A DNA stretch of 64,000 nt from Syntrophobacteraceae bacterium. GTDB taxonomy: Bacteria; Desulfobacterota; Syntrophobacteria; Syntrophobacterales; Syntrophobacteraceae. The notes below the pieces were generated by a model that did not search any database, was not told where the DNA came from, and saw only the letters and a program-made list of their open reading frames with translations. The position numbers were made by a program, and so were the translations under genes. Positions 1-64,000 of this stretch are shown one piece after another. The stretch covers positions 1 through 64,000 of the forward strand of contig JALOOX010000006.1 in the NCBI GenBank assembly GCA_025454175.1. Reading direction: 5' to 3'. Numbering within the stretch: position 1 is the first letter of the stretch; each line of letters begins with the position of its first letter.

Positions 1-44
1 GAAGCCCCGCTGATGACCATCCCGCATCCCTCAGTGCAACTGGG

Positions 45-1022
45 CTACTGCGAGTCCACCAGGCAAAGGATCGCTCCTTTCACGGCCTGAAGGACCTTGT
101 TGGCGTGGGAGCCCAGCAGGAACGGCTTGCGCTCGTGGAAGCTCTTCTTTCCCATGAGAACCATTTGGTACCGGGCCGATGCGATGTCATTGAGCAGGTC
201 CCGGGCGACACCTTCCTTGGTCGTTTCCACCCGAGTCTCGATATGCTTCTCGGGGACGCCGCGCTCCTTCAGCATTTCCTTGGCGTCGCTCATGAAGGCT
301 TCCACCTTGCGGATCCAGTCCGAGGCCCACTTCTCGATGCGAGACTGACGATCCTTCTGCTCCGTTGGGCCCAGGATATGGCCGTCGTCCCAGAATGTCG
401 GTGGAACTGGAGGCATGAGATGAAGGAACGTGTATTTCAGGCCGTCGATGGGTGCGATGAGCTCAGCGGCATACTGCGCCAGAGTCCGCGAATCAGGGCC
501 TCCCTCCAGGGCGACCAGAACTCGACGAGTCTGGTGAACCGGTGTATCCACTATCCACACCGCACGGTCCTTGGCGTATTGAGCCACCTTGCTCGACACG
601 CTTCCGATGAGAAGTCCCTCGAGGGTGTTGCGGCCTCTTCGACCCAGGGCGATGCTTCGAATCCCCGACTCCCTCGCCTCGGATATGATGTCCTGGCCGG
701 GGTCCATGCTGTCGAGCCTTGTTTTGAACTGGATGCGGTCTTCGGGAAAGCCGACTTCCAGAAGTCGGCGGCGCGTCTCCTCCAGAACGGTATGTCCCAC
801 CTTCTCCTGCTGCGCATAGGGCAGTCGGCAGGTTTCTTCAACCTCCCCGCACAACTCGCCGGGGAGAAGGCTCGCCAGCTGCTGAACACAATGAAGCACA
901 CTCAGATTGAGCTCTTTGTCATGCTTCAGGATATCTCCGAGAACGGAAACCGCCTCCAAGCCTCGCTCCGAACCGTCCACCGCCAACAGCAGCTTCTTTT
1001 CCATGGCGTTCCTCCTTCGCAA
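45..1022 (-). CDS. Universal stress protein, two tandem UspA domains
   Basis: 325-aa ORF; KLLLAVDGSERGLEAV start and a second Usp-like unit (RRVLVALEGGPDSRTLAQYAAEL ... MVLMGKKSFHERKPFLLGSHANKVLQ). Confidence 0.9.
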   Translation of the reverse strand: MRRRNAMEKKLLLAVDGSERGLEAVSVLGDILKHDKELNLSVLHCVQQLASLLPGELCGEVEETCRLPYAQQEKVGHTVLEETRRRLLEVGFPEDRIQFKTRLDSMDPGQDIISEARESGIRSIALGRRGRNTLEGLLIGSVSSKVAQYAKDRAVWIVDTPVHQTRRVLVALEGGPDSRTLAQYAAELIAPIDGLKYTFLHLMPPVPPTFWDDGHILGPTEQKDRQSRIEKWASDWIRKVEAFMSDAKEMLKERGVPEKHIETRVETTKEGVARDLLNDIASARYQMVLMGKKSFHERKPFLLGSHANKVLQAVKGAILCLVDSQ

Positions 1023-1160
1023 TCAGGTTTGTCGGACCCGTGACTCTACCCCTGTCAACGCTTCGAAGCCGTTCATCCGCAGTTGAGACGGCTCACTACC
1101 CCTTTCTGGATGCCCTTTTGCCGGGCCCATGGTCGATCGCTGAGTTTTTCAATCATATAA

Positions 1161-3122
1161 TCACTCGGAAGGCTTTTCGAAAACTCGCGAGTCCAGGAAC
1201 TTGTCCATGGGCTCCATCGAATCGATCAGCCGGAAGCGGGGGATGCTTTGAAGAAACAACTGTCCGTAGCTCTTGGCTCGCAGCCGCATATCGAAGATGG
1301 CCACCACCCCGCGATCGTGGGACGAACGGATCAGTCGCCCGACTCCCTGCTTCAGCTGAATGACCGCCCGGGGGACCTGGTACTGGTAGAAGGCGTTTCC
1401 GCCCTGTGCCGCCGCCCATTCCATCCGGGCCGCCGTGATGGGGTCGTCCGGGACTTCGAAGGGCAGCTTGTCGATCAGCAGGCAAGAGAGGGCCTCACCG
1501 GGAACGTCGATGCCCTGCCAGAAGGAGCTGGTGGCGAAGAGGACCGAATCGACCTTCTCCTTGAACTCGGCCAGCAAAGCGCGCTTGGCCTTCTGGCCCT
1601 GAACCAGGAGCGGATAGGGGAGTCGGCCCTGCAGCTGCCGATGGCATTCATGGAGGTTTCGATAACTGGTGAAAAGAAAGAGCGCCCGGCCCTTCGTCTT
1701 CTGGAGGATCCTCAGGGAGTCCTCCACCAGGGACGAGCAGAAGCTCGCTTCGTGAGGCAGCGGAAACCTGGAGGGGATATACAGGAGGGCCTGGTCCTCG
1801 TATGAGAATGGCGAGTGGAGAAGCACCTCACGGCGGTTGTCCGGAGCCCCGAGGGCTGACCGAAAGTACTCGAAAGTCCCCCCGACGCTCAAGGTCGCCG
1901 ACGTCATGACCACGGCGCTGGTTTTGGCGAACAGGTGCTCACGGACGATCCCCGAGACCTCGACGGGAGTGCCGTGAAGGGCCGCGCTGTTTGCGGTGAC
2001 CTCGGCCCAGTAGATCAGCGAGGAGTCCTTCTGATCCAGAAAGGACTGGAGACAATGGGCGAGCTCGAGGCTCCAGCCGTGACTGCTCTCGAGGGGAGGC
2101 CTGTCCTCCTTGAACCGTGAGACGATGGCGGCGATATGCTTGAGGGCTTCGATGATCGTTCCGCAGGCGCCGACGAAAGCCGTGCCCACCCTTTGGAGAT
2201 CCAGTCTGAACCTGCCCTGCTGCCCGGCGGATTTCCTGAGCTGGGCGGGAAGCAGCCGCTCCATGACCTCCAGGTGCTGAAGCGTCGTCTCAAGCTCCTG
2301 GAGGTCCCGGATCTTTCCGCCGTCCCTTTTGATCTCCCGGAGCAGATCTCTCCTGAGGTCGCCGAGGGTCCGGATATTGAACTGAAGGCCGAAGTGGAGA
2401 CCGATCACATCCTCCAGCTGGTGCGCCTCGTCAAAGACCACGGCCTGGTATTCCGGGATGACTTCGCCGTATCCCGCCCTCCGCACCGCCAGGTCGGCCA
2501 CGAAGAGGTGATGGTTGACGATCACCATGCGGGCCTGGGCCGCTTCGGCCCGAGCTTTCATGAGAAAGCAGCGGGCCTGCTCCTCGCAGTCCTGCCCCAG
2601 GCACTGCTCGCGGTTCGAGCTCACCTCGTCCCATGCGTGGAAGCGATCGGGCAGCCAGCCGGCTTCGGATCGATCCCCCGTGCGCGTGCGGCCGGCCCAC
2701 TCCTGAAGCTTCCTGAAAAGCCTGGCCTCGTCTCGATTCCAGAAGGTGGGCTGATAGGCGAATTCCTTGAACCGCCGTCGGCACAGGTAGTTCTTCCTGC
2801 CCTTGAGACAGACCACCTTGAGATTTGCAAACAGGTGCTTTCTCAGGAGAGGGATATCGTGATCCAGGATCTGGTCCTGGAGGGTCTTGGTGCCCGTGGA
2901 GACGATGACCTTCCTGCCGCTCGCGATGGCGGCGATGAGATAAGCCCAGGTCTTTCCGGTTCCCGTGCCGGCCTCCACCAGGAGCGGCCTGTCCTCATCC
3001 AGGCAGTCGCTTACGGCCTGCGCCATTTCCAGCTGGGCCGACCGAAACTCGAACCCCTGGATCTTCCCTGCCAGGAGTCCCTCGGGCCCAAAGTACTGCT
3101 CCATGTCCCTGGGAGCCATCAA
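1161..3122 (-). CDS. ATP-dependent DNA helicase, DinG/XPD-like
   Basis: VEAGTGTGKTWAYLIA Walker A, VFDEAHQLEDV DEAH box, C-terminal GVGRLIRSSHDRG; start overlaps the upstream PBP stop. Confidence 0.93.
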   Translation of the reverse strand: MMAPRDMEQYFGPEGLLAGKIQGFEFRSAQLEMAQAVSDCLDEDRPLLVEAGTGTGKTWAYLIAAIASGRKVIVSTGTKTLQDQILDHDIPLLRKHLFANLKVVCLKGRKNYLCRRRFKEFAYQPTFWNRDEARLFRKLQEWAGRTRTGDRSEAGWLPDRFHAWDEVSSNREQCLGQDCEEQARCFLMKARAEAAQARMVIVNHHLFVADLAVRRAGYGEVIPEYQAVVFDEAHQLEDVIGLHFGLQFNIRTLGDLRRDLLREIKRDGGKIRDLQELETTLQHLEVMERLLPAQLRKSAGQQGRFRLDLQRVGTAFVGACGTIIEALKHIAAIVSRFKEDRPPLESSHGWSLELAHCLQSFLDQKDSSLIYWAEVTANSAALHGTPVEVSGIVREHLFAKTSAVVMTSATLSVGGTFEYFRSALGAPDNRREVLLHSPFSYEDQALLYIPSRFPLPHEASFCSSLVEDSLRILQKTKGRALFLFTSYRNLHECHRQLQGRLPYPLLVQGQKAKRALLAEFKEKVDSVLFATSSFWQGIDVPGEALSCLLIDKLPFEVPDDPITAARMEWAAAQGGNAFYQYQVPRAVIQLKQGVGRLIRSSHDRGVVAIFDMRLRAKSYGQLFLQSIPRFRLIDSMEPMDKFLDSRVFEKPSE

Positions 3123-5575
3123 AACAGATCCGACTTGAAGAAGGATTCGGAAGGCGGGGGCTTGCGAGACCCCGAGGACGCCCGAGGAGAGAATTCATCC
3201 TGGGATGAAGTCCAGTCGTCTTCCTCCCCATCCTCTCCTTCCATGTCCGTTGGCGCACTGGTTGATCGCCGGTTGACCGGAGGCTCGCCATCGAATGCCG
3301 CGAAGACTCCTCCGCCCTCGTTGGAGCGGTAGATGTATCCGGAGCCCGGGTCCATCTTGGCGAGCACCACCCCGGAAGGAATCCTGAACGCCTGGACGGG
3401 CTCGTCCTTGAGGGTCTGCTCCATGAAGTTGAGCCATATGGGACAGGCGGCGCGTCCCCCCGTCTCGCCTTTTCCCAGGGACAGGTTGTGGTCATCGTAT
3501 CCGATCCACACCCCGGCCAGCAGGTTCGGGGTGTACCCCACGAACCAGGCGTCCTTCAGCTCGTTGGTGGTCCCCGTTTTGCCGGCGGCGGGCCGCCCCA
3601 GCTGCTTTGCCCTCTGTCCGGTTCCCTCCTCGACGACCCCTTGAAGCAGATGCGTCATGATATAGGCCGTCTGGGGTGAGATGACTTTTTCGCGCCGTGG
3701 CCGATGGTCTTCCAGTATATTGCCGCCGCGATCGTACACCTTGTCGATGAGGTAGGGCTCGACCCGCTCGCCCAGGTTGACGAACGGCGTATAGGCGGTG
3801 AGGAGCTCGGAGAGCGTCACGCCCGAAGCCCCCAGGGCCAGCGCGAGGGTCGGTGTGAGAGACGAGGTGATCCCGAGCCGCCTGGCGTAGCTGATGGCGT
3901 AGCTGGTCCCAATGTCGTCCAGGAGCTTGACCGTCACCACGTTGCGGGAATGGACCAGGGCCTTCCTCAGGGTGATGGGCCCCCAGAACTGGCGGTCGTA
4001 ATTGGAGGGCTTCCAGGGACCGCGGAGGCTGTGGTCGTCCCTGACGAAAGGCGAGTCGATCAGGATGGAGGCTTCGGTGTACCCCCGGTCCAGGGCCGCC
4101 GCGTAGATGATGGGCTTGAACGAGGAGCCCGGCTGGCGAACCGCCTGGGTGCATCGATTGAACTGGCTTTTCTGGAAGTCTCTCCCTCCCACCATGCTGA
4201 CCACCTGCCCGGTATCCGGGATGAGGGCCATGAGGGCTCCCTCCATGCCGGGGTCCTGCTCGAGGACCGTGGTCCAGGAATTCTCGTCCTCCTTCTTTTC
4301 CAGCCGGACCCGGATGACATCTCCCACCCGAAACATCCTGTCGGCCCGCCCCGCCGGGATCTTGGCCCATTCCCACCCCGAGGGCGGCAGCTTGCCGTAG
4401 GCGGAGCCCAGGTGAAGGATGCGCGTCCTCGTCTTGGGGTCGTAGCTCATGACCAGCGCCCCGGCGATGTTGTTGGCCGCGAGCGTCCCGTTTCGCTCGG
4501 ACAGGACCTTGACCGTGTTGTTCCATTCGTCCCTGGGGACGTTGGCATGAAGGCCCCTGTAACGCCGGTGCCGCTTGTCCAGCTCACGAAGCCCCTGGTC
4601 CAGGGCCTTCTGGGCGATGGCCTGGATCCGGGGAGCCAGGGTCGTGTACACCGTGAGCCCTTCCTTGTAGAGACCATCCTTCCCGTAACGGCTCTCGAGC
4701 TGGCGGCGGACCTCCTCGGTGAAGTGGTCCAGATCCTTGAGCGTCCACTGCCGGGGTCGGGCGAGCTTGATGGGCTCTGCCTGTGCCTTCTGCACATCCC
4801 CCGAGGTGGCCAGCCCGGATTCGAGCATCCTCTGGAGGACATAGCGCTGCCGCTCCAGGGCCGCCGGCATGTTGTGGGTCGGGGAGAACCGGCTCGGCGC
4901 CTTGGGCAGCCCCGCCAGAAGCGTCGACTCGGCAAGCGTCAGGTCCCGAGCATGCTTGTCGAAATAGGTCCTGGCAGCCGCCTCGACGCCGTACGCCCCG
5001 GAGCCGAAATAGATCTGGTTCAGGTAGAGAAAGAGGATTTCGTCCTTGCTGAGGGACCGGTCGATGCGATACGCCAGTATGGCTTCCTTCAGCTTCCGGA
5101 TCCAGGTCCGCTCCGGGGTGAGGAGGAGGGATTTGACCACCTGCTGGGTGATGGTACTCCCCCCCTGCACGATTTCCCCCGCCTGAATGTTCTTGAAAAG
5201 CGCCCGGACGACGCCCAGGAAGTCCACACCTCCGTGCTCGTAGAAGCGAACGTCCTCCGCAGCCAGAAATGCCTTGATGAGATGCGGAGGCAGGTCCGAG
5301 AGGGGGACCACGTAACGGCGCTCGATGAAGAATTCGCCCTGAAGGGAGCCGTCGGAAGCGTAGACCCGGGTCACCAGGGCGGGATGGTAGCTCTTGAGCG
5401 ACTGGGTGCTGGGAAGAGACCGGTCCAGCTGAATGAAGAACGCCAGCAGGGACAGTCCCGCCACCAGGACCACGCTCACCAGGGAAGCGAGCAGGACCAG
5501 GGTCACCCACCGGGCGGTGCTCGACTTCCGCTCTCGACTTCGACTTGTGTTTCGGGTCATCTGATGTATCCTCAT
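3119..5575 (-). CDS. mrcA: Penicillin-binding protein 1A (transglycosylase/transpeptidase)
   Basis: GT51 motif AAEDVRFYEHGGVD, QGGSTITQQ; transpeptidase SSFKP, AGKTGTTNELKDAWFVGYTP. Confidence 0.95.
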   Translation of the reverse strand: MRIHQMTRNTSRSRERKSSTARWVTLVLLASLVSVVLVAGLSLLAFFIQLDRSLPSTQSLKSYHPALVTRVYASDGSLQGEFFIERRYVVPLSDLPPHLIKAFLAAEDVRFYEHGGVDFLGVVRALFKNIQAGEIVQGGSTITQQVVKSLLLTPERTWIRKLKEAILAYRIDRSLSKDEILFLYLNQIYFGSGAYGVEAAARTYFDKHARDLTLAESTLLAGLPKAPSRFSPTHNMPAALERQRYVLQRMLESGLATSGDVQKAQAEPIKLARPRQWTLKDLDHFTEEVRRQLESRYGKDGLYKEGLTVYTTLAPRIQAIAQKALDQGLRELDKRHRRYRGLHANVPRDEWNNTVKVLSERNGTLAANNIAGALVMSYDPKTRTRILHLGSAYGKLPPSGWEWAKIPAGRADRMFRVGDVIRVRLEKKEDENSWTTVLEQDPGMEGALMALIPDTGQVVSMVGGRDFQKSQFNRCTQAVRQPGSSFKPIIYAAALDRGYTEASILIDSPFVRDDHSLRGPWKPSNYDRQFWGPITLRKALVHSRNVVTVKLLDDIGTSYAISYARRLGITSSLTPTLALALGASGVTLSELLTAYTPFVNLGERVEPYLIDKVYDRGGNILEDHRPRREKVISPQTAYIMTHLLQGVVEEGTGQRAKQLGRPAAGKTGTTNELKDAWFVGYTPNLLAGVWIGYDDHNLSLGKGETGGRAACPIWLNFMEQTLKDEPVQAFRIPSGVVLAKMDPGSGYIYRSNEGGGVFAAFDGEPPVNRRSTSAPTDMEGEDGEEDDWTSSQDEFSPRASSGSRKPPPSESFFKSDLF

Positions 5576-5735
5576 CCTTGCAGCCAGGTGGGCGAAGGCC
5601 TTTGCCAGGCTGCTTTCAGAAAACTCAAGTTGAAATTATAATGCAAGGCTCGAATTTGAGCACCTAAATCTCGTACCGCCGCGTCCATATCTCGCACTGA
5701 GAAAGATGTTTCGTGCCGCACGGGAGGAGAATCTC

Positions 5736-6227
5736 ATGACTGACAGCATCGTCTATCGCCCGATCGGGATCATCCATTCACCCTACAAAACCCTGGAAGA
5801 TATGCCCATTCAGCCTGCCGGGGCCAAGGGCAAAGAGGGATTGATCATCGTCCGTCCCGAGTTTTCAAAAGGTTTGCGGGATATCGAGGGGTTCTCGCAC
5901 CTCTACATTCTCTATCATTTTCATCGGGTGAAGGAGACCCGCCTGGAGGTGACGCCATTTCTGGATTCGAAGTCCCACGGGGTTTTCGCGACCCGGGCGC
6001 CCGTCAGGCCCAACCCCATCGGTCTCTCCGTGGTTCGGTTGACGGGCCGCTCCGACAATGAGCTTCGCATCGTCAACGTGGACGTCCTGGACGGCACCCC
6101 GCTCCTGGACATCAAGCCCTACGTCCCGGAATTCGACGTTTTCAGGACCGACGCCGTCGGATGGCTCGAGCAATCAAGCAAGGCCGTGGCGAGCCACCGA
6201 TCCGACGACCGCTTCAGCGGGAGCTGA
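5736..6227 (+). CDS. trmO: TsaA/TrmO-like tRNA (t6A37) methyltransferase family
   Basis: YRPIGIIHSPYKTLEDMPIQ, GVFATRAPVRPNPIGLSVVRL, DVLDGTPLLDIKPYVPEFD motifs; start taken at the internal ATG after GGGAGGAG. Confidence 0.9.
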   Translation: MTDSIVYRPIGIIHSPYKTLEDMPIQPAGAKGKEGLIIVRPEFSKGLRDIEGFSHLYILYHFHRVKETRLEVTPFLDSKSHGVFATRAPVRPNPIGLSVVRLTGRSDNELRIVNVDVLDGTPLLDIKPYVPEFDVFRTDAVGWLEQSSKAVASHRSDDRFSGS

Positions 6228-6477
6228 ATCTTGTGGAGGACGGTCCGCCGAGGCATTCGCACGCAGGCAAGCTCCCGACGGCCCCATTGATGTCATTGAC
6301 GGGCATAAAAGCGCTTCCAGCAGCGGCATGGTTTGTGATAGAGAGTATATCCGATAAGATACCGGTCTTGGGGTGCAGACCATTGGTGTGTGGAGTGACG
6401 TCGTCCCTGTCATGGGGGAGGGGCGGCGATTGAGCGGCGTGTGTTTCTTACAAATCATCTGTCACGGAGGTGTACTT

Positions 6478-6657
6478 ATGAGAAGATTACTTGGTTTGGC
6501 ATTATTAATCGGTTTCTTTGCCGTGTCGCTGGGCGGTTGTACCTGCGCTCGGAAAGAAGTCAAAAGTGAACCGCCTCCACCAGCGGCGGTAGAAAGGCCT
6601 GCTCCTCCTCCGGCCGAGCCGGTCAAGCCTGTTCCGCCCAAGAAAGACCGCAACTAG
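6478..6657 (+). CDS. Small proline-rich lipoprotein (59 aa)
   Basis: N-terminal signal with lipobox SLGGC then low-complexity PPPPAAVERPAPPPAEPVKPVPPKK; GGAGG upstream. Confidence 0.7.
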   Translation: MRRLLGLALLIGFFAVSLGGCTCARKEVKSEPPPPAAVERPAPPPAEPVKPVPPKKDRN

Positions 6658-6667
6658 ACCTAACGTC

Positions 6668-6710
6668 GGCGCCCTGTCTTGTCCTTGAATGCACCACCAG
6701 GCAGGGCGCC
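6668..6710 (+). terminator. Inverted repeat GGCGCCCTG...CAGGGCGCC, possible terminator
   Basis: 9-bp perfect arms at 6668-6676 and 6702-6710, just after the small lipoprotein stop; no T-tract. Confidence 0.4.
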
Positions 6711-6811
6711 CGGAATTTCCGCTGATGGACGGAGCATGCCGATTGTTCCTGGACATGCTCGCAGAGTGAAACCAAAGGCACGACCAGCCTGCAGCTTCCG
6801 GCGGTATTGAG

Positions 6812-7564
6812 ATGCAAAGAAGGCTCAGGAACGAACACCCACTGGCGGCAACCATGATCTTGGCGCTCTGTTTCGGCCTTCTGGCCGCGAGCTGTGCCTC
6901 CCGTCCAATTGTCGGAACGAAGGGCGTGGCTTCCTTGAATGAAGCAGGTACGGCGGGCTCGGCCGTCGAGGCACAACCTGTTATGGCGTCTCCTCCCAGG
7001 CGGGCGAACTTCGGAGGAGAGGACAAGTCGCCGGATGCCCGGCGCGTTGCGGACTGGGTTTTAGATTTGGGCGACAATCGCGGACTGCCCTTCGCCATTG
7101 TCGATAAGACGGATGCGAAGGTCTTTGTGTTCTGCGCCGACGGGGAGCTTCTCGGTGCGGCCCCGGCCCTTCTGGGTCTTGCGCGCGGAGATGACACGGC
7201 TGCAGGTATCGGTGAGAGGCAGCTGTCGGAGATTCCTCCCAAGGACCGTACCACCCCCGCGGGCCGGTTCTTGGCGTCGCTGGGCCACAACTACCACGGA
7301 AAGGATATCCTCTGGGTCGACTACGATAATGCCATTTCCCTGCACCGGGTGGTGACGAACAACCCGAAGGAGCGCCGCCTGCAGCGACTGGCCACCCCGA
7401 CGCCCCTCGACAACCGCATTTCCTTTGGCTGCATCAATGTTCCGGAGCACTTTTACAATGACATCGTGAGACCGACGTTCACCGGGACGTACGGAGTCGT
7501 CTATGTGCTGCCGGAAACCCGCCCCCACGGTGAAGTTTTCACCTCCTATTACGACGTGGAATGA
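6812..7564 (+). CDS. L,D-transpeptidase (YkuD)-like exported protein
   Basis: Signal-like N-terminus, TPAGRF, SLHRV, NRISFGCINVPEHFY catalytic-Cys motif (SFGC variant). Confidence 0.75.
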   Translation: MQRRLRNEHPLAATMILALCFGLLAASCASRPIVGTKGVASLNEAGTAGSAVEAQPVMASPPRRANFGGEDKSPDARRVADWVLDLGDNRGLPFAIVDKTDAKVFVFCADGELLGAAPALLGLARGDDTAAGIGERQLSEIPPKDRTTPAGRFLASLGHNYHGKDILWVDYDNAISLHRVVTNNPKERRLQRLATPTPLDNRISFGCINVPEHFYNDIVRPTFTGTYGVVYVLPETRPHGEVFTSYYDVE

Positions 7565-7584
7565 CGCGGCAGCTCGTCAGGGCA

Positions 7585-8271
7585 TCAGCGCATATGGCGG
7601 GAGCATTGAAATCCCTTGCCAAGCTCGCACCAGACGCAGGCGTCCTCGATGCCCGCCGTGATGGCGAGTTGAGCCTCGCAGTTGCCGCAAAGCCTTTCTT
7701 CCCCCGGCTTCATGATTCCGTTGCAGGGCGTGATGGCCATGGGGCAGTGGGCCGTGCAGAAGCCGCAGTTCCTGCACAGGTCGCGAATGCCCAGGGGATG
7801 CTGTACCCGCCGGTCGCGTCCCCTCCCCACGAATCCCAGGGAATTGGCATTGGCCATTTGCGAGCAATAGCGGACGCAGCGGCCGCACAGCACGCAATCG
7901 TCGTTTCTGAAAGGATACCGCACCTCCTTGACGCCGCAGCGCACGGCAATATCCTGGATGGCCCGGGAATTTGGGGCCTGGGCCACGAGGAGCTCGGCGA
8001 CGTTGCGCCTCAGCTTCATGACTTTTTCCGAATGGGCGCGGATGACCATGCCTTCCTCCACCCCCAGGGTGCAGGAGGTGGTGATCTTTGACTTGCCGTT
8101 GCTGACGAGCTCCACAATGCAAAGACGGCAAACCCCGATGTCCTTGATCAGCGGCATGTGGCAGAGATGGGGGATGCAGATGCCGAGCTCGACGGCGGCG
8201 TCCAGCACGCTGATTCCCTTGGGTACGCGCAGGGCTGCGCCATCAATGGTAAGCGATACATACTGCTGCAT
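7585..8271 (-). CDS. 2Fe-2S / 4Fe-4S protein, NuoG-N/HoxU-like diaphorase subunit
   Basis: CIPHLCHMPLIKDIGVCRLC 2Fe-2S motif, DCVLCGRCVRYC and LCRNCGFCTAHCPM clusters; no H-cluster domain. Confidence 0.88.
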   Translation of the reverse strand: MQQYVSLTIDGAALRVPKGISVLDAAVELGICIPHLCHMPLIKDIGVCRLCIVELVSNGKSKITTSCTLGVEEGMVIRAHSEKVMKLRRNVAELLVAQAPNSRAIQDIAVRCGVKEVRYPFRNDDCVLCGRCVRYCSQMANANSLGFVGRGRDRRVQHPLGIRDLCRNCGFCTAHCPMAITPCNGIMKPGEERLCGNCEAQLAITAGIEDACVWCELGKGFQCSRHMR

Positions 8272-8283
8272 ATTTTCACCTCA

Positions 8284-10137
8284 TCAGATGACGGTTATGG
8301 CTTCGAATTGACACTCTCCCAGGCAGATGCCGCATCGCTGACACTTGAGGGAATCGATGGCATGTGTCTCTTTTTTGACACCCTCGATGGCCTCGTGGGG
8401 GCATGCACGCCTGCAGGTCCCGCAGCCCGTGCATTTGTCCCCGTCGATCTCGTAGCGGATGAGGGCTTTGCAGACGCCGGCGGGACAACGCTTGTCGTGG
8501 ATGTGGGCCTCATACTCCTGCTCGAAATAGCGCAGGGTTGAGAGAACCGGGTTGGGAGCCGTCTTCCCCAGCCCGCACAGGGCTGTCTCCCCGATGGTTT
8601 CAGCCAGCTCTCGAAGCAGCGGGATCTGTTCGGGCCTGCCTCGACCCCCGGTGATGTCCTCGATGATCTCCAGCATCCGGCTCACCCCGATGCGGCAGGG
8701 AACGCACTTGCCGCAGGACTCGTCCTGCAGGAAGTTCAGGAAGTACCTGGCCACATCCACCATGCACGTCCCCTCGTTCATGACGACCATGCCCCCCGAG
8801 CCCATCATGGAGCCCGCGGCGTAAAGCTCGTCGAAATCCACCGGCAGTCCGAAATGGCTCGCGGGAAGGCAGCCCCCGGACGGACCTCCCGTTTGCACCG
8901 CCTTGATGTCCTTGCCGTTGTTGGGACCGCCGCCGATATCGTAGACGATGCTTCGCAGGGGAGTCCCCATGGCGACTTCGACCAGGCCGGTGTTTTTCAC
9001 ATGGCCGGTGAGAGCCAGGATTTTCGTGCCCTTGCTGCCCTGCGTTCCGATTGAGCTGAACGACTTGGAGCCCTTGAGCATGATCGAGGGCACATTGGCC
9101 CAGGTTTCCACGTTGTTGAGAACCGTGGGCTTGTTCCAGAGCCCCTGCCTGACGGTGTGGATGTCCTTCGGACGCGGCTCGCCCACCTTGCCCTCCAGCG
9201 AGGCCATGAGGGCCGTGGATTCGCCGCACACGAACGCTCCGCCACCGCGGGCCACTTCGACGTCGAAGGAAAAGGACGAACCGAGAATCCGCTCGCCCAG
9301 GAGCCCGAGATCCCGGGCCTGCTCGACGGCGAGCCTGGCGTGCTTCACCGCAAGCGGGTACTCCTTCCGGACGTAGACGTACCCCCTGGCCGCCCCGACC
9401 GCCCAGGCGCCGATCATCATCCCCTCGAGGATGAGGTGCGGGTTGCCTTCCAGCAGGCATCGGTCCATGTAGGCTCCGGGATCACCTTCGTCGGCGTTGC
9501 AGACGACATATTTTTCATCCCCCGGGGCTTCATGGCATTCGAGCCACTTGTGCCCTGTTGGAAATCCGCCGCCGCCGCGGCCCCGAAGCCCCGAGGCCAT
9601 GATCTCGTCGATCACGTTCATCGGTGCAACGCCGGCAAGGGTCCGGGCCAGGGCGCCATAGCCCCCGATGGCGATGTAGTCTTCAATGGCACAGGGGTTC
9701 ACCTGCCGGTTGAGGGCCAGCAACCGCCGGTCCTGGGCCCTGTAGAAAGGTATGTCCGGCTCCCTCTGGATCTTCTGGCCGGAAACGGGGTCCGTGTACA
9801 AAAGCCGTTCGATCACCTCTCCGTCGCGAATCGTGGCGGCGACGATGTCCGGAACATCCTCGGGCTTCACCCGGCAGTAAAGCAGGTCGGAGGGATCGAA
9901 GACCATGATGGGGCCCTGTTCGCAGAAGCCATGGCATCCCGTCGTGCGCACGAGCACGTCACCGCTGAGACCCTGGGCGTCCAGCTCACCCTTCAGGGCG
10001 TCGATCACCACCGGGGCCCTCGATGCCTGACAGCCCGTGCCCCCGCAGACCATGATCGTTGTCCTGTAACGAGCGTGCTCGGCGGCAATCCTTTGCCGCA
10101 GTCCGTCCAGTTCATCGAAATGATCAACCCTCGGCAT
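8284..10137 (-). CDS. NADH-binding flavoprotein NuoF/HndC-like
   Basis: Thioredoxin-like 2Fe-2S N-terminus, GLRGRGGGGFPTGHKW, VCNADEGDPGAYMDR, C-terminal ferredoxin CTGCGTCRRACP / CQRCGICLGEC. Confidence 0.95.
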   Translation of the reverse strand: MPRVDHFDELDGLRQRIAAEHARYRTTIMVCGGTGCQASRAPVVIDALKGELDAQGLSGDVLVRTTGCHGFCEQGPIMVFDPSDLLYCRVKPEDVPDIVAATIRDGEVIERLLYTDPVSGQKIQREPDIPFYRAQDRRLLALNRQVNPCAIEDYIAIGGYGALARTLAGVAPMNVIDEIMASGLRGRGGGGFPTGHKWLECHEAPGDEKYVVCNADEGDPGAYMDRCLLEGNPHLILEGMMIGAWAVGAARGYVYVRKEYPLAVKHARLAVEQARDLGLLGERILGSSFSFDVEVARGGGAFVCGESTALMASLEGKVGEPRPKDIHTVRQGLWNKPTVLNNVETWANVPSIMLKGSKSFSSIGTQGSKGTKILALTGHVKNTGLVEVAMGTPLRSIVYDIGGGPNNGKDIKAVQTGGPSGGCLPASHFGLPVDFDELYAAGSMMGSGGMVVMNEGTCMVDVARYFLNFLQDESCGKCVPCRIGVSRMLEIIEDITGGRGRPEQIPLLRELAETIGETALCGLGKTAPNPVLSTLRYFEQEYEAHIHDKRCPAGVCKALIRYEIDGDKCTGCGTCRRACPHEAIEGVKKETHAIDSLKCQRCGICLGECQFEAITVI

Positions 10138-10612
10138 TTTCGTCCCCTCCGTTGGTCCCGTTGCTCATTTTACGGATGCTCTTGCGCAGCTTGCCGGGTG
10201 TGACGTGGTGGGCGTACGCGTTGTTTTCCACCACCACGGGTCCGAGGGCGCAAGCCCCGAGGCAGTTCACGCACTCGACGGTGAAGGCCCCGTCATCGGT
10301 TGTATCACCGGGGTTGATCTTGAGCTGTCCCCGAACCTGGTCGATGAGAAGCCCCGAGCCCCGGACGTGACAGGCCGTCCCGGTGCAGATCGTGATGATG
10401 TTCCTGCCCCTTGGCTTGAGGGAGAACGCCTTGTAGAAGTTGGTGACGCGACAGACGTCGATGAGCGGCACACCAAGCTCCCGGGACACGATCCTCATGG
10501 CGTCTCCGGAGATGTATCCGCACTCATCCTGGATATCCTGCAACACCTCAATGAGCTGATGGGGCTGGCTCCGCCTCCCCTGCAAGATGGGCTCAAGCAC
10601 TGCATCGACCAT
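10124..10612 (-). CDS. NuoE/HndA-like thioredoxin-fold 2Fe-2S subunit
   Basis: CTGTACHVRGS ... CVNCLGACALGPVVVENN; start placed at the internal ATG 10612; overlaps the NuoF start by 14 nt. Confidence 0.92.
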   Translation of the reverse strand: MVDAVLEPILQGRRSQPHQLIEVLQDIQDECGYISGDAMRIVSRELGVPLIDVCRVTNFYKAFSLKPRGRNIITICTGTACHVRGSGLLIDQVRGQLKINPGDTTDDGAFTVECVNCLGACALGPVVVENNAYAHHVTPGKLRKSIRKMSNGTNGGDENAEG

Positions 10613-10749
10613 GTCGGGCTCCCTCCGCTTTCCGGGTTTGATGGTGGTTGTTGACCGGAGGCAATTTATTTGGTAGGCAGCCAGGGGTGAATACAATAAG
10701 AATACACACGGATTCCATATTTTTCATAGGCATTAAGTCGCCAGTTTCA

Positions 10750-10764
10750 TGCATATGATATGCA
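10750..10764. promoter_or_regulatory. Candidate operator palindrome TGCATAT-G-ATATGCA
   Basis: Perfect 7-bp arms with 1-nt centre, in the divergent intergenic region between nuoE-like (-) and luxR-like (+) genes. Confidence 0.4.
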
Positions 10765-10797
10765 CAACTCACATAGGGAATGGCAGAGAGGAGCTTC

Positions 10798-11763
10798 ATG
10801 TCCAACGGGAAGCCGCAAACGGCGAGAGAGGCCGGATCGACTCCATTCGGCCCCAATGAATGGACTTCTCGATACTGGAAAATCCCCCACGACCAGGACA
10901 TGCTCGAGCCGGTCAGGATCGCGTCGGCCCTTCGGGAGCGCATCAAGGAGCTGAACTGCCTTTACGGGATCGCTCAGCTGGCGGAGCGTTACTGCGAATC
11001 CATTGAAGAAATGCTCGCCCAGCTGGTGGAGTTTCTTCCTTTCTCATGGCAATTCCCCGAGGTGACCTGTGCGCGAATCGTCTTCGATGGAAGGACCTAC
11101 AAGAGCCGAGGATTCAGTATCAGTCCATGGCGGCAGGCGTCCCAGATTCTCGCCTACAACAAGCCGGTTGGGGAGCTTGCGATCTTCTACACCGAGGAGC
11201 GACCGCCGGCGGACGAGGGACCGTTCCTGAAGGAAGAGCGGATCATGCTGGACGAGGTGGCCCGCCGCATCGGGGCCATTGCGATCCGGCAAGCGGCCGA
11301 GCGTGAGCTTCAGGAGGCGAACAGGCAGCTGATGCTCGAGCGGAGCGCCCTGCAGGAGGCCAATGCGGCTCTGCGGACGGTCCTGGCCAAGATCGAGGAT
11401 GAGAAGCAAAGCATCCACAGGGACATGCAGGTCAACGTCGAAAGGGCTTTGATGCCACTGCTGCATGCTCTGGCCCTGGAGCTACCCAGGGAGAAGCGCA
11501 AGTACGTCGATATCCTGCGGAACAACCTCGAGGAGATCACGTCGCCATTCATGAGGAAGCTTTCGGGAATCCATCATGCACTCACCCAGACGGAGATCAA
11601 CATCTGCAACATGATCCGCAACGGGATGCGCACCAAGGAGATCGCCGAGCTCAGGGGCGTTTCCGTGGCGACAATCCACCGCCACCGGGAGCATATTCGG
11701 AGAAAGCTGAAGATCACCAATTCCGAGGTCAATCTCGAAACGCTGCTCAAGTCGATGTTCTAG
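10798..11763 (+). CDS. LuxR-type HTH transcriptional regulator
   Basis: C-terminal LTQTEINICNMIRNGMRTKEIAELRGVSVATIHRHREHIRRKLKI; coiled-coil centre; start at 10780 is also possible. Confidence 0.85.
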   Translation: MSNGKPQTAREAGSTPFGPNEWTSRYWKIPHDQDMLEPVRIASALRERIKELNCLYGIAQLAERYCESIEEMLAQLVEFLPFSWQFPEVTCARIVFDGRTYKSRGFSISPWRQASQILAYNKPVGELAIFYTEERPPADEGPFLKEERIMLDEVARRIGAIAIRQAAERELQEANRQLMLERSALQEANAALRTVLAKIEDEKQSIHRDMQVNVERALMPLLHALALELPREKRKYVDILRNNLEEITSPFMRKLSGIHHALTQTEINICNMIRNGMRTKEIAELRGVSVATIHRHREHIRRKLKITNSEVNLETLLKSMF

Positions 11764-11887
11764 CTTCCGACATTGCCGGAACGTCCTTCCCCGGGAATGC
11801 TACCTGGAAAACGGCAACCGCCAGACTCCCTTCCGTTCCTCGATGGAGCCTCTGTCGGTCAAGGCCTCTCCCCGGTGCCGGCGCCGG

Positions 11888-12742
11888 TCATGGCTCCCCG
11901 TCGGGGGGGGGATCCTGCCGCTTCTTCATGAAATCGTCCATCCTCAATATATTCGTGGGGGAGCCGACCTTCCGTCGATGCCGGTCGTTCTTCATCACCT
12001 CCATGGCCTGACGCAGCTCGTGATTGTTGTGGATGAGCTCCTCGATATCACCTTCGCGCTCGTCCCATTTCTGTCGCAGGTGAACCGGGTCGAGGGTGAA
12101 GCCGAGCAGGGCGCCGATGATCTCCAGGCAACGGGCCGAAGTCATCTCGTGGGGTCCCTGCAGATAGAAGGGCAGGTGCGTCCAGATGCTGAGGCAGCGC
12201 ATCTCCGTACCCCTTGTCGCCTCGAGAACTGCCGAATGGATGGAGCTCGGGCCGACGTAATCCGCCGGCCGGCACCCCAGCTCTCGAAGCTGGTTATAAG
12301 CCCCTGCGTCCTGAACGATGGCCGAAAGAACCACCTCATCGTGGAAGATCTGGTCGTAGAGGCTCCCGAGGAGGACGATCTCACGGCAGCCCCATCGCCT
12401 GAGAAGGCCGAGGAGATCGGCGGTGAAGCCTCTCCAGTCCCGTGACGGCTCCGGCCCGCTGCCGACGAGAAAGGGCTCCGTTTGACCGTATCGACCCCTG
12501 AGAAAGCGAAACGTCGGCCACTCGAGGGTTTTCAACTGTCCATGATGCACGTGAACAATGGGTCGGAGGGATTCGGTATGCCAGTGAGCCTCGAGGTTCC
12601 ATTCAGCCACCAGATCCAAGGGAACCATGCTTTTCAGCTCGGACAGGGTGAATTCAATCATTTCGCCGGCATCGGGCCACCCGGAGAAATGGAGCAGGGC
12701 ACGAGAAGCCCTGATGTCTTCCGAGTGCTCTTGAAGTCGCAT
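11888..12742 (-). CDS. PAC2 (proteasome-assembly-chaperone-like) family protein
   Basis: 284 aa; LHFSGWPDAGEM start, REIVLLGSLYDQ, ATRGTEMRCLSIWTHLPFYLQ typical of bacterial PAC2 proteins. Confidence 0.7.
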   Translation of the reverse strand: MRLQEHSEDIRASRALLHFSGWPDAGEMIEFTLSELKSMVPLDLVAEWNLEAHWHTESLRPIVHVHHGQLKTLEWPTFRFLRGRYGQTEPFLVGSGPEPSRDWRGFTADLLGLLRRWGCREIVLLGSLYDQIFHDEVVLSAIVQDAGAYNQLRELGCRPADYVGPSSIHSAVLEATRGTEMRCLSIWTHLPFYLQGPHEMTSARCLEIIGALLGFTLDPVHLRQKWDEREGDIEELIHNNHELRQAMEVMKNDRHRRKVGSPTNILRMDDFMKKRQDPPPDGEP

Positions 12743-12789
12743 GGCAGCTCCCCCGTGGTTCTCTGAAATACCGATGTCAGGTGCAATGG

Positions 12790-13476
12790 TCAGACGAGGC
12801 CCATGCGCTTCAGCTCAAGGAAGAGAGACTCGCAGTCCGAAGCCACCCAGTCCGCGCCGCTTCGCGCGAGATCATCCCATGATCCGCTTCCGCTGGCCAC
12901 GCCGGCCGTCAGAGTCCCGGCGCGCTTTCCCGTCTGAACATCCAGGGGATGATCCCCCACCATGAGGGAGCTTCCCGCCGCGGAGCCAAAATGGACCAGC
13001 GCCCGGCGCAGGTGCCCGGGGTCCGGCTTGACGCGCTCCACGTGATCCCTGGCCAGGAAGCACCCGCAGAAATCCTCCAGGTCCGGGAACACCATTCTGA
13101 CGGCGGCCTCGCAGTTCCTGGTGATGATGGCCGTATGGATTCCACTGTGCTCAAGCCGTCTCAGGAGAATGCGGGTGAAGGGAAAGAGTGCCCCTTCCCG
13201 TGAAGCCTGAAGCTCCATTTCGACGATCATGCGAGAAGCCCTGGACCGGAACTCGCCGGCTCCCTCCACCTGTCGACCGAGGATCCTGCTCTCGAGGGAA
13301 TCCACCCACTCCAGTACCGGCAGATCGGGATCGAGAATTTCCTCCAGGTATTCGGAGGCCATCAATGCCAGCCGCCGTTTCATGTGTCCAAAGTCCAGCC
13401 GAAGGTGAGCCAGGGTCCCGTCGAAGTCGAAAACAATGGTTTTGAGCCGTTTTCCGTCGATGCCGGTTTGCCGCAG
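12790..13476 (-). CDS. HAD-superfamily hydrolase, probable non-ATG start
   Basis: In-frame extension upstream of the ORF-track start encodes KTIVFDFDGTLAHLRLDFGH (HAD motif I); first plausible start is CTG at 13476; motifs TAIITRNCE, KPDPGHLRRAL, SLMVGDHPLDVQTGKRAG follow. Confidence 0.75.
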   Translation of the reverse strand: MRQTGIDGKRLKTIVFDFDGTLAHLRLDFGHMKRRLALMASEYLEEILDPDLPVLEWVDSLESRILGRQVEGAGEFRSRASRMIVEMELQASREGALFPFTRILLRRLEHSGIHTAIITRNCEAAVRMVFPDLEDFCGCFLARDHVERVKPDPGHLRRALVHFGSAAGSSLMVGDHPLDVQTGKRAGTLTAGVASGSGSWDDLARSGADWVASDCESLFLELKRMGLV

Positions 13477-13661
13477 GAGCTGATCCTTTCCTTTTCCCGG
13501 TTCCTTTTCCCTTGCCGAACGGGGGCGCGTTCATTATTGTGACCGCGCCTGTGAAGCGGTATGAGGCGCGAGGCCTCTATTCACACCATTCTCAGTTAAA
13601 TTAGGTCCCCCTGGGCCTGTGGGCAAGCCAAAACATAGGGGACATCATGGGATGAGGGGGC

Positions 13662-14645
13662 ATGGAGCAGGTGATACGCAAATTCAGCTTTGATGAAATG
13701 GTGGATCGGCTCATCGCTTTCAAGGTCCCCTATCATGACAACTACCTGGCCATGTATTCCAGCTGGTACGGGGGAATCGTGGTGGATCCGGCCCTCATGA
13801 TGGTTCCCGTCGATGACCATCTTGTCCACCGGGGAGATGGTGTTTTCGAGGCCTTCAAGTGCATCGGGGGCAGCATTTATGGGCTGGAGCGACACCTCGA
13901 CCGCCTCGAGAGGTCCGCGCGGGGGATTTTCATCGATCTTCCATGCGACCGTGGCACTCTGACCCGCATCATTCGGGCCACCGTCCGGGCGGCGGGGGCT
14001 CGCGACGCCATGATTCGGCTTTTCGTGTCCCGGGGGCCCGGCGGCTTTTCGACCAACCCTTACGAGTGCCCCGCCAGCCAGCTTTACGTGGTCTGCAGTC
14101 GTTTTCAGCCGACTCCGACCGAGAGGTACGAGAAGGGAGTGACCCTCAAGAGCAGCCATGTTCCCATCAAGAAAGCGTACCTGGCCAACATGAAAAGCTG
14201 CAACTACCTGCCCAACGTTCTCATGAAGAAGGAGGCGGAGGACGCGGGTGTGGATTACACCGTCTCCATCGACGACGAGGGGTTCCTGGGGGAGGGGTCC
14301 ACGGAAAACATCGGCATCATCACGCGGGATCGGGAGTTTCTGGTGCCGCGCTTCGACCGCGTTCTCCGAGGCACCACGATCACGCGTGTGATGGAGCTTG
14401 CCGCGGAGCTGGTCAACCGAGGGCAGTGGGCCCGGATCGGAGAGGCGGACATCACACCGGCTCAGGCTCATGAGGCTGCGGAGATCCTGGTCTTCGGAAC
14501 CTCATTCGACATTCTGCCCGTCGTGCGGTATGACGATCGCCCCATCGGCGACGGCAGGCCGGGACCCTGGGGGGCCCGGCTGCTGGAGCTTCTCCGGGCG
14601 GACATGGCGGGCTGTGACGAGATGCTGACACCGGTTGAGGATTGA
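13662..14645 (+). CDS. Class-IV (BCAT/ADCL-fold) PLP aminotransferase
   Basis: VHRGDGVFEAFKC, MKSCNYLPNVLMKKEAEDAGVDYTV, EGSTENIGI, LRGTTITRV. Confidence 0.88.
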   Translation: MEQVIRKFSFDEMVDRLIAFKVPYHDNYLAMYSSWYGGIVVDPALMMVPVDDHLVHRGDGVFEAFKCIGGSIYGLERHLDRLERSARGIFIDLPCDRGTLTRIIRATVRAAGARDAMIRLFVSRGPGGFSTNPYECPASQLYVVCSRFQPTPTERYEKGVTLKSSHVPIKKAYLANMKSCNYLPNVLMKKEAEDAGVDYTVSIDDEGFLGEGSTENIGIITRDREFLVPRFDRVLRGTTITRVMELAAELVNRGQWARIGEADITPAQAHEAAEILVFGTSFDILPVVRYDDRPIGDGRPGPWGARLLELLRADMAGCDEMLTPVED

Positions 14646-14649
14646 GTGC

Positions 14650-15261
14650 ATGGACAAAAGTCTTCGGGATTTCTGTCGGAAGACGGCCGGCCAGGTCTTT
14701 GAGGAGAGCATCCGGTTGAAACAGGCCGTGGCGCGGGCATCGACGGAGCTCATCGTGGACATGGCGGAGCTGGTGGCCCAGGCCTTCCGTGGGCATCACC
14801 GGCTGTTTCTGTTCGGGAACGGAGGCAGCGCCGCCGATGCCCAGCACCTGGCCGCCGAATTCGTCAACCGGTTCCAGCGGGAGCGCATCCCCCTGCCGGC
14901 CCTCGCGCTCACCGTCGACACGTCCATTCTGACCAGCATCAGCAACGACTACCACTTCGACGACATTTTCCTGAAGCAGCTCCAGGCCCTGGGGCAGCCG
15001 GGGGACGTGGCCCTGGGGATCAGCACCAGCGGGTCCTCTCCAAATGTCGTCAAGGCTCTCAAATGGGCCCGGGAGCACGGGCTCCACACCATGGGATGGG
15101 CCGGAGCGACCCTGGGTGAGATGGATACCTACTGCGATTTGATTCTCCATGTTCCTTCGCGGACCACCGCGCGCGTCCAGGAATGTCACATCACCGTCGC
15201 CCACATCCTGTGCGGCCTCACCGATGAGATCCTTTTCGGAAGCCAGGAGTTGCCTGCATGA
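14650..15261 (+). CDS. gmhA: Phosphoheptose isomerase (SIS domain)
   Basis: LFLFGNGGSAADAQHLAAEFVNRF, ISNDYHFDDIFLKQL, GISTSGSSPNVVKAL. Confidence 0.93.
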   Translation: MDKSLRDFCRKTAGQVFEESIRLKQAVARASTELIVDMAELVAQAFRGHHRLFLFGNGGSAADAQHLAAEFVNRFQRERIPLPALALTVDTSILTSISNDYHFDDIFLKQLQALGQPGDVALGISTSGSSPNVVKALKWAREHGLHTMGWAGATLGEMDTYCDLILHVPSRTTARVQECHITVAHILCGLTDEILFGSQELPA

Positions 15262-16232
15262 GCCGCAACGGACCGTCCGACATGTGGGAGCCGCTGAGCT
15301 TCGAAGGTCTCCAGACCACCAGTCTCATGGACCGCCCGAGCAAGGTCACCGTCGACGACTTCTGCAAGCCGTGGCAGCCGGGTGGAAGCGTGTCGCTCTT
15401 CATGGAGAGCCTTCCCGACATCCTGGCGGCAGCCTTTTTCAAGCAGGCTGTGGAGGCCATGGTGCGGGCTGTGCGGGGAGGGCGCACCCTGATTCTCGGG
15501 ATGGGAGCCCACCCCATCAAGGTGGGGCTCAATCCCGTCATGGTGGATGCTTTTCGGCGCGGGATTTTCACTGGCCTGGCCCTGAACGGGGCCGGCATCA
15601 TCCACGATGTTGAAGTGGCCCTGGCCGGAAAGACCTCCGAGGATGTGGCGGCCCACCTGGGCCACGGGAGCTTCGGGACCGCCCGGGAGACGGCGGAATT
15701 CATCCACGGCGCCATCGCCAAAGGCCATGCCGCGGGCTCGGTCGGGCTGGGGCAGGCGGTGGGAGAGCAGCTCCTCGAGATCGGGGCGCCCTACGCACAC
15801 TTGAGCCTCCTCGCCACCGCCGCCCGGCTGAACATGCCGGTGACCGTCCACGTGGCCCTGGGAACCGACATCATTCACATGCATCCCGCCATGGACGGGG
15901 CCGCCGTCGGGGCACTGAGCTTCAGGGACTTCCAGGTCTTCGCTCGCCTGGTCAGCACCCTGGAGTATGGTCTTTATCTGAACCTGGGCTCGGCGGTGAT
16001 CCTGCCCGAGGTTTTTCTCAAGGCGGTCAGCGTGGTGCGGAACCTGGGCTATTCCCTGGAGGGGCTCACGACCATCAACATGGATTTCCAGCGGCAGTAC
16101 CGCTCCCAGGTGAACGTGGTGGAGCGGCCGACGCATGGAGCCGGTACGGGCATCTCCCTCATCGGCCACCACGAGATCATGTTCCCCCTGCTCATGGCCG
16201 CCGTCATCGAAGGCTTGGCGAAGGAGGCTTGA
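15258..16232 (+). CDS. Conserved protein of uncertain function, possibly deoxyhypusine-synthase-like
   Basis: 324-aa ORF, ATGA overlap with gmhA; GGRTLILGMGAHPIKVGLNPVM, LNGAGIIHDVEVALAG, ALGTDIIHMHP. Confidence 0.6.
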   Translation: MSRNGPSDMWEPLSFEGLQTTSLMDRPSKVTVDDFCKPWQPGGSVSLFMESLPDILAAAFFKQAVEAMVRAVRGGRTLILGMGAHPIKVGLNPVMVDAFRRGIFTGLALNGAGIIHDVEVALAGKTSEDVAAHLGHGSFGTARETAEFIHGAIAKGHAAGSVGLGQAVGEQLLEIGAPYAHLSLLATAARLNMPVTVHVALGTDIIHMHPAMDGAAVGALSFRDFQVFARLVSTLEYGLYLNLGSAVILPEVFLKAVSVVRNLGYSLEGLTTINMDFQRQYRSQVNVVERPTHGAGTGISLIGHHEIMFPLLMAAVIEGLAKEA

Positions 16233-16233
16233 A

Positions 16234-16614
16234 ATGGCGACACCCATTCGCATCACGGCAGGTTCGGTGAGCGTCCGGGGCGAACTGGCGGATTCCCCCA
16301 CGGGCCTGGCCATCGCGGCTGCGCTGCCCATCCGTGGAGAGGCCCGCACCTGGGGAGACGAGATCTATTTCCCCATTGCGGTGGAGCAGAAGCTGGACGA
16401 CACCGCCGCCGAGGTTGTCGAAGTGGGGGATTTGGGTTATTGGCCAACCGGTAAGGCCTTCTGCATCTTTTTCGGGCCGACTCCGGCCAGCCGGGGCGAT
16501 GAGATCCGCCCGGCCAGCGCCGTCAACGTGGTCGGGAGGGTGATCGGGGATGCCCGGTCTTTCAAGGCCGTGGACGACGGAGAAGCCGTGGAGATCGAGG
16601 CTGCCGGTGAATGA
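16234..16614 (+). CDS. Cyclophilin-like fold (TM1367-type) protein
   Basis: ARTWGDEIYFPIAV, EVGDLGYWPTGKAFCIFFGPTP; start taken at internal ATG 16234. Confidence 0.75.
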   Translation: MATPIRITAGSVSVRGELADSPTGLAIAAALPIRGEARTWGDEIYFPIAVEQKLDDTAAEVVEVGDLGYWPTGKAFCIFFGPTPASRGDEIRPASAVNVVGRVIGDARSFKAVDDGEAVEIEAAGE

Positions 16615-16697
16615 TGCCCGGTTTCAGCGATCATTTCCCGGGGATCGGTGATGACTTGGGCGAACGGGACGTGGAGCCATTCAGGAGGTTGTTTGAA

Positions 16698-16934
16698 ATG
16701 CCCATTTACGAGTACGAATGCTGCCAGTGTTGTGAGAAGTTCGAGCGGCTGGTTTTCCGGAGCGACGAGCCCGTCAACTGCCCTCGGTGCGATTCGGAGA
16801 ACGTCCAGCGCGTGATGTCGGTGTGCGCCTTCAAGAGCGGCGGGGACAAGGGTGCCGCCAGCAGCCGTATGAGCACGTCGGCTTCTTCCTCCTGCGCCGG
16901 CTGCAGCGGGGGGAGCTGCAGCACCTGCCATTAG
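16698..16934 (+). CDS. FmdB-type zinc-ribbon protein
   Basis: MPIYEYECCQCCEKFERLV ... VNCPRCDSENVQRVMS, Cys/Ser-rich tail. Confidence 0.88.
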   Translation: MPIYEYECCQCCEKFERLVFRSDEPVNCPRCDSENVQRVMSVCAFKSGGDKGAASSRMSTSASSSCAGCSGGSCSTCH

Positions 16935-16970
16935 CCTTCTCTTGGCATCGAATGAATGGAATAGATCACA

Positions 16971-17909
16971 TTGGACCGCAGAGTATTGAGAATTGGAACG
17001 CGGGGAAGCCTTCTGGCCCTGACCCAGAGCGGATTCATCCAGAGGCGGATCGAGGAAGCCTGGCCGGACGTCAAGGTGGAGCTGACCGTCATCAAGACCA
17101 CGGGAGACAAGATCCAGGATGTCCCGCTGGCGAAGGTCGGCGGCAAGGGGCTCTTCGTCAAGGAGATCGAGGAGGCGCTCCTGGCCCGTGAGGTGGATCT
17201 CGCGGTGCACAGCATGAAGGATGTGCCCGCCGTGCTGCCGGGCGGCCTGATCATCGGAGTGGTTCCCGCCCGCGAGGACCCCAGGGATGTGCTCGTGACC
17301 CACAAGGGCAGTGGACTGACGGATCTTCCGCCGGCCGCCCGCGTCGGCAGCAGCAGCCTGCGCCGGGCTGCGCAGATCAGGGCTCATCGGCCGGACATCC
17401 TGGTGGAGAACCTCCGGGGCAACCTGGACACGCGGCTCCGGAAGCTCGATGACGGAATGTACGACGCCATCGTGCTGGCGGCGGCGGGACTCCACCGCAT
17501 GGGATGGCAGGACCGGATCACCGCTTACCTCGAAGTGGAGGATTTCCTTCCGGCTGTGGGGCAGGGGGCCCTGGGCCTGGAGCTTCGGGAGGATGACCAT
17601 GAGGTTCGGGAGCTTCTGGCTCCCTTGCATGATCAGGAAACGTCGATTGCGGTCCAGGCGGAAAGGAGCTTCCTCGAAACCCTCGAGGGCGGCTGCCAGG
17701 TTCCCATCGGAGGCCATGCCAGGGCGGTGGGAGACCGGCTGGAATTGACCGGGCTGGTCGCTTCGGTCGACGGATCGAAAATCTTCCGGATCACCCGGAC
17801 GGCGCCGAGGGACGAGGCCGTCCGCCTGGGCATCCAGGTGGCCGGGGAGCTGCTCGAGGCGGGGGCGCGCTCGATCCTGGACGAAGTCAATCGGGGTCTT
17901 AGCTGTTAG
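16971..17909 (+). CDS. hemC: Porphobilinogen deaminase (TTG start)
   Basis: LRIGTRGSLLALTQSG, KEIEEALLAREVDLAVHSMKDVP, VGSSSLRRAAQI, GGCQVPIGGHA. Confidence 0.96.
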   Translation: MDRRVLRIGTRGSLLALTQSGFIQRRIEEAWPDVKVELTVIKTTGDKIQDVPLAKVGGKGLFVKEIEEALLAREVDLAVHSMKDVPAVLPGGLIIGVVPAREDPRDVLVTHKGSGLTDLPPAARVGSSSLRRAAQIRAHRPDILVENLRGNLDTRLRKLDDGMYDAIVLAAAGLHRMGWQDRITAYLEVEDFLPAVGQGALGLELREDDHEVRELLAPLHDQETSIAVQAERSFLETLEGGCQVPIGGHARAVGDRLELTGLVASVDGSKIFRITRTAPRDEAVRLGIQVAGELLEAGARSILDEVNRGLSC

Positions 17910-17931
17910 CCATTAGCCATTAGCTAATGGC
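17906..17931. repeat. Heptamer repeat TTAGCCA x2 + TTAGCTA, ending in a 16-bp palindrome GCCATTAGCTAATGGC
   Basis: Direct reading 17906-17926 (repeat) and 17916-17931 (palindrome); contains the hemC stop codon. Confidence 0.8.
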
Positions 17932-19480
17932 GGGCACTCAGAAGGAAAAGTCCGTGGGCAAAGGAAAAGTCTATCTGGTGGGTGCAGGGCCCGGTGACCC
18001 CGGGCTTTTCACGTTGAGGGGTCGCGAGCTCATGGAGCAGGCCGAGGTGGTCATCTACGATTACCTGGCCAACGAGGAGCTTTTGAAGCTTGCGCCCCCT
18101 CAGGCGGAAAAGATCTACGTCGGCAAGAAGGGCGGCGACCACACGGTCCCCCAGAAGGGCATCAACGAGATCCTGGTCGAAAAAGGCCGGGATCATCGGG
18201 TGGTGCGGCTCAAGGGGGGTGATCCCTTCGTTTTTGGCCGCGGGGGGGAAGAAGCCCAGGAGCTGGTGGCTCACGGGATTCCCTTCGAGGTGGTCCCGGG
18301 AGTGACGGCCGCCGTGGCAGTCCCCGCCTATGCCGGAATTCCTCTGTCGCACCGGGATTATACGGCCGGCATGGCATTCGTGACGGGACACGAACGGGAG
18401 GACTCCGAGGATTCGAAGATCGATTGGGAGAAGCTTGCCACCGCGGTGGGCACGCTGGTTTTCTTCATGGGCGTCAAGAACCTGCCGGAGATCTGCAGGA
18501 ATCTCATGAACCATGGCCGTTCGCCCCAAACGCCCGTTGCGGTGATCCGCTGGGGAACCACCCCGGAACAGCGGACGGTGGTGGGGGCTCTCGAGGACAT
18601 CGCCGAACGCGTGCGCGAAGCCCAGCTCAAGCCGCCGGCCATCACCGTCGTCGGCGAGGTGGTGCGGCTGCGATCCGAGCTCAACTGGTTCGAGGCTCGC
18701 CCGCTCTACGGCCGCAGCATCGTGATCACGCGGGCACGTGAGCAGGCCAGCGATTTCAAGGCGGTCCTGGCCGATCTCGGCGCCCATTGCATCGAGTTTC
18801 CCACCATTGAGATCGCCCCTCCTCCGTCGTGGGAGCCCTTGGATTCAGCCATCGGCCGACTCTCGGTTTATGACTGGATCATCTTCACCAGCGTCAACGG
18901 GGTTCGCTGCTTCATGGAGCGACTGGGGACCGCCGGAATGGACGTGAGAGATCTGAAGGGGATCAGGGTGGCGGCCATCGGCCCCGCGACGGCGGAGGCC
19001 CTTCAGAGGCATGGTCTGAAGCCGGATTTGGTGCCCCGGGAGTACAAGGCGGAGGCGGTTCTCGAGGGTCTCTCGGGGGAGGACTTGAACGGAAGGCGGT
19101 TTCTCATGCCCCGGGCCATGGTGGCCCGCGACATCCTGCCGGATACGCTGCGGCAGCGGGGGGCTCAGGTCGACGTGGCTCCCGCCTACCAGACGATGCT
19201 GCCATCGGCCAGGAGCGGCGAAATCCTGGAGAGGCTCCGTGCCGGGGCCATCGACTGCGTCACCTTCACTTCGTCCTCGACGGTCAGCAACTTCTTCGGT
19301 CTCTTCGACCGGGAGGAGATTCTCTCGCTGTTGAGGAGCGTCACCATCGCCAGCATCGGCCCCATCACCTCCCGGACGGCCGAGGAGCATGGTCTCAAGA
19401 TCGACATCCAGCCCCGTGATTACACCATCAAAGGTTTGGCCGAGGCCATTCGTGACCACTATGCCGGGAGCGGGAAATGA
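17927..19480 (+). CDS. cobA-hemD: Uroporphyrinogen-III C-methyltransferase / uroporphyrinogen-III synthase fusion
   Basis: VYLVGAGPGDPGLFTLRG, VVRLKGGDPFVFGRGGEEA (SUMT); C-terminal HemD with FTSSSTVSNFF. Confidence 0.95.
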   Translation: MAGTQKEKSVGKGKVYLVGAGPGDPGLFTLRGRELMEQAEVVIYDYLANEELLKLAPPQAEKIYVGKKGGDHTVPQKGINEILVEKGRDHRVVRLKGGDPFVFGRGGEEAQELVAHGIPFEVVPGVTAAVAVPAYAGIPLSHRDYTAGMAFVTGHEREDSEDSKIDWEKLATAVGTLVFFMGVKNLPEICRNLMNHGRSPQTPVAVIRWGTTPEQRTVVGALEDIAERVREAQLKPPAITVVGEVVRLRSELNWFEARPLYGRSIVITRAREQASDFKAVLADLGAHCIEFPTIEIAPPPSWEPLDSAIGRLSVYDWIIFTSVNGVRCFMERLGTAGMDVRDLKGIRVAAIGPATAEALQRHGLKPDLVPREYKAEAVLEGLSGEDLNGRRFLMPRAMVARDILPDTLRQRGAQVDVAPAYQTMLPSARSGEILERLRAGAIDCVTFTSSSTVSNFFGLFDREEILSLLRSVTIASIGPITSRTAEEHGLKIDIQPRDYTIKGLAEAIRDHYAGSGK

Positions 19481-19492
19481 AGCCGGATCAGT

Positions 19493-20269
19493 CTATTCCC
19501 TCACAGCCCGCGAGCGGTTCTGAAGGTACGCATCCCGCATGGATACGTAGGGATCCAGCGCCGACCTCTTGAAATCCTCGTAGTCGCCAAGGGTCAGGGA
19601 CGTGTTGTTCACGACGCGGCCACCCCGGACGGCGGCGCCGACCCATGCCTCGGGATAGACGTAGGTGAGGGGATTCAGGAAACCGTCCACGACGGTCCCG
19701 AACGTGTCGCGCACGCTGGACGGCCCGAAAACCGGCCAGGTGATGTAGGCATGAGGCTGCATCCCATGGTGGCCCAGGGTCTGCCCGAAGTCCTCGTCGT
19801 GCCTCTTGAGCTGGTATTCCGTGCCGGCAAAATCGAACATGCCCCCGGCCCCCAGGGTCGTGTTGATGGCGAAGCGCGCCAGTTCGGTGCCGGCCGCCTT
19901 GAATTTGCCCTGGAAGGTGCAGTTGAGCAGTCGCACGGGCATCATGGCATTGTGATACGCATTGCGGATGCAGAACCGGACGCCCTGGGGAATGAAGCCA
20001 GCGTAGACGCGGGATACGGGCTTCATGAACCAGAAATAAAGACGGTCGTTGAAGGCGAACATGGCTCGGTTGAACCTCTCCAGGGGATCGGCTGCCTTTT
20101 GCATCTCCTCGCTGAAGGGGTCATAGTCCTCATCTTCCTCGACCATCAGAGTGGCGCCTTCAGTCCACGTCGTGCCGTCGTAGACGCCCCTGGCTTGGAC
20201 GGGTGACGCAAGGGTGATGAAAGTCAGCATGGCCAGCACCAGGAAACAACAGAGCTCTTTCGGTCTCAT
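19493..20269 (-). CDS. mlaA: MlaA/VacJ family lipid-asymmetry protein
   Basis: DPLERFNRAMFAFNDRLYFWFMKPVSRVY, INTTLGAGGMFDFAG, LTYVYPEAW. Confidence 0.93.
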   Translation of the reverse strand: MRPKELCCFLVLAMLTFITLASPVQARGVYDGTTWTEGATLMVEEDEDYDPFSEEMQKAADPLERFNRAMFAFNDRLYFWFMKPVSRVYAGFIPQGVRFCIRNAYHNAMMPVRLLNCTFQGKFKAAGTELARFAINTTLGAGGMFDFAGTEYQLKRHDEDFGQTLGHHGMQPHAYITWPVFGPSSVRDTFGTVVDGFLNPLTYVYPEAWVGAAVRGGRVVNNTSLTLGDYEDFKRSALDPYVSMRDAYLQNRSRAVRE

Positions 20270-20462
20270 CCCTTGGTCTCCTCCCCGTGTCATCCAAAAC
20301 ATGAACAAAAATGTCAATCATTCGATGCACTGCAAATCTATTGTTATTTCGAGCTATTCTAGCACCATGCAGGATCTTGGCAAGCAAAAGTCGCACCTGC
20401 GGGGCGTGCGGCGCCCCATCCCTCCCCAGTGCCGTTGATCTAACGGGTGGCACGGGCCGGCT

Positions 20463-21533
20463 TCATCCATCGGCGTTCCTTCCCGCCGCCCGAGAACTGA
20501 AAAACACCACGAGACTTTCCACGATCTCCGCCATGAACCTGAAATCCAGCTTGTCCATGGTGTCCGACGGCAGGTGATAGTGCGGATTCCGGAAAAAGGC
20601 CGAGTCGGTGATCATGACGGCGCGGTAGCCTTGGTCCCAGAATGCGGCATGGTCGCTCAAGCGCACCGCGGGCAGGGGCCAGCCGTTGAGGGGCACGGAG
20701 AGCGACACGACGGGGAGGTCGGGATTTCGCCCGAAGGACTTGACCAGGGACCTGGTGAACGCCCGGGATCCGAAATTGCCGACGATGCCGACGAAGTTCC
20801 CCGTTTTGGGATAGCCCATCCAGTTCACCGGAAAAGGATATTGCTGACAGCCGGGCTCGCGGCAGGCGTAGCCGACCATCTCCAGACAAAGCATGCCGTC
20901 GATGATCTCTCCCCTCGCCCGTGCATTCCGGGCGTGCACGGCACTGCCCTGGAACGGAGTCCCGAAGACCGGCGGTTCCTCAAGGGCAAAAGAGACGAAC
21001 TTGACCGAGACCCCGCGAAGTCCTTCCTCGGACCGCGCGAGGAGGTTCCGGGCCACTTCCAGCTGGACCGCCACGGCGCTGGCATTGTCGTCGGCGCCCA
21101 CGGTGCCCTCGACGGAGTCGTAGTGCGCGCCGAGGAGATATCGAAGCGCCGGTGCATCGGATTCGGGCCCCAGATTCAGGCGAGCGATGACGTTGGCCAC
21201 CTGAATTCCCGCGTAGGAATAGGGCTCCTTCTCCACCTGCAGCCCCATGCTCTCGTGGACGGCCGTGATATAGTCCTCGGTCCGTTTCAGGTTCCGAACC
21301 TCCATGATGCTGCGCTCGCCGATCACCACCGTGAGCTCGCGAAGATGACCTTCGAGGCGGGACACGGTCTCTTGAATATCGATCATTTTCTTCTCCCTGG
21401 CGTGGACAGCGTGTGAACCGGAAGGATGCAGCCAGGCCCCGAGAAAAAAGCACAGAGCAAGGAAAGGGAAGCTCGAAGCCCGCAACTCGTGACTTTTCAC
21501 ATCACCACCTCCACCTGCGGAGACGCTCCCCAT
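20463..21533 (-). CDS. M28 family metallopeptidase, exported
   Basis: YLLGAHYDSVEGTVGADDNASAVAVQLEVAR, SFALEEPP, LSDHAAFWDQGYRAVMITDSAFFRNPHYHLPSDTMDKLD. Confidence 0.9.
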   Translation of the reverse strand: MGSVSAGGGGDVKSHELRASSFPFLALCFFLGAWLHPSGSHAVHAREKKMIDIQETVSRLEGHLRELTVVIGERSIMEVRNLKRTEDYITAVHESMGLQVEKEPYSYAGIQVANVIARLNLGPESDAPALRYLLGAHYDSVEGTVGADDNASAVAVQLEVARNLLARSEEGLRGVSVKFVSFALEEPPVFGTPFQGSAVHARNARARGEIIDGMLCLEMVGYACREPGCQQYPFPVNWMGYPKTGNFVGIVGNFGSRAFTRSLVKSFGRNPDLPVVSLSVPLNGWPLPAVRLSDHAAFWDQGYRAVMITDSAFFRNPHYHLPSDTMDKLDFRFMAEIVESLVVFFSSRAAGRNADG

Positions 21534-21724
21534 GGAGAGTCTTTCATGATACCATAATCACCTTCATGAGCTGTCGGCCACTCGAGGGAGAGAAAGTGCG
21601 CTTCGGCTCTTGAACTTTCTTCCTGAAAGTGCGCGGGTTTCGTCCCGTGGTCCAATGATTCGGGAGCTTCCGCTTTTCGTCGGTCTGCCTGACGATGGCG
21701 TCAAAAACATGACCTCGGAGTGAC

Positions 21725-24700
21725 TTGAGCTTGATCGATTCCCCACGGATTCGCCTTCGCGGTGTAAAACAGCATAATCTAAAAAACGTGGATCTGGATC
21801 TCCCCCTGAACAGGCTCATCGCCATCAGCGGAGTCAGCGGCTCCGGGAAGTCCAGCCTGGCCATCCATACACTGTATGCCGAGGGGCAGAGGCGCTACGT
21901 CGAGACCTTCTCGCCCTACACCCGGCAGTTCCTCGAGCGCATGGACCCGCCCCGGGCGGATCTCATCGACGGGATCCCCCCCAGCATCGCCATCGAGTCG
22001 GGAACGGCGGTTCGCGGCTCGAGGTCCACCGTCGGGACCATCACCGAAATCAACGATTATCTGAAACTGCTTTTTGCCCGGCTCGCCGTGCCCCACTGCC
22101 CCAGCTGCCATGGGCCGGTGACCATGGATACCCCCGAGAGCGCGGCTAGGCGGCTGGACGAGCTGCCACCCTCCAGCCGGGTTCTGATCGCTTTCCCGAT
22201 CGTCCCGGGCTCGTCGAAGGCCTGGGCTGATGAGCTCGTTGCCGATGGGTTCCTGCGTGTTTTCTCGAAGGGAAAGGTCTTTGACATTGAGAGCCTGTCC
22301 ATCCAGTCGCGCGCCGAGCTGGCGGATAACGAGATGCTGGTGGTGGTGGACCGGATCTCGTGGGGGAAGGCTCCTTCTCAGCGGGTGGTGGATTCCCTCG
22401 CGACGGCCTTCCGCATGGGAAAGGGACGGGCTGCGGTGGTTGTGCTGCCGGATCGGCTCCTGCGGTTCAGCTCGGAGCTTTCCTGCGCCGATTGCACTCC
22501 GTCGGTGGCGATCCCTCCGCCGACTCCCAACCTGTTCTCCTTCAACAGCCCTCTCGGCGCCTGTCCCGAGTGCCGCGGGTTCGGTCGCACCATCGGAGTC
22601 GACCTGGATCTCGTCATTCCCAATCCGAAGCTCAGTCTGGAACAGGGGGCCATCAAGCCCTGGCCCCCGGGACGGGAGGAATACGAGGAGCTCCTCGACT
22701 TTTGCGCCCGCGAGAACATTTCCACGCGCGTGCCCTTCGAAAGCCTCGACGAGGAAGCCCGATCCAGGATCATCGACGGCGCCCCCCATTACTACGGCGT
22801 CAAGGGCTTCTTCGAATGGCTCGAAACCAAGGTCTACAAGATGCACGTGCGGGTCTTCCTGTCCCGCTACCGGGCCTACACCCCCTGCAGCCGCTGTGGC
22901 GGCACCCGATTCCAGGGTGGTACGCGGCTCTATCGGCTTCGCGGGTTTTCCATCGATGCGGTCAGCGCGTGGAGCATCGGGCGATGCGCGGAGTTTTTTC
23001 GGGAAGACTGGCCCGAGCTCAGAGCCGACGCAGCCGCTACCCTGCTGGTGGACGAGATCAGGGCCCGCCTGGGCTTCCTGGAAGCCGTCGGCCTGGAATA
23101 CCTGACCCTGGACCGACAGTCCCGGACTCTTTCGGGGGGAGAGGTCCAGAGGGTGCACCTGACGCGGGCGCTGGGCTCGGCCCTCGTCAACGTGCTCTAC
23201 GTCCTGGACGAGCCCAGCGTCGGTCTTCACGCCAGGGACCAGAAACGTTTGATGGACCAGCTCCATCGTCTGGTGGGCCTGGGCAACACGGTGGTGGTGG
23301 TCGAGCACGATCCGTCCATGATCCGGTTTTGCGACCAGGTGGTGGACATGGGGCCCGGCGGTGGGGATCGTGGGGGCGAGATCCTTTACAACGGGCTCCC
23401 CGAAGGTCTTGCTGGATGTTCGGAGAGCATCACGGGGGGATATCTTTCCGGGAGAATGTCCGTCGCCTCGACCCTGGAGCGGCGGCCGGTCGATCCCGAG
23501 CGGGGTCTCACCGTGCGGGGGGCCAGGGAGAACAACCTCAAGGGAATCACCGTAAGCTTCCCGCTGGGGCTCCTGGTGGGGGTGAGCGGGGTTTCCGGCT
23601 CCGGCAAGAGCACCCTCATCGAGAAGACCCTCTACTTTCACTGGCTCAGGTCGACGGGGCGCCAGACCGAAACGCCCGGGGCCTGCGACGGACTGGACGG
23701 GATCGATGGGATCCAGGAAATGATCCTGGTGGACCAGCAGCCCATCGGTCGGACTCCGCGGGCGAATCTCCTCACCTACACGCGGGCCCTGGAGCCGGTG
23801 CGCAGGCTCCTGGCCCAGACCCCCGAAGCCATTGCCCGGGGTTACTCCACGCGTCATTTTTCGTTCAACGTGGCGGGAGGGCGCTGTGATCAGTGCCGCG
23901 GCGAAGGGTTCGAGCGGGTGGAAATGCAGTTCCTGGCCGATGTTTACATCCGGTGTCCCCAGTGCGGCGGGCGGCGCTTCAAGGATGAAGTCCTGGACAT
24001 CCGGGTCCGCGGCCTTTCCATCGGCGACATTCTGGAATGCACGGCCCAGGAGCTGACCGAGACATTCCGCGACAGCGAGCCCCTGGTCCAGGCCCTGATC
24101 CCCATCTCGGCCGTCGGGCTGGACTACCTGAAACTGGGGCAGCCGCTGAGCACCCTCTCGGGAGGTGAGGCCCAGCGCCTGAAACTGGCTCACTACCTGG
24201 GAAGACCCAATGCCGCAGGGGCCTTGAGCGGGCGGCGGCGCAAGCCTTCACTGTTCATCCTGGATGAGCCCACCACCGGTCTCCATCCCCACGATCTCTC
24301 CAAGCTTCTGATCGTTCTTCGGACCCTCGTGCGGCGGGGGCACACGGTCATCGTGGTCGAGCACAACCTGGATCTTCTGGCGGCGTGCGACTGGATTGTC
24401 GATCTTGGGCCCGAGGGAGGAGAGGCCGGGGGCCTCGTGGTGGCCGTCGGCACTCCCGAGTCTATCGCCCAATGCTCACAAAGCCACACGGGGCGTTTCC
24501 TGAAAGCTCGATTGGAGGAGGCTCCGGAGGCGGGCGAGGCGACTCTTCCCGGGGAGTCCGGATTCCTGGAGGCCGCCGAGGGCCGAAGCCCATGGCTCTC
24601 GTCCGTTCAGCAGGCTACCCGCCGGCTTCCCGTCGGCGAAGCGGAGTCGCCGGAGTCCCAAGGTCCCGGTCGCGCCATCGTGGTGAAGGGGGCCCACGAG

Positions 24701-27451
24701 CACAATCTCCGCATCGATCAGGTTGATCTGCCCAGGGAGCGGATGGTGGTCATCACGGGCCTGAGCGGGTCCGGGAAGTCAACCCTGGCTTTCGACGTGC
24801 TTTTCGCCGAGGGACAGCGACGCTACCTCGAGTGCCTGTCCAGTTATGTCCGCCAGTACTTCCGGATTCTCGAGAGGCCCAGCGTGGACCAGATCCTCGG
24901 CCTTCCCCCCACGGTGGCCATCGAGCAGCGCATGAGCCGGCTCAACCGAAGGTCCACGGTGGCCACCATCACGGAAATCCATCACTTTGTGCGACTCCTC
25001 TTCACCAAGCTGGGCCGGCAGCATTGCCCCGGATGCGGTCGTGAGCTGCTGGCCCTGAGCCTGGACCAGATTCTGGCGATGCTGGAGGACGCCGCCCGAA
25101 ACGGAAACGTCGAGATATTGGCTCCGCTGGTGCGCGGGCGCAAGGGCATCTACCGGGAGCTCTTTCAGCGCCTCCGCAAGCAGGGCTACGACACGGTCAG
25201 GGTGGATGGCGCGCGCATGCCGCTGGAGCCCATTCCTTCCCTGGCACGCCACCGGGAGCACGACATCGAGGTGGTGGTGCCCGCCCGCGGGCAGCTTTCC
25301 GCGTCCGACGAGGAATGGATCCAGAGGGTCCGGAAAGGGCTTGCTCTTGGAAACGGCTCGCTGGTCCTGGCGGGAGATGTGGAGATGGTGCTGAGCCAGC
25401 ACCTCTATTGTCACGACTGCCAGAAAGGGCTGGCGCCGCTGGACCCACGACTGTTCTCCTTCAACAGCCGCCAGGGATGGTGTCCCGCCTGCACGGGAAT
25501 CGGAACCACCAGGATCCTCGATCCGGACCGGGTTCTGGGGCCCGCCCACTTGCCCCTGGGGGACGGTCTCCTGCGTTTCCTGCGCTCCACCCTGTGGCAG
25601 GGCGGGCTGAAGAGCGTGGGCAAACGCCTCGAGCAGCACTGGCTCGGAGACCTGGGGATCACGCCCGAGAGCTCTCCGGCGGATTTGGACCCCATGCAGA
25701 GGGAGCGGTTGCTCCATGGCATCCCCGGGGAGCTCCCCGGCCTCCTTTCGATACTCGAGAAGGTGGGAGAGGAGGACAAGGCCTGGGGCGAAGTCCAGTC
25801 GCTCTACGAAGACTCTCCCTGCCCTGATTGTGGAGGGCATCGCCTCAACGCCCAGGCCCGGAGTGTTTTCCTGCAGGGCTGGAGTATTGGGGACCTGATC
25901 CACCTCAATGTCGACGATTTTGAAAGGGCCTGGAAGGGGCTCCAGTTCGGGCCGGAGGAGAGTCCTGTCGCCGAGCCGATCCTGAAGGAGGTCCTGGGGA
26001 GAATCGCGTTTCTGCGGGAGGTCGGCCTGGAGTACCTGGCCCTGGATCGAGCCGGAGATACTCTTTCCGGCGGGGAAACCCAGCGGATACGGCTGGCGGC
26101 GCAGCTGGGCTCGAACCTCAGAGGTATTTGTTACATCCTGGACGAGCCCACCATCGGACTCCATCCCACGGACAACGATCGCCTTCTGGCATGCCTTCGG
26201 AGGCTCAAGGAAAAGGGGAACACCGTGGTCGTGGTGGAGCACGACGTCGAGACCATGCGGCAGGCCGACACACTCATCGAGCTGGGACCGGGAGCCGGCA
26301 AGGCGGGTGGAAGCGTGGTGGCCCAGGGCTCGTTCTCGGAGCTGTGCCGCGACGGCCGGAGCCTGACCAGCCGCTGGTTTGGCCAATCCCTGGATTCCCT
26401 GCTGGGGCCCAACGGCAGAAGGGAGCCCGGCCGCGATGGCTGGCTGACCATCCAGGGCGCGTCGGCCAGGAACCTCCAGAACCTCGATGTCCGCATCCCC
26501 CTGGGAGCCCTGACCTGCGTGACGGGGGTTTCGGGCGCCGGCAAATCCACGCTGGTGGATGAAGTGGTTCACGAGGGCCTGCTCGAAAAGCTCGGGAGGC
26601 GCTTCGGAGGGCCACCGGTTCCCGTGGGGGCGATGCTGGGGTGGGAGCCCGTCCGCCGCGTTCTCAAGGTGGATCACAATCCCATCGGCCGGACCCCGAG
26701 GTCCATCCCCGCGACTTACGTGGGGGTCTGGGACGAAATCCGCAAGCTCTTCGCCCTGCTTCCCGAGGCCAGGGCCCGGGGGTATGCGGCGGGCCGTTTT
26801 TCCTTCAACGTTGGGGGGGGCCGTTGCGAGGCCTGTAAAGGCCAGGGGGAAACGAAGGTGGAGATGAGCTTCCTGCCCGACGTTCGTGTCTCCTGTGAAG
26901 TTTGTGGGGGAAGCCGGTTCAACGAGGAGACCCTGGCCGTCCGTTACCGGGGCCAGTCCATTGCCGACGTTCTTTCCATGACCATGGAGGAGGCGGCAGG
27001 CCTCTTCGATGCCTACCCGAGGATCTCCCAGCCCATGCGGATTCTTTGCGATCTGGGACTGGGTTACTTGAGGCTCGGGCAGCCCAGCCCCACCCTCTCG
27101 GGAGGCGAAGCCCAGAGAATCAAGCTCGCCGGCGAGCTGGGCTCCAATCGCACAGCGGCCCTGTACATCCTCGATGAACCCACCACGGGGCTCCACCGGG
27201 CCGATGTGGTCAAGCTCATCTCGGTGCTTCATGCCTTGACGGAGCTGGGCCATACCGTGCTCGTCATCGAGCACAACATGGATCTGGTCTGGGCCAGCGA
27301 CTATGTCATCGATATCGGTCCCGGCAGTGGCGAGGCGGGCGGACGGCTGGTGGCTGAGGCTCCTCCCGCGGGGCTCGCCGCCGCAGCCCCCGTGTCGGCC
27401 ACCGCGCGGGCGCTGGCCCATTATCTCGAAGAGGAGGGGAAATCCTGCTAA
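21725..27451 (+). CDS. uvrA: Double-length UvrA-like excinuclease subunit A (two tandem UvrA units, four Walker A motifs)
   Basis: 1908 aa; [40 protein letters not shown]; repeated [24 protein letters not shown] signatures and zinc modules; TTG start. Confidence 0.95.
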
Positions 27452-27939
27452 AGGCGGCCAAGCACCTTCGCGGCGACGCGCTTTGCCAGCTCGAGATTTT
27501 CGATTTTATCCGTATTTCCCACTCCGATGACGAGGTAGGCACTCCCCTTGAGGATGTGCAGGCCGGGGATTCCCCAGCAGGCGTCATCGCCGACTCCGGG
27601 TACGGCGCGGACCGGATCGAGCATCTCCCTGGTCGTCCGGTACACCGAGGGAGCACTCTGCCCGTGATCCCGAACCTTTTTGGACATCTCCTCCGTTCGC
27701 AGGATGGAAATGTGGATAAACCGGTTGGAGGATGAGGCGCTGTAGGAGCACAGCTTCTGCCCCAGCGGATTCCCCGTGTCCGTCGGTTCGGGGGCATTGA
27801 TGGGCTCGCCCAGCAGTTCCTCCGCTTCGGCGGTGGACAGCAGCGCACAGGGGTCCGATCCTCCCATGCCGTTCACGGACCAGAGGATGCAGATGGAAAT
27901 CGAAAAGGTGAGAATCAGGACGATCGATTTGGCTTTCAT
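27448..27939 (-). CDS. Exported protein of unknown function (DUF3558-like features)
   Basis: Signal peptide; [26 protein letters not shown] ... CSYSAS pattern. Confidence 0.55.
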
Positions 27940-28349
27940 GTGACCCCTCGCTCAAGTTGGCATTTTAATCCTCGGATGCGCTCCGCCATTGGCCCATGCT
28001 TGAATAAACCCCATTGAGACCCATGAAGCAAGCGGTTTTGCAGTGACTTCCCGCCTCCCTGCCCGCGATTTCCGCGAAAAAGATTGCCAGCAAATGATCC
28101 TTTAATCTATACTGGAATCACCTCAAGTGAAGCTCACAACTTAAAAACACGACATCGCGCCTGTACAGGTTCTTGTTTGGTTGCACTTTCGGCTCCGCGG
28201 AGAGATCGGGATGCATCTCCAGGTGCCTGAATACGGTGAGCGTTTTGCGCCATCCGCGGCCCGTCATCGATTTCATTTCAGCAGGACTTCATGCCCCTTC
28301 GGGCACCCGAGCCAATGAAAAGGGGCTCACGAGGGGCTGATTTTCAACT

Positions 28350-28370
28350 AGAAACCAGAAACCAGAAACC
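28350..28370. repeat. AGAAACC heptamer tandem repeat, 3 copies
   Basis: Direct reading AGAAACCAGAAACCAGAAACC followed by a partial AGGAAC. Confidence 0.85.
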
Positions 28371-28741
28371 AGGAACTTTTTAGAGCAGGACTTCATCTTC
28401 CGCCGTTCGTGGCCCACCCACGCCTTGTTGGTTTTGATTGAATGTTGGCGTGGATGAGCGTATTGGTATTGTGCGAATTGTGCTAAATGTAACATAATGG
28501 ATTCGAACCGTTTGAGCCACAATGCCCGGAAGGAGGTGATGGACGGAAGGCGTTCCTTGGACCGGTTCAGTTCACAGGCTTCAGGCCGGAGGGAGACATC
28601 AAAGGTTAACGGGGGAGCGGGGAGCACCTCGCGAACGCCGATCAGGTCAAAGTCCGCGTGGATGTAAGGCGGGGAATCCACGGGAAGGCTTTGAGTCGCC
28701 ATGACACGGGGCCCCTTGGGACCCCAGGGAGGGAAGATCAG

Positions 28742-31700
28742 ATGAAGCTGACGCGAAGGGATTTCATGAAAGTCTCGGGCGCGGCCACCGCGGGGTTGGC
28801 GCTGAGCGGGCTCGGGTTCGATCTCAAGCCCGTTCAGGCTTACAGCTGGGAGCTGCGCACCAAGGACGCCAAGGCGACGCCGACCATCTGCTGCTACTGT
28901 TCCGTGGGATGTGGCATCATCTGCCATACGGACAAGAAGACCGGCAGGGTGATCTACACCGAGGGCGATGCGGACCATCCCATCAACGGCGGGGCGCTGT
29001 GCGCGAAGGGAGCGTCTTCCTACCAGATCGCTCAGAATGACAAGCGCATCACCAAGGTCCTTTACCGGGCTCCCAACAGCGACAAATGGGAAGTCAAGAA
29101 ATGGGACTGGGCCTTGAAGGAGATCGCCAAGCGCGTCAAGGCGAGCCGTGACAAGACCTTTGTGACCAAGAACGAGAAGGGGCAGGTGGTGAACCACTGC
29201 AAGGGCATTGCCTCGGTGGGAAGCGCCGCTCTCGACAACGAGGAGTGCTGGGCATACCAGGCCATGCTGCGCGCCCTCGGACTGGTCTACATTGAACATC
29301 AGGCCCGTATCTGACACAGCGCCACTGTTGCGGCTCTGGCAGAGTCGTTCGGACGCGGCGCCATGACGAACCACTGGATCGATTTCGCCAACAGTGACTG
29401 CATCCTGATCATGGGAAGCAACCCCGCCGAGAACCATCCCATTTCGTTCCGGTGGATCATGAAGGCCAAGGAGAGGGGGGCGACCATCATTCACGTGGAT
29501 CCCCGGTTCACTCGCACCTCCACCAAGGCGGACATCTATGTGCCGTTGAGGTCGGGAACGGACATCGCCTTCCTGGGAGGGATGATCAAGTTCATCCTCG
29601 AGAAGGACCTCTATTTCAAGGAATACGTGGTCAACTACTCCAACGCCGCCTATATCGTGGGGGAGAAGTTCGCGTTCAAGGACGGTCTGTTCTCGGGCTA
29701 CAACGCTGAGAAGCGCGCCTACGACGCGTCCAATTGGGCTTTCGTGATGGACGAGAACGGCCTGCCCAAGATGGATCTCACCCTTCAGGACCCCCGATGC
29801 GTCTTCCAGCTGCTGAAGGCTCACTACGCACGCTACGACCTGGATACCGTTTCCACCATAACGGGTACCCCGAAGGAAGGGCTGCTGAAGGTTTACGAGA
29901 CTTATTCGGCCACGGGCGTTCCCGACAAGGCCGGCACGAACCTCTATGCCATGGGCTGGACCCAGCACACCGTGGGTGTTCAGAACATCCGGGCCATGTC
30001 CATCCTTCAGATGCTCCTGGGCAACATGGGCATCGCCGGAGGCGGCATCAACGCCATGCGCGGGGAGTCCAACGTTCAGGGCTCCACGGACCAGGGGCTC
30101 CTCTTCCACATCCTGCCCGGGTATCTGCCGACTCCGTCGGCCTCCCTGGCAACCCTGGCCGACTACAACAAGAGGTTCACGCCCGTCACCAAGGATCCGC
30201 TGAGCGCCAACTGGTGGCAAAACCGGCCCAAGTACGTCGCGAGCTTTCTCAAGTCCATGTACGGGGATGCCGCCAAGCCCGAGAACGAGTTCGGATACGG
30301 TTGGCTGCCCAAGCTCGAGGACGGAAAGACGTACTCCTGGCTGGACCTGTTCGATGTCATGTACAAGAAGCAATTCACGGGGTTCTTCTCCTGGGGACAG
30401 AACCCGGCCTGCAGCGGCGCCAACACCAACAAGACGCGGGCGGCCCTCGCCAACCTCGACTGGATGGTGGTGGTGAACCTTTTCGACAACGAGACCGCCT
30501 CTTTCTGGAAGGGTCCGGGAATGGACCCCAAGAAGGTCAAGACCGAGGTTTTCTTCCTGCCCTGTGCCGCCTTCATGGAGAAGGAAGGGTCCGTGTCCAA
30601 CAGCGGGCGCTGGGTCCAGTGGCGGTACAAGGCCCAGGAGCCGCCGGGGGACGCCCTTCCCGACGGGGACATCATCGCGGAGCTGTTCCTGGAGATCCGC
30701 AAGCTTTATCAGAAGCCCGACAAGGGCTCGGCCTTCCCGGATCCCATCTTGAACCTCAAGTGGGACTACATGGCCAACAACAAGTTCGATCCGCACCTGG
30801 TCGCCAAGGCCATCAACGGCTTTTTCACCCGGGATGTGACCATCCAGGACAAGCAGTACAAGAAGGGCGACCCGGTGCCCGCCTTCGCCATGCTCAAGGA
30901 TGACGGCTCCACCTCGTGCGGCAACTGGATTTACTGCCAGAGCTACAACGCGGACGGAAACAACATGGCCCGGAGGGACAACAAGGACGAGAGCGGCATC
31001 GGGCTGTACTCGAAGTGGTCCTGGGCCTGGCCCGTCAACCGCAGGATCATCTACAACCGGGCTTCCTGCGACCTCAGCGGGAAACCGTGGAATCCGAAGC
31101 AGCCGGTCGTCGAGTTCGTCGGAGAAATTCAGGATGGCAAGTGGACCACGCAGAAATGGAAGGGAGATGTCCCCGACGGCCCATGGTATCCGCTGAGGAA
31201 CCCGGACGGCTCGCCGAGGGAGGACGGGAAGCTCCCCTTCATCATGAAGCCGGACGGCCGTGCGGCCATCTTCGGACCCGGCATGAAGGACGGTCCGTTC
31301 CCCGAGCATTACGAGCCCATGGAATGCCCCGTGGAAAAGAACATGTTGAGCCCGCAGTTCACCAACCCCGTTGCTGCCATCTATGCGACGGAAAAGGACG
31401 CCATCAAGACGTGCGATCCGCGGTTCCCCTTCGTCGGGACGACCTACCGTGTCACCGAGCACTGGCAGACCGGTGTGCTCACGCGATGGCTCCCGTGGCT
31501 CATCGAGACGGAGCCCCAGATGTTCGTCGAGATGAGCGAGGAGCTGGCTCAACTGAAGCAGATCAAGAACGGCGAGATGGTGACCGTGGAATCGCCGCGC
31601 GGCAAGCTGGAAGCGGTGGCCATTGTGACCAAGCGGTTCTTTCCCTTGACGGTGCATGGTCAAGAAGTTCACTCGGTCGGGTTGCCATGGCACTATGGCT

Positions 31701-31822
31701 GGGTGTGGCCCAAGGGTGGAGGAGACAGCGCCAACCTCCTCACCCCGGCAGCCGGTGACCCCAACACCCTGATTCCGGAAACCAAAGCCTTTATGGTGAA
31801 CGTTCGCAAGAAGGAGGCATAA
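28742..31822 (+). CDS. fdhA: Selenocysteine-containing formate dehydrogenase catalytic subunit, Tat-exported (UGA at 29312-29314 read as Sec)
   Basis: Tat motif TRRDFMKVSG; CCYCSVGCGIIC cluster; ...HQARI(UGA)HSATVAALAESFGRGAMTNHW continues in frame into the ORF at 29363; matches the FdhA Sec context. Confidence 0.95.
29332..29346 (+). promoter_or_regulatory. Candidate bacterial SECIS apical stem-loop
   Basis: GGCTCT-GGC-AGAGTC, 6-bp stem (one G.U), starting 17 nt after the UGA. Confidence 0.55.
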
Positions 31823-31825
31823 GCC

Positions 31826-32557
31826 ATGGCCGGAAAAACCTTTTTCGTCGACACCACGCTGTGCACGGCGTGCCGTGGCTGCCAGGTGGCTTGCAAGAAC
31901 TGGAATCGCAACGGAACCGTGCCCACCAAGAATACGGGATCCCACCAGAACCCTCCGGACCTGGATGGAACCACCTTCAAGCTGGTGCGCTTCAGCGAAG
32001 TGGAAACGGACGGCAAACTGGCCTGGTACTTCTTCGCGGATCAGTGCCGCCACTGCCTGATCCCTCCCTGCAAGGACGCGATGGAGGGGCACCTGCCCGA
32101 TGGCTGCATCCAGGACGAAGCCACCGGAGCCGTCGTCTACACGGACAAGAGCAAGGAAGTGCCGTTCGAGGAAGTGCGGGAGTCCTGCCCGTACGACATC
32201 CCGCGCAAGGTGGCCGACGGGCGCATCGTCAAGTGCACCATGTGCATCGACCGCATCAGCAACGGCCTCAAGCCCGCCTGTGTCCACGTCTGTCCGACGG
32301 GGGCCATGAACTTCGGCGACCGGGAGGAGATGCTCAAATTGGCCGGTGAGCACCTGGACAAGGTGAAGGCCAAGTATCCCAAGGCCCAGCTGATCGACGC
32401 CAACGAGGTCCGGGTCGTCTACCTGGTGGTGGACGATCCGCGCAAGTACCACAAGAACGCCATTGCCAGCGCTCATCCGGGCATGACCCGACAGCTGGCC
32501 CTGCGAAGCCTCTTGAAGCCGGCCAAGGCTTTCTTCAAGGGGGTTGTACAGGTCTGA
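31826..32557 (+). CDS. fdhB: Formate dehydrogenase iron-sulfur (beta) subunit
   Basis: CTACRGCQVACKNWN, CRHCLIPPCKDAM, CTMCIDRISNGLKPACVHVCPTGAM; 4 nt after fdhA. Confidence 0.93.
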   Translation: MAGKTFFVDTTLCTACRGCQVACKNWNRNGTVPTKNTGSHQNPPDLDGTTFKLVRFSEVETDGKLAWYFFADQCRHCLIPPCKDAMEGHLPDGCIQDEATGAVVYTDKSKEVPFEEVRESCPYDIPRKVADGRIVKCTMCIDRISNGLKPACVHVCPTGAMNFGDREEMLKLAGEHLDKVKAKYPKAQLIDANEVRVVYLVVDDPRKYHKNAIASAHPGMTRQLALRSLLKPAKAFFKGVVQV

Positions 32558-32671
32558 GGAATGTGCTCCGGGATCCGGGCCGGTGATCGATGGTCGTGGG
32601 GCTCCATGAGGCTTCCCGCCCATTCGATCTGAAGCGGATCCCGAGCCCATTGCGAGGACGGGAATGCATCC

Positions 32672-32699
32672 GGGGAAGTCTTCCATGGAAGGCTTCCCC
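32672..32699 (+). terminator. Strong hairpin GGGGAAGTCTTC-CATG-GAAGGCTTCCCC between fdhB and fdhE
   Basis: 12-bp stem (one G.U wobble), tetraloop, followed by TTTCC. Confidence 0.6.
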
Positions 32700-32729
32700 T
32701 TTCCATTACATCGATCGACTCTTCGGAGC

Positions 32730-33671
32730 ATGAGGATGCCCCCATTGGTGACGCCATCGATTCAAAGCAAGGATCGCATTCAACAAGCCGTAGCACTGGC
32801 CAGGGATGACAAGCCCTCCTATGCGCAGCTGTACCCGTTCCTGGAAGGCCTTTTCATGCTCCAGGCGGCCGTGAGGGAAACCATGAGCCCGGCTCTGCCG
32901 GTCCTCGACCCGGTGAGGCTTCGCACGCAGCGCGAGGCGGGATTTCCCATGATCCGGCGCTGGGAGTTTCCCCTGGACCTGGACGGGGCGGAGGTCATTC
33001 TCAAGGAAGTGGAGGCGTATCTTCCGGCGGACAACACTCTTCTGAGGGCGGCCCATGGGGAGCTTTCCGAGGTGGTTTTCAGGAGCCGGGACCAGAGGGA
33101 GGAGCTCTGGCGCAGCTTCCTGCACCATGACTGGGAGCCCTGGGAAGAATGGTTCGGAGCGGAGGACGTGGACCTGGCCTCCCTGATCTTCCTGGCCCGC
33201 GGCTGTCTCAGGCCCTCCCTCGAAAAGACGGCGGATGAGCTCCTCAAGAAGCTTCCAGTCACTGACGACTGGGGCAGGGGCTACTGTCCCGTCTGCGGGT
33301 CCCTCCCTTCGCTCCTCGTCATGGAAGGCGAGGGAGCGCGACGCTGCTGCTGCTCCTGGTGCGGCGCGCTCTGGCCGGTTCCGAGGTTCCTGTGTCCCGA
33401 ATGCGACAACCGGGATCACGCTTCGCTGGGGTACCTGGTCGTGGAGGCCGAGCCCCACTATCATGTTCAGTATTGCGAGCTCTGCAGGGCATACTTCAAG
33501 CAGATCGATGCGCGGGAAAGGCTTTACCCGCCTCTCCTGCCCCTGGAGGAGCTGACCACGCTGCACCTGGATTTGCTGGCCCAGGGGGCCGGGTGGAGGC
33601 AGCCCCCTTCCCCCTCTCCCGTCGTGTATGGGCGGGACTCCCGGCGCGTTGATGCGGAAAAGCCAGTTTAG
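32730..33671 (+). CDS. fdhE: Formate dehydrogenase accessory protein FdhE
   Basis: Four CxxC zinc-type motifs: YCPVCGSLPSLLVM, CCCSWCGALWP, FLCPECDN, YCELCRAYFK; follows fdhAB. Confidence 0.85.
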   Translation: MRMPPLVTPSIQSKDRIQQAVALARDDKPSYAQLYPFLEGLFMLQAAVRETMSPALPVLDPVRLRTQREAGFPMIRRWEFPLDLDGAEVILKEVEAYLPADNTLLRAAHGELSEVVFRSRDQREELWRSFLHHDWEPWEEWFGAEDVDLASLIFLARGCLRPSLEKTADELLKKLPVTDDWGRGYCPVCGSLPSLLVMEGEGARRCCCSWCGALWPVPRFLCPECDNRDHASLGYLVVEAEPHYHVQYCELCRAYFKQIDARERLYPPLLPLEELTTLHLDLLAQGAGWRQPPSPSPVVYGRDSRRVDAEKPV

Positions 33672-33701
33672 GATTGTTGGAAAAGCCGGCTTTGAGGTAT
33701 A

Positions 33702-35648
33702 GTGGCTCAATCCATTTCAGGTTCGAGTCAGGGGATAGAGAGCCGGATGTTCTTCGGTCAGGGTTGGGAAGCTTACTACAGGGAAAGGTTGACCGCGGCC
33801 GACCTGGTCCTGCGTCGCGTCGTGGAAAACGGCCATCGCATCTACATTGGATCGGGCTGTTCCGAGCCTCAGCATTTGACGCATGCGCTGGCCCATTCCA
33901 TTCCCAGGTACCGGGATCTGGAGCTCGTGCAGAATTTTTCCTATGGTAAACTGCCCGAGAACTGGACCAGGCTTGCCGATCACTGCCGCTTCAAGACCTT
34001 CTTCGTGGGACCGCGATCCAGAAAGGCAGTCAATGAAGGTCTGGCTGACTACATTCCGGCCTACTATTCCTCCATTCCCAGGCTTTTCAGGGAGGAGGCT
34101 TCGTGCGCCCTGGACCTCTGCCTGATCCAGGTCTCGCCTCCCGATGAGCACGGGTTCTGCTCCCTTGGCATCGGAGTGGACATCAACAAGGCGGCCGCCG
34201 ATGCTTCCCATACGGTGGTGGCGCAGGTGAACCCGCGCATGCCCCGCACCTTGGGCGACAGTTTTCTGCACGTGACGGACATCGACCATTTCGTGGCATT
34301 TGAAGAGCCGCTTCTGGAGGTGGCGTTCAAGGAGCACAGCGCCGTCGCCGAGCGGATCGCCAAATACGTCTCCTCGCTCATCGAGGATGGGGCCACCCTC
34401 CAGGTGGGACTGGGACGCACGGCCAATGCCGTCCTGAGATACCTGGACTTCAGGGAGGACCTGGGGCTCCACACCGGCTTGATCACCGACGCTCATCTCC
34501 ATCTCGTCAAAAGGGGGATGATCACGGGGCGCCGGAAGACGGTGAACAATGGCAAGATCATTGCCAGCCTGGCCATGGGCAGCCGGGAGCTCTACGATTT
34601 CATCCACGACAATCCGGAGGTGGAGTTTCATCCCACGGAGTATGTCAATGACAGGCGCCTCATCAGCCGGCACGAGGGGATGATCGCCATCAACTCCGCC
34701 CTCGAGATCGACCTGACCGGTCAGGTCTGTGCGGACTCCGTGGGCCACCGGGTGCACAGTGGAATCGGCGGCTACGTGGATTTCATGCATGGGGCGTCGC
34801 GGGCTCCCCGGGGCAAGACCATCATCGTGCTGCCCTCCACCAGCCTGGACGGCCGGCGTTCCCACATCGTCACTCACCTCGCCGACGGCGCGGGCGTGGT
34901 GACTTCGCGGAGCACGGTCCGTTACGTGGTGACCGAGTTCGGCATCGCGCAGCTCCACGGCAAGACCGTTCGGGAGCGCGCGCTGGCGCTCATCAACATC
35001 GCTCACCCCAAGTTTCGGGAGCGTCTGCTCGCCGAGGCCAAGACCCTGCGCTTCGTGTACCAGGACCAAATCCTTCCGCCGATTTTCGAGCCTCTTTATC
35101 CGGGGCAGTGGGAGGCTTACCAGCTTTTTCCCGGAGAGGAGAAGGTCTTTTTCCGCCCCATCAAGCCCACGGACGAGCGGGCGGTTCAGGAGTTCTTTTA
35201 CTCCATGCCCGACCAGGACATTTATTATCGTTTTCTTTCAGCCATGAGGGCCTTCCCGCACCGGAACACCCAGGCCATGTGCAACATCGACTATGAGCAC
35301 GAGATGGCCATCGTGGGTGTGACGGGAGAGGTGGGCAATGAAACCGTGGTGGCGCTGGGAAGGTACATCCTGGACCAGAAGAGCAACATGGCGGAAGTCG
35401 ATTTTGCCGTGCGCGGCAATTACCAGCGGCGGGGCATTGCCTCGTTTCTGCTGCACTACCTTTGTCAAATCGCGAGGAGCAAGGGGATCAGCGGTCTCAC
35501 GGCGTACGTGCTCGCCGCGAACCGGGGCATGCTGGCGGTATTTCACAGGGTGGGTTATGTCATCCACAGCCACCTGGAAGAAGGTGTATACGAGATTTCA
35601 TTCCGATTCGACGAACCGGCACAGGTGTGCCTGACGGATAGCTCATGA
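33702..35648 (+). CDS. Acetyl-CoA hydrolase/CoA-transferase fused to C-terminal GNAT acetyltransferase
   Basis: IYIGSGCSEPQHLTHAL, GIGGYVDFMHGA, YVVTEFGIAQLHGKTVRERA; C-terminal FFRPIKPTDE...NYQRRGIASFLLHYLCQIARSKGISGLTAYVLAANRGMLAVFHRVGY. Confidence 0.92.
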   Translation: MAQSISGSSQGIESRMFFGQGWEAYYRERLTAADLVLRRVVENGHRIYIGSGCSEPQHLTHALAHSIPRYRDLELVQNFSYGKLPENWTRLADHCRFKTFFVGPRSRKAVNEGLADYIPAYYSSIPRLFREEASCALDLCLIQVSPPDEHGFCSLGIGVDINKAAADASHTVVAQVNPRMPRTLGDSFLHVTDIDHFVAFEEPLLEVAFKEHSAVAERIAKYVSSLIEDGATLQVGLGRTANAVLRYLDFREDLGLHTGLITDAHLHLVKRGMITGRRKTVNNGKIIASLAMGSRELYDFIHDNPEVEFHPTEYVNDRRLISRHEGMIAINSALEIDLTGQVCADSVGHRVHSGIGGYVDFMHGASRAPRGKTIIVLPSTSLDGRRSHIVTHLADGAGVVTSRSTVRYVVTEFGIAQLHGKTVRERALALINIAHPKFRERLLAEAKTLRFVYQDQILPPIFEPLYPGQWEAYQLFPGEEKVFFRPIKPTDERAVQEFFYSMPDQDIYYRFLSAMRAFPHRNTQAMCNIDYEHEMAIVGVTGEVGNETVVALGRYILDQKSNMAEVDFAVRGNYQRRGIASFLLHYLCQIARSKGISGLTAYVLAANRGMLAVFHRVGYVIHSHLEEGVYEISFRFDEPAQVCLTDSS

Positions 35649-36256
35649 ATGATGCATGGCGCGAGCCCATCGACCCGATTCGGCTGGCATTCGACATTGA
35701 CGGGGTGGTGGCCGACACCATGGCCGTCTTCGTGAGACTGGCCCGCGAACGTTACGGCCTGACTCACCTCACCAAGGACGATCTCCGCTGTTACGAGCTT
35801 CACGAGTGCCTGGATGTGGACCGGGAGGTTCTCAACGACTTGATCTGTCTCACCCTGGACGATGAGCACACGCTTCAGGTGCCGGCCATGGAGGGTGCGA
35901 CGGAGGTCCTGACTCGGCTGGCGCGGCACGGGCCCTTGAGGTTTGTGACGGCCCGCATCTGGCCCGAGTCCATCACCCGTTGGCTGCACCTTACGCTTCA
36001 CGAGGTTCCCGGGGACCGGATTCAGGTCATCGCCACGGGAGCGCCCGAGGCCAAGCGCCAGGTATTGCATGACCTTGGTATTCAGTTCTTCCTGGAGGAC
36101 CGGCTGGAGACCTGCCGGCACCTGGCTCTCAACGGCATCCAGCCCTTTCTGTACGATCAGCCATGGAACCGGCTTCCGGAGGGAGATGAGTTCCCGAGGA
36201 TCGTCAGCTGGGATCAGTTCGGGGAATGGGTTTTCCCCGGGAACGGTGGTGAGTGA
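35645..36256 (+). CDS. HAD-like 5'(3')-deoxyribonucleotidase-family protein
   Basis: LAFDIDGVVADTMAVFVRLARERYG, LRFVTARIWPESITRWL. Confidence 0.7.
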   Translation: MNDAWREPIDPIRLAFDIDGVVADTMAVFVRLARERYGLTHLTKDDLRCYELHECLDVDREVLNDLICLTLDDEHTLQVPAMEGATEVLTRLARHGPLRFVTARIWPESITRWLHLTLHEVPGDRIQVIATGAPEAKRQVLHDLGIQFFLEDRLETCRHLALNGIQPFLYDQPWNRLPEGDEFPRIVSWDQFGEWVFPGNGGE

Positions 36257-36265
36257 GGGGAGCGT

Positions 36266-36934
36266 ATGGGAGCGTCCGAGGAGACACTGATCCGCATCAA
36301 GGCCAATAAAGACGGTTTTGTGCTGCTTCCCCACCCCACCGCGCCCTTTGAGGCCATCCTGAGGGAGCTGAAGGAAAGACTGGAGACCTCCGGGGATTTC
36401 TTCTCACGCTCCGAGATGACCCTGGACCTGCGGCGCCGTTCCCTCAAGACCGGCCAGGTCGCGGCGATCCACAAGCTGTTGAAGGAATCCGGGCGGGTCA
36501 AGGTGGTGGAGGTTCAGCTGGCGGATGATTTGATTCTTTGCGTGGACAAACCGCCCGAGCGCACCCAGCCTCCCGCGCCGCCCAAAGCGGAGCGCCGGGA
36601 GGTCAGCATCGATGCGCCCGTGATCATTCGAAGCACCTGCCGCTCGGGAATGCGCATCGAATCTCCCAGTGACTGCGTTATCCTGGGAGACGTGAACCCG
36701 GGGGCTGAAGTCCTGGCGGTGGGTGACATCATCGTTTTCGGCAGTCTTCGAGGCATTGCCCACGCGGGTGCGCTGGGCGATCGGTCGGCCAGAATATGGG
36801 CATTCAGCATCGAGCCCAGTCAGATCCGCATTGCCGACCTGGTGGCCATTCCACCGAAAGGAGACAAATCGACGTCCAAACGATACGAGATTGCCGAGGT
36901 TCAGGGGGACTTGATCGAGCTCATCACCCTGTGA
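36266..36934 (+). CDS. minC: Septum site-determining protein MinC
   Basis: RSGMRIESPSDCVILGDVNPGAEVLAVGDIIVFGSLRGIAHAGALGD. Confidence 0.95.
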   Translation: MGASEETLIRIKANKDGFVLLPHPTAPFEAILRELKERLETSGDFFSRSEMTLDLRRRSLKTGQVAAIHKLLKESGRVKVVEVQLADDLILCVDKPPERTQPPAPPKAERREVSIDAPVIIRSTCRSGMRIESPSDCVILGDVNPGAEVLAVGDIIVFGSLRGIAHAGALGDRSARIWAFSIEPSQIRIADLVAIPPKGDKSTSKRYEIAEVQGDLIELITL

Positions 36935-36945
36935 GGGGAGGGGCG

Positions 36946-36984
36946 ATGAAGTCGATGGATTTTAATGAATATCTAAGCAGTTAG
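36946..36984 (+). CDS. 12-aa micro-ORF (MKSMDFNEYLSS) between minC and minD
   Basis: ATG at 36946 preceded by GGGGAGGGGCG; TAG at 36982-36984; below the ORF-track size limit. Confidence 0.25.
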   Translation: MKSMDFNEYLSS

Positions 36985-36999
36985 CGGGGTGGAGCAGCC

Positions 37000-37791
37000 A
37001 TGGCCGGGAAGACGATGGTCGTAACATCGGGCAAGGGCGGGGTCGGCAAAACGACCACCGTGGCCAACCTGGGAACGGTGCTGGCCAAAAAGAAGTACAG
37101 CGTGGTCATGATTGACGGAGACATCGGGCTGCGCAATCTTGATGTTGTGATGGGACTGGAGAATCGCATCGTCTATAACCTGGTGGACATCATCGAGGAG
37201 CGGTGCAGGATAGCCCAGGCCATGATCCGGGATCGTAAGCTGAATAATCTCTGCATCATCCCGGCGGCCCAGACCCGGGAGAAGGATGCCGTTCAGCCCG
37301 AGCAGATGAAAACGCTTTGCGCCGAGCTGGCCGAGGAGTTCGACTACGTCATCGTGGACTGCCCGGCCGGCATCGAACGGGGATTCAAGAACGCGATCGC
37401 GGGGGCCCAGACGGCCATTGTGGTCACCACCCCCGAGGTGTCGGCCATCCGCGACGCCGACCGGGTCATCGGTTTGCTGGAGGCCAACCTCCTGAAGGAT
37501 ATCCATTTGATCATCAACCGCATGAACTACAAGATGGTCAAGAGAGGCGACATGATGTCCACGGCGGACATCGTCTCTCTTCTCTCGGTTCCGCTGCTGG
37601 GGGTTATTCCCGAAAGCGAGGAGGTGGTGATCTCGACCAACCGCGGAACGCCTCTGGTGCATGAGCGGGGGAGTCGCGCCGGCCAGGCCTTCCGGAAGAT
37701 CGCCGCCCGGCTCAACGGAGAGAGCGTCCCCTTCGACGATGATCAGGGAGATGGTTTCCTGGGCCGGATGAAGCGGTTCTTCAAGAGCTGA
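37000..37791 (+). CDS. minD: Septum site-determining ATPase MinD
   Basis: VVTSGKGGVGKTTTVANLG deviant Walker A; VIVDCPAGIERGF; C-terminal amphipathic LGRMKRFFKS. Confidence 0.97.
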   Translation: MAGKTMVVTSGKGGVGKTTTVANLGTVLAKKKYSVVMIDGDIGLRNLDVVMGLENRIVYNLVDIIEERCRIAQAMIRDRKLNNLCIIPAAQTREKDAVQPEQMKTLCAELAEEFDYVIVDCPAGIERGFKNAIAGAQTAIVVTTPEVSAIRDADRVIGLLEANLLKDIHLIINRMNYKMVKRGDMMSTADIVSLLSVPLLGVIPESEEVVISTNRGTPLVHERGSRAGQAFRKIAARLNGESVPFDDDQGDGFLGRMKRFFKS

Positions 37792-37807
37792 ACAGGAGGT
37801 TATTCTC

Positions 37808-38083
37808 ATGTTGAACGCGATTCGCCGATGGTTTGGTGAAAAACCGAGTGGAAAGCTGGCCCGTCAGAGGATGCAGGTGGTGCTCATGCATGACCGCATG
37901 GATCTGACTCCCGACATCATGGAGGCCTTGAAGAACGACATTCTGGCCGTGCTGTCCCGTTACATGGAGATCGATGACCAGAGCATCCGCGTCGAGGTGG
38001 AGCAGGGCAAGGATTTCATGGCCCTGGTTTCCAACGTTCAGGTCAAGCGGCTCTATCGCAAGCCCATGACCCAGAGCATTTAG
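37808..38083 (+). CDS. minE: Cell division topological specificity factor MinE
   Basis: SGKLARQRMQVVLMHDRMDLTPDIMEALKNDILAVLSRYMEID. Confidence 0.95.
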   Translation: MLNAIRRWFGEKPSGKLARQRMQVVLMHDRMDLTPDIMEALKNDILAVLSRYMEIDDQSIRVEVEQGKDFMALVSNVQVKRLYRKPMTQSI

Positions 38084-38095
38084 GATGGATTGCTC

Positions 38096-38335
38096 ATGGC
38101 GCTTCAGGTTTTCCTGGCCGCAACCCTGAGAAAATACCTGCCCGGCTACGATGCCGGCACCGGGCACTCCATGGAGCTCCCCGAGGGGGCCGTGGTTCGC
38201 GATGTGGCCCGAAAGCTCGACATTCCCCCGGAAGAGATCAAAATCGTCATGGTGAACGGGGTGGGCGCCAGGCTCGACACCCCCCTCGGGGGGGATGAGC
38301 GCGTGGCCCTGTTTCCTCCGGTGGGGGGCGGTTGA
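38096..38335 (+). CDS. MoaD/ThiS-family ubiquitin-like sulfur carrier
   Basis: ~79 aa ending VALFPPVGGG with C-terminal Gly-Gly. Confidence 0.88.
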   Translation: MALQVFLAATLRKYLPGYDAGTGHSMELPEGAVVRDVARKLDIPPEEIKIVMVNGVGARLDTPLGGDERVALFPPVGGG

Positions 38336-38470
38336 ACCGGGAATGCGGCATCCGGGATCGACCCCTGAGTCGGGCGAGCCTTTGGAGGTTTTTCAGGAAT
38401 TCTATCCGCGGCAGTCTTGGAGCTTCCGATCGACATGCTTAAGTTCAGCTAAGAAAGGAGGCGAATCGCC

Positions 38471-39049
38471 ATGAGTCAGCAAGCTGCGGAAAGAATCGTT
38501 TCGGACAATGTGAACGGAGTCGATGTGAATCGACTCTTTGGGACCATAGATGCGATAAAAGCTGAGCCGGGCATTGCCAGATTCAATTTCCGGATCAGCA
38601 ACAAGTGGATCGACGGAGGCCACAATCATTCGACGATCAGGGATTTTCACGGGGCATTGAAAGATCATCCCCATGCAAAGCCCTTCGAGCTGGATGCGGA
38701 TGAGCCCGAAGTGCTTCTGGGACTGGACCAGGGGCCGAACCCGGTGGAATACCTGCTCACGGGCCTTGCGGGCTGCCTCACTTCGTCGCTGGTTTATCAT
38801 GCGGCGGCGAAAGGCATCAAGCTGCGTGGGGTTGAATCGCGCCTGGAGGGAGACCTGGATCTTCGAGGATTCCTGGGGCTTTCCAGGGACGTTCCCGTTG
38901 GATACGAGGAGATTCGAGTCTATTTCAAGATCGACGCCGACATATCGGAGCAGGAGAAGCAGGAGTTGATCCAGATGGCCCAGACTTATTCCCCGGTGTT
39001 CAACACGGTTTCAAAACCCACGACCGTTAAGGTTCATCTCGAGCAGTGA
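38471..39049 (+). CDS. OsmC family protein
   Basis: GPNPVEYLLTGLAGCLTSSLVYHAAAKGIKL; LRGFLGLSRDVPVGYEEIRV. Confidence 0.88.
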   Translation: MSQQAAERIVSDNVNGVDVNRLFGTIDAIKAEPGIARFNFRISNKWIDGGHNHSTIRDFHGALKDHPHAKPFELDADEPEVLLGLDQGPNPVEYLLTGLAGCLTSSLVYHAAAKGIKLRGVESRLEGDLDLRGFLGLSRDVPVGYEEIRVYFKIDADISEQEKQELIQMAQTYSPVFNTVSKPTTVKVHLEQ

Positions 39050-39225
39050 CGGCCATTGTCTCGACACTGAAATACGGGCGGGAAACCGAGATGGTCACCT
39101 GCCCGTGCTCCCCAAGCCGGCATTGACATCAGCACCACTGAAACGCCTCACCACACCATGGATGTACTCTGGCCCTGCTCCAGATCAGTCATTCCCTCCA
39201 CCCCCTTCAATTGGAGGTTTGCGTC

Positions 39226-40629
39226 ATGTTTGACAACCTCGATCCGGTCATCCTGGCCCGCATCCAGTTTGCCTTCACCGTGTCGTTTCACATCATTTTC
39301 CCGGCTTTCACCATAGGGCTCGCCAGCTGGCTGGCCGTGCTGGAGTGGCGATGGCTGGCGACGGGTAAATCCGTCTACGCCGAAGTTTACCGCATGTGGG
39401 TCAAGATCTTCGCGGTGACATTCGGCATGGGCGTGGTGTCGGGGGTGGTCCTGTCCTTTCAGTTCGGCACCAACTGGTCGGTGTTCTCGGACCGGGCCGG
39501 AAATGTGCTCGGGCCGCTTCTGGGCTACGAGGTGCTGACGGCGTTCTTTCTGGAAGCGTCCTTCCTCGGGGTGATGCTGTTCGGCTGGAACCGTGTCAGC
39601 CCCAGGATGCATTTTGCCTCGACCCTCATCGTGGCTTTCGGCACCCTCATCTCCGCGTTCTGGATCCTTTCGGCCAACAGCTGGATGCAGACGCCCCAGG
39701 GTTTTCAGGTCGGCAGCGACGGCATCCTTTATCCCACCAACTGGCTGCAGGTGATCTTCAACCCCTCGTTTCCCTACCGCTTCGTCCACATGGTCACGGC
39801 CGCCTACCTGACCACGGCCTTCGTTGTCGGCGGCATCGGTGCATACTACCTGTGGCGCGGCCTTTATCGGGAGCAGGCCCGCGTCATGTTGGGGATGGCC
39901 ATGATCATGGCGATACTTGTGGCGCCCATGCAACTGGTGGCCGGTGACCTGCACGGACTGAACACGCTGGAGCACCAGCCGGCCAAGGTGGCCGCCATGG
40001 AGGGGTTGTGGGAGACCCAGCGGGGCGCCCCGCTCCTGCTCTTCGGATGGCCGGATCAGCTCCAGGAAACCACCCGGTTCAGCATTGCCATCCCCAAGCT
40101 CTCCAGCTTCATTCTCACACACGACCTGGATGGCGAGGTGAAGGGACTGAAGGAATGGGTCGTGGACGATCGTCCACCGGTTTTGTGGGTGTTCTGGTCC
40201 TTTCGCATCATGGTGGGGATCGGCCTGTTCATGATCTTCACGGGAGTGGCGGCCCTGGTTCTCTATTTGAGAAACCGGCTGTTCGACACCAGGTGGTTTC
40301 AAATCTGGTGCATGGCCATGACTCCGGCCGGATTCGTGGCCGTTCTGGCCGGTTGGTTCGTGACGGAGATCGGCAGGCAGCCTTACATCATCCATGGGGT
40401 CATGCGGACGACGGAGGCGATCTCGCCCGTTTCGGGCGCTCCCATCGCCATGTCCCTTGCGGCCTTCGTCCTCACGTACGGGTTCGTCTTCGGAGCCGGG
40501 AGCTATTACATTCTCAGGCTCATCGGCAAGGGGCCCCCGGTCGAGGAGGATGCATACGGCTCTCACGGCGTGCACGAACCGCCCCTGGTCACGGATCTGG
40601 TTTCGGAAAAAGGAGGCCCCCATGTTTAG
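39226..40629 (+). CDS. cydA: Cytochrome bd ubiquinol oxidase subunit I (short Q-loop, CIO-like)
   Basis: RIQFAFTVSFHIIFPAFTIGLASWL; GWFVTEIGRQPYIIHGVMRT; 467 aa. Confidence 0.95.
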   Translation: MFDNLDPVILARIQFAFTVSFHIIFPAFTIGLASWLAVLEWRWLATGKSVYAEVYRMWVKIFAVTFGMGVVSGVVLSFQFGTNWSVFSDRAGNVLGPLLGYEVLTAFFLEASFLGVMLFGWNRVSPRMHFASTLIVAFGTLISAFWILSANSWMQTPQGFQVGSDGILYPTNWLQVIFNPSFPYRFVHMVTAAYLTTAFVVGGIGAYYLWRGLYREQARVMLGMAMIMAILVAPMQLVAGDLHGLNTLEHQPAKVAAMEGLWETQRGAPLLLFGWPDQLQETTRFSIAIPKLSSFILTHDLDGEVKGLKEWVVDDRPPVLWVFWSFRIMVGIGLFMIFTGVAALVLYLRNRLFDTRWFQIWCMAMTPAGFVAVLAGWFVTEIGRQPYIIHGVMRTTEAISPVSGAPIAMSLAAFVLTYGFVFGAGSYYILRLIGKGPPVEEDAYGSHGVHEPPLVTDLVSEKGGPHV

Positions 40630-41638
40630 CTTTGAAGGCTTCGTGGATTTGCCGCTGATCTGGTTCGGTCTGATCGCCACGGCGATGTTTCTCTACGTGC
40701 TCCTGGACGGCTTCGACCTGGGGGTGGGCATTCTGTTCCCGTTTTCGCCGTCGGATCAATGCCGGGACCGCATGATGAACTCCATAGCGCCGTTCTGGGA
40801 CGGGAACGAAACGTGGCTCGTGCTGGCCGGAGGCGGCCTTTTCGCGGCTTTTCCCCTGGCCTACGCCATCCTGATGCCGGCCTTCTACATCCCGGTCATC
40901 TTCATGCTGCTGGGGCTGGTCTTTCGAGGTGTGGCCTTCGAATTCCGATTCAAGGCCAACCGGTCCCGTCCTCTCTGGGACTATGCCTTCCACTTCGGGT
41001 CCCTGCTGGCTGCGTTCATGCAAGGCGTCCTCATCGGGGCGTTCGTGCAGGGGGTGAAGGTCGACGGGCGGAGCTTCGCCGGCTCGGCCTTCGACTGGCT
41101 GAACGCCTACAGCGTCATGACGGGGATGGCCCTCGTGTTCGGCTACGCTTTGCTGGGGGCCACCTGGCTCGTCATGAAGACCGACGGAATCACCCAGGAC
41201 TGGGCTCGGAAATGCGCAGGCTATGTCCTGGGCTACGTGGGCCTCTTCCTGGTCATCGTGAGCATCAGCATCCCCATGATGAACCCGGCTGTCCGGGCCC
41301 TGTGGTTCAGCATGCCGACTTTTGCCTACCTGGTGCCCATCCCGCTGGTGACGGCCACCTGTTTCGTCTTCATCTGGCGAGACCTGCACAAGGGGAGTGA
41401 GTATCGTCCTTTCTTGCTCAGCCTGGGGGTGTTCGCGACGGGGTACCTGGGGATAGGGATCAGCTTCTGGCCCTGGCTGGTGCCTTTCGAGATCACGTTT
41501 CGGCAGGCCGCCGCCGCGCCGCCCTCACAGTCGCTCCTGCTCGTCGGCACCGTCATCATGCTGCCGGTGGTGCTCACCTACACCGGTTTCTGCTACTACC
41601 TGTTCCGGGGGAAGGCCTCCCATGAAAGCGCCTACTAA
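40622..41638 (+). CDS. cydB: Cytochrome bd ubiquinol oxidase subunit II
   Basis: LLDGFDLGVGILFPF, WDGNETWLVLAGGGLFAAFPLAYA; 8-nt overlap with cydA. Confidence 0.95.
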   Translation: MFSFEGFVDLPLIWFGLIATAMFLYVLLDGFDLGVGILFPFSPSDQCRDRMMNSIAPFWDGNETWLVLAGGGLFAAFPLAYAILMPAFYIPVIFMLLGLVFRGVAFEFRFKANRSRPLWDYAFHFGSLLAAFMQGVLIGAFVQGVKVDGRSFAGSAFDWLNAYSVMTGMALVFGYALLGATWLVMKTDGITQDWARKCAGYVLGYVGLFLVIVSISIPMMNPAVRALWFSMPTFAYLVPIPLVTATCFVFIWRDLHKGSEYRPFLLSLGVFATGYLGIGISFWPWLVPFEITFRQAAAAPPSQSLLLVGTVIMLPVVLTYTGFCYYLFRGKASHESAY

Positions 41639-41741
41639 GAGGCAGCAGGAATGGCTCTGGTTCGGGGCGCTCTGGTGTGCCGGACTGCTGGGAGTCGCGC
41701 TCCTGGCCTTCGCGGTGCGAAGGGTGCTCTCCATCCCGTAG
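41622..41741 (+). CDS. 39-aa single-TM protein, CydX/DUF2474-like
   Basis: MKAPTKRQQEWLWFGALWCAGLLGVALLAFAVRRVLSIP*; overlaps the 3' end of cydB by 17 nt; not in the ORF track. Confidence 0.75.
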   Translation: MKAPTKRQQEWLWFGALWCAGLLGVALLAFAVRRVLSIP

Positions 41742-41783
41742 GGAGAAGCAGCCCGGCGGGCAGCCTGAACAATGGACGAGAAA

Positions 41784-41834
41784 TGGGGTCACACCTACAC
41801 ACTTGACAATGTGAAATGTGTAGGTGTGACCCCA
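41784..41834. repeat. 18-bp perfect inverted repeat with 15-nt loop (REP-like or bidirectional terminator)
   Basis: TGGGGTCACACCTACACA ... TGTGTAGGTGTGACCCCA read directly. Confidence 0.85.
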
Positions 41835-41892
41835 CGGATCCTTTATGCGGATAGGCATGTACCGGTTTTTCAGGATCAAGGGGAACTGAGTT

Positions 41893-42210
41893 ATGGCTTG
41901 GGTATATCTATTGTTGGCTGGTCTGTTTGAGATCGGCTGGCCAGTTGGCCTCAAGATAGCGCAGCAGGCTGAAACGAGAACAATCGGCATTGTCGTTGCC
42001 GTGGCGTTCATGGTGGTGAGTGGGCTGCTACTCTGGCTGGCGCAGAAACAAATCCCTATTGGCACCTCCTATGCTGTATGGACGGGTATTGGCGCTGCCG
42101 GAACTTTTCTTGTTGGGGTGCTCTTTTACGGTGATCCGACCAGTTTGGGCAGGTACATTGGCGTAGCGTTGATAGTGGGTGGCGTTGCCACATTGAAGTT
42201 GTCACATTAA
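41893..42210 (+). CDS. Small multidrug resistance (SMR) efflux protein, SugE/Gdx-like
   Basis: MAWVYLLLAGLFEIGWPVGLKIA, GTSYAVWTGIGAAGTFLVGVLFYGDP, IVGGVATLKLSH. Confidence 0.92.
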   Translation: MAWVYLLLAGLFEIGWPVGLKIAQQAETRTIGIVVAVAFMVVSGLLLWLAQKQIPIGTSYAVWTGIGAAGTFLVGVLFYGDPTSLGRYIGVALIVGGVATLKLSH

Positions 42211-42390
42211 TAACAGATGGCATCATTCAATTCTGGTCGTCAGAGGGTCTTCGAACGCATCAACCAGGCGGGCCAGCCGCTCGGCATGCTCGAGCATTGT
42301 GGTGGCGAGAACGTCTTGGCCCGATGGTGATGGGAAGCAAGGATTTTACTTGCGTGGACTCTTTGAGGACTTTCGCCGCACCCTGGAACG

Positions 42391-42600
42391 AGATGGAAGT
42401 CGATACGCCGCTATTGATGACATGACCCTTCTGGTAGAGGATACAGTCGCTGGCATCACGGAGGCCGTTCTGGTTGAGGACTGCCCCGACCATCACAACG
42501 GTCCCTGTGGCCTCGTACTGCGGAATGATAGTCAGAGCAAGCCCATTCATGTGGTCTGGGGAAAGCCGCAAGGAAAATCATCGCCCCTTCGGTGCCCAGG
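42391..42600 (+). pseudogene. Possible decayed DUF4258-like ORF
   Basis: RYAAIDDMTLLVEDTVAGITEAVLVEDCPDHHNGPCGLVLRNDSQSKPIHVVWGKPQGKSSP resembles DUF4258 patterns, but the ends look disrupted. Confidence 0.35.
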
Positions 42601-42753
42601 ATGCAAACGTTCGAGCGGAAATCCCTCCCTACCGGACGGGACTCCCGCCCCTTGGCTGGATTTTCATGCAAGGGAGCCTGGATGAAGATCCAGGTCGGGG
42701 TTCCGCTCAACTCCCCGTCCGGTGAGTAACCGAGATCGGGAATGCGAGGCAAA

Positions 42754-43230
42754 ATGACAAAGAAGAAACTGGCAATGATAATGGAATGGCTTCGGCCTGT
42801 CGGCATAGGGTTTGCGATTTTTTTCGCCCACTATTTTGGCCGTGATGCCATATCGTATTTTCATATTCTGGGGCCCTTCGTCGTTATGATCATGTCGGGC
42901 ACAGTTGCCTTGGAATCTTTGATATTGGGAGAAGTGGCCTCGGATAAAATTGGCTATGCACCCAATCGTGCTTATCAAATTCAATCGGGTCTGGCCAATG
43001 CTGCCACGGCCATGACAGCCTTGCTTGTTTATTTCATGGATTGGGGGCGATATGCGGATGCCACCATCGTTACTGTGATGTTGCTGTTCTTTACTTTCTC
43101 AGCGGCAAATCACGCCGCCACCGCTATCATGGAGAGAAACATGAAGCCTGTGAATTTGCTGCGTCCAGCCATGACGCTGCTATTGATTGGATTCCTGCTT
43201 CCCGCCATGATCAAAGCGTTGACCCAGTAA
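42754..43230 (+). CDS. Multi-pass membrane protein of unknown function
   Basis: 158-aa hydrophobic ORF with about 4-5 TM segments; less GC-rich than its surroundings. Confidence 0.6.
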   Translation: MTKKKLAMIMEWLRPVGIGFAIFFAHYFGRDAISYFHILGPFVVMIMSGTVALESLILGEVASDKIGYAPNRAYQIQSGLANAATAMTALLVYFMDWGRYADATIVTVMLLFFTFSAANHAATAIMERNMKPVNLLRPAMTLLLIGFLLPAMIKALTQ

Positions 43231-43441
43231 CATGACGTGCCGGTTGCATGGGAACAGAAATCTAACCAGTCAAATGTAGCTGATCCGCCAGTCCGCGGCA
43301 TTGAGGCAGAAAAGCACTGGCACATCTCCTTTCCCTGGGGAGCGAAGCGGGAGACCCCCGGAAATGGAAGCTCCAGGGGCCATGAGATTCCTCGCTGTCC
43401 CTCGACATCCAATTCTTCGGACACGCTTCCGGGGAGGCGCC

Positions 43442-43999
43442 TCATTTCAGGTAGACACTCTCCAGGTGATCCAGCATCCGGTGAAGCTCCTCGTGCCTGC
43501 CGACGCCGATCCTGTCGACCTCGATCCTCTCGAAGCCTGCGGATAGCTCGGCCTGTCCGGCCTCGGGAAGCTCCTTTTCGGCGATGGGAAACAAGACGTT
43601 GTCTTCCTTGTCAGTGTGTTGATCCAGGAGGCCGACATACCCTCGGGCCTCCCGGATGAAACCGGTCCCCGCAGCAGCGTCTCCAGCCTTGTATTCCGAA
43701 AGCCTGGACTTCATCTGCCGCACATACTCGCGTCCCCGCTCATGCTCTTCCAGCATCACGCCGATGGGGCCGCCCTCCTTCCTGACGCCCACGGCCTCCA
43801 GCGCGGGGAAGAGCAGCTGCTCCTCCTTGCCGTGGTGACATTGGTCCACGAATACGGAGAAAAATTCCAGCAGTTGATCGATGTGGCGTACATCGACCGC
43901 CCGGCCGGGCTGTTCCATCCTCCGGCAAAGGGTCTCGAGCACCCGGAGCGTCATCTTGACCGCCTGGTGCTCCATTTTCAGCTCGTCTATCGGGCCCAT
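43442..43999 (-). CDS. Hemerythrin HHE-domain protein
   Basis: LKMEHQAVK ... DQCHHGKEEQLLFPAL ... EEHERGREYV ... DQHTDKEDNVLFPIAE. Confidence 0.9.
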   Translation of the reverse strand: MGPIDELKMEHQAVKMTLRVLETLCRRMEQPGRAVDVRHIDQLLEFFSVFVDQCHHGKEEQLLFPALEAVGVRKEGGPIGVMLEEHERGREYVRQMKSRLSEYKAGDAAAGTGFIREARGYVGLLDQHTDKEDNVLFPIAEKELPEAGQAELSAGFERIEVDRIGVGRHEELHRMLDHLESVYLK

Positions 44000-44030
44000 T
44001 CGGCAAGCCTCCTCTTCTCTTCTTCCACAA

Positions 44031-44486
44031 TCAGCCTTCGCTCTCCGCCTCGTCCGCGCGGCACTCCGCCTCCAGCCGCGCCAGGCGCTGCCGGGTCGCT
44101 TTGTCGCGATTCCACCGTTCGGTCACGTCCCGGAGGATGGCGGCGATTCCTTCGAGGCGACCATCCCCGTCATGGAGCGGAACCAGGGTAAACTCCACGG
44201 AGATGCGGCTTCCATCTTTTCTCGAGGCGGGCACGGCCAGCAGATCCGACTCGTATCGGCTGGTGCCCGCCGCCATGACCTTGTGGTAGCCTTCCCAGTG
44301 GCGGCCTCTCAAGGATTCGGGGATGATGAGATCCAGGCTCTCCCCCAGGGCTTCGGACCGGGAGTAGCCGAACATGCGCTCGGCCCCGGTATTCCACAAC
44401 CGAATGAGACCCTCTCGGTCCGAGGCAATGATGGCGTCCCGGGCATTGTCCACGATTTTCCGGTACACCTGTTCATACCGTTCCAT
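44031..44486 (-). CDS. Single PAS/PAC-domain protein
   Basis: IVDNARDAIIASDREGLIRLWNTGAERMFGYSRSEALGESLDLIIPESLRGRHWEGY...ILRDVTERWNRD; starts directly after the norB stop. Confidence 0.85.
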   Translation of the reverse strand: MERYEQVYRKIVDNARDAIIASDREGLIRLWNTGAERMFGYSRSEALGESLDLIIPESLRGRHWEGYHKVMAAGTSRYESDLLAVPASRKDGSRISVEFTLVPLHDGDGRLEGIAAILRDVTERWNRDKATRQRLARLEAECRADEAESEG

Positions 44487-44488
44487 GA

Positions 44489-46765
44489 TCAAAGCTCCAC
44501 TCCCAGCCGCTGCCACACCGACTCCCCTTCCTTGATTTCGACGGCCTTGAGACGCGGGTAGGTCTTGAAGAGAAAAATGAGCAGCGGCGTCACGCCCAGC
44601 AGGATGATGATCAAATCCGGGATGACCCGGACCGTGCCGATGAACTGCACAAAAGGCTTCATGAAGAAGGACGCATCGCGGGCCACCCAGAAGCCTTCCT
44701 TGAAGCTCACCCAGGTCTGGAGCACACCCACCGGGAATAGGGTGCCCAGGGTCAGCAGCAGGAGCCCCACGTTGAAGCCGAAAAACGAGACCTGCAGCAG
44801 CCGGTCGTTCCAGTGATCCCGCTCCACCATACCCCGCCAGGAAAAGAGCAGGAGACCGATGGAGAGCATGCCGTAGACCCCGAAGAGGGCACCATGAGCG
44901 TGGTTCATGGTGAGGTAGGTTCCATGCTCGTAGTAGTTGATCAGCGGGAGATTGATGAGAAAGCCGAACACCCCCGCGCCCAGAAAATTCCAGAAGGACG
45001 AGGCCACCAGGAAGTACATGGGCCATTTGTATAGAAACTCCTTCCCCTGGCCCCGGATGGATTTGTACTCCAGGAGCCCCCGCACCACCAGGCCGAAGAG
45101 CGGGATGGGCTCCATGGACGAGAAGACCGAGCCGATTCCCAGCCAAAACGACGGTCCCCCGTACCAGAAGTAATGGTGAGCTGTCCCGAGGATGCCGCTC
45201 AGGAAGACGATGGCGGCCGTGAAATAGGCCACCATGAGGGCCGCCCGGGCCGATGCCAGGTTCATCACCACGAGGAGCAGCGAGATGATGGCGATTCCGA
45301 AGAACTCGAAGATGGACTCCACCCAGATGTGCACCACGAACCAGCGCCAGTAGTCGGCGATGGTGAGGTGCGAGCCGCGGCCGTAGAAGAGCCCGAACCC
45401 GAAAAAGGCCACCACGAGGACGGCGCTGAAAAGGTAAAAGAGGATGAGGGAGGTGAGCTCGTCCCGATGCTTGAGCCTGAGATGATGGGAAATGGGGCGG
45501 TACACGATGAGGAGCCAGGCGATGAGGCCGATGAAGAGAAGAATCTGCCAGAGGCGCCCCAGCTCGAGGAACTCCCAGCCCTGGTGCCCCAGCCAGAACC
45601 ACATGTCGCCCAGGTAGCCCTTGATGCCGGCGATCTCGCCCAGGAGACTGCCCACGGCCACGATGAGGATCGCCACGAAGAGGAGCTGCACCAGGAGCCC
45701 CTGGCGTTTGGGCTCGATGCCGCCCACGATGGGGGCCAGGTAAATGGCCGATCCCACCCAGGTGGTGGCGATCCAGAAGATGGCGAGCTGCAGGTGCCAG
45801 GTCTTGGCCCAGCTGTAGGGGATGAGCTCCGCCACATAGGGAGCCCAGAAGCTGGCCGGATGGATGGTGTAGTGGGCCAGGAGGCCGCCGAAGTTGGTCT
45901 GGAGGAGAAAGAGGAGAATAACCACCAGGAAGTACTTGGCGGCTTTCATCTGGCTGGGGGTGAGGGGCATGTCCACGAGCTTCTGGGCCAGGTCCGCTCC
46001 CCGGGTCGGGCCGTACCAGAGACCGAAGTAATGGATGCAGAAGATGAAAAGGCCCAGGACGACGAAAAGAGCGATGATGCCCCCGAGGGTCCAGAGGTAG
46101 ACGGCGAGGGTCGGCACATTGCCCACGGACCGGTCCGCGGGCCAGTTGTTCGTATAGGTGTAATCACTTCCGGGGCGGAGGGTGGAGGCGACCCAGGCGG
46201 TCCAGAAAAAAAACCGTCCGATCTGGAGGCGCTCTTCGGCTGTGGGGACCGTGCCCGGCAGGAACCCGTAAAGGAAATCCCCCGTGGTGAAAAGCCCGTC
46301 CCAGTGCTTCGTGACGGCCTCCAGGGCCTTCGTCTGGGCCGGGGTCAGGACCAGCTTGTCATTGGTCGCGTCATACCGATTGGTCCTGATTTCGTTCCTT
46401 GTCTTGAGAGCGACGATCTCCTGGTCCAGGGCGGTGAGCTCCCCGTAGGGCTTTCGGTATTCCCGAAGACTGATCTCCCGTCGGACCGCGTCGCCCAGCA
46501 GGTGCAGCGTGAAGGCGCTGAAGTCTGGCCCCCGCTGGGCGCCGTGTCCCCAGACGCTGCCGTGGTCCATGAGCCCGTATCGCTGGTAGACGTCCTGTCC
46601 CTTGAAGATGTCGTCCCTGGTGAAAAGTGCCTTTCCGGACGCATCCAGGACCTCTCCCGGGTAGGGCGGCACCTGGTCCTTGGCCAGGTGCCCACCCCCG
46701 AGAAGCAGGGCCAGGGATACTACAAAACTGAGAATGGCTGCCTTTCTGAGATTCTCGATGGACAT
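44489..46765 (-). CDS. norB: Quinol-dependent nitric oxide reductase (qNOR)
   Basis: 758 aa; GKALFTRDDIFKGQDVYQRYGLMDHGSVWGHGA; VVHIWVESIFEFF, GTAHHYFWYGGPSFWLGIGSVFSSMEPIPL, MNHAHGALFGVYGM. Confidence 0.94.
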   Translation of the reverse strand: MSIENLRKAAILSFVVSLALLLGGGHLAKDQVPPYPGEVLDASGKALFTRDDIFKGQDVYQRYGLMDHGSVWGHGAQRGPDFSAFTLHLLGDAVRREISLREYRKPYGELTALDQEIVALKTRNEIRTNRYDATNDKLVLTPAQTKALEAVTKHWDGLFTTGDFLYGFLPGTVPTAEERLQIGRFFFWTAWVASTLRPGSDYTYTNNWPADRSVGNVPTLAVYLWTLGGIIALFVVLGLFIFCIHYFGLWYGPTRGADLAQKLVDMPLTPSQMKAAKYFLVVILLFLLQTNFGGLLAHYTIHPASFWAPYVAELIPYSWAKTWHLQLAIFWIATTWVGSAIYLAPIVGGIEPKRQGLLVQLLFVAILIVAVGSLLGEIAGIKGYLGDMWFWLGHQGWEFLELGRLWQILLFIGLIAWLLIVYRPISHHLRLKHRDELTSLILFYLFSAVLVVAFFGFGLFYGRGSHLTIADYWRWFVVHIWVESIFEFFGIAIISLLLVVMNLASARAALMVAYFTAAIVFLSGILGTAHHYFWYGGPSFWLGIGSVFSSMEPIPLFGLVVRGLLEYKSIRGQGKEFLYKWPMYFLVASSFWNFLGAGVFGFLINLPLINYYEHGTYLTMNHAHGALFGVYGMLSIGLLLFSWRGMVERDHWNDRLLQVSFFGFNVGLLLLTLGTLFPVGVLQTWVSFKEGFWVARDASFFMKPFVQFIGTVRVIPDLIIILLGVTPLLIFLFKTYPRLKAVEIKEGESVWQRLGVEL

Positions 46766-46913
46766 GGCTTCCTCCTTCCTCCTGAGGATGTCCAGGTTCA
46801 CAACGGCGAGCCCTCGCGGGAGTGAACCGACGCGAAGCGGCAAAAGTCCTTGTCATCGAACCGGGATGGGGATGCGAAGGGGGAAATGGCGAGACCCCCC
46901 CTTCGCCGGTGAA

Positions 46914-48542
46914 TCAGCCGAGGATGGCTTTCAGGTCCTCATCGGGCGTGCTGATGGGCATGATGTTGAAATTCTTGACCAGCACGTCGAGGACATTGGG
47001 CGTCACGAAAGCCGGAAGCGAAGGCCCCAGCCGGATGTTTCTGATGCCGAGATGGAAGAGGGTGAGCAGGATGGCCACGGCTTTTTGTTCATACCAGGAG
47101 CATATGATCGAAAGGGGAAGATCGTTGACGCCGACGTTGAAGGCCTTGGCCAGGGCCACTGCGATCTGGATGGCCGAATAGGCGTCGTTGCACTGGCCCA
47201 CGTCCATGAGCCTTGGAAGGCCGTCGATGGTCCCGAGGTCCTTGTCGAAAAACCTGAACTTGCCACAGGCGAAGGTCAACACCACGCAGTCGCTCGGCAC
47301 CTTTTCCACGAATTCCGTGTAGTAGTTCCGGCCGGGCTTGGCCCCGTCGCAGCCGGCAACCACGAAGAAGTGGCGGATGGCCTTGCCCTTGACAGCCTCG
47401 ATCACCTTGTCGGCAACCCCCAGAACCGTGTTCCTGGCAAAACCGACCATGACTTCCTTGCCGTTGGAATCGTCGGTGAAGCCGGGGAGGCTCAGGGCCT
47501 TCTGAATGACGGAGGTGAAATCGCGGTTTCCGATATGGGGGACCCCCGGCCAGCCCACGATGCCCGACGTGAAGATGTTTTCCGCGTAGGCCCCCTGCGG
47601 GCGCTGGATGCAGTTGGTGGTCATGAGGATGGCGCCCGGAAACTGGCTGAATTCCTTGGCCTGGTTCTGCCAGGCCGTTCCGAAATGGCCAAAGAAGTGG
47701 GGATGCGCCTTGAGCTTCGGATAGCCGTGGGTGGGGAGCATCTCGCCGTGGGAGTAGATATCGATCCCCTTGCCCTCGGTCTGCTTGAGGAGCTCCTCGA
47801 GGTCTTTCAGGTCATGGCCCGAGACCAGGATGGCCTTGCCTTTGCGGTGCCCCAGGGGGACCTTCGTCGGAACCGGGTGCCCGTAGGCTCCCGTGTTGCC
47901 GGCATCCAGGAGCTCCATGGCCTTGAGGTTCACTTCGCCGCACTTGAGGGTCAGTCCCACCCAGTCGTTGAGCTCCAGGTCCTTGTTCATCATGGCCGCC
48001 AGGGCTTCATGAACGAAGGCGTAAACGGTATCGTCCTCCTGCCCCAGGATCTGGGCGTGGTCGGCGTAGGCGCTGATGCCTCGGAGACCGAAGAGCACCG
48101 TGTGCTGAAGGGAGAGGATATCCGGATTGACGGTGGGGTCCGACTTGAGGCCCACTTTTTCCCCCTGCGCCACCATGCCTTCGAGGGTCGATGCCGGGGT
48201 AAAGGTCGCGGTGTCCTCGGCGAAGTCCGCCTTGCCGCCGGCGGCTTTCACCCTGGACTTCAAATCGTCTCGAAGCTCGACGGCACGCCGGACAAAGGCT
48301 GCGATGTCGGCAGGATCGAAGTTCACGTTGGTGAGGGTCGAGAACATGGCCTCACAGGTGAATACATTGACCGCGCGATCGTTCACGCCGACCTTGCGCC
48401 CCTCCACCGCGAAAAGGGCGAGCCCCTTCATGGCGTGGGTCAGGAGATCCTGGAGGGCCGCAACGTCAGGCTGCTTGCCGCAAACGCCCATCTTATCGCA
48501 ACCCTGGCCCTTTGCCGTCTGTTCGCACTGGTAGCAAAACAT
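46914..48542 (-). CDS. hcp: Hybrid cluster protein / hydroxylamine reductase
   Basis: MFCYQCEQTAKGQGCDKMGVCGKQPDVAALQD; GVNDLPLSIICSWYEQKAVAILLTLFHLGIRNIRLGPSLPAF. Confidence 0.97.
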   Translation of the reverse strand: MFCYQCEQTAKGQGCDKMGVCGKQPDVAALQDLLTHAMKGLALFAVEGRKVGVNDRAVNVFTCEAMFSTLTNVNFDPADIAAFVRRAVELRDDLKSRVKAAGGKADFAEDTATFTPASTLEGMVAQGEKVGLKSDPTVNPDILSLQHTVLFGLRGISAYADHAQILGQEDDTVYAFVHEALAAMMNKDLELNDWVGLTLKCGEVNLKAMELLDAGNTGAYGHPVPTKVPLGHRKGKAILVSGHDLKDLEELLKQTEGKGIDIYSHGEMLPTHGYPKLKAHPHFFGHFGTAWQNQAKEFSQFPGAILMTTNCIQRPQGAYAENIFTSGIVGWPGVPHIGNRDFTSVIQKALSLPGFTDDSNGKEVMVGFARNTVLGVADKVIEAVKGKAIRHFFVVAGCDGAKPGRNYYTEFVEKVPSDCVVLTFACGKFRFFDKDLGTIDGLPRLMDVGQCNDAYSAIQIAVALAKAFNVGVNDLPLSIICSWYEQKAVAILLTLFHLGIRNIRLGPSLPAFVTPNVLDVLVKNFNIMPISTPDEDLKAILG

Positions 48543-48575
48543 CTTCTTGTCCTCTCTGGTTTGAGGTCCGGATTC

Positions 48576-48737
48576 CTATGGCAGTTTCACGAACTCGCTC
48601 TTGGGCGCCCCACAGGGGGGACAGACCCAGTCGTCGGGCAAGTCCTCGAAGGTCGTCCCGGGCGCGATCCCGTTTTCGGGGTCGCCCACCGCCGGGTCGT
48701 ACACATAGCCGCAGATGGTGCATTCATACTTGTCCAT
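48576..48737 (-). CDS. Rubredoxin
   Basis: [53 protein letters not shown]. Confidence 0.97.
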
Positions 48738-48913
48738 GAGTCTCCTTTCCCGAGGTTGAAGGATTCCGTTGCCTATGGGTTGTCGCTGCCTCGCATCGGT
48801 TCTCCCGCAAATAGCTCCGGCCGTCCCCAAGGCGAAAGATTGGGCCGAGCCGACGGAGGACCTTGTGGTCCCGGGTCATCGCAAGCCCGACCAGCTTTCC
48901 TTCTTGCACCGGC

Positions 48914-48954
48914 ATGATAACGCGACGGGGGAAACTGTCCTTGACAAGAGTCAA
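48914..48954 (-). promoter_or_regulatory. Candidate HcpR/FNR-CRP-type class II promoter of the rubredoxin-hcp-norB operon
   Basis: TTGAC-N4-GTCAA at 48941-48954; on the minus strand a TATCAT -10-like hexamer at 48919-48914 puts the site centre at about -40.5/-41.5. Confidence 0.6.
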
Positions 48955-49103
48955 GAAAATCATTCTCAACGCCGGCAGCCAGTGCGAGAAGTCGGTTTTT
49001 GCTGATTCGCCCTCGAAAGCTTCGAGCTTCAAGGCTAAGGTTTCAAGTTGAATACCAGCGCCGCCGGAAGCCTTTTGATCGGCTCGGGGCACATGAGGAG
49101 CGG

Positions 49104-51374
49104 CTACTGGGGCAGGCTGAGGTTCAGAAGCAGGAGGTCCGGGTCCTTGCGGCGAAGCTGGAGCACCCCGCGGTGCTTATGGATGATCATCTTGGCGAGG
49201 GGGAGATCAATGGCTCGAGAAGGGTCCATGCGAGTGGTGAAGGGGTAGAAGAAATGCTCGATATCGTCCGCTGAAACCACGGCGCCCTTGAGGATCATCT
49301 CGAGGTGGACCAGGCTCTCACCGGGGTAAGTCTGGACTTCGAGCTTTCCCGCCGAGGGGCAGTGGCCGATCATGGCTTGTATGGTGCTGCCCAGGGCCTT
49401 CTTGAAGAGCGGTTTGTCCAGGGGGATGAACGGAAGGGAAATGGAAAGGTTGAGGCCGCAGGCGACGGAGTGCTCGGCAAGCAGATCCTTCTGTTCTTCC
49501 AGCACCTGGATGAGGAGGTCGTTGAGCGATCCTCTCTCGAGGCTGACCTCGAATGGCCTCAGGTAGGCCAGGGTTTTTTCAAGGATCTTCTCCAGCCGCG
49601 CCACTTCCTGAACGATGATCTGGACCTTCTCCCGATTGGAGTCCCCCGCCGGAAGGTTCTCCAGGAGGCGGCGGGCGAATCCCCCCGCCGCCACCAGGGG
49701 GTTGCGTATCTCATGGCCCAGGCGGGCCGAAATCTCGGTCAGCGTCCTCAATTCCTCCGTCTGCAGGATTTGCTGCTGCAGCCTGTGCCTGTCGGTCACG
49801 TTGACGAGGAAGCCGTCCACGATCTCGACCTGACCTTTTTCGTCGAGCACCGGTATGGCATGATCGAGGACGAAGATGGATTTGCCGTTGGTGTGGGTGA
49901 CGCGATATTCAGACTTGAACTCACTGCCTTCCCGAAGGCAGCGCTCCATGAGGGGCCAGACCCTGTCCCTGTCGTCCTCGACGACCTTTTGCCTCCAGAA
50001 GTGGGGATTCTCCATGGCCTCTCGAGCTGAAACCCCCATGAGCTCCTCGATGAAGTGGTTGACGAAAATCAGGCGGCCATTGGAAATCAGTCGATAGACG
50101 ACCAGGGGCACGCTCTCCACGAGGGTGCGGTACTTCTCTTCGGACTCCCGGAGGGCCCGGGTGCGGAGGTGCACCATGTGCTCGAGGTTTTCCGCGTACT
50201 CCTGGATCTTTTCGCGGGATTCCTCCAACGAAAGCAGCATTTCATCCAGGGCTTCGGCCAGCACCCCCAGCTCGCCCGACGGTCTCAGGCCGGATGGGTG
50301 AACGTGGGCTCCGGTGGCGATTTCCCGGGCAAAGCTCACCATCTTTCCGATGGGTCTGCTGAAATAGAGACTGATGAAGTAAATGGCTCCCATGGAGAAG
50401 ACCATTCCCAGCACACCCACCCCGATCATGATCCGACGGTAGTGAGCCGTGATGGCAAGGGTCTCGGTGCGGTCGACACAGAACTCCACCAGCCCGATCG
50501 TTCGCCCCTCGTAATCCTTGACGACCCTGAGCCAGATAGCGAAGGGCGTTCCCCCAATCCTCCGGATCAGCACTTCCGGAGTGCCCTGTTGAAAGACCCT
50601 CGCATAGGCGGGATCATCTCGATCGAAAGGCTCGGTGAAGGTTGTCGCGTAGGGTGAAAAGCCGGTCCCGTCCTTTCTGGGGAGGAGGAGCGTGGCCTCG
50701 ATGCCGAACTGCTCCTTCATTTCCTTCATCAGTATGCGACCGAAATTGAAGCCGATTTCCGTGGTTCCCACCAGCTGGCCCTGGTGGATCACGGGCGCAA
50801 CCCCGCGGATGCCGTATCCCGTGAGGCCCTCTTCCAGCCCGAAGGTCTCACTCAATGTTGCAACAGCGTCGTGGATGGTTCGGCGATACTCGAGGCCGTC
50901 ACCGAATTCATAAAGCCTCTGGAGCCGGAGAAACATCCTGGGCGGCAGCGTGTGAAAATTGAACTGGCTGATGCCGTAGTGCGCCTTCATGAAGGTGAAG
51001 GAAGAATAACACAGCTCGATGAGACGAAGGCGGTCACGTTTGGCGAGGGCCTCGGCTATTTCGGGATTGCGCGCGAAGCTTGAGGCCAGGCTCACGGCCC
51101 ACCGCCCCTGTCGGTCGATCTTGTGCTCGAAGGCATTGTCATAGCCGTTGAGCCTCTCGATCTCTCCGCGCTCGATGAGCTCATTCTCGCTGCGTATGGC
51201 CAGGCCCACCAGGGAGACCGTCCCGATAAAAGCGAGGAACAGGAACGGAATGCTCAATCGGTACCGGAGGGGCATGTCGCGCAGCTTCTCCAGCAAAAAA
51301 GCGCCCCCGGTCCTCCGGGCTGTGGAATCACCCTCGACGGTTCTCATTCCGAAACCTTGTTTTGCGTCCGCCAT
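49104..51374 (-). CDS. PAS-containing membrane sensor histidine kinase with degenerate ATPase domain
   Basis: N-terminal TM and periplasmic sensor, HAMP-like region, PAS, H-box ISARLGHEIRNPL; canonical N-box Asn and DxGxG absent. Confidence 0.85.
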   Translation of the reverse strand: MADAKQGFGMRTVEGDSTARRTGGAFLLEKLRDMPLRYRLSIPFLFLAFIGTVSLVGLAIRSENELIERGEIERLNGYDNAFEHKIDRQGRWAVSLASSFARNPEIAEALAKRDRLRLIELCYSSFTFMKAHYGISQFNFHTLPPRMFLRLQRLYEFGDGLEYRRTIHDAVATLSETFGLEEGLTGYGIRGVAPVIHQGQLVGTTEIGFNFGRILMKEMKEQFGIEATLLLPRKDGTGFSPYATTFTEPFDRDDPAYARVFQQGTPEVLIRRIGGTPFAIWLRVVKDYEGRTIGLVEFCVDRTETLAITAHYRRIMIGVGVLGMVFSMGAIYFISLYFSRPIGKMVSFAREIATGAHVHPSGLRPSGELGVLAEALDEMLLSLEESREKIQEYAENLEHMVHLRTRALRESEEKYRTLVESVPLVVYRLISNGRLIFVNHFIEELMGVSAREAMENPHFWRQKVVEDDRDRVWPLMERCLREGSEFKSEYRVTHTNGKSIFVLDHAIPVLDEKGQVEIVDGFLVNVTDRHRLQQQILQTEELRTLTEISARLGHEIRNPLVAAGGFARRLLENLPAGDSNREKVQIIVQEVARLEKILEKTLAYLRPFEVSLERGSLNDLLIQVLEEQKDLLAEHSVACGLNLSISLPFIPLDKPLFKKALGSTIQAMIGHCPSAGKLEVQTYPGESLVHLEMILKGAVVSADDIEHFFYPFTTRMDPSRAIDLPLAKMIIHKHRGVLQLRRKDPDLLLLNLSLPQ

Positions 51375-51396
51375 CCCTCACGGTCGGATTTCGGGA

Positions 51397-52800
51397 CTAT
51401 TGGCCATTCATCCATTCCAGAGCCTTCCTCAGGCGGCGCAGCGCGGTCTCCTTTCCGAGCACATCGATCACCTCGAAGAGACCGGGGCTGACCGTGGAGC
51501 CCGTGAGAGCGACCCTTACGGGCTGAGCGATCTTGCCCAGCTTGATTCCAAGCTCTTCGACCAGCTGGTGGAAGATCGCCTCGAGGCGCTTTTCGTCAAA
51601 GTCCTCGAGCTCATCGATGGCACGGATCAACCTTTCCAAAGGGTCCCTGATCGCGGGCACGAGGAATTTCCTGGCTGCATTCGGGTCCATGGGCGGCTCG
51701 TCGACCAGATAGAATTCCATGCTCTCGGCCATTTCCTTCAGCGTGCGGGATCGAGGCTGCAGCGTCTTCACCGCTTTGGCCAGATAATCCGGCAATCTTG
51801 GGGGCAGGCCTTTTTGGGAGAGGAACGTTTCAAGTGGGGGGACCAGGGACTCGGGGCTCCGTTCCTTGATGTAGTGCGCGTTCAACCAGTCGAGCTTGTC
51901 GGGGTTGAAAATGCTGGGAGCTTTTCCCACGTGCTCCAGGCTGAAGTGCTGGATGAGCTCCTGCCGCGAGAAAATCTCCTGGTCCCCGTGAGACCAGCCG
52001 AGTCGCACCAGGTAGTTGACGAGTGCCTCGGGCAGATAGCCCATCTCCTTGTAGGCCATGACCGATGTGGCGCCGTGCCGTTTGGACATTCGAGCCCGAT
52101 CCTGGCCAAGAATCATGGGGACGTGGGCAAAATGAGGCAGAGTGGCTCCCAGAGCCTCGTAGAGCAGGATCTGCCGGGGAGTGTTGTTCACATGATCGTC
52201 ACCACGGATGACGTGGGTGATGTTCATGGTGATATCGTCGACGACGACGGCGAAGTTGTAGGTGGGGACGCCGTCGCTCCTCTCCAGCACCAGGTCGTCC
52301 AGTTCCGCGTTCTCGAAGGAGATGGGGCCTTTCACCATGTCATTGAGCATCGTGGATCCGATCTCGGGGCATCGAAAGCGAACCACCCGGTCAGGCCCCG
52401 GGCCGAGCCCGCGATCGCGGCAGCGGCCGTCGTATTTCGGCTTCAAGCCGGCGGCCATGGCGGCACGGCGGCGCTCGTCCAGTTCCTCGGCGCTGCATTC
52501 GCAATAGTAGGCATGCCCCGACTCCAGAAGCTTCCGCAGATACTCGCGGTAGGTGTCGAAACGCTGAGTTTGGAAGAATGGACCTTCGTCCCAACCGAGG
52601 TCAAGCCATTCCATGGCATCCAGGATGGCTCGAACCGACTCTTCGGTGGAGCGGGCCTGGTCGGTATCCTCGATGCGGAGGATGAACTTCCCCCCAAGGT
52701 GTTTGGCATACAGCCAGTTGAACAGGGCCGTGCGGGCTCCTCCGATGTGGAGATAGCCAGTGGGACTCGGAGGAAAACGCGTCACGACAACTTCGTTCAT
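51397..52800 (-). CDS. gltX: Glutamyl-tRNA synthetase
   Basis: TRFPPSPTGYLHIGGARTALFNWLYAKH; RMSKRHGATSVMAYKEMGYLPEALVNYLVRLGWSHGDQEIF. Confidence 0.97.
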   Translation of the reverse strand: MNEVVVTRFPPSPTGYLHIGGARTALFNWLYAKHLGGKFILRIEDTDQARSTEESVRAILDAMEWLDLGWDEGPFFQTQRFDTYREYLRKLLESGHAYYCECSAEELDERRRAAMAAGLKPKYDGRCRDRGLGPGPDRVVRFRCPEIGSTMLNDMVKGPISFENAELDDLVLERSDGVPTYNFAVVVDDITMNITHVIRGDDHVNNTPRQILLYEALGATLPHFAHVPMILGQDRARMSKRHGATSVMAYKEMGYLPEALVNYLVRLGWSHGDQEIFSRQELIQHFSLEHVGKAPSIFNPDKLDWLNAHYIKERSPESLVPPLETFLSQKGLPPRLPDYLAKAVKTLQPRSRTLKEMAESMEFYLVDEPPMDPNAARKFLVPAIRDPLERLIRAIDELEDFDEKRLEAIFHQLVEELGIKLGKIAQPVRVALTGSTVSPGLFEVIDVLGKETALRRLRKALEWMNGQ

Positions 52801-53191
52801 TCAGAATCTCCTCGAAATCAGCTCAATGTTCTTCGGATGGGCTCATTCACGGTACGAGAAAGAAATCACCGCCACGGGTGGGCTTCGATTGCGCGGGATG
52901 CTCAGCTTGCCGTCCCGATGCGGATCTTGTGCACCCGTGCTGATGTATCGTGCTCATTTTACTAAAATTAGTCGGCAAGGGAAGCAGTGGTTACCTCTAA
53001 CACAGTCACGCTCCAAACTCAAGGCAGTCCGAGCAGCGGGCCCTCGGAGTCGCCGCGAGCCGAATCATCGGATCAGACATCTCTTGCCCAACAGCCGGTG
53101 TTCTGGCACTATGAGCGGCCGATCAGTCATCCGCCCGCGAGGCGGCTCCATCCGTCAACCCAACTCATTGGCAAGGGATGCGAAAGGGATC

Positions 53192-53698
53192 ATGATGAAA
53201 GCCTTGAGAACGTTTTGCGCACTGGTTTTCCTGGTCAGCCTGGTCTTTGGATGCGGCAGAGCGCGGGATGAGGCTCCCTCGCCATCGGTCCCGGCCATGA
53301 GACAGGACGTGAGGATACGCGTGGTGAACGTGGCCAACAAGACGGGCGAGCTCTTCGATGTGGATGCCATCGGGATGCTCTGGAACGGGATCGAGGAATC
53401 GCTTCGCAACAAGGGGCTGCTGTGGACCGGGGATGCGGATATCCCCATCATGACCCTGCAGGCCGAGATCCTCAAATACCAGAAGGGCAGCGTGTTCCTC
53501 CGTCCCGTTCTGCCCATGTGGGGAAAAACCTATCTCACCGCCAGGTGCGAGCTCCTGGAAGGGGATCGCGTGGTCGCCTCGGCGGAGTCGTCCCGGACCA
53601 TTTCCGCGGGCAAGGAGGGGTTCAGCTTCGATGCATGGAAGGAGGTCTACCGCATGGTGGCCGAGGATCTGGTGAGCCAGATCACCCAGAAGATGTAG
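53192..53698 (+). CDS. Exported lipoprotein of unknown function
   Basis: Signal with SLVFGCG lipobox; 168 aa; start taken at internal ATG. Confidence 0.65.
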   Translation: MMKALRTFCALVFLVSLVFGCGRARDEAPSPSVPAMRQDVRIRVVNVANKTGELFDVDAIGMLWNGIEESLRNKGLLWTGDADIPIMTLQAEILKYQKGSVFLRPVLPMWGKTYLTARCELLEGDRVVASAESSRTISAGKEGFSFDAWKEVYRMVAEDLVSQITQKM

Positions 53699-53814
53699 AG
53701 TCTGTCCCGGTTTGTGGAGGCTTTGACCAGGCCCGCGGCCCCGGTTAAAATCGCTTGACAGGTAAGGTCTTGTGTCTATACTCAACGATTTACGCATTCC
53801 GGCAAGGAAAGCAA

Positions 53815-54369
53815 ATGCGGATACGTGTTGACGAGATACCGGAAGCGGGGCGGACGCTGCGTCTTCAATGGGATGATTCCCACCTGGCCCCTTATGTGCC
53901 CGAGGACGATCCTTTCCAGCTGAAGCTGGTCGGGCCGATCCAGGTGGAGTTGGAGCTGCAGAAGCTGCCGGATCACCTGAGGATACGCGGGGCGGTCAAG
54001 GGACGGCTCGGGTTGAGCTGCCACCGCTGTCTGTCCCGGTTTGAGTGGCTGCTGGATGAGCCGGTGGATGTCTTTCTCTTCCCCGAGGAGCAGGCTCCCG
54101 GGGAAGAAGAGACCGAGCTGGATGTCGAAGAGCTGGATTACGATTTTTTTGACGGAGAGGTCATCGAAATCGATCAGCTCATCGCCGAACAGATCTTCCT
54201 GGCGCTTCCGTTCAAGGTGTTGTGCGGGGAGGACTGCCGCGGTCTTTGTCCCCGTTGCGGGGTGAATCTCAACGAAGAGCCCTGCCGTTGTGCCGCGGGG
54301 GATGCGAAATCACCTTTCGCGGCGCTGTTGAAGATCAAGGAGCGTTTGCCGGAAGCCGCGGGGGAGTGA
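53815..54369 (+). CDS. YceD/DUF177 family protein
   Basis: LSCHRCLSRFEWLLDEPVDVFLFPEE; VLCGEDCRGLCPRCGVNLNEEPCRC; precedes rpmF-plsX. Confidence 0.9.
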   Translation: MRIRVDEIPEAGRTLRLQWDDSHLAPYVPEDDPFQLKLVGPIQVELELQKLPDHLRIRGAVKGRLGLSCHRCLSRFEWLLDEPVDVFLFPEEQAPGEEETELDVEELDYDFFDGEVIEIDQLIAEQIFLALPFKVLCGEDCRGLCPRCGVNLNEEPCRCAAGDAKSPFAALLKIKERLPEAAGE

Positions 54370-54518
54370 GGTCAATCCTCCCCAGGGCCCGGACGAAGCG
54401 CCGCCGGTTGACGACATTGTTTTCGAACGATGGAAGGATGTGCCAACCGTGACAGAGGCGGTTTTGTGCCGGCCATGGCCCCGTGTGCATCCATTTTCCT
54501 GGTAAGAGGAGTGAATCG

Positions 54519-54701
54519 ATGGGGGTTCCCAAACGGAAAACGTCCAAAGCGAGGCGGGATAAGCGGCGGGCGCATGATTACCTCACCACGACATCGCTGT
54601 CGCGCTGCCCGCAGTGCAATGAAATGCGTCTCCCGCACCGCGTCTGCCCGACTTGCGGCTACTACCATGACCGCCTGGTCCTGGAGTCCGAGGAAGAGTA
54701 G
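54519..54701 (+). CDS. rpmF: 50S ribosomal protein L32
   Basis: MGVPKRKTSKARRDKRRAHDYLTTTSLSRCPQCNEMRLPHRVCPTCGYY. Confidence 0.97.
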   Translation: MGVPKRKTSKARRDKRRAHDYLTTTSLSRCPQCNEMRLPHRVCPTCGYYHDRLVLESEEE

Positions 54702-54732
54702 CCGCGCCTGACGGCCGCCGAGGGTACGGACC

Positions 54733-55794
54733 ATGAGGATTGCTGTGGATGCCATGGGCGGGGATTTCGCGCCGGAGGCTGCGGTGGATGGTGCCCTAGG
54801 GGCCGAGCTGCAATGCAGGGCGGAATTGGTCCTCTTTGGTCACGAGGGCCGTCTTGTTGAGATTCTGGAGCGCCGTGCCGCGACGAGCCGGGTCCAGGTG
54901 GTGCACGCCCCAGAGACCATCGGCATGGGAGAGGCGGCGCCGGTGGCCATTCGCCGAAAAAAAGAAGCCTCTCTCGTGGTGGCCATGCGCTGCCTCGCGG
55001 AAGGTTCGGTCGATGCGGTGGTCAGTGCCGGGAATTCGGCGGCCATCGTGGCTGCCGCGCGGCATTACGTGGGGTTGGTCCAGGCACTTCGGCGGCCGGC
55101 CATGGCGGTGGCTCTGCCCACCCCCGAGGGAAGTGTTCTTCTGGCGGATGCGGGGGCCAATGCCGCCGCGGATGCCGTGAACCTTGCTCAATGCGCGGGA
55201 TTGGCCAACTTCTTTCTCAAGGTGACCGAAGATGAGACCAGGCCGAGGGTGGGGCTGCTCAACATCGGCCATGAGCCCATCAAAGGCACCAAGGCCATTC
55301 AAAGGGCATTCTCCCTCTTGACTCGATCCCGTCTCCATTTCGTTGGAAACATCGAGCCACAGGGCCTTTTCGCCGGCCAGATCGAGGCCGCCGTCTGCGA
55401 TGGATTTGTCGGGAATGTCCTCCTCAAAGTGTTCGAGGGATTGTCCGAGACCTATCTTAAGTTGCTGGAATTTCAATTGGATCCCGGCCTGACTGAGGCG
55501 AGGACGGCCCTGAGGGAGGCGTTTGATCGCTTTCAGAGACGCTATCATCATGAGGCTGTTGGTGGAGCCCCCCTGCTGGGAGTCCGTCGAACCGTTGTGG
55601 TGGCCCACGGCCGTTCCACGGGATCCGCCATTGCCAACGCCATTCTTGTGGCCGGGAATCTGGTCCGCGACCGGGTCTTTGAGCGCATGGACGAGGAACT
55701 GGAGCAGGATGGGATCCTTTCAGAGCTGAGACATGACAACGCTTTTTACATGCTGGAGCATCTCAAGTCCAAATGGGGACTCAGGCACGGTTGA
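54733..55794 (+). CDS. plsX: Phosphate acyltransferase PlsX
   Basis: MRIAVDAMGGDFAPEAAVDGAL; VSAGNSAAIVAAAR; LLNIGHEPIKG. Confidence 0.96.
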   Translation: MRIAVDAMGGDFAPEAAVDGALGAELQCRAELVLFGHEGRLVEILERRAATSRVQVVHAPETIGMGEAAPVAIRRKKEASLVVAMRCLAEGSVDAVVSAGNSAAIVAAARHYVGLVQALRRPAMAVALPTPEGSVLLADAGANAAADAVNLAQCAGLANFFLKVTEDETRPRVGLLNIGHEPIKGTKAIQRAFSLLTRSRLHFVGNIEPQGLFAGQIEAAVCDGFVGNVLLKVFEGLSETYLKLLEFQLDPGLTEARTALREAFDRFQRRYHHEAVGGAPLLGVRRTVVVAHGRSTGSAIANAILVAGNLVRDRVFERMDEELEQDGILSELRHDNAFYMLEHLKSKWGLRHG

Positions 55795-55825
55795 GCGACG
55801 CTGAGCGAGGTAGAAGGAGATTGAT

Positions 55826-56995
55826 GTGCATTATTTCTTGACCGAGGAACAGCAGATGATTCAAGACCTGGCGGGGCAGATTGCCAGGGAGAAGATCCGG
55901 CCCCAGAGGGCTCAGCTGGATGAGGGCGAGGAGTTCCCCTGGGAGATCGTCAATGTCCTGGCCCAATCCGACCTTTACGGCCTGTACATCCCCGAGGCCT
56001 ATGGCGGCATGGGAGGCGGGATCTTCGAGAATTGTCTGGCGGTGGAGAAGCTGGCCGAGGCCTGCATCGGGGTGGCCACAACCTTTGCGGCCAGTGGATT
56101 GGGCGCCTATCCCATCCTGCTTCATGGCAGTGAGGAGCTCAAGCAGAAGTACCTTCCCGACATTGCCGGCGGCCAGCGGCTGGCGGCCTTCGGGGTCACG
56201 GAATCCGGAGCGGGGAGCGACGTCTCGGGGATTCAGACAACGGCGGTCCGTGACGGGGACGATTACATTCTCAACGGAACGAAGCAGTGGATCACCAACG
56301 GAGGCGAAGCTGAAATCTATTCGGTTCTGGCCATCACCGATCGTTCCAAGGGACCCCGAGGGGCCACCTTTTTCGTGGTGGAGAAGGGCGATCCCGGCTT
56401 CAGTTTCGGCAAGAAGGAGAAGAAGCTGGGACTTCGGGCCTCCGCCACCCGCGAGCTCGTCTTCCAGGACTGCAGGATTCCCCGGGACCGCATCATCGGC
56501 CGGGAGGGCATGGGCTTCATCGTGGCCATGAAAACCTTCGACAAGTCTCGTCCCGGCATCGGTGCCCTGGGCGTCGGTCTGGCTCAGGGGGCATTGGACA
56601 TCTCCGTCGAGTATGCGCGCAAGCGCGTCCAGTTCGGTAAGCCCATCATCAGTTTCCAGGCTATTCAGCACAAACTGGCCAACATGGCGACTCGGACCGA
56701 GGCCGCCCGGGCACTGGTCTATGCCGGGGCTCGATACATGGATTCGGAGCCGGGCGACATGAGCAAGGTCGCCGCCATGTGCAAGCTGTTTCCGGGAGAT
56801 GTCGCCATGTACGTGACCACGGAAGCGGTACAGGTCTTGGGAGGATATGGGTACATGCAAGATTATCCCGTCGAGAAAATGATGCGGGATGCCAAGATTC
56901 TTCAAATATATGAGGGCACCAACGAGATCCAGCGAAACATCATCGGACAGGAATTGAACAAGGAATATGGGAGACTCAAGGAAAGCTTCTTCTAG
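55826..56995 (+). CDS. Acyl-CoA dehydrogenase
   Basis: FGVTESGAGSDVSGIQTTA; VQVLGGYGYMQDYPVEKMMRDAKILQIYEGTNEIQRNIIG. Confidence 0.96.
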   Translation: MHYFLTEEQQMIQDLAGQIAREKIRPQRAQLDEGEEFPWEIVNVLAQSDLYGLYIPEAYGGMGGGIFENCLAVEKLAEACIGVATTFAASGLGAYPILLHGSEELKQKYLPDIAGGQRLAAFGVTESGAGSDVSGIQTTAVRDGDDYILNGTKQWITNGGEAEIYSVLAITDRSKGPRGATFFVVEKGDPGFSFGKKEKKLGLRASATRELVFQDCRIPRDRIIGREGMGFIVAMKTFDKSRPGIGALGVGLAQGALDISVEYARKRVQFGKPIISFQAIQHKLANMATRTEAARALVYAGARYMDSEPGDMSKVAAMCKLFPGDVAMYVTTEAVQVLGGYGYMQDYPVEKMMRDAKILQIYEGTNEIQRNIIGQELNKEYGRLKESFF

Positions 56996-57028
56996 AAGAG
57001 GACTCACCCGGAGAAGGAATGGAAGCCC

Positions 57029-57823
57029 ATGCATATAGCGGTATGCATCAAACAGGTTCCGGATGCCAAGAACGTGCGCATCGACCCCAACACCAACACG
57101 CTGGTCCGGCAGGGGGTGGAATCCATCATCAATCCTTTCGACCTTTTTGCCGTCGAGGCGGCTCTGAAGATCAAGGATGCCGACGGCACCACGCGGGTGA
57201 CGGTCATGACCATGGGGCCGCCCCAGGCCGACGAGGCACTGCGGGAAACCCTCTCCCGCGGGGTGGATGACGCCGTTCTGTTGAGTGATCGTGCGTTCGC
57301 GGGCGCCGACACGTGGGCGACTTCCACAACCCTCGCCGCCGCGGTGCGCAAGCTGGGGAGCGTGGATCTCATCATCTGCGGCAAGCAGGCGGTGGATGGA
57401 GACACGGCCCAGGTCGGCCCCGAGATGGCGACCCTTCTGGACATTCCCTACGCCACCTTCGTGAAGAAAATCGAAATACTGGATGGCGGTCACCTCAAGG
57501 TGACGCGACAGACCGACGAGGGGGTGGAAGTCTGGAAGCTTCCCTCCCCCGCGCTTCTGACCGTCATCAAGGAGGTCGGGGAGCCGCGGCTTCCGTCCTT
57601 GCGGCACAAGATGCGGGCCAAGAAGGCCGAAGTCCCCGTCTGGGGGGCGGCGGCTCTTGGACTGGACCCCGAGAAAGTCGGCCTCCTGGGCTCCTACACC
57701 CAGGTGGTGCGGGTCTTCAGTCCGCCTCGGCGGGGAAACCGCGTCATGATCGAGGGGGCTCTGGATGAGCAGGTGGAGCAGCTCTACGGATATTTGAAGG
57801 AAGCCAAGGTGCCCGGCCTATGA
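57029..57823 (+). CDS. etfB: Electron transfer flavoprotein beta subunit
   Basis: VCIKQVPDAKNVRIDPNTNTLVRQGVESIINPFD; DRAFAGADTWATS; CGKQAVDGDTAQVGPEMA. Confidence 0.95.
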   Translation: MHIAVCIKQVPDAKNVRIDPNTNTLVRQGVESIINPFDLFAVEAALKIKDADGTTRVTVMTMGPPQADEALRETLSRGVDDAVLLSDRAFAGADTWATSTTLAAAVRKLGSVDLIICGKQAVDGDTAQVGPEMATLLDIPYATFVKKIEILDGGHLKVTRQTDEGVEVWKLPSPALLTVIKEVGEPRLPSLRHKMRAKKAEVPVWGAAALGLDPEKVGLLGSYTQVVRVFSPPRRGNRVMIEGALDEQVEQLYGYLKEAKVPGL

Positions 57824-59019
57824 AAGCGTTGATCGATCATCTCAAATGCACGGTTTGCGGGGTCTGCGAGGGTGTCTGCCCGGTGAGCGCCATCTCGGTC
57901 GGCGAGACCTCCGTCGAGGTCACGGACGACTGTACGCTGTGCGGCATGTGCGTGGACACTTGCGAGTTTGGAGCCATTTCTCTTCCCGACGTGGGGACGG
58001 GCCCGGCGGCGGACCTGGCCAGCTATTCGGGGGTTTGGGTTTATGCCGAATGGCGCGATGGAGCGGTCCACAAGGTCAGCCACGAGCTGCTCAGCGCCGG
58101 CCGAAAGCTGGCGGACAAGCGCGGGGTGAGCCTGGGCGCGGTGCTGATTGGAAGCCGGCTGAGCGAGGAGCTTTCGGACGAGCTCGTGGCCTATGGGGCT
58201 GATGAGGTGTATGTCGTGGACCGCCCTGAGCTGGCCCGTTTTTCCGATGAGGCCTACGCCAATTCGCTGGTTCACCTGGTGCGCGAGAGAAAGCCCGAAA
58301 TACTGCTGGCCGGCGCGACCAGCATGGGACGGTCATTCATTCCGCGCGTGGCGGCTCTTTTGGAGACAGGGCTCACGGCGGACTGCACGGAGCTCGACAT
58401 CAGCGATGAAGGGCTGCTCCTGCAGACGCGGCCCGCGTTCGGCGGCAACGTCATGGCCACGATCATCTGTCCCAACAAGCGGCCCCAGATGGCCACCGTG
58501 AGGCCGAAAGTGATGAAGCCCGAGAGGCGGGACGGCCACCAGGGCCGAATCATCGCTCCGGTTCTGCCCGAGGAGTGCTTCAAGCGCAGGATCGAGGTCC
58601 TGGAGGTGATCCCGGAGAAGGATCAGACGGCCAGGCTCACGGAAGCGGACGTCATCATTTCAGGAGGCCGGGGGCTCCGAAAACCGGAGAATTTCACGTT
58701 GATCGAGGATGTGGCCCAGCTTTTCGGGGGCGCGGTGGGGGCATCCCGCGGCGCGGTCGAGGAGGGGTGGATCGCCCCGTCGCACCAGGTGGGACAGACG
58801 GGCCGCACGGTGGCCCCGACGCTTTACATGGCCGTCGGTCTGGCCGGAGCCATTCAGCACGTGGTGGGGATGCAGGGCTCCCAGGTGATCGTGGCGGTGA
58901 ACAAGGACCCCAACGCCCCCATTTTTGACGTGGCGACTTACGGCGTGGTGGCCGATCTTTTCGAGTTCATCCCGGCCTTTTCACGGAGGATCAGGGCTGA
59001 GCGGGGTGAGGAATCATGA
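57820..59019 (+). CDS. etfA: Electron transfer flavoprotein alpha subunit with N-terminal ferredoxin domain
   Basis: CTVCGVCEGVCPVSAI / CTLCGMCVDTCEFGAI; C-terminal GGRGLRKPENF ... SRGAVEEGWIAPSHQVGQTGRTVAPTLYMAVGLAGAIQHVVGM. Confidence 0.95.
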   Translation: MKALIDHLKCTVCGVCEGVCPVSAISVGETSVEVTDDCTLCGMCVDTCEFGAISLPDVGTGPAADLASYSGVWVYAEWRDGAVHKVSHELLSAGRKLADKRGVSLGAVLIGSRLSEELSDELVAYGADEVYVVDRPELARFSDEAYANSLVHLVRERKPEILLAGATSMGRSFIPRVAALLETGLTADCTELDISDEGLLLQTRPAFGGNVMATIICPNKRPQMATVRPKVMKPERRDGHQGRIIAPVLPEECFKRRIEVLEVIPEKDQTARLTEADVIISGGRGLRKPENFTLIEDVAQLFGGAVGASRGAVEEGWIAPSHQVGQTGRTVAPTLYMAVGLAGAIQHVVGMQGSQVIVAVNKDPNAPIFDVATYGVVADLFEFIPAFSRRIRAERGEES

Positions 59020-59759
59020 GTGACAAGCGTGTGGTGGTGGTGACGGGGGCGAGCCGGGGCATCGGCCGGGCTGTCGCCGTTGCGCTGAGCGGGCCGGGGG
59101 CCGAGGTCATCGTCAACTACCGGTCCGGGAGGGAGGCTGCCGAGGAGACGGCTGCGGCGGTCTCCTCGGTGGGCGGGGCGCCTCACTTGATGCCTTTCAG
59201 CGTTGCCGACGCGGAGGCGGTGAAAGAGGCTTTCAAGGAAATCCTGAAGGTCCATGGCCGTGTGGACGTCCTGGTGAACAATGCCGGGGTGGCCAGGGAC
59301 AACCTCCTGGCCCTCATGAAGGGGGCCGAATGGGATGAGGTGCTCGACACGAACCTCAAGTCCATATTCCTGTGCTCCCAGGCCGTTGTGAAAGCCATGA
59401 TGAAACAGCGTTACGGGCGCATTGTCAACATCACTTCCATCGTCGGCGTCATGGGGAACCCCGGCCAGGTCAACTACTGCGCGGCCAAGGCGGGCATCAT
59501 CGGTCTGACGCGGTCTCTCGCCCGCGAGCTGATCTCGAGGAACATCACCGTCAATGCAGTGGCGCCGGGCTTCATCGAGACCGACATGACGCGGGACATG
59601 CCCGACAAGGTGCGGGAGGGTCTTCTGAGCCAGATTCCGGCGGGCCGGTACGGCTTACCCGAGGATGTGGCCGCGGCGGTGGCCTATCTGGTGTCGGAGG
59701 GCGCCGGCTATGTCACCGGGCAGGTCCTTCATGTGAACGGTGGCATGTTCATGGGGTAG
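59016..59759 (+). CDS. fabG: 3-oxoacyl-ACP reductase
   Basis: VVTGASRGIGRAVAVALSG; NNAGVARDNLL; YCAAKAGIIGLTRSLARE. Confidence 0.93.
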   Translation: MSDKRVVVVTGASRGIGRAVAVALSGPGAEVIVNYRSGREAAEETAAAVSSVGGAPHLMPFSVADAEAVKEAFKEILKVHGRVDVLVNNAGVARDNLLALMKGAEWDEVLDTNLKSIFLCSQAVVKAMMKQRYGRIVNITSIVGVMGNPGQVNYCAAKAGIIGLTRSLARELISRNITVNAVAPGFIETDMTRDMPDKVREGLLSQIPAGRYGLPEDVAAAVAYLVSEGAGYVTGQVLHVNGGMFMG

Positions 59760-59828
59760 TGCGTCAATCAATCTGGAGCATCCATGCGCGCTGGCTTGGG
59801 GGCTCCTTGTTCACGGGGGCATCGTATC

Positions 59829-61085
59829 ATGACGTCATTGAATGACCGGCGGGTGGTTGTCACGGGAATTGGACTCATTTCCCCTTTGGGCTGCGGGATT
59901 GAATCCAACTGGTCGGGCCTCATGGAAGGGCGCTCGGGGATCGGTCCCATCACCCGCTTCGATACCAGCGGCTATGCCACGCAGATTGCCGGCGAGGTGC
60001 GTGATTTTCATCCCGAGGATTTCATCCCCAAGAAGGAGCTCAGGAAAATGGACCCGTTCCTTCAGCTGGCATTGGGGGCTGCAAGGCTGGGTTTCGAGGA
60101 TGCCCGGCTGACTGTCGACGGGGGAGTGGCGCACCGGGCCGGCGTGATCATGGGCTGCGGCCTCGGCGGTCTCCACACCATCGAGGAGTATCACCGGGTG
60201 CTGCTGGATGCGGGTCCACGAAAGATGAGTCCTTTTTTCATCCCGATGCTCATCGGCAACATGGCGTCGGGCCTCATTTCCATTTATCACGGCTGCAAGG
60301 GGCCCAACCTGTCCATCCAGACGGCCTGCGCGGCGGGAACCCACGCGGTGGGGCAGGCTTATCACATGATTCGCCAGGGGCTTGCGGACATCATGGCCAC
60401 GGGCGGCGTGGAGTCCACGGTCACCCCACTGGCTGTTTCGGGCTTCAACGCCATGCGGGCGCTCTCCACCCGCAATGACGATCCCCAGAAGGCCTCTCGC
60501 CCCTTTGATCTGAACCGCGACGGGTTCGTCCTTGGCGAGGGAGGAGCGGTCCTGATCCTCGAGGAGTCGCGGATTGCCCTGGAGCGGGGTGCCAGAATTT
60601 ACGCCGAGGTGATCGGATTCGGTCTTTCGGGAGATGCGTTTCACATGGCGGCTCCGGCACCTGACGGCGAGGGTGCCGTGCGGTGCATGCAAAACGCCCT
60701 CGATGATGCCGACATCAAGCCCGAGGAGGTGGACTACATCAATGCCCACGGGACTTCCACCGATCTGAACGACAAGTACGAAACCCAGGCCATCAAGACT
60801 GTTTTCGGGGAGCAGGCCCGCAGGCTCGCCATAAGCTCCACCAAGTCCATGACGGGCCACCTGCTGGGTGCGGCAGGAGGTCTGGAAGCGGCCTATACGG
60901 TGCTCACCCTCCATCGGCAGTTCATCCCGCCCACCATCAACTATGAAACTCCGGACCCCGACTGCGACCTGGATTACGTGCCGAATAAGGCTCGACCGGC
61001 GAACCCTCGTGTGGCTCTCTCCAATTCCTTCGGCTTCGGGGGCACCAACGGGAGCCTTGTCTTTCGGAAATGGAACGGCAGATGA
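59829..61085 (+). CDS. fabF: 3-oxoacyl-ACP synthase II
   Basis: VVVTGIGLISPLGCGIESNW; SIQTACAAGTHAVGQAYHMI; NAHGTSTDLNDKYE; STKSMTGHLLGAAGGLEA. Confidence 0.95.
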   Translation: MTSLNDRRVVVTGIGLISPLGCGIESNWSGLMEGRSGIGPITRFDTSGYATQIAGEVRDFHPEDFIPKKELRKMDPFLQLALGAARLGFEDARLTVDGGVAHRAGVIMGCGLGGLHTIEEYHRVLLDAGPRKMSPFFIPMLIGNMASGLISIYHGCKGPNLSIQTACAAGTHAVGQAYHMIRQGLADIMATGGVESTVTPLAVSGFNAMRALSTRNDDPQKASRPFDLNRDGFVLGEGGAVLILEESRIALERGARIYAEVIGFGLSGDAFHMAAPAPDGEGAVRCMQNALDDADIKPEEVDYINAHGTSTDLNDKYETQAIKTVFGEQARRLAISSTKSMTGHLLGAAGGLEAAYTVLTLHRQFIPPTINYETPDPDCDLDYVPNKARPANPRVALSNSFGFGGTNGSLVFRKWNGR

Positions 61086-61522
61086 AAATCATGATTGCCT
61101 GCGATCATGCGGGGCTGGAGCTGAAGCGGAAGCTGGCGCACCACCTGGTGGGTCTCGATCAGGAGGTCGAGGACATCGGGACCCACGACGGCGCCTCGGT
61201 GGACTATCCGGATTATGCAGCCCGGGTGGCGCGGGCGGTGGCTTCCGGCGAGGCGGATCGGGGCATTCTCGTGTGCGGCAGTGGTATCGGCATGTGCATG
61301 ACGGCCAACCGTTTTCGAGGGGTTCGGGCGGCCCAGGTGTCGGAGCCCCTTTCGGCCAGGATGAGCCGCCGACACAACGACAGCAATGTTTTATGTCTCG
61401 GCGGACGTTTCATCGGCGAAGCTCTGGCGTGTGAGATCCTGGAAACGTGGATCAGGGAGCCCTTTGAGGGGGGGCGCCACCAGAAGCGCCTGGATCTTAT
61501 TGAAGGATTGTCTGGGACATGA
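61082..61522 (+). CDS. rpiB: Ribose-5-phosphate isomerase B
   Basis: [67 protein letters not shown]. Confidence 0.95.
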
Positions 61523-61586
61523 TAAGCGGAATTGTGGTCCATCGTGCTGGCAAGGCACTGAATTCGATAGGCGAAAGGATGTCTGG

Positions 61587-62822
61587 ATGTCGTATTTAGA
61601 GGTCGTGGATCCCGAGATAGCCCGTGTGGTCAAAGAGGAAGAGCGGAGGCAGCTGGAGAAGCTGGAGCTGATCGCTTCTGAAAACTTCGTGAGTCCGGCG
61701 GTGCGGGAAGCCCAGGGGTCTGTCTTGACCAACAAATACGCCGAGGGCTATCCGGGCAGGCGGTATTACGGCGGCTGCGAGCACGTGGACGTGGCCGAAA
61801 AGCTGGCGCAGGAGCGGGCCAGGCAGCTGTTTCAGGCGGATTACGCCAACGTCCAGCCCCATTCGGGCTCCCAGGCCAACATGGCGGTTTACTTCGCCGT
61901 CCTGAAGCACGGAGATGCCATCCTCGGGATGGATCTGCGCCAGGGAGGGCATCTCACTCATGGGAGTCCCGCAAGCTTTTCGGGCCGCTTCTTCAAGGTT
62001 GTATCCTACGGTGTGGATCCCAGGACCGAGACCATCGACTATGACCAGGTGGCTCGCCTGGCGCGGGAGCACCGTCCCAGGATGGTCATCGCGGGGGCCA
62101 GCGCATATCCCAGGATCATCGACTTCGCGAGGTTCCATGAGATCGCCCGGGAGATCGATGCCTACCTGGTGGTGGACATGGCCCACATCGCCGGGCTGGT
62201 GAGCGCCGGTCTGCATCCCAACCCGGTGCCCCATGCGGATTTCGTTACCTCCACGACTCACAAGACCCTGCGGGGGCCGCGAGGAGGCTTGATCCTCTCC
62301 CATGCTCGTTATGAAAAGGTTCTGGACAGCCAGATCTTTCCTGGAATACAGGGCGGGCCGCTCATGCATGTGATCGCCGCCAAGGCGGTGGCATTCAAGG
62401 AGGCCTTGCAGAAGGAGTTCAAGGTCTATCAGCAGCGGATCCTCGACAACAGCGGCATGCTGGCGTCGGAGCTCATGACGCTCGGCTACCGGCTGGTGTC
62501 GGGCGGCACGGACAATCACCTGATGCTGGTGGACCTGACCCCCAAAGGGCTGACGGGCAAGACGGCCGAAGAGACCCTTGACGAGGCAGGGATCACCGCC
62601 AACAAGAACTCGATTCCCTTCGACCCGTTGAAGCCCCAGATCACGAGCGGCATTCGCATCGGTACGCCGGCCCTGACCACCCGGGGAATGGAGCCGGACG
62701 ACATGAGGCAGGTGGCGCAATTCATCCACCGTGCCCTGCAGTCCGTTGGGGACCATGACAGCCTCAGGATGTTGCGCGCGGAAGTGGCTGAGTTCTGTTG
62801 CGCCTTTCCCAGTTATCGGTAG
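61587..62822 (+). CDS. glyA: Serine hydroxymethyltransferase
   Basis: [63 protein letters not shown]. Confidence 0.97.
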
Positions 62823-62991
62823 ACGGTAGACCGGGTTGCGCGCAGGGCGCGGAACGGGGTGGCCTCGATCCCTTGCCGGCCTTCCCTGGTGTGTGGGGGT
62901 AATCCCTGGAGAACCGCACCACTTCATTTGTGCATCCTCGTGATTCTCAGTGCTTTCGCTCTCCGCCGATCGATGCCCGCAGGGAACAGAC

Positions 62992-64000
62992 GTGTCCTTT
63001 CAAGACATTTCAGAAGTATCCGATGCCCACAGAGCTTTCATGAAGAGAGCCCTTCGCCTGGCCGCACGGGGAAAGGGCTGGACGAGCCCAAACCCCATGG
63101 TTGGCGCCGTGGTCGTCCGTCAAGGCGAGATTGTCGGGGAGGGCTATCATCGGCGTGCGGGGATGGCCCACGCCGAAGTCAACGCCCTGCTGGATGCCGG
63201 TGATCGGGCGAGGGGGGCCGATCTTTACGTGACCCTCGAGCCCTGCAACCATCACGGGAGGACTCCGCCCTGCAGCCGGGCGGTCCTGGAGTCCGGGATC
63301 GCCCGCGTTTTCGTGGGGATGAACGATCCGAATCCCCGGGTTGTGGGGGGAGGCAGCCAGTTCCTCAGGAGCCAGGGGGTTTCGGTGGTCGAGGGCGTGC
63401 TGGAAGACGAATGTCGCCGGTTGAACCAGGCCTTCATCAAACACGCGACCACCGGCAGGCCCTATGTGGTCCTGAAAGCCGCGGCGACCCTGGACGGGCG
63501 CATGGCGACCCGGACCGGCGATTCCCGCTGGGTCACCAACGAGCACTCCCGGCGTTTCGTACACCAGTTGCGGTGCGATCTCGATGCGATTCTGGTGGGC
63601 TCCAGAACCGCCCTGGCCGATGATCCGCAGCTCACGGCCCGACTGCCCGGGAAGCCGCGCTGCCGGCAGCCTGTGCGCATCGTGCTCGACAGTCGGCTGG
63701 TCCTTCCGTTGGGGAGCACACTGCTGAAGACCGTTGAAACGGCTCCCCTCTGGGTGGCCTGCTCTGAAAAAGCCCCGGAGGAGAGAGAGGAAGCGCTGCT
63801 CCGTGCGGGGGCGTCTGTGATCCGACTTCCGTGGGACCATGGGGGAGTGCGTTTGGGCTCTCTCCTGGACGAGCTCGGGAAGCGCCAGATCAGCAGTCTG
63901 CTGGTCGAGGGGGGAGCCAGGACGCTCGGGAGCTTCATCCAGGATGGCCTTGCGGATGCTTTCTTCTTCTTCTACGCCCCGAAGATTCTCGGGGACGATG
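62992..64000 (+). CDS. ribD: Riboflavin biosynthesis protein RibD (GTG start, truncated by the window end)
   Basis: Manual translation: VSFQDISEVSDAHRAFMKRALRLAARGKGWTSPNPMVGAVVV ... AHAEVNALLDAG ... VTLEPCNHHGRTPPCSRAVLESGI ... LKAAATLDGRMATRTGDSRWVTNEHSR; open to base 64000. Not in the supplied ORF track. Confidence 0.95.
   Translation, partial: MSFQDISEVSDAHRAFMKRALRLAARGKGWTSPNPMVGAVVVRQGEIVGEGYHRRAGMAHAEVNALLDAGDRARGADLYVTLEPCNHHGRTPPCSRAVLESGIARVFVGMNDPNPRVVGGGSQFLRSQGVSVVEGVLEDECRRLNQAFIKHATTGRPYVVLKAAATLDGRMATRTGDSRWVTNEHSRRFVHQLRCDLDAILVGSRTALADDPQLTARLPGKPRCRQPVRIVLDSRLVLPLGSTLLKTVETAPLWVACSEKAPEEREEALLRAGASVIRLPWDHGGVRLGSLLDELGKRQISSLLVEGGARTLGSFIQDGLADAFFFFYAPKILGDD

Follow-up and report, generated by a model that had tools for sequence, protein, structure and literature searches.

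A probable HcpR-dependent promoter of a nitric-oxide-defence operon, predicted within the relic of a permease gene in a Syntrophobacteraceae bacterium

Background

In delta-proteobacteria the HcpR1 motif has been given as wyTTGACnnnnGTCAArw and goes with Ser or Pro at position 180 of the regulator (PMC1274295, PMC545781). A correlation has been published between the recognition helix and the operator, in which R180 is paired with G3 (TGTGA-type sites) and Ser/Pro180 together with E181 is paired with TTGAC (PMC1274295). HcpR of Porphyromonas gingivalis and HcpR1 of Desulfovibrio desulfuricans belong to the CRP/FNR family and are heme-binding NO-response regulators (PMC12750200; PMC5701242). Our literature search found no paper naming HcpR together with Syntrophobacter. 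Here we describe a locus in a 64-kb stretch of a Syntrophobacteraceae genome, the whole of which is called the window below. On the evidence of its sequence, it is quite probable that this locus holds an HcpR-dependent class II promoter of a nitric-oxide-defence operon, seated in the relic of a permease gene that once lay upstream.

The predicted promoter and its operon

Read on the minus strand from 48954 to 48914, the locus consists of TTGACTCTTGTCAA, a 21-nt spacer, GGACAGTTTCCCCCGTCGCGT, and then TATCAT. The initial annotation had placed a palindrome at 48941-48954 and a TATCAT hexamer at 48919-48914 on the minus strand, and both sequence and coordinates are borne out; its arithmetic, by which the hexamer leads to a start near 48907 and to a palindrome centre at -40.5, is likewise correct. 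The leader, put there at about 170 nt, counts 167 nt up to the rubredoxin ATG at 48740, and the rubredoxin-hcp-norB order claimed for the downstream genes agrees with family matches, with genes for a PAS-domain protein and a hemerythrin continuing on the same strand. The elements are as follows.

48941 to 48954, no strand assigned: predicted HcpR operator, TTGACAAGAGTCAA, read on the minus strand as TTGACTCTTGTCAA; based on sequence, matrix and published motif
48914 to 48919, minus strand: -10 hexamer TATCAT, separated from the palindrome by 21 nt, where most relatives have 22 nt
48741 to 48907, minus strand: predicted leader of 167 nt, with the predicted +1 at 48907 inferred from the -10
48576 to 48740, minus strand: rubredoxin (PF00301, NF045768)
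46914 to 48542, minus strand: hcp, hybrid cluster protein (PF03063, TIGR01703)
44489 to 46780, minus strand: norB, quinol-type nitric oxide reductase, a single subunit with a cytochrome c-like domain (PF22085, PF00115)
44031 to 44510, minus strand: PAS-domain protein (start approximate)
43442 to 43999, minus strand: hemerythrin HHE protein (PF01814)

The gene upstream of the palindrome encodes a sensor kinase and ends at 49104; since it also lies on the minus strand, there is no divergent gene competing for the palindrome. No intrinsic terminator was found between the kinase gene and the palindrome, and the leader RNA shows no unusual fold (z = 0.17). A scan of 48700-49200 for sigma-70-like promoters returned a sole match, which uses the TATCAT of the predicted HcpR promoter, and no alternative promoter of this type was detected in that interval. 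Rubredoxin lies directly before hcp in the present genome (G000), in a genome of the same genus (G001) and in a third genome (G008), which hints that rubredoxin may give electrons to Hcp.

The predicted regulator and the distinctness of the site

The initial annotation had taken the palindrome for an HcpR-type pattern and had looked to the rest of the genome for a regulator of the HcpR/FNR family and for further sites. The pattern, TTGACnnnnGTCAA, has been published as the HcpR1 motif for delta-proteobacteria (PMC1274295), and the genome does encode one HcpR, a protein of HcpR1 type with 232 aa (C34:181288-181983, minus strand), divergently from a second hcp gene (hcp2). Searching the genome by sequence patterns brought up eight exact sites in all. 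Two further sites, having class II geometry, are situated between hcpR and hcp2. Five other exact palindromes of the genome (L003, L005-L008) have far lower scores, the best full score being 10.2 bits, and were set aside.

HcpR contains no cysteine, and its recognition helix, GTIPETLSRI, has P180 and E181 in CRP numbering. The same helix is found in all 30 of the 30 HcpR orthologues examined, and an hcpR gene is present in 38 of 40 related genomes. Two more Crp-type HTH proteins exist in the genome (C36 and C97), making three with HcpR, and either might in principle be the protein that uses the palindrome; their helices, GASREMVSRI (R180/E181) and TGAHRVSITRA (H180/R181), are however of types other than the Ser/Pro180 plus E181 with which TTGAC correlates, and we regard this assignment as highly improbable. 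For HcpR itself, the features of an HcpR1 regulon are found together: an operator upstream of the operon, hcp among the targets, an HcpR orthologue linked to hcp, a Pro180/Glu181 helix without FNR-type cysteines, and relatives that keep the site before hcp. The prediction that the site is an HcpR operator is thereby supported, and regulation of such sites is already known; as far as can be read from sequence, the operon is an ordinary predicted member of the HcpR regulon, of mildly unusual origin.

How far the site stands out from chance was assessed with a scoring matrix trained on the hcp promoters of 80 relatives, from which the window locus and its close relatives were excluded. The minus-strand reading scores 24.5 bits, the top value in the 64-kb window, with 5.8 bits at the next different place and 6.4 bits when the palindrome is read on the plus strand instead. 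The operator score of 20.4 bits is near the bottom of the training range (19.4 to 33.8; median 28.3), and the operator flanks agree with the matrix, with TTC before and GG after the palindrome. Exact TTGACNNNNGTCAA is met only once in the window; with at most one mismatch there are three matches against 1.48 expected, so that the count of the pattern in the window is by itself not significant. Over the 4.45 Mb of the genome, the eight exact sites compare with one for the reversed pattern, and therefore about 7e-4 exact sites are expected in any given 365-bp gap. Taken in its setting, the site exceeds what chance would give.

Conservation and spacing among relatives

Relatives were compared through a set of 110 hcp loci, in which sites were sought within 600 bp of hcp; TTGAY-N4-RTCAA precedes hcp in 76 of them, some of the 110 having incomplete upstream sequence. 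When hcp sites are aligned on the palindrome, G occupies the second base after it in 90%, and a -10 follows exactly 22 nt downstream, with its T conserved in 90% and its A in 94%, which puts the site centre of the relatives at -41.5. A central TA step, found in about 90% of relatives, is absent from the present operator. Operator and -10 combined into one signature occur 57 times in 37 of the 56 genomes of the class, as against none for the reversed control. This class-wide signature (operator, 22 nt, TAnnnT) is usable for annotating HcpR targets.

The class II geometry claimed in the initial annotation stands in part. A centre at -40.5 was obtained, and hcp promoters follow a class II rule throughout the class; the norm, however, is -41.5, since the TA of the -10 falls in that register in 72 of 83 hcp sites and in the -40.5 register in only three, the present one included. 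The 21-nt spacing is common to G001 and G008 and is seen at one further locus in a looser set. Because this spacing is unusual, the palindrome may be considered as a true HcpR operator that acts in some other way, from a start elsewhere, as a class I site or in repression. The strong preference of hcp sites for the -41.5 register favours such a reading, as does the prediction that HcpR represses some Desulfovibrio targets in which the site overlaps the -10 (PMC545781). Here, however, operator and -10 do not overlap, and TATCAT is identical in the three genomes. CRP/FNR activators also work at -40.5, as at E. coli deoP2, which counts against another mode of action, and we judge it unlikely.

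Activation in class II fashion remains the preferred reading. Computation yields the site with its rank and conservation, HcpR with its recognition helix, and the gene relic described below; from these we infer HcpR binding, activation, the start site and NO as the signal. HcpR, which belongs to the CRP/FNR family, lacks cysteine and has its gene in another part of the genome, would probably sense NO through heme, by analogy with P. gingivalis HcpR and D. desulfuricans HcpR1. The NO-activated dimer would bind TTGACTCTTGTCAA, overlapping the -35 position, and recruit RNA polymerase to TATCAT, and transcription would proceed from about 48907 through rubredoxin, hcp, norB and the PAS and hemerythrin genes. 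A permease gene would once have stood upstream in the same operon, and the promoter would have survived the loss of the transporter genes. A rubredoxin-hcp-qNOR operon of Syntrophobacteraceae may in this way be placed in the HcpR regulon, which makes rubredoxin a candidate for the protein that donates electrons to Hcp.

Probable origin of the promoter in a transporter gene

Two gene relics lie in the DNA before rubredoxin.

48913 to 48969, minus strand: relic of a DevC-type ABC permease gene, from its C-terminal part (57 bp, 79% identity to the intact G001 gene, E = 2e-8)
48818 to 48878, minus strand: relic of the 3′ end of a DevA-type ATPase gene (61 bp, 69% DNA identity, protein E = 8e-5)

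The permease relic encloses the operator and the -10, and its protein match runs on to 48883; the ATPase relic is collinear with it, as in the gene order of G001, which is TetR, a further ORF, permease, ATPase, rubredoxin, hcp, norB and PAS (L132, G001:C108:52000-66000). Judged by these similarities, the seemingly intergenic DNA is a decayed DevC-type permease gene together with a DevA-type ATPase gene. The further ORF after TetR in G001 looks like a membrane fusion protein, a label that comes from reading its sequence. A similar TetR gene is located immediately before hcp in G009 (L135:7521-8129), where the transporter is lacking. The window also contains a 122-aa open frame before rubredoxin (48724-49092, minus strand) that has permease and ATPase fragments in a single frame, as if fused by an in-frame deletion; it is probably no gene.

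The intact permease gene of G001 contains the exact palindrome, TTGACCTTGGTCAA, together with a TATCAT whose spacing is unchanged, both being part of its codons (L-T-L-V-K ... V-I-M). No HcpR site was detected by the matrix before the TetR gene that heads the G001 operon, and the permease-borne site is therefore the only HcpR-like site of that operon. In permease orthologues of other classes, which are 66% and 58% identical, INLTR and VSAAK are found instead and the palindrome is lacking, so that it is a derived trait of the lineage and is not demanded by the permease protein. Since operator and -10 occur at the homologous place of an intact gene, the promoter probably arose within permease coding sequence and outlived the transporter genes.

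The same facts allow the view that palindrome and TATCAT are a coding coincidence, that is, former permease codons not yet eroded and without function, the operon using another promoter. The promoter DNA is indeed of permease origin, permease codons could yield a palindrome by chance, 'FPRRV-I/V' is conserved among closer permease relatives, and both spacing and operator centre deviate from the consensus. Nevertheless, 'LTLVK' is not a feature of the permease family, as the two orthologues without the palindrome illustrate, and the chance that an exact site falls in this gap is only about 7e-4. The operator flanks fit as well, no other sigma-70-like promoter was found in 48700-49200, and G008 retains the 41-bp element without any intact permease. 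Coincidence is accordingly rather improbable in our estimate.

The 41-bp element, a predicted functional promoter in the reading that we prefer, has a single copy in each of G000, G001 and G008, in every case before rubredoxin-hcp, and was not found elsewhere in the 56 genomes with up to two mismatches. Among the three copies, all 16 of the 16 bases in the operator arms and the -10 are invariant, as against 11 of the 25 others (Fisher p = 1.3e-4), 14 of those 25 positions varying; with shared ancestry and three sequences only, this conservation is supportive and no proof of selection. Common descent accounts for part of it. Between G000 and G001, third codon positions are unchanged at 4 of 4 within the elements and at 5 of 10 outside, a hand count whose difference is not significant. 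From the sequence pattern, selection for the promoter is suggested. A permease origin of the G008 element, with its same frame and off-register -10, is plausible, but beyond the functional bases the resemblance is weak, and we do not claim it.

We lean slightly towards a fuller history, in which an HcpR-dependent promoter evolved inside the permease gene and drove ATPase, rubredoxin, hcp and norB from within, as it may still do in G001, and was kept as a free-standing promoter after the transporter had decayed in the present genome and, perhaps independently, in G008. If a coding-sequence origin is true, the locus would be a traceable case of an operator that was born in codons and survived its host gene.

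Other sites in the genome

About 130 nt upstream of feoA-feoA-feoB there is an exact site of HcpR type, its -10 in register (L171:1501-1542 = G000:C13:6070-6111; L230 = G001:C37), which suggests iron uptake as a predicted HcpR target. As a regulon member of the present genome, this site was set aside: contig C13 is 99.97% identical to a G001 contig over the 3 kb compared, whereas identity to G001 is 81-86% for the window and for the hcpR contig, and C13 has therefore probably strayed into one of the two assemblies. The completeness of the genome assembly is put at 97% and its contamination at 8.7%. Another class II signature site precedes NuoE/HndA-like genes by about 680 nt (L174:1501-1542 = G000:C119:25220-25261).

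Comparison with known systems

The closest described system is the HcpR1 regulon of delta-proteobacteria and cyanobacteria, with which the present locus shares the motif TTGACnnnnGTCAA, the Pro180 type of regulator and hcp as a target (Rodionov et al. 2004, 2005; PMC545781, PMC1274295). In that regulon norB has been predicted as a target for Synechocystis; here, by contrast, a single operon joins rubredoxin, hcp, norB, the PAS protein and hemerythrin, the distance to the -10 is 1 bp shorter than most relatives have it, and the site is within a gene relic. P. gingivalis HcpR and D. desulfuricans HcpR1 differ from the predicted system in their operator sequences, the latter protein binding TGTGA-N6-TCACA. 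Class II CRP/FNR promoters resemble the predicted one in having an activator site over the -35 position and a -10 at fixed spacing downstream, and the family norm of -41.5 is here replaced by a centre at -40.5, as counted from the -10.
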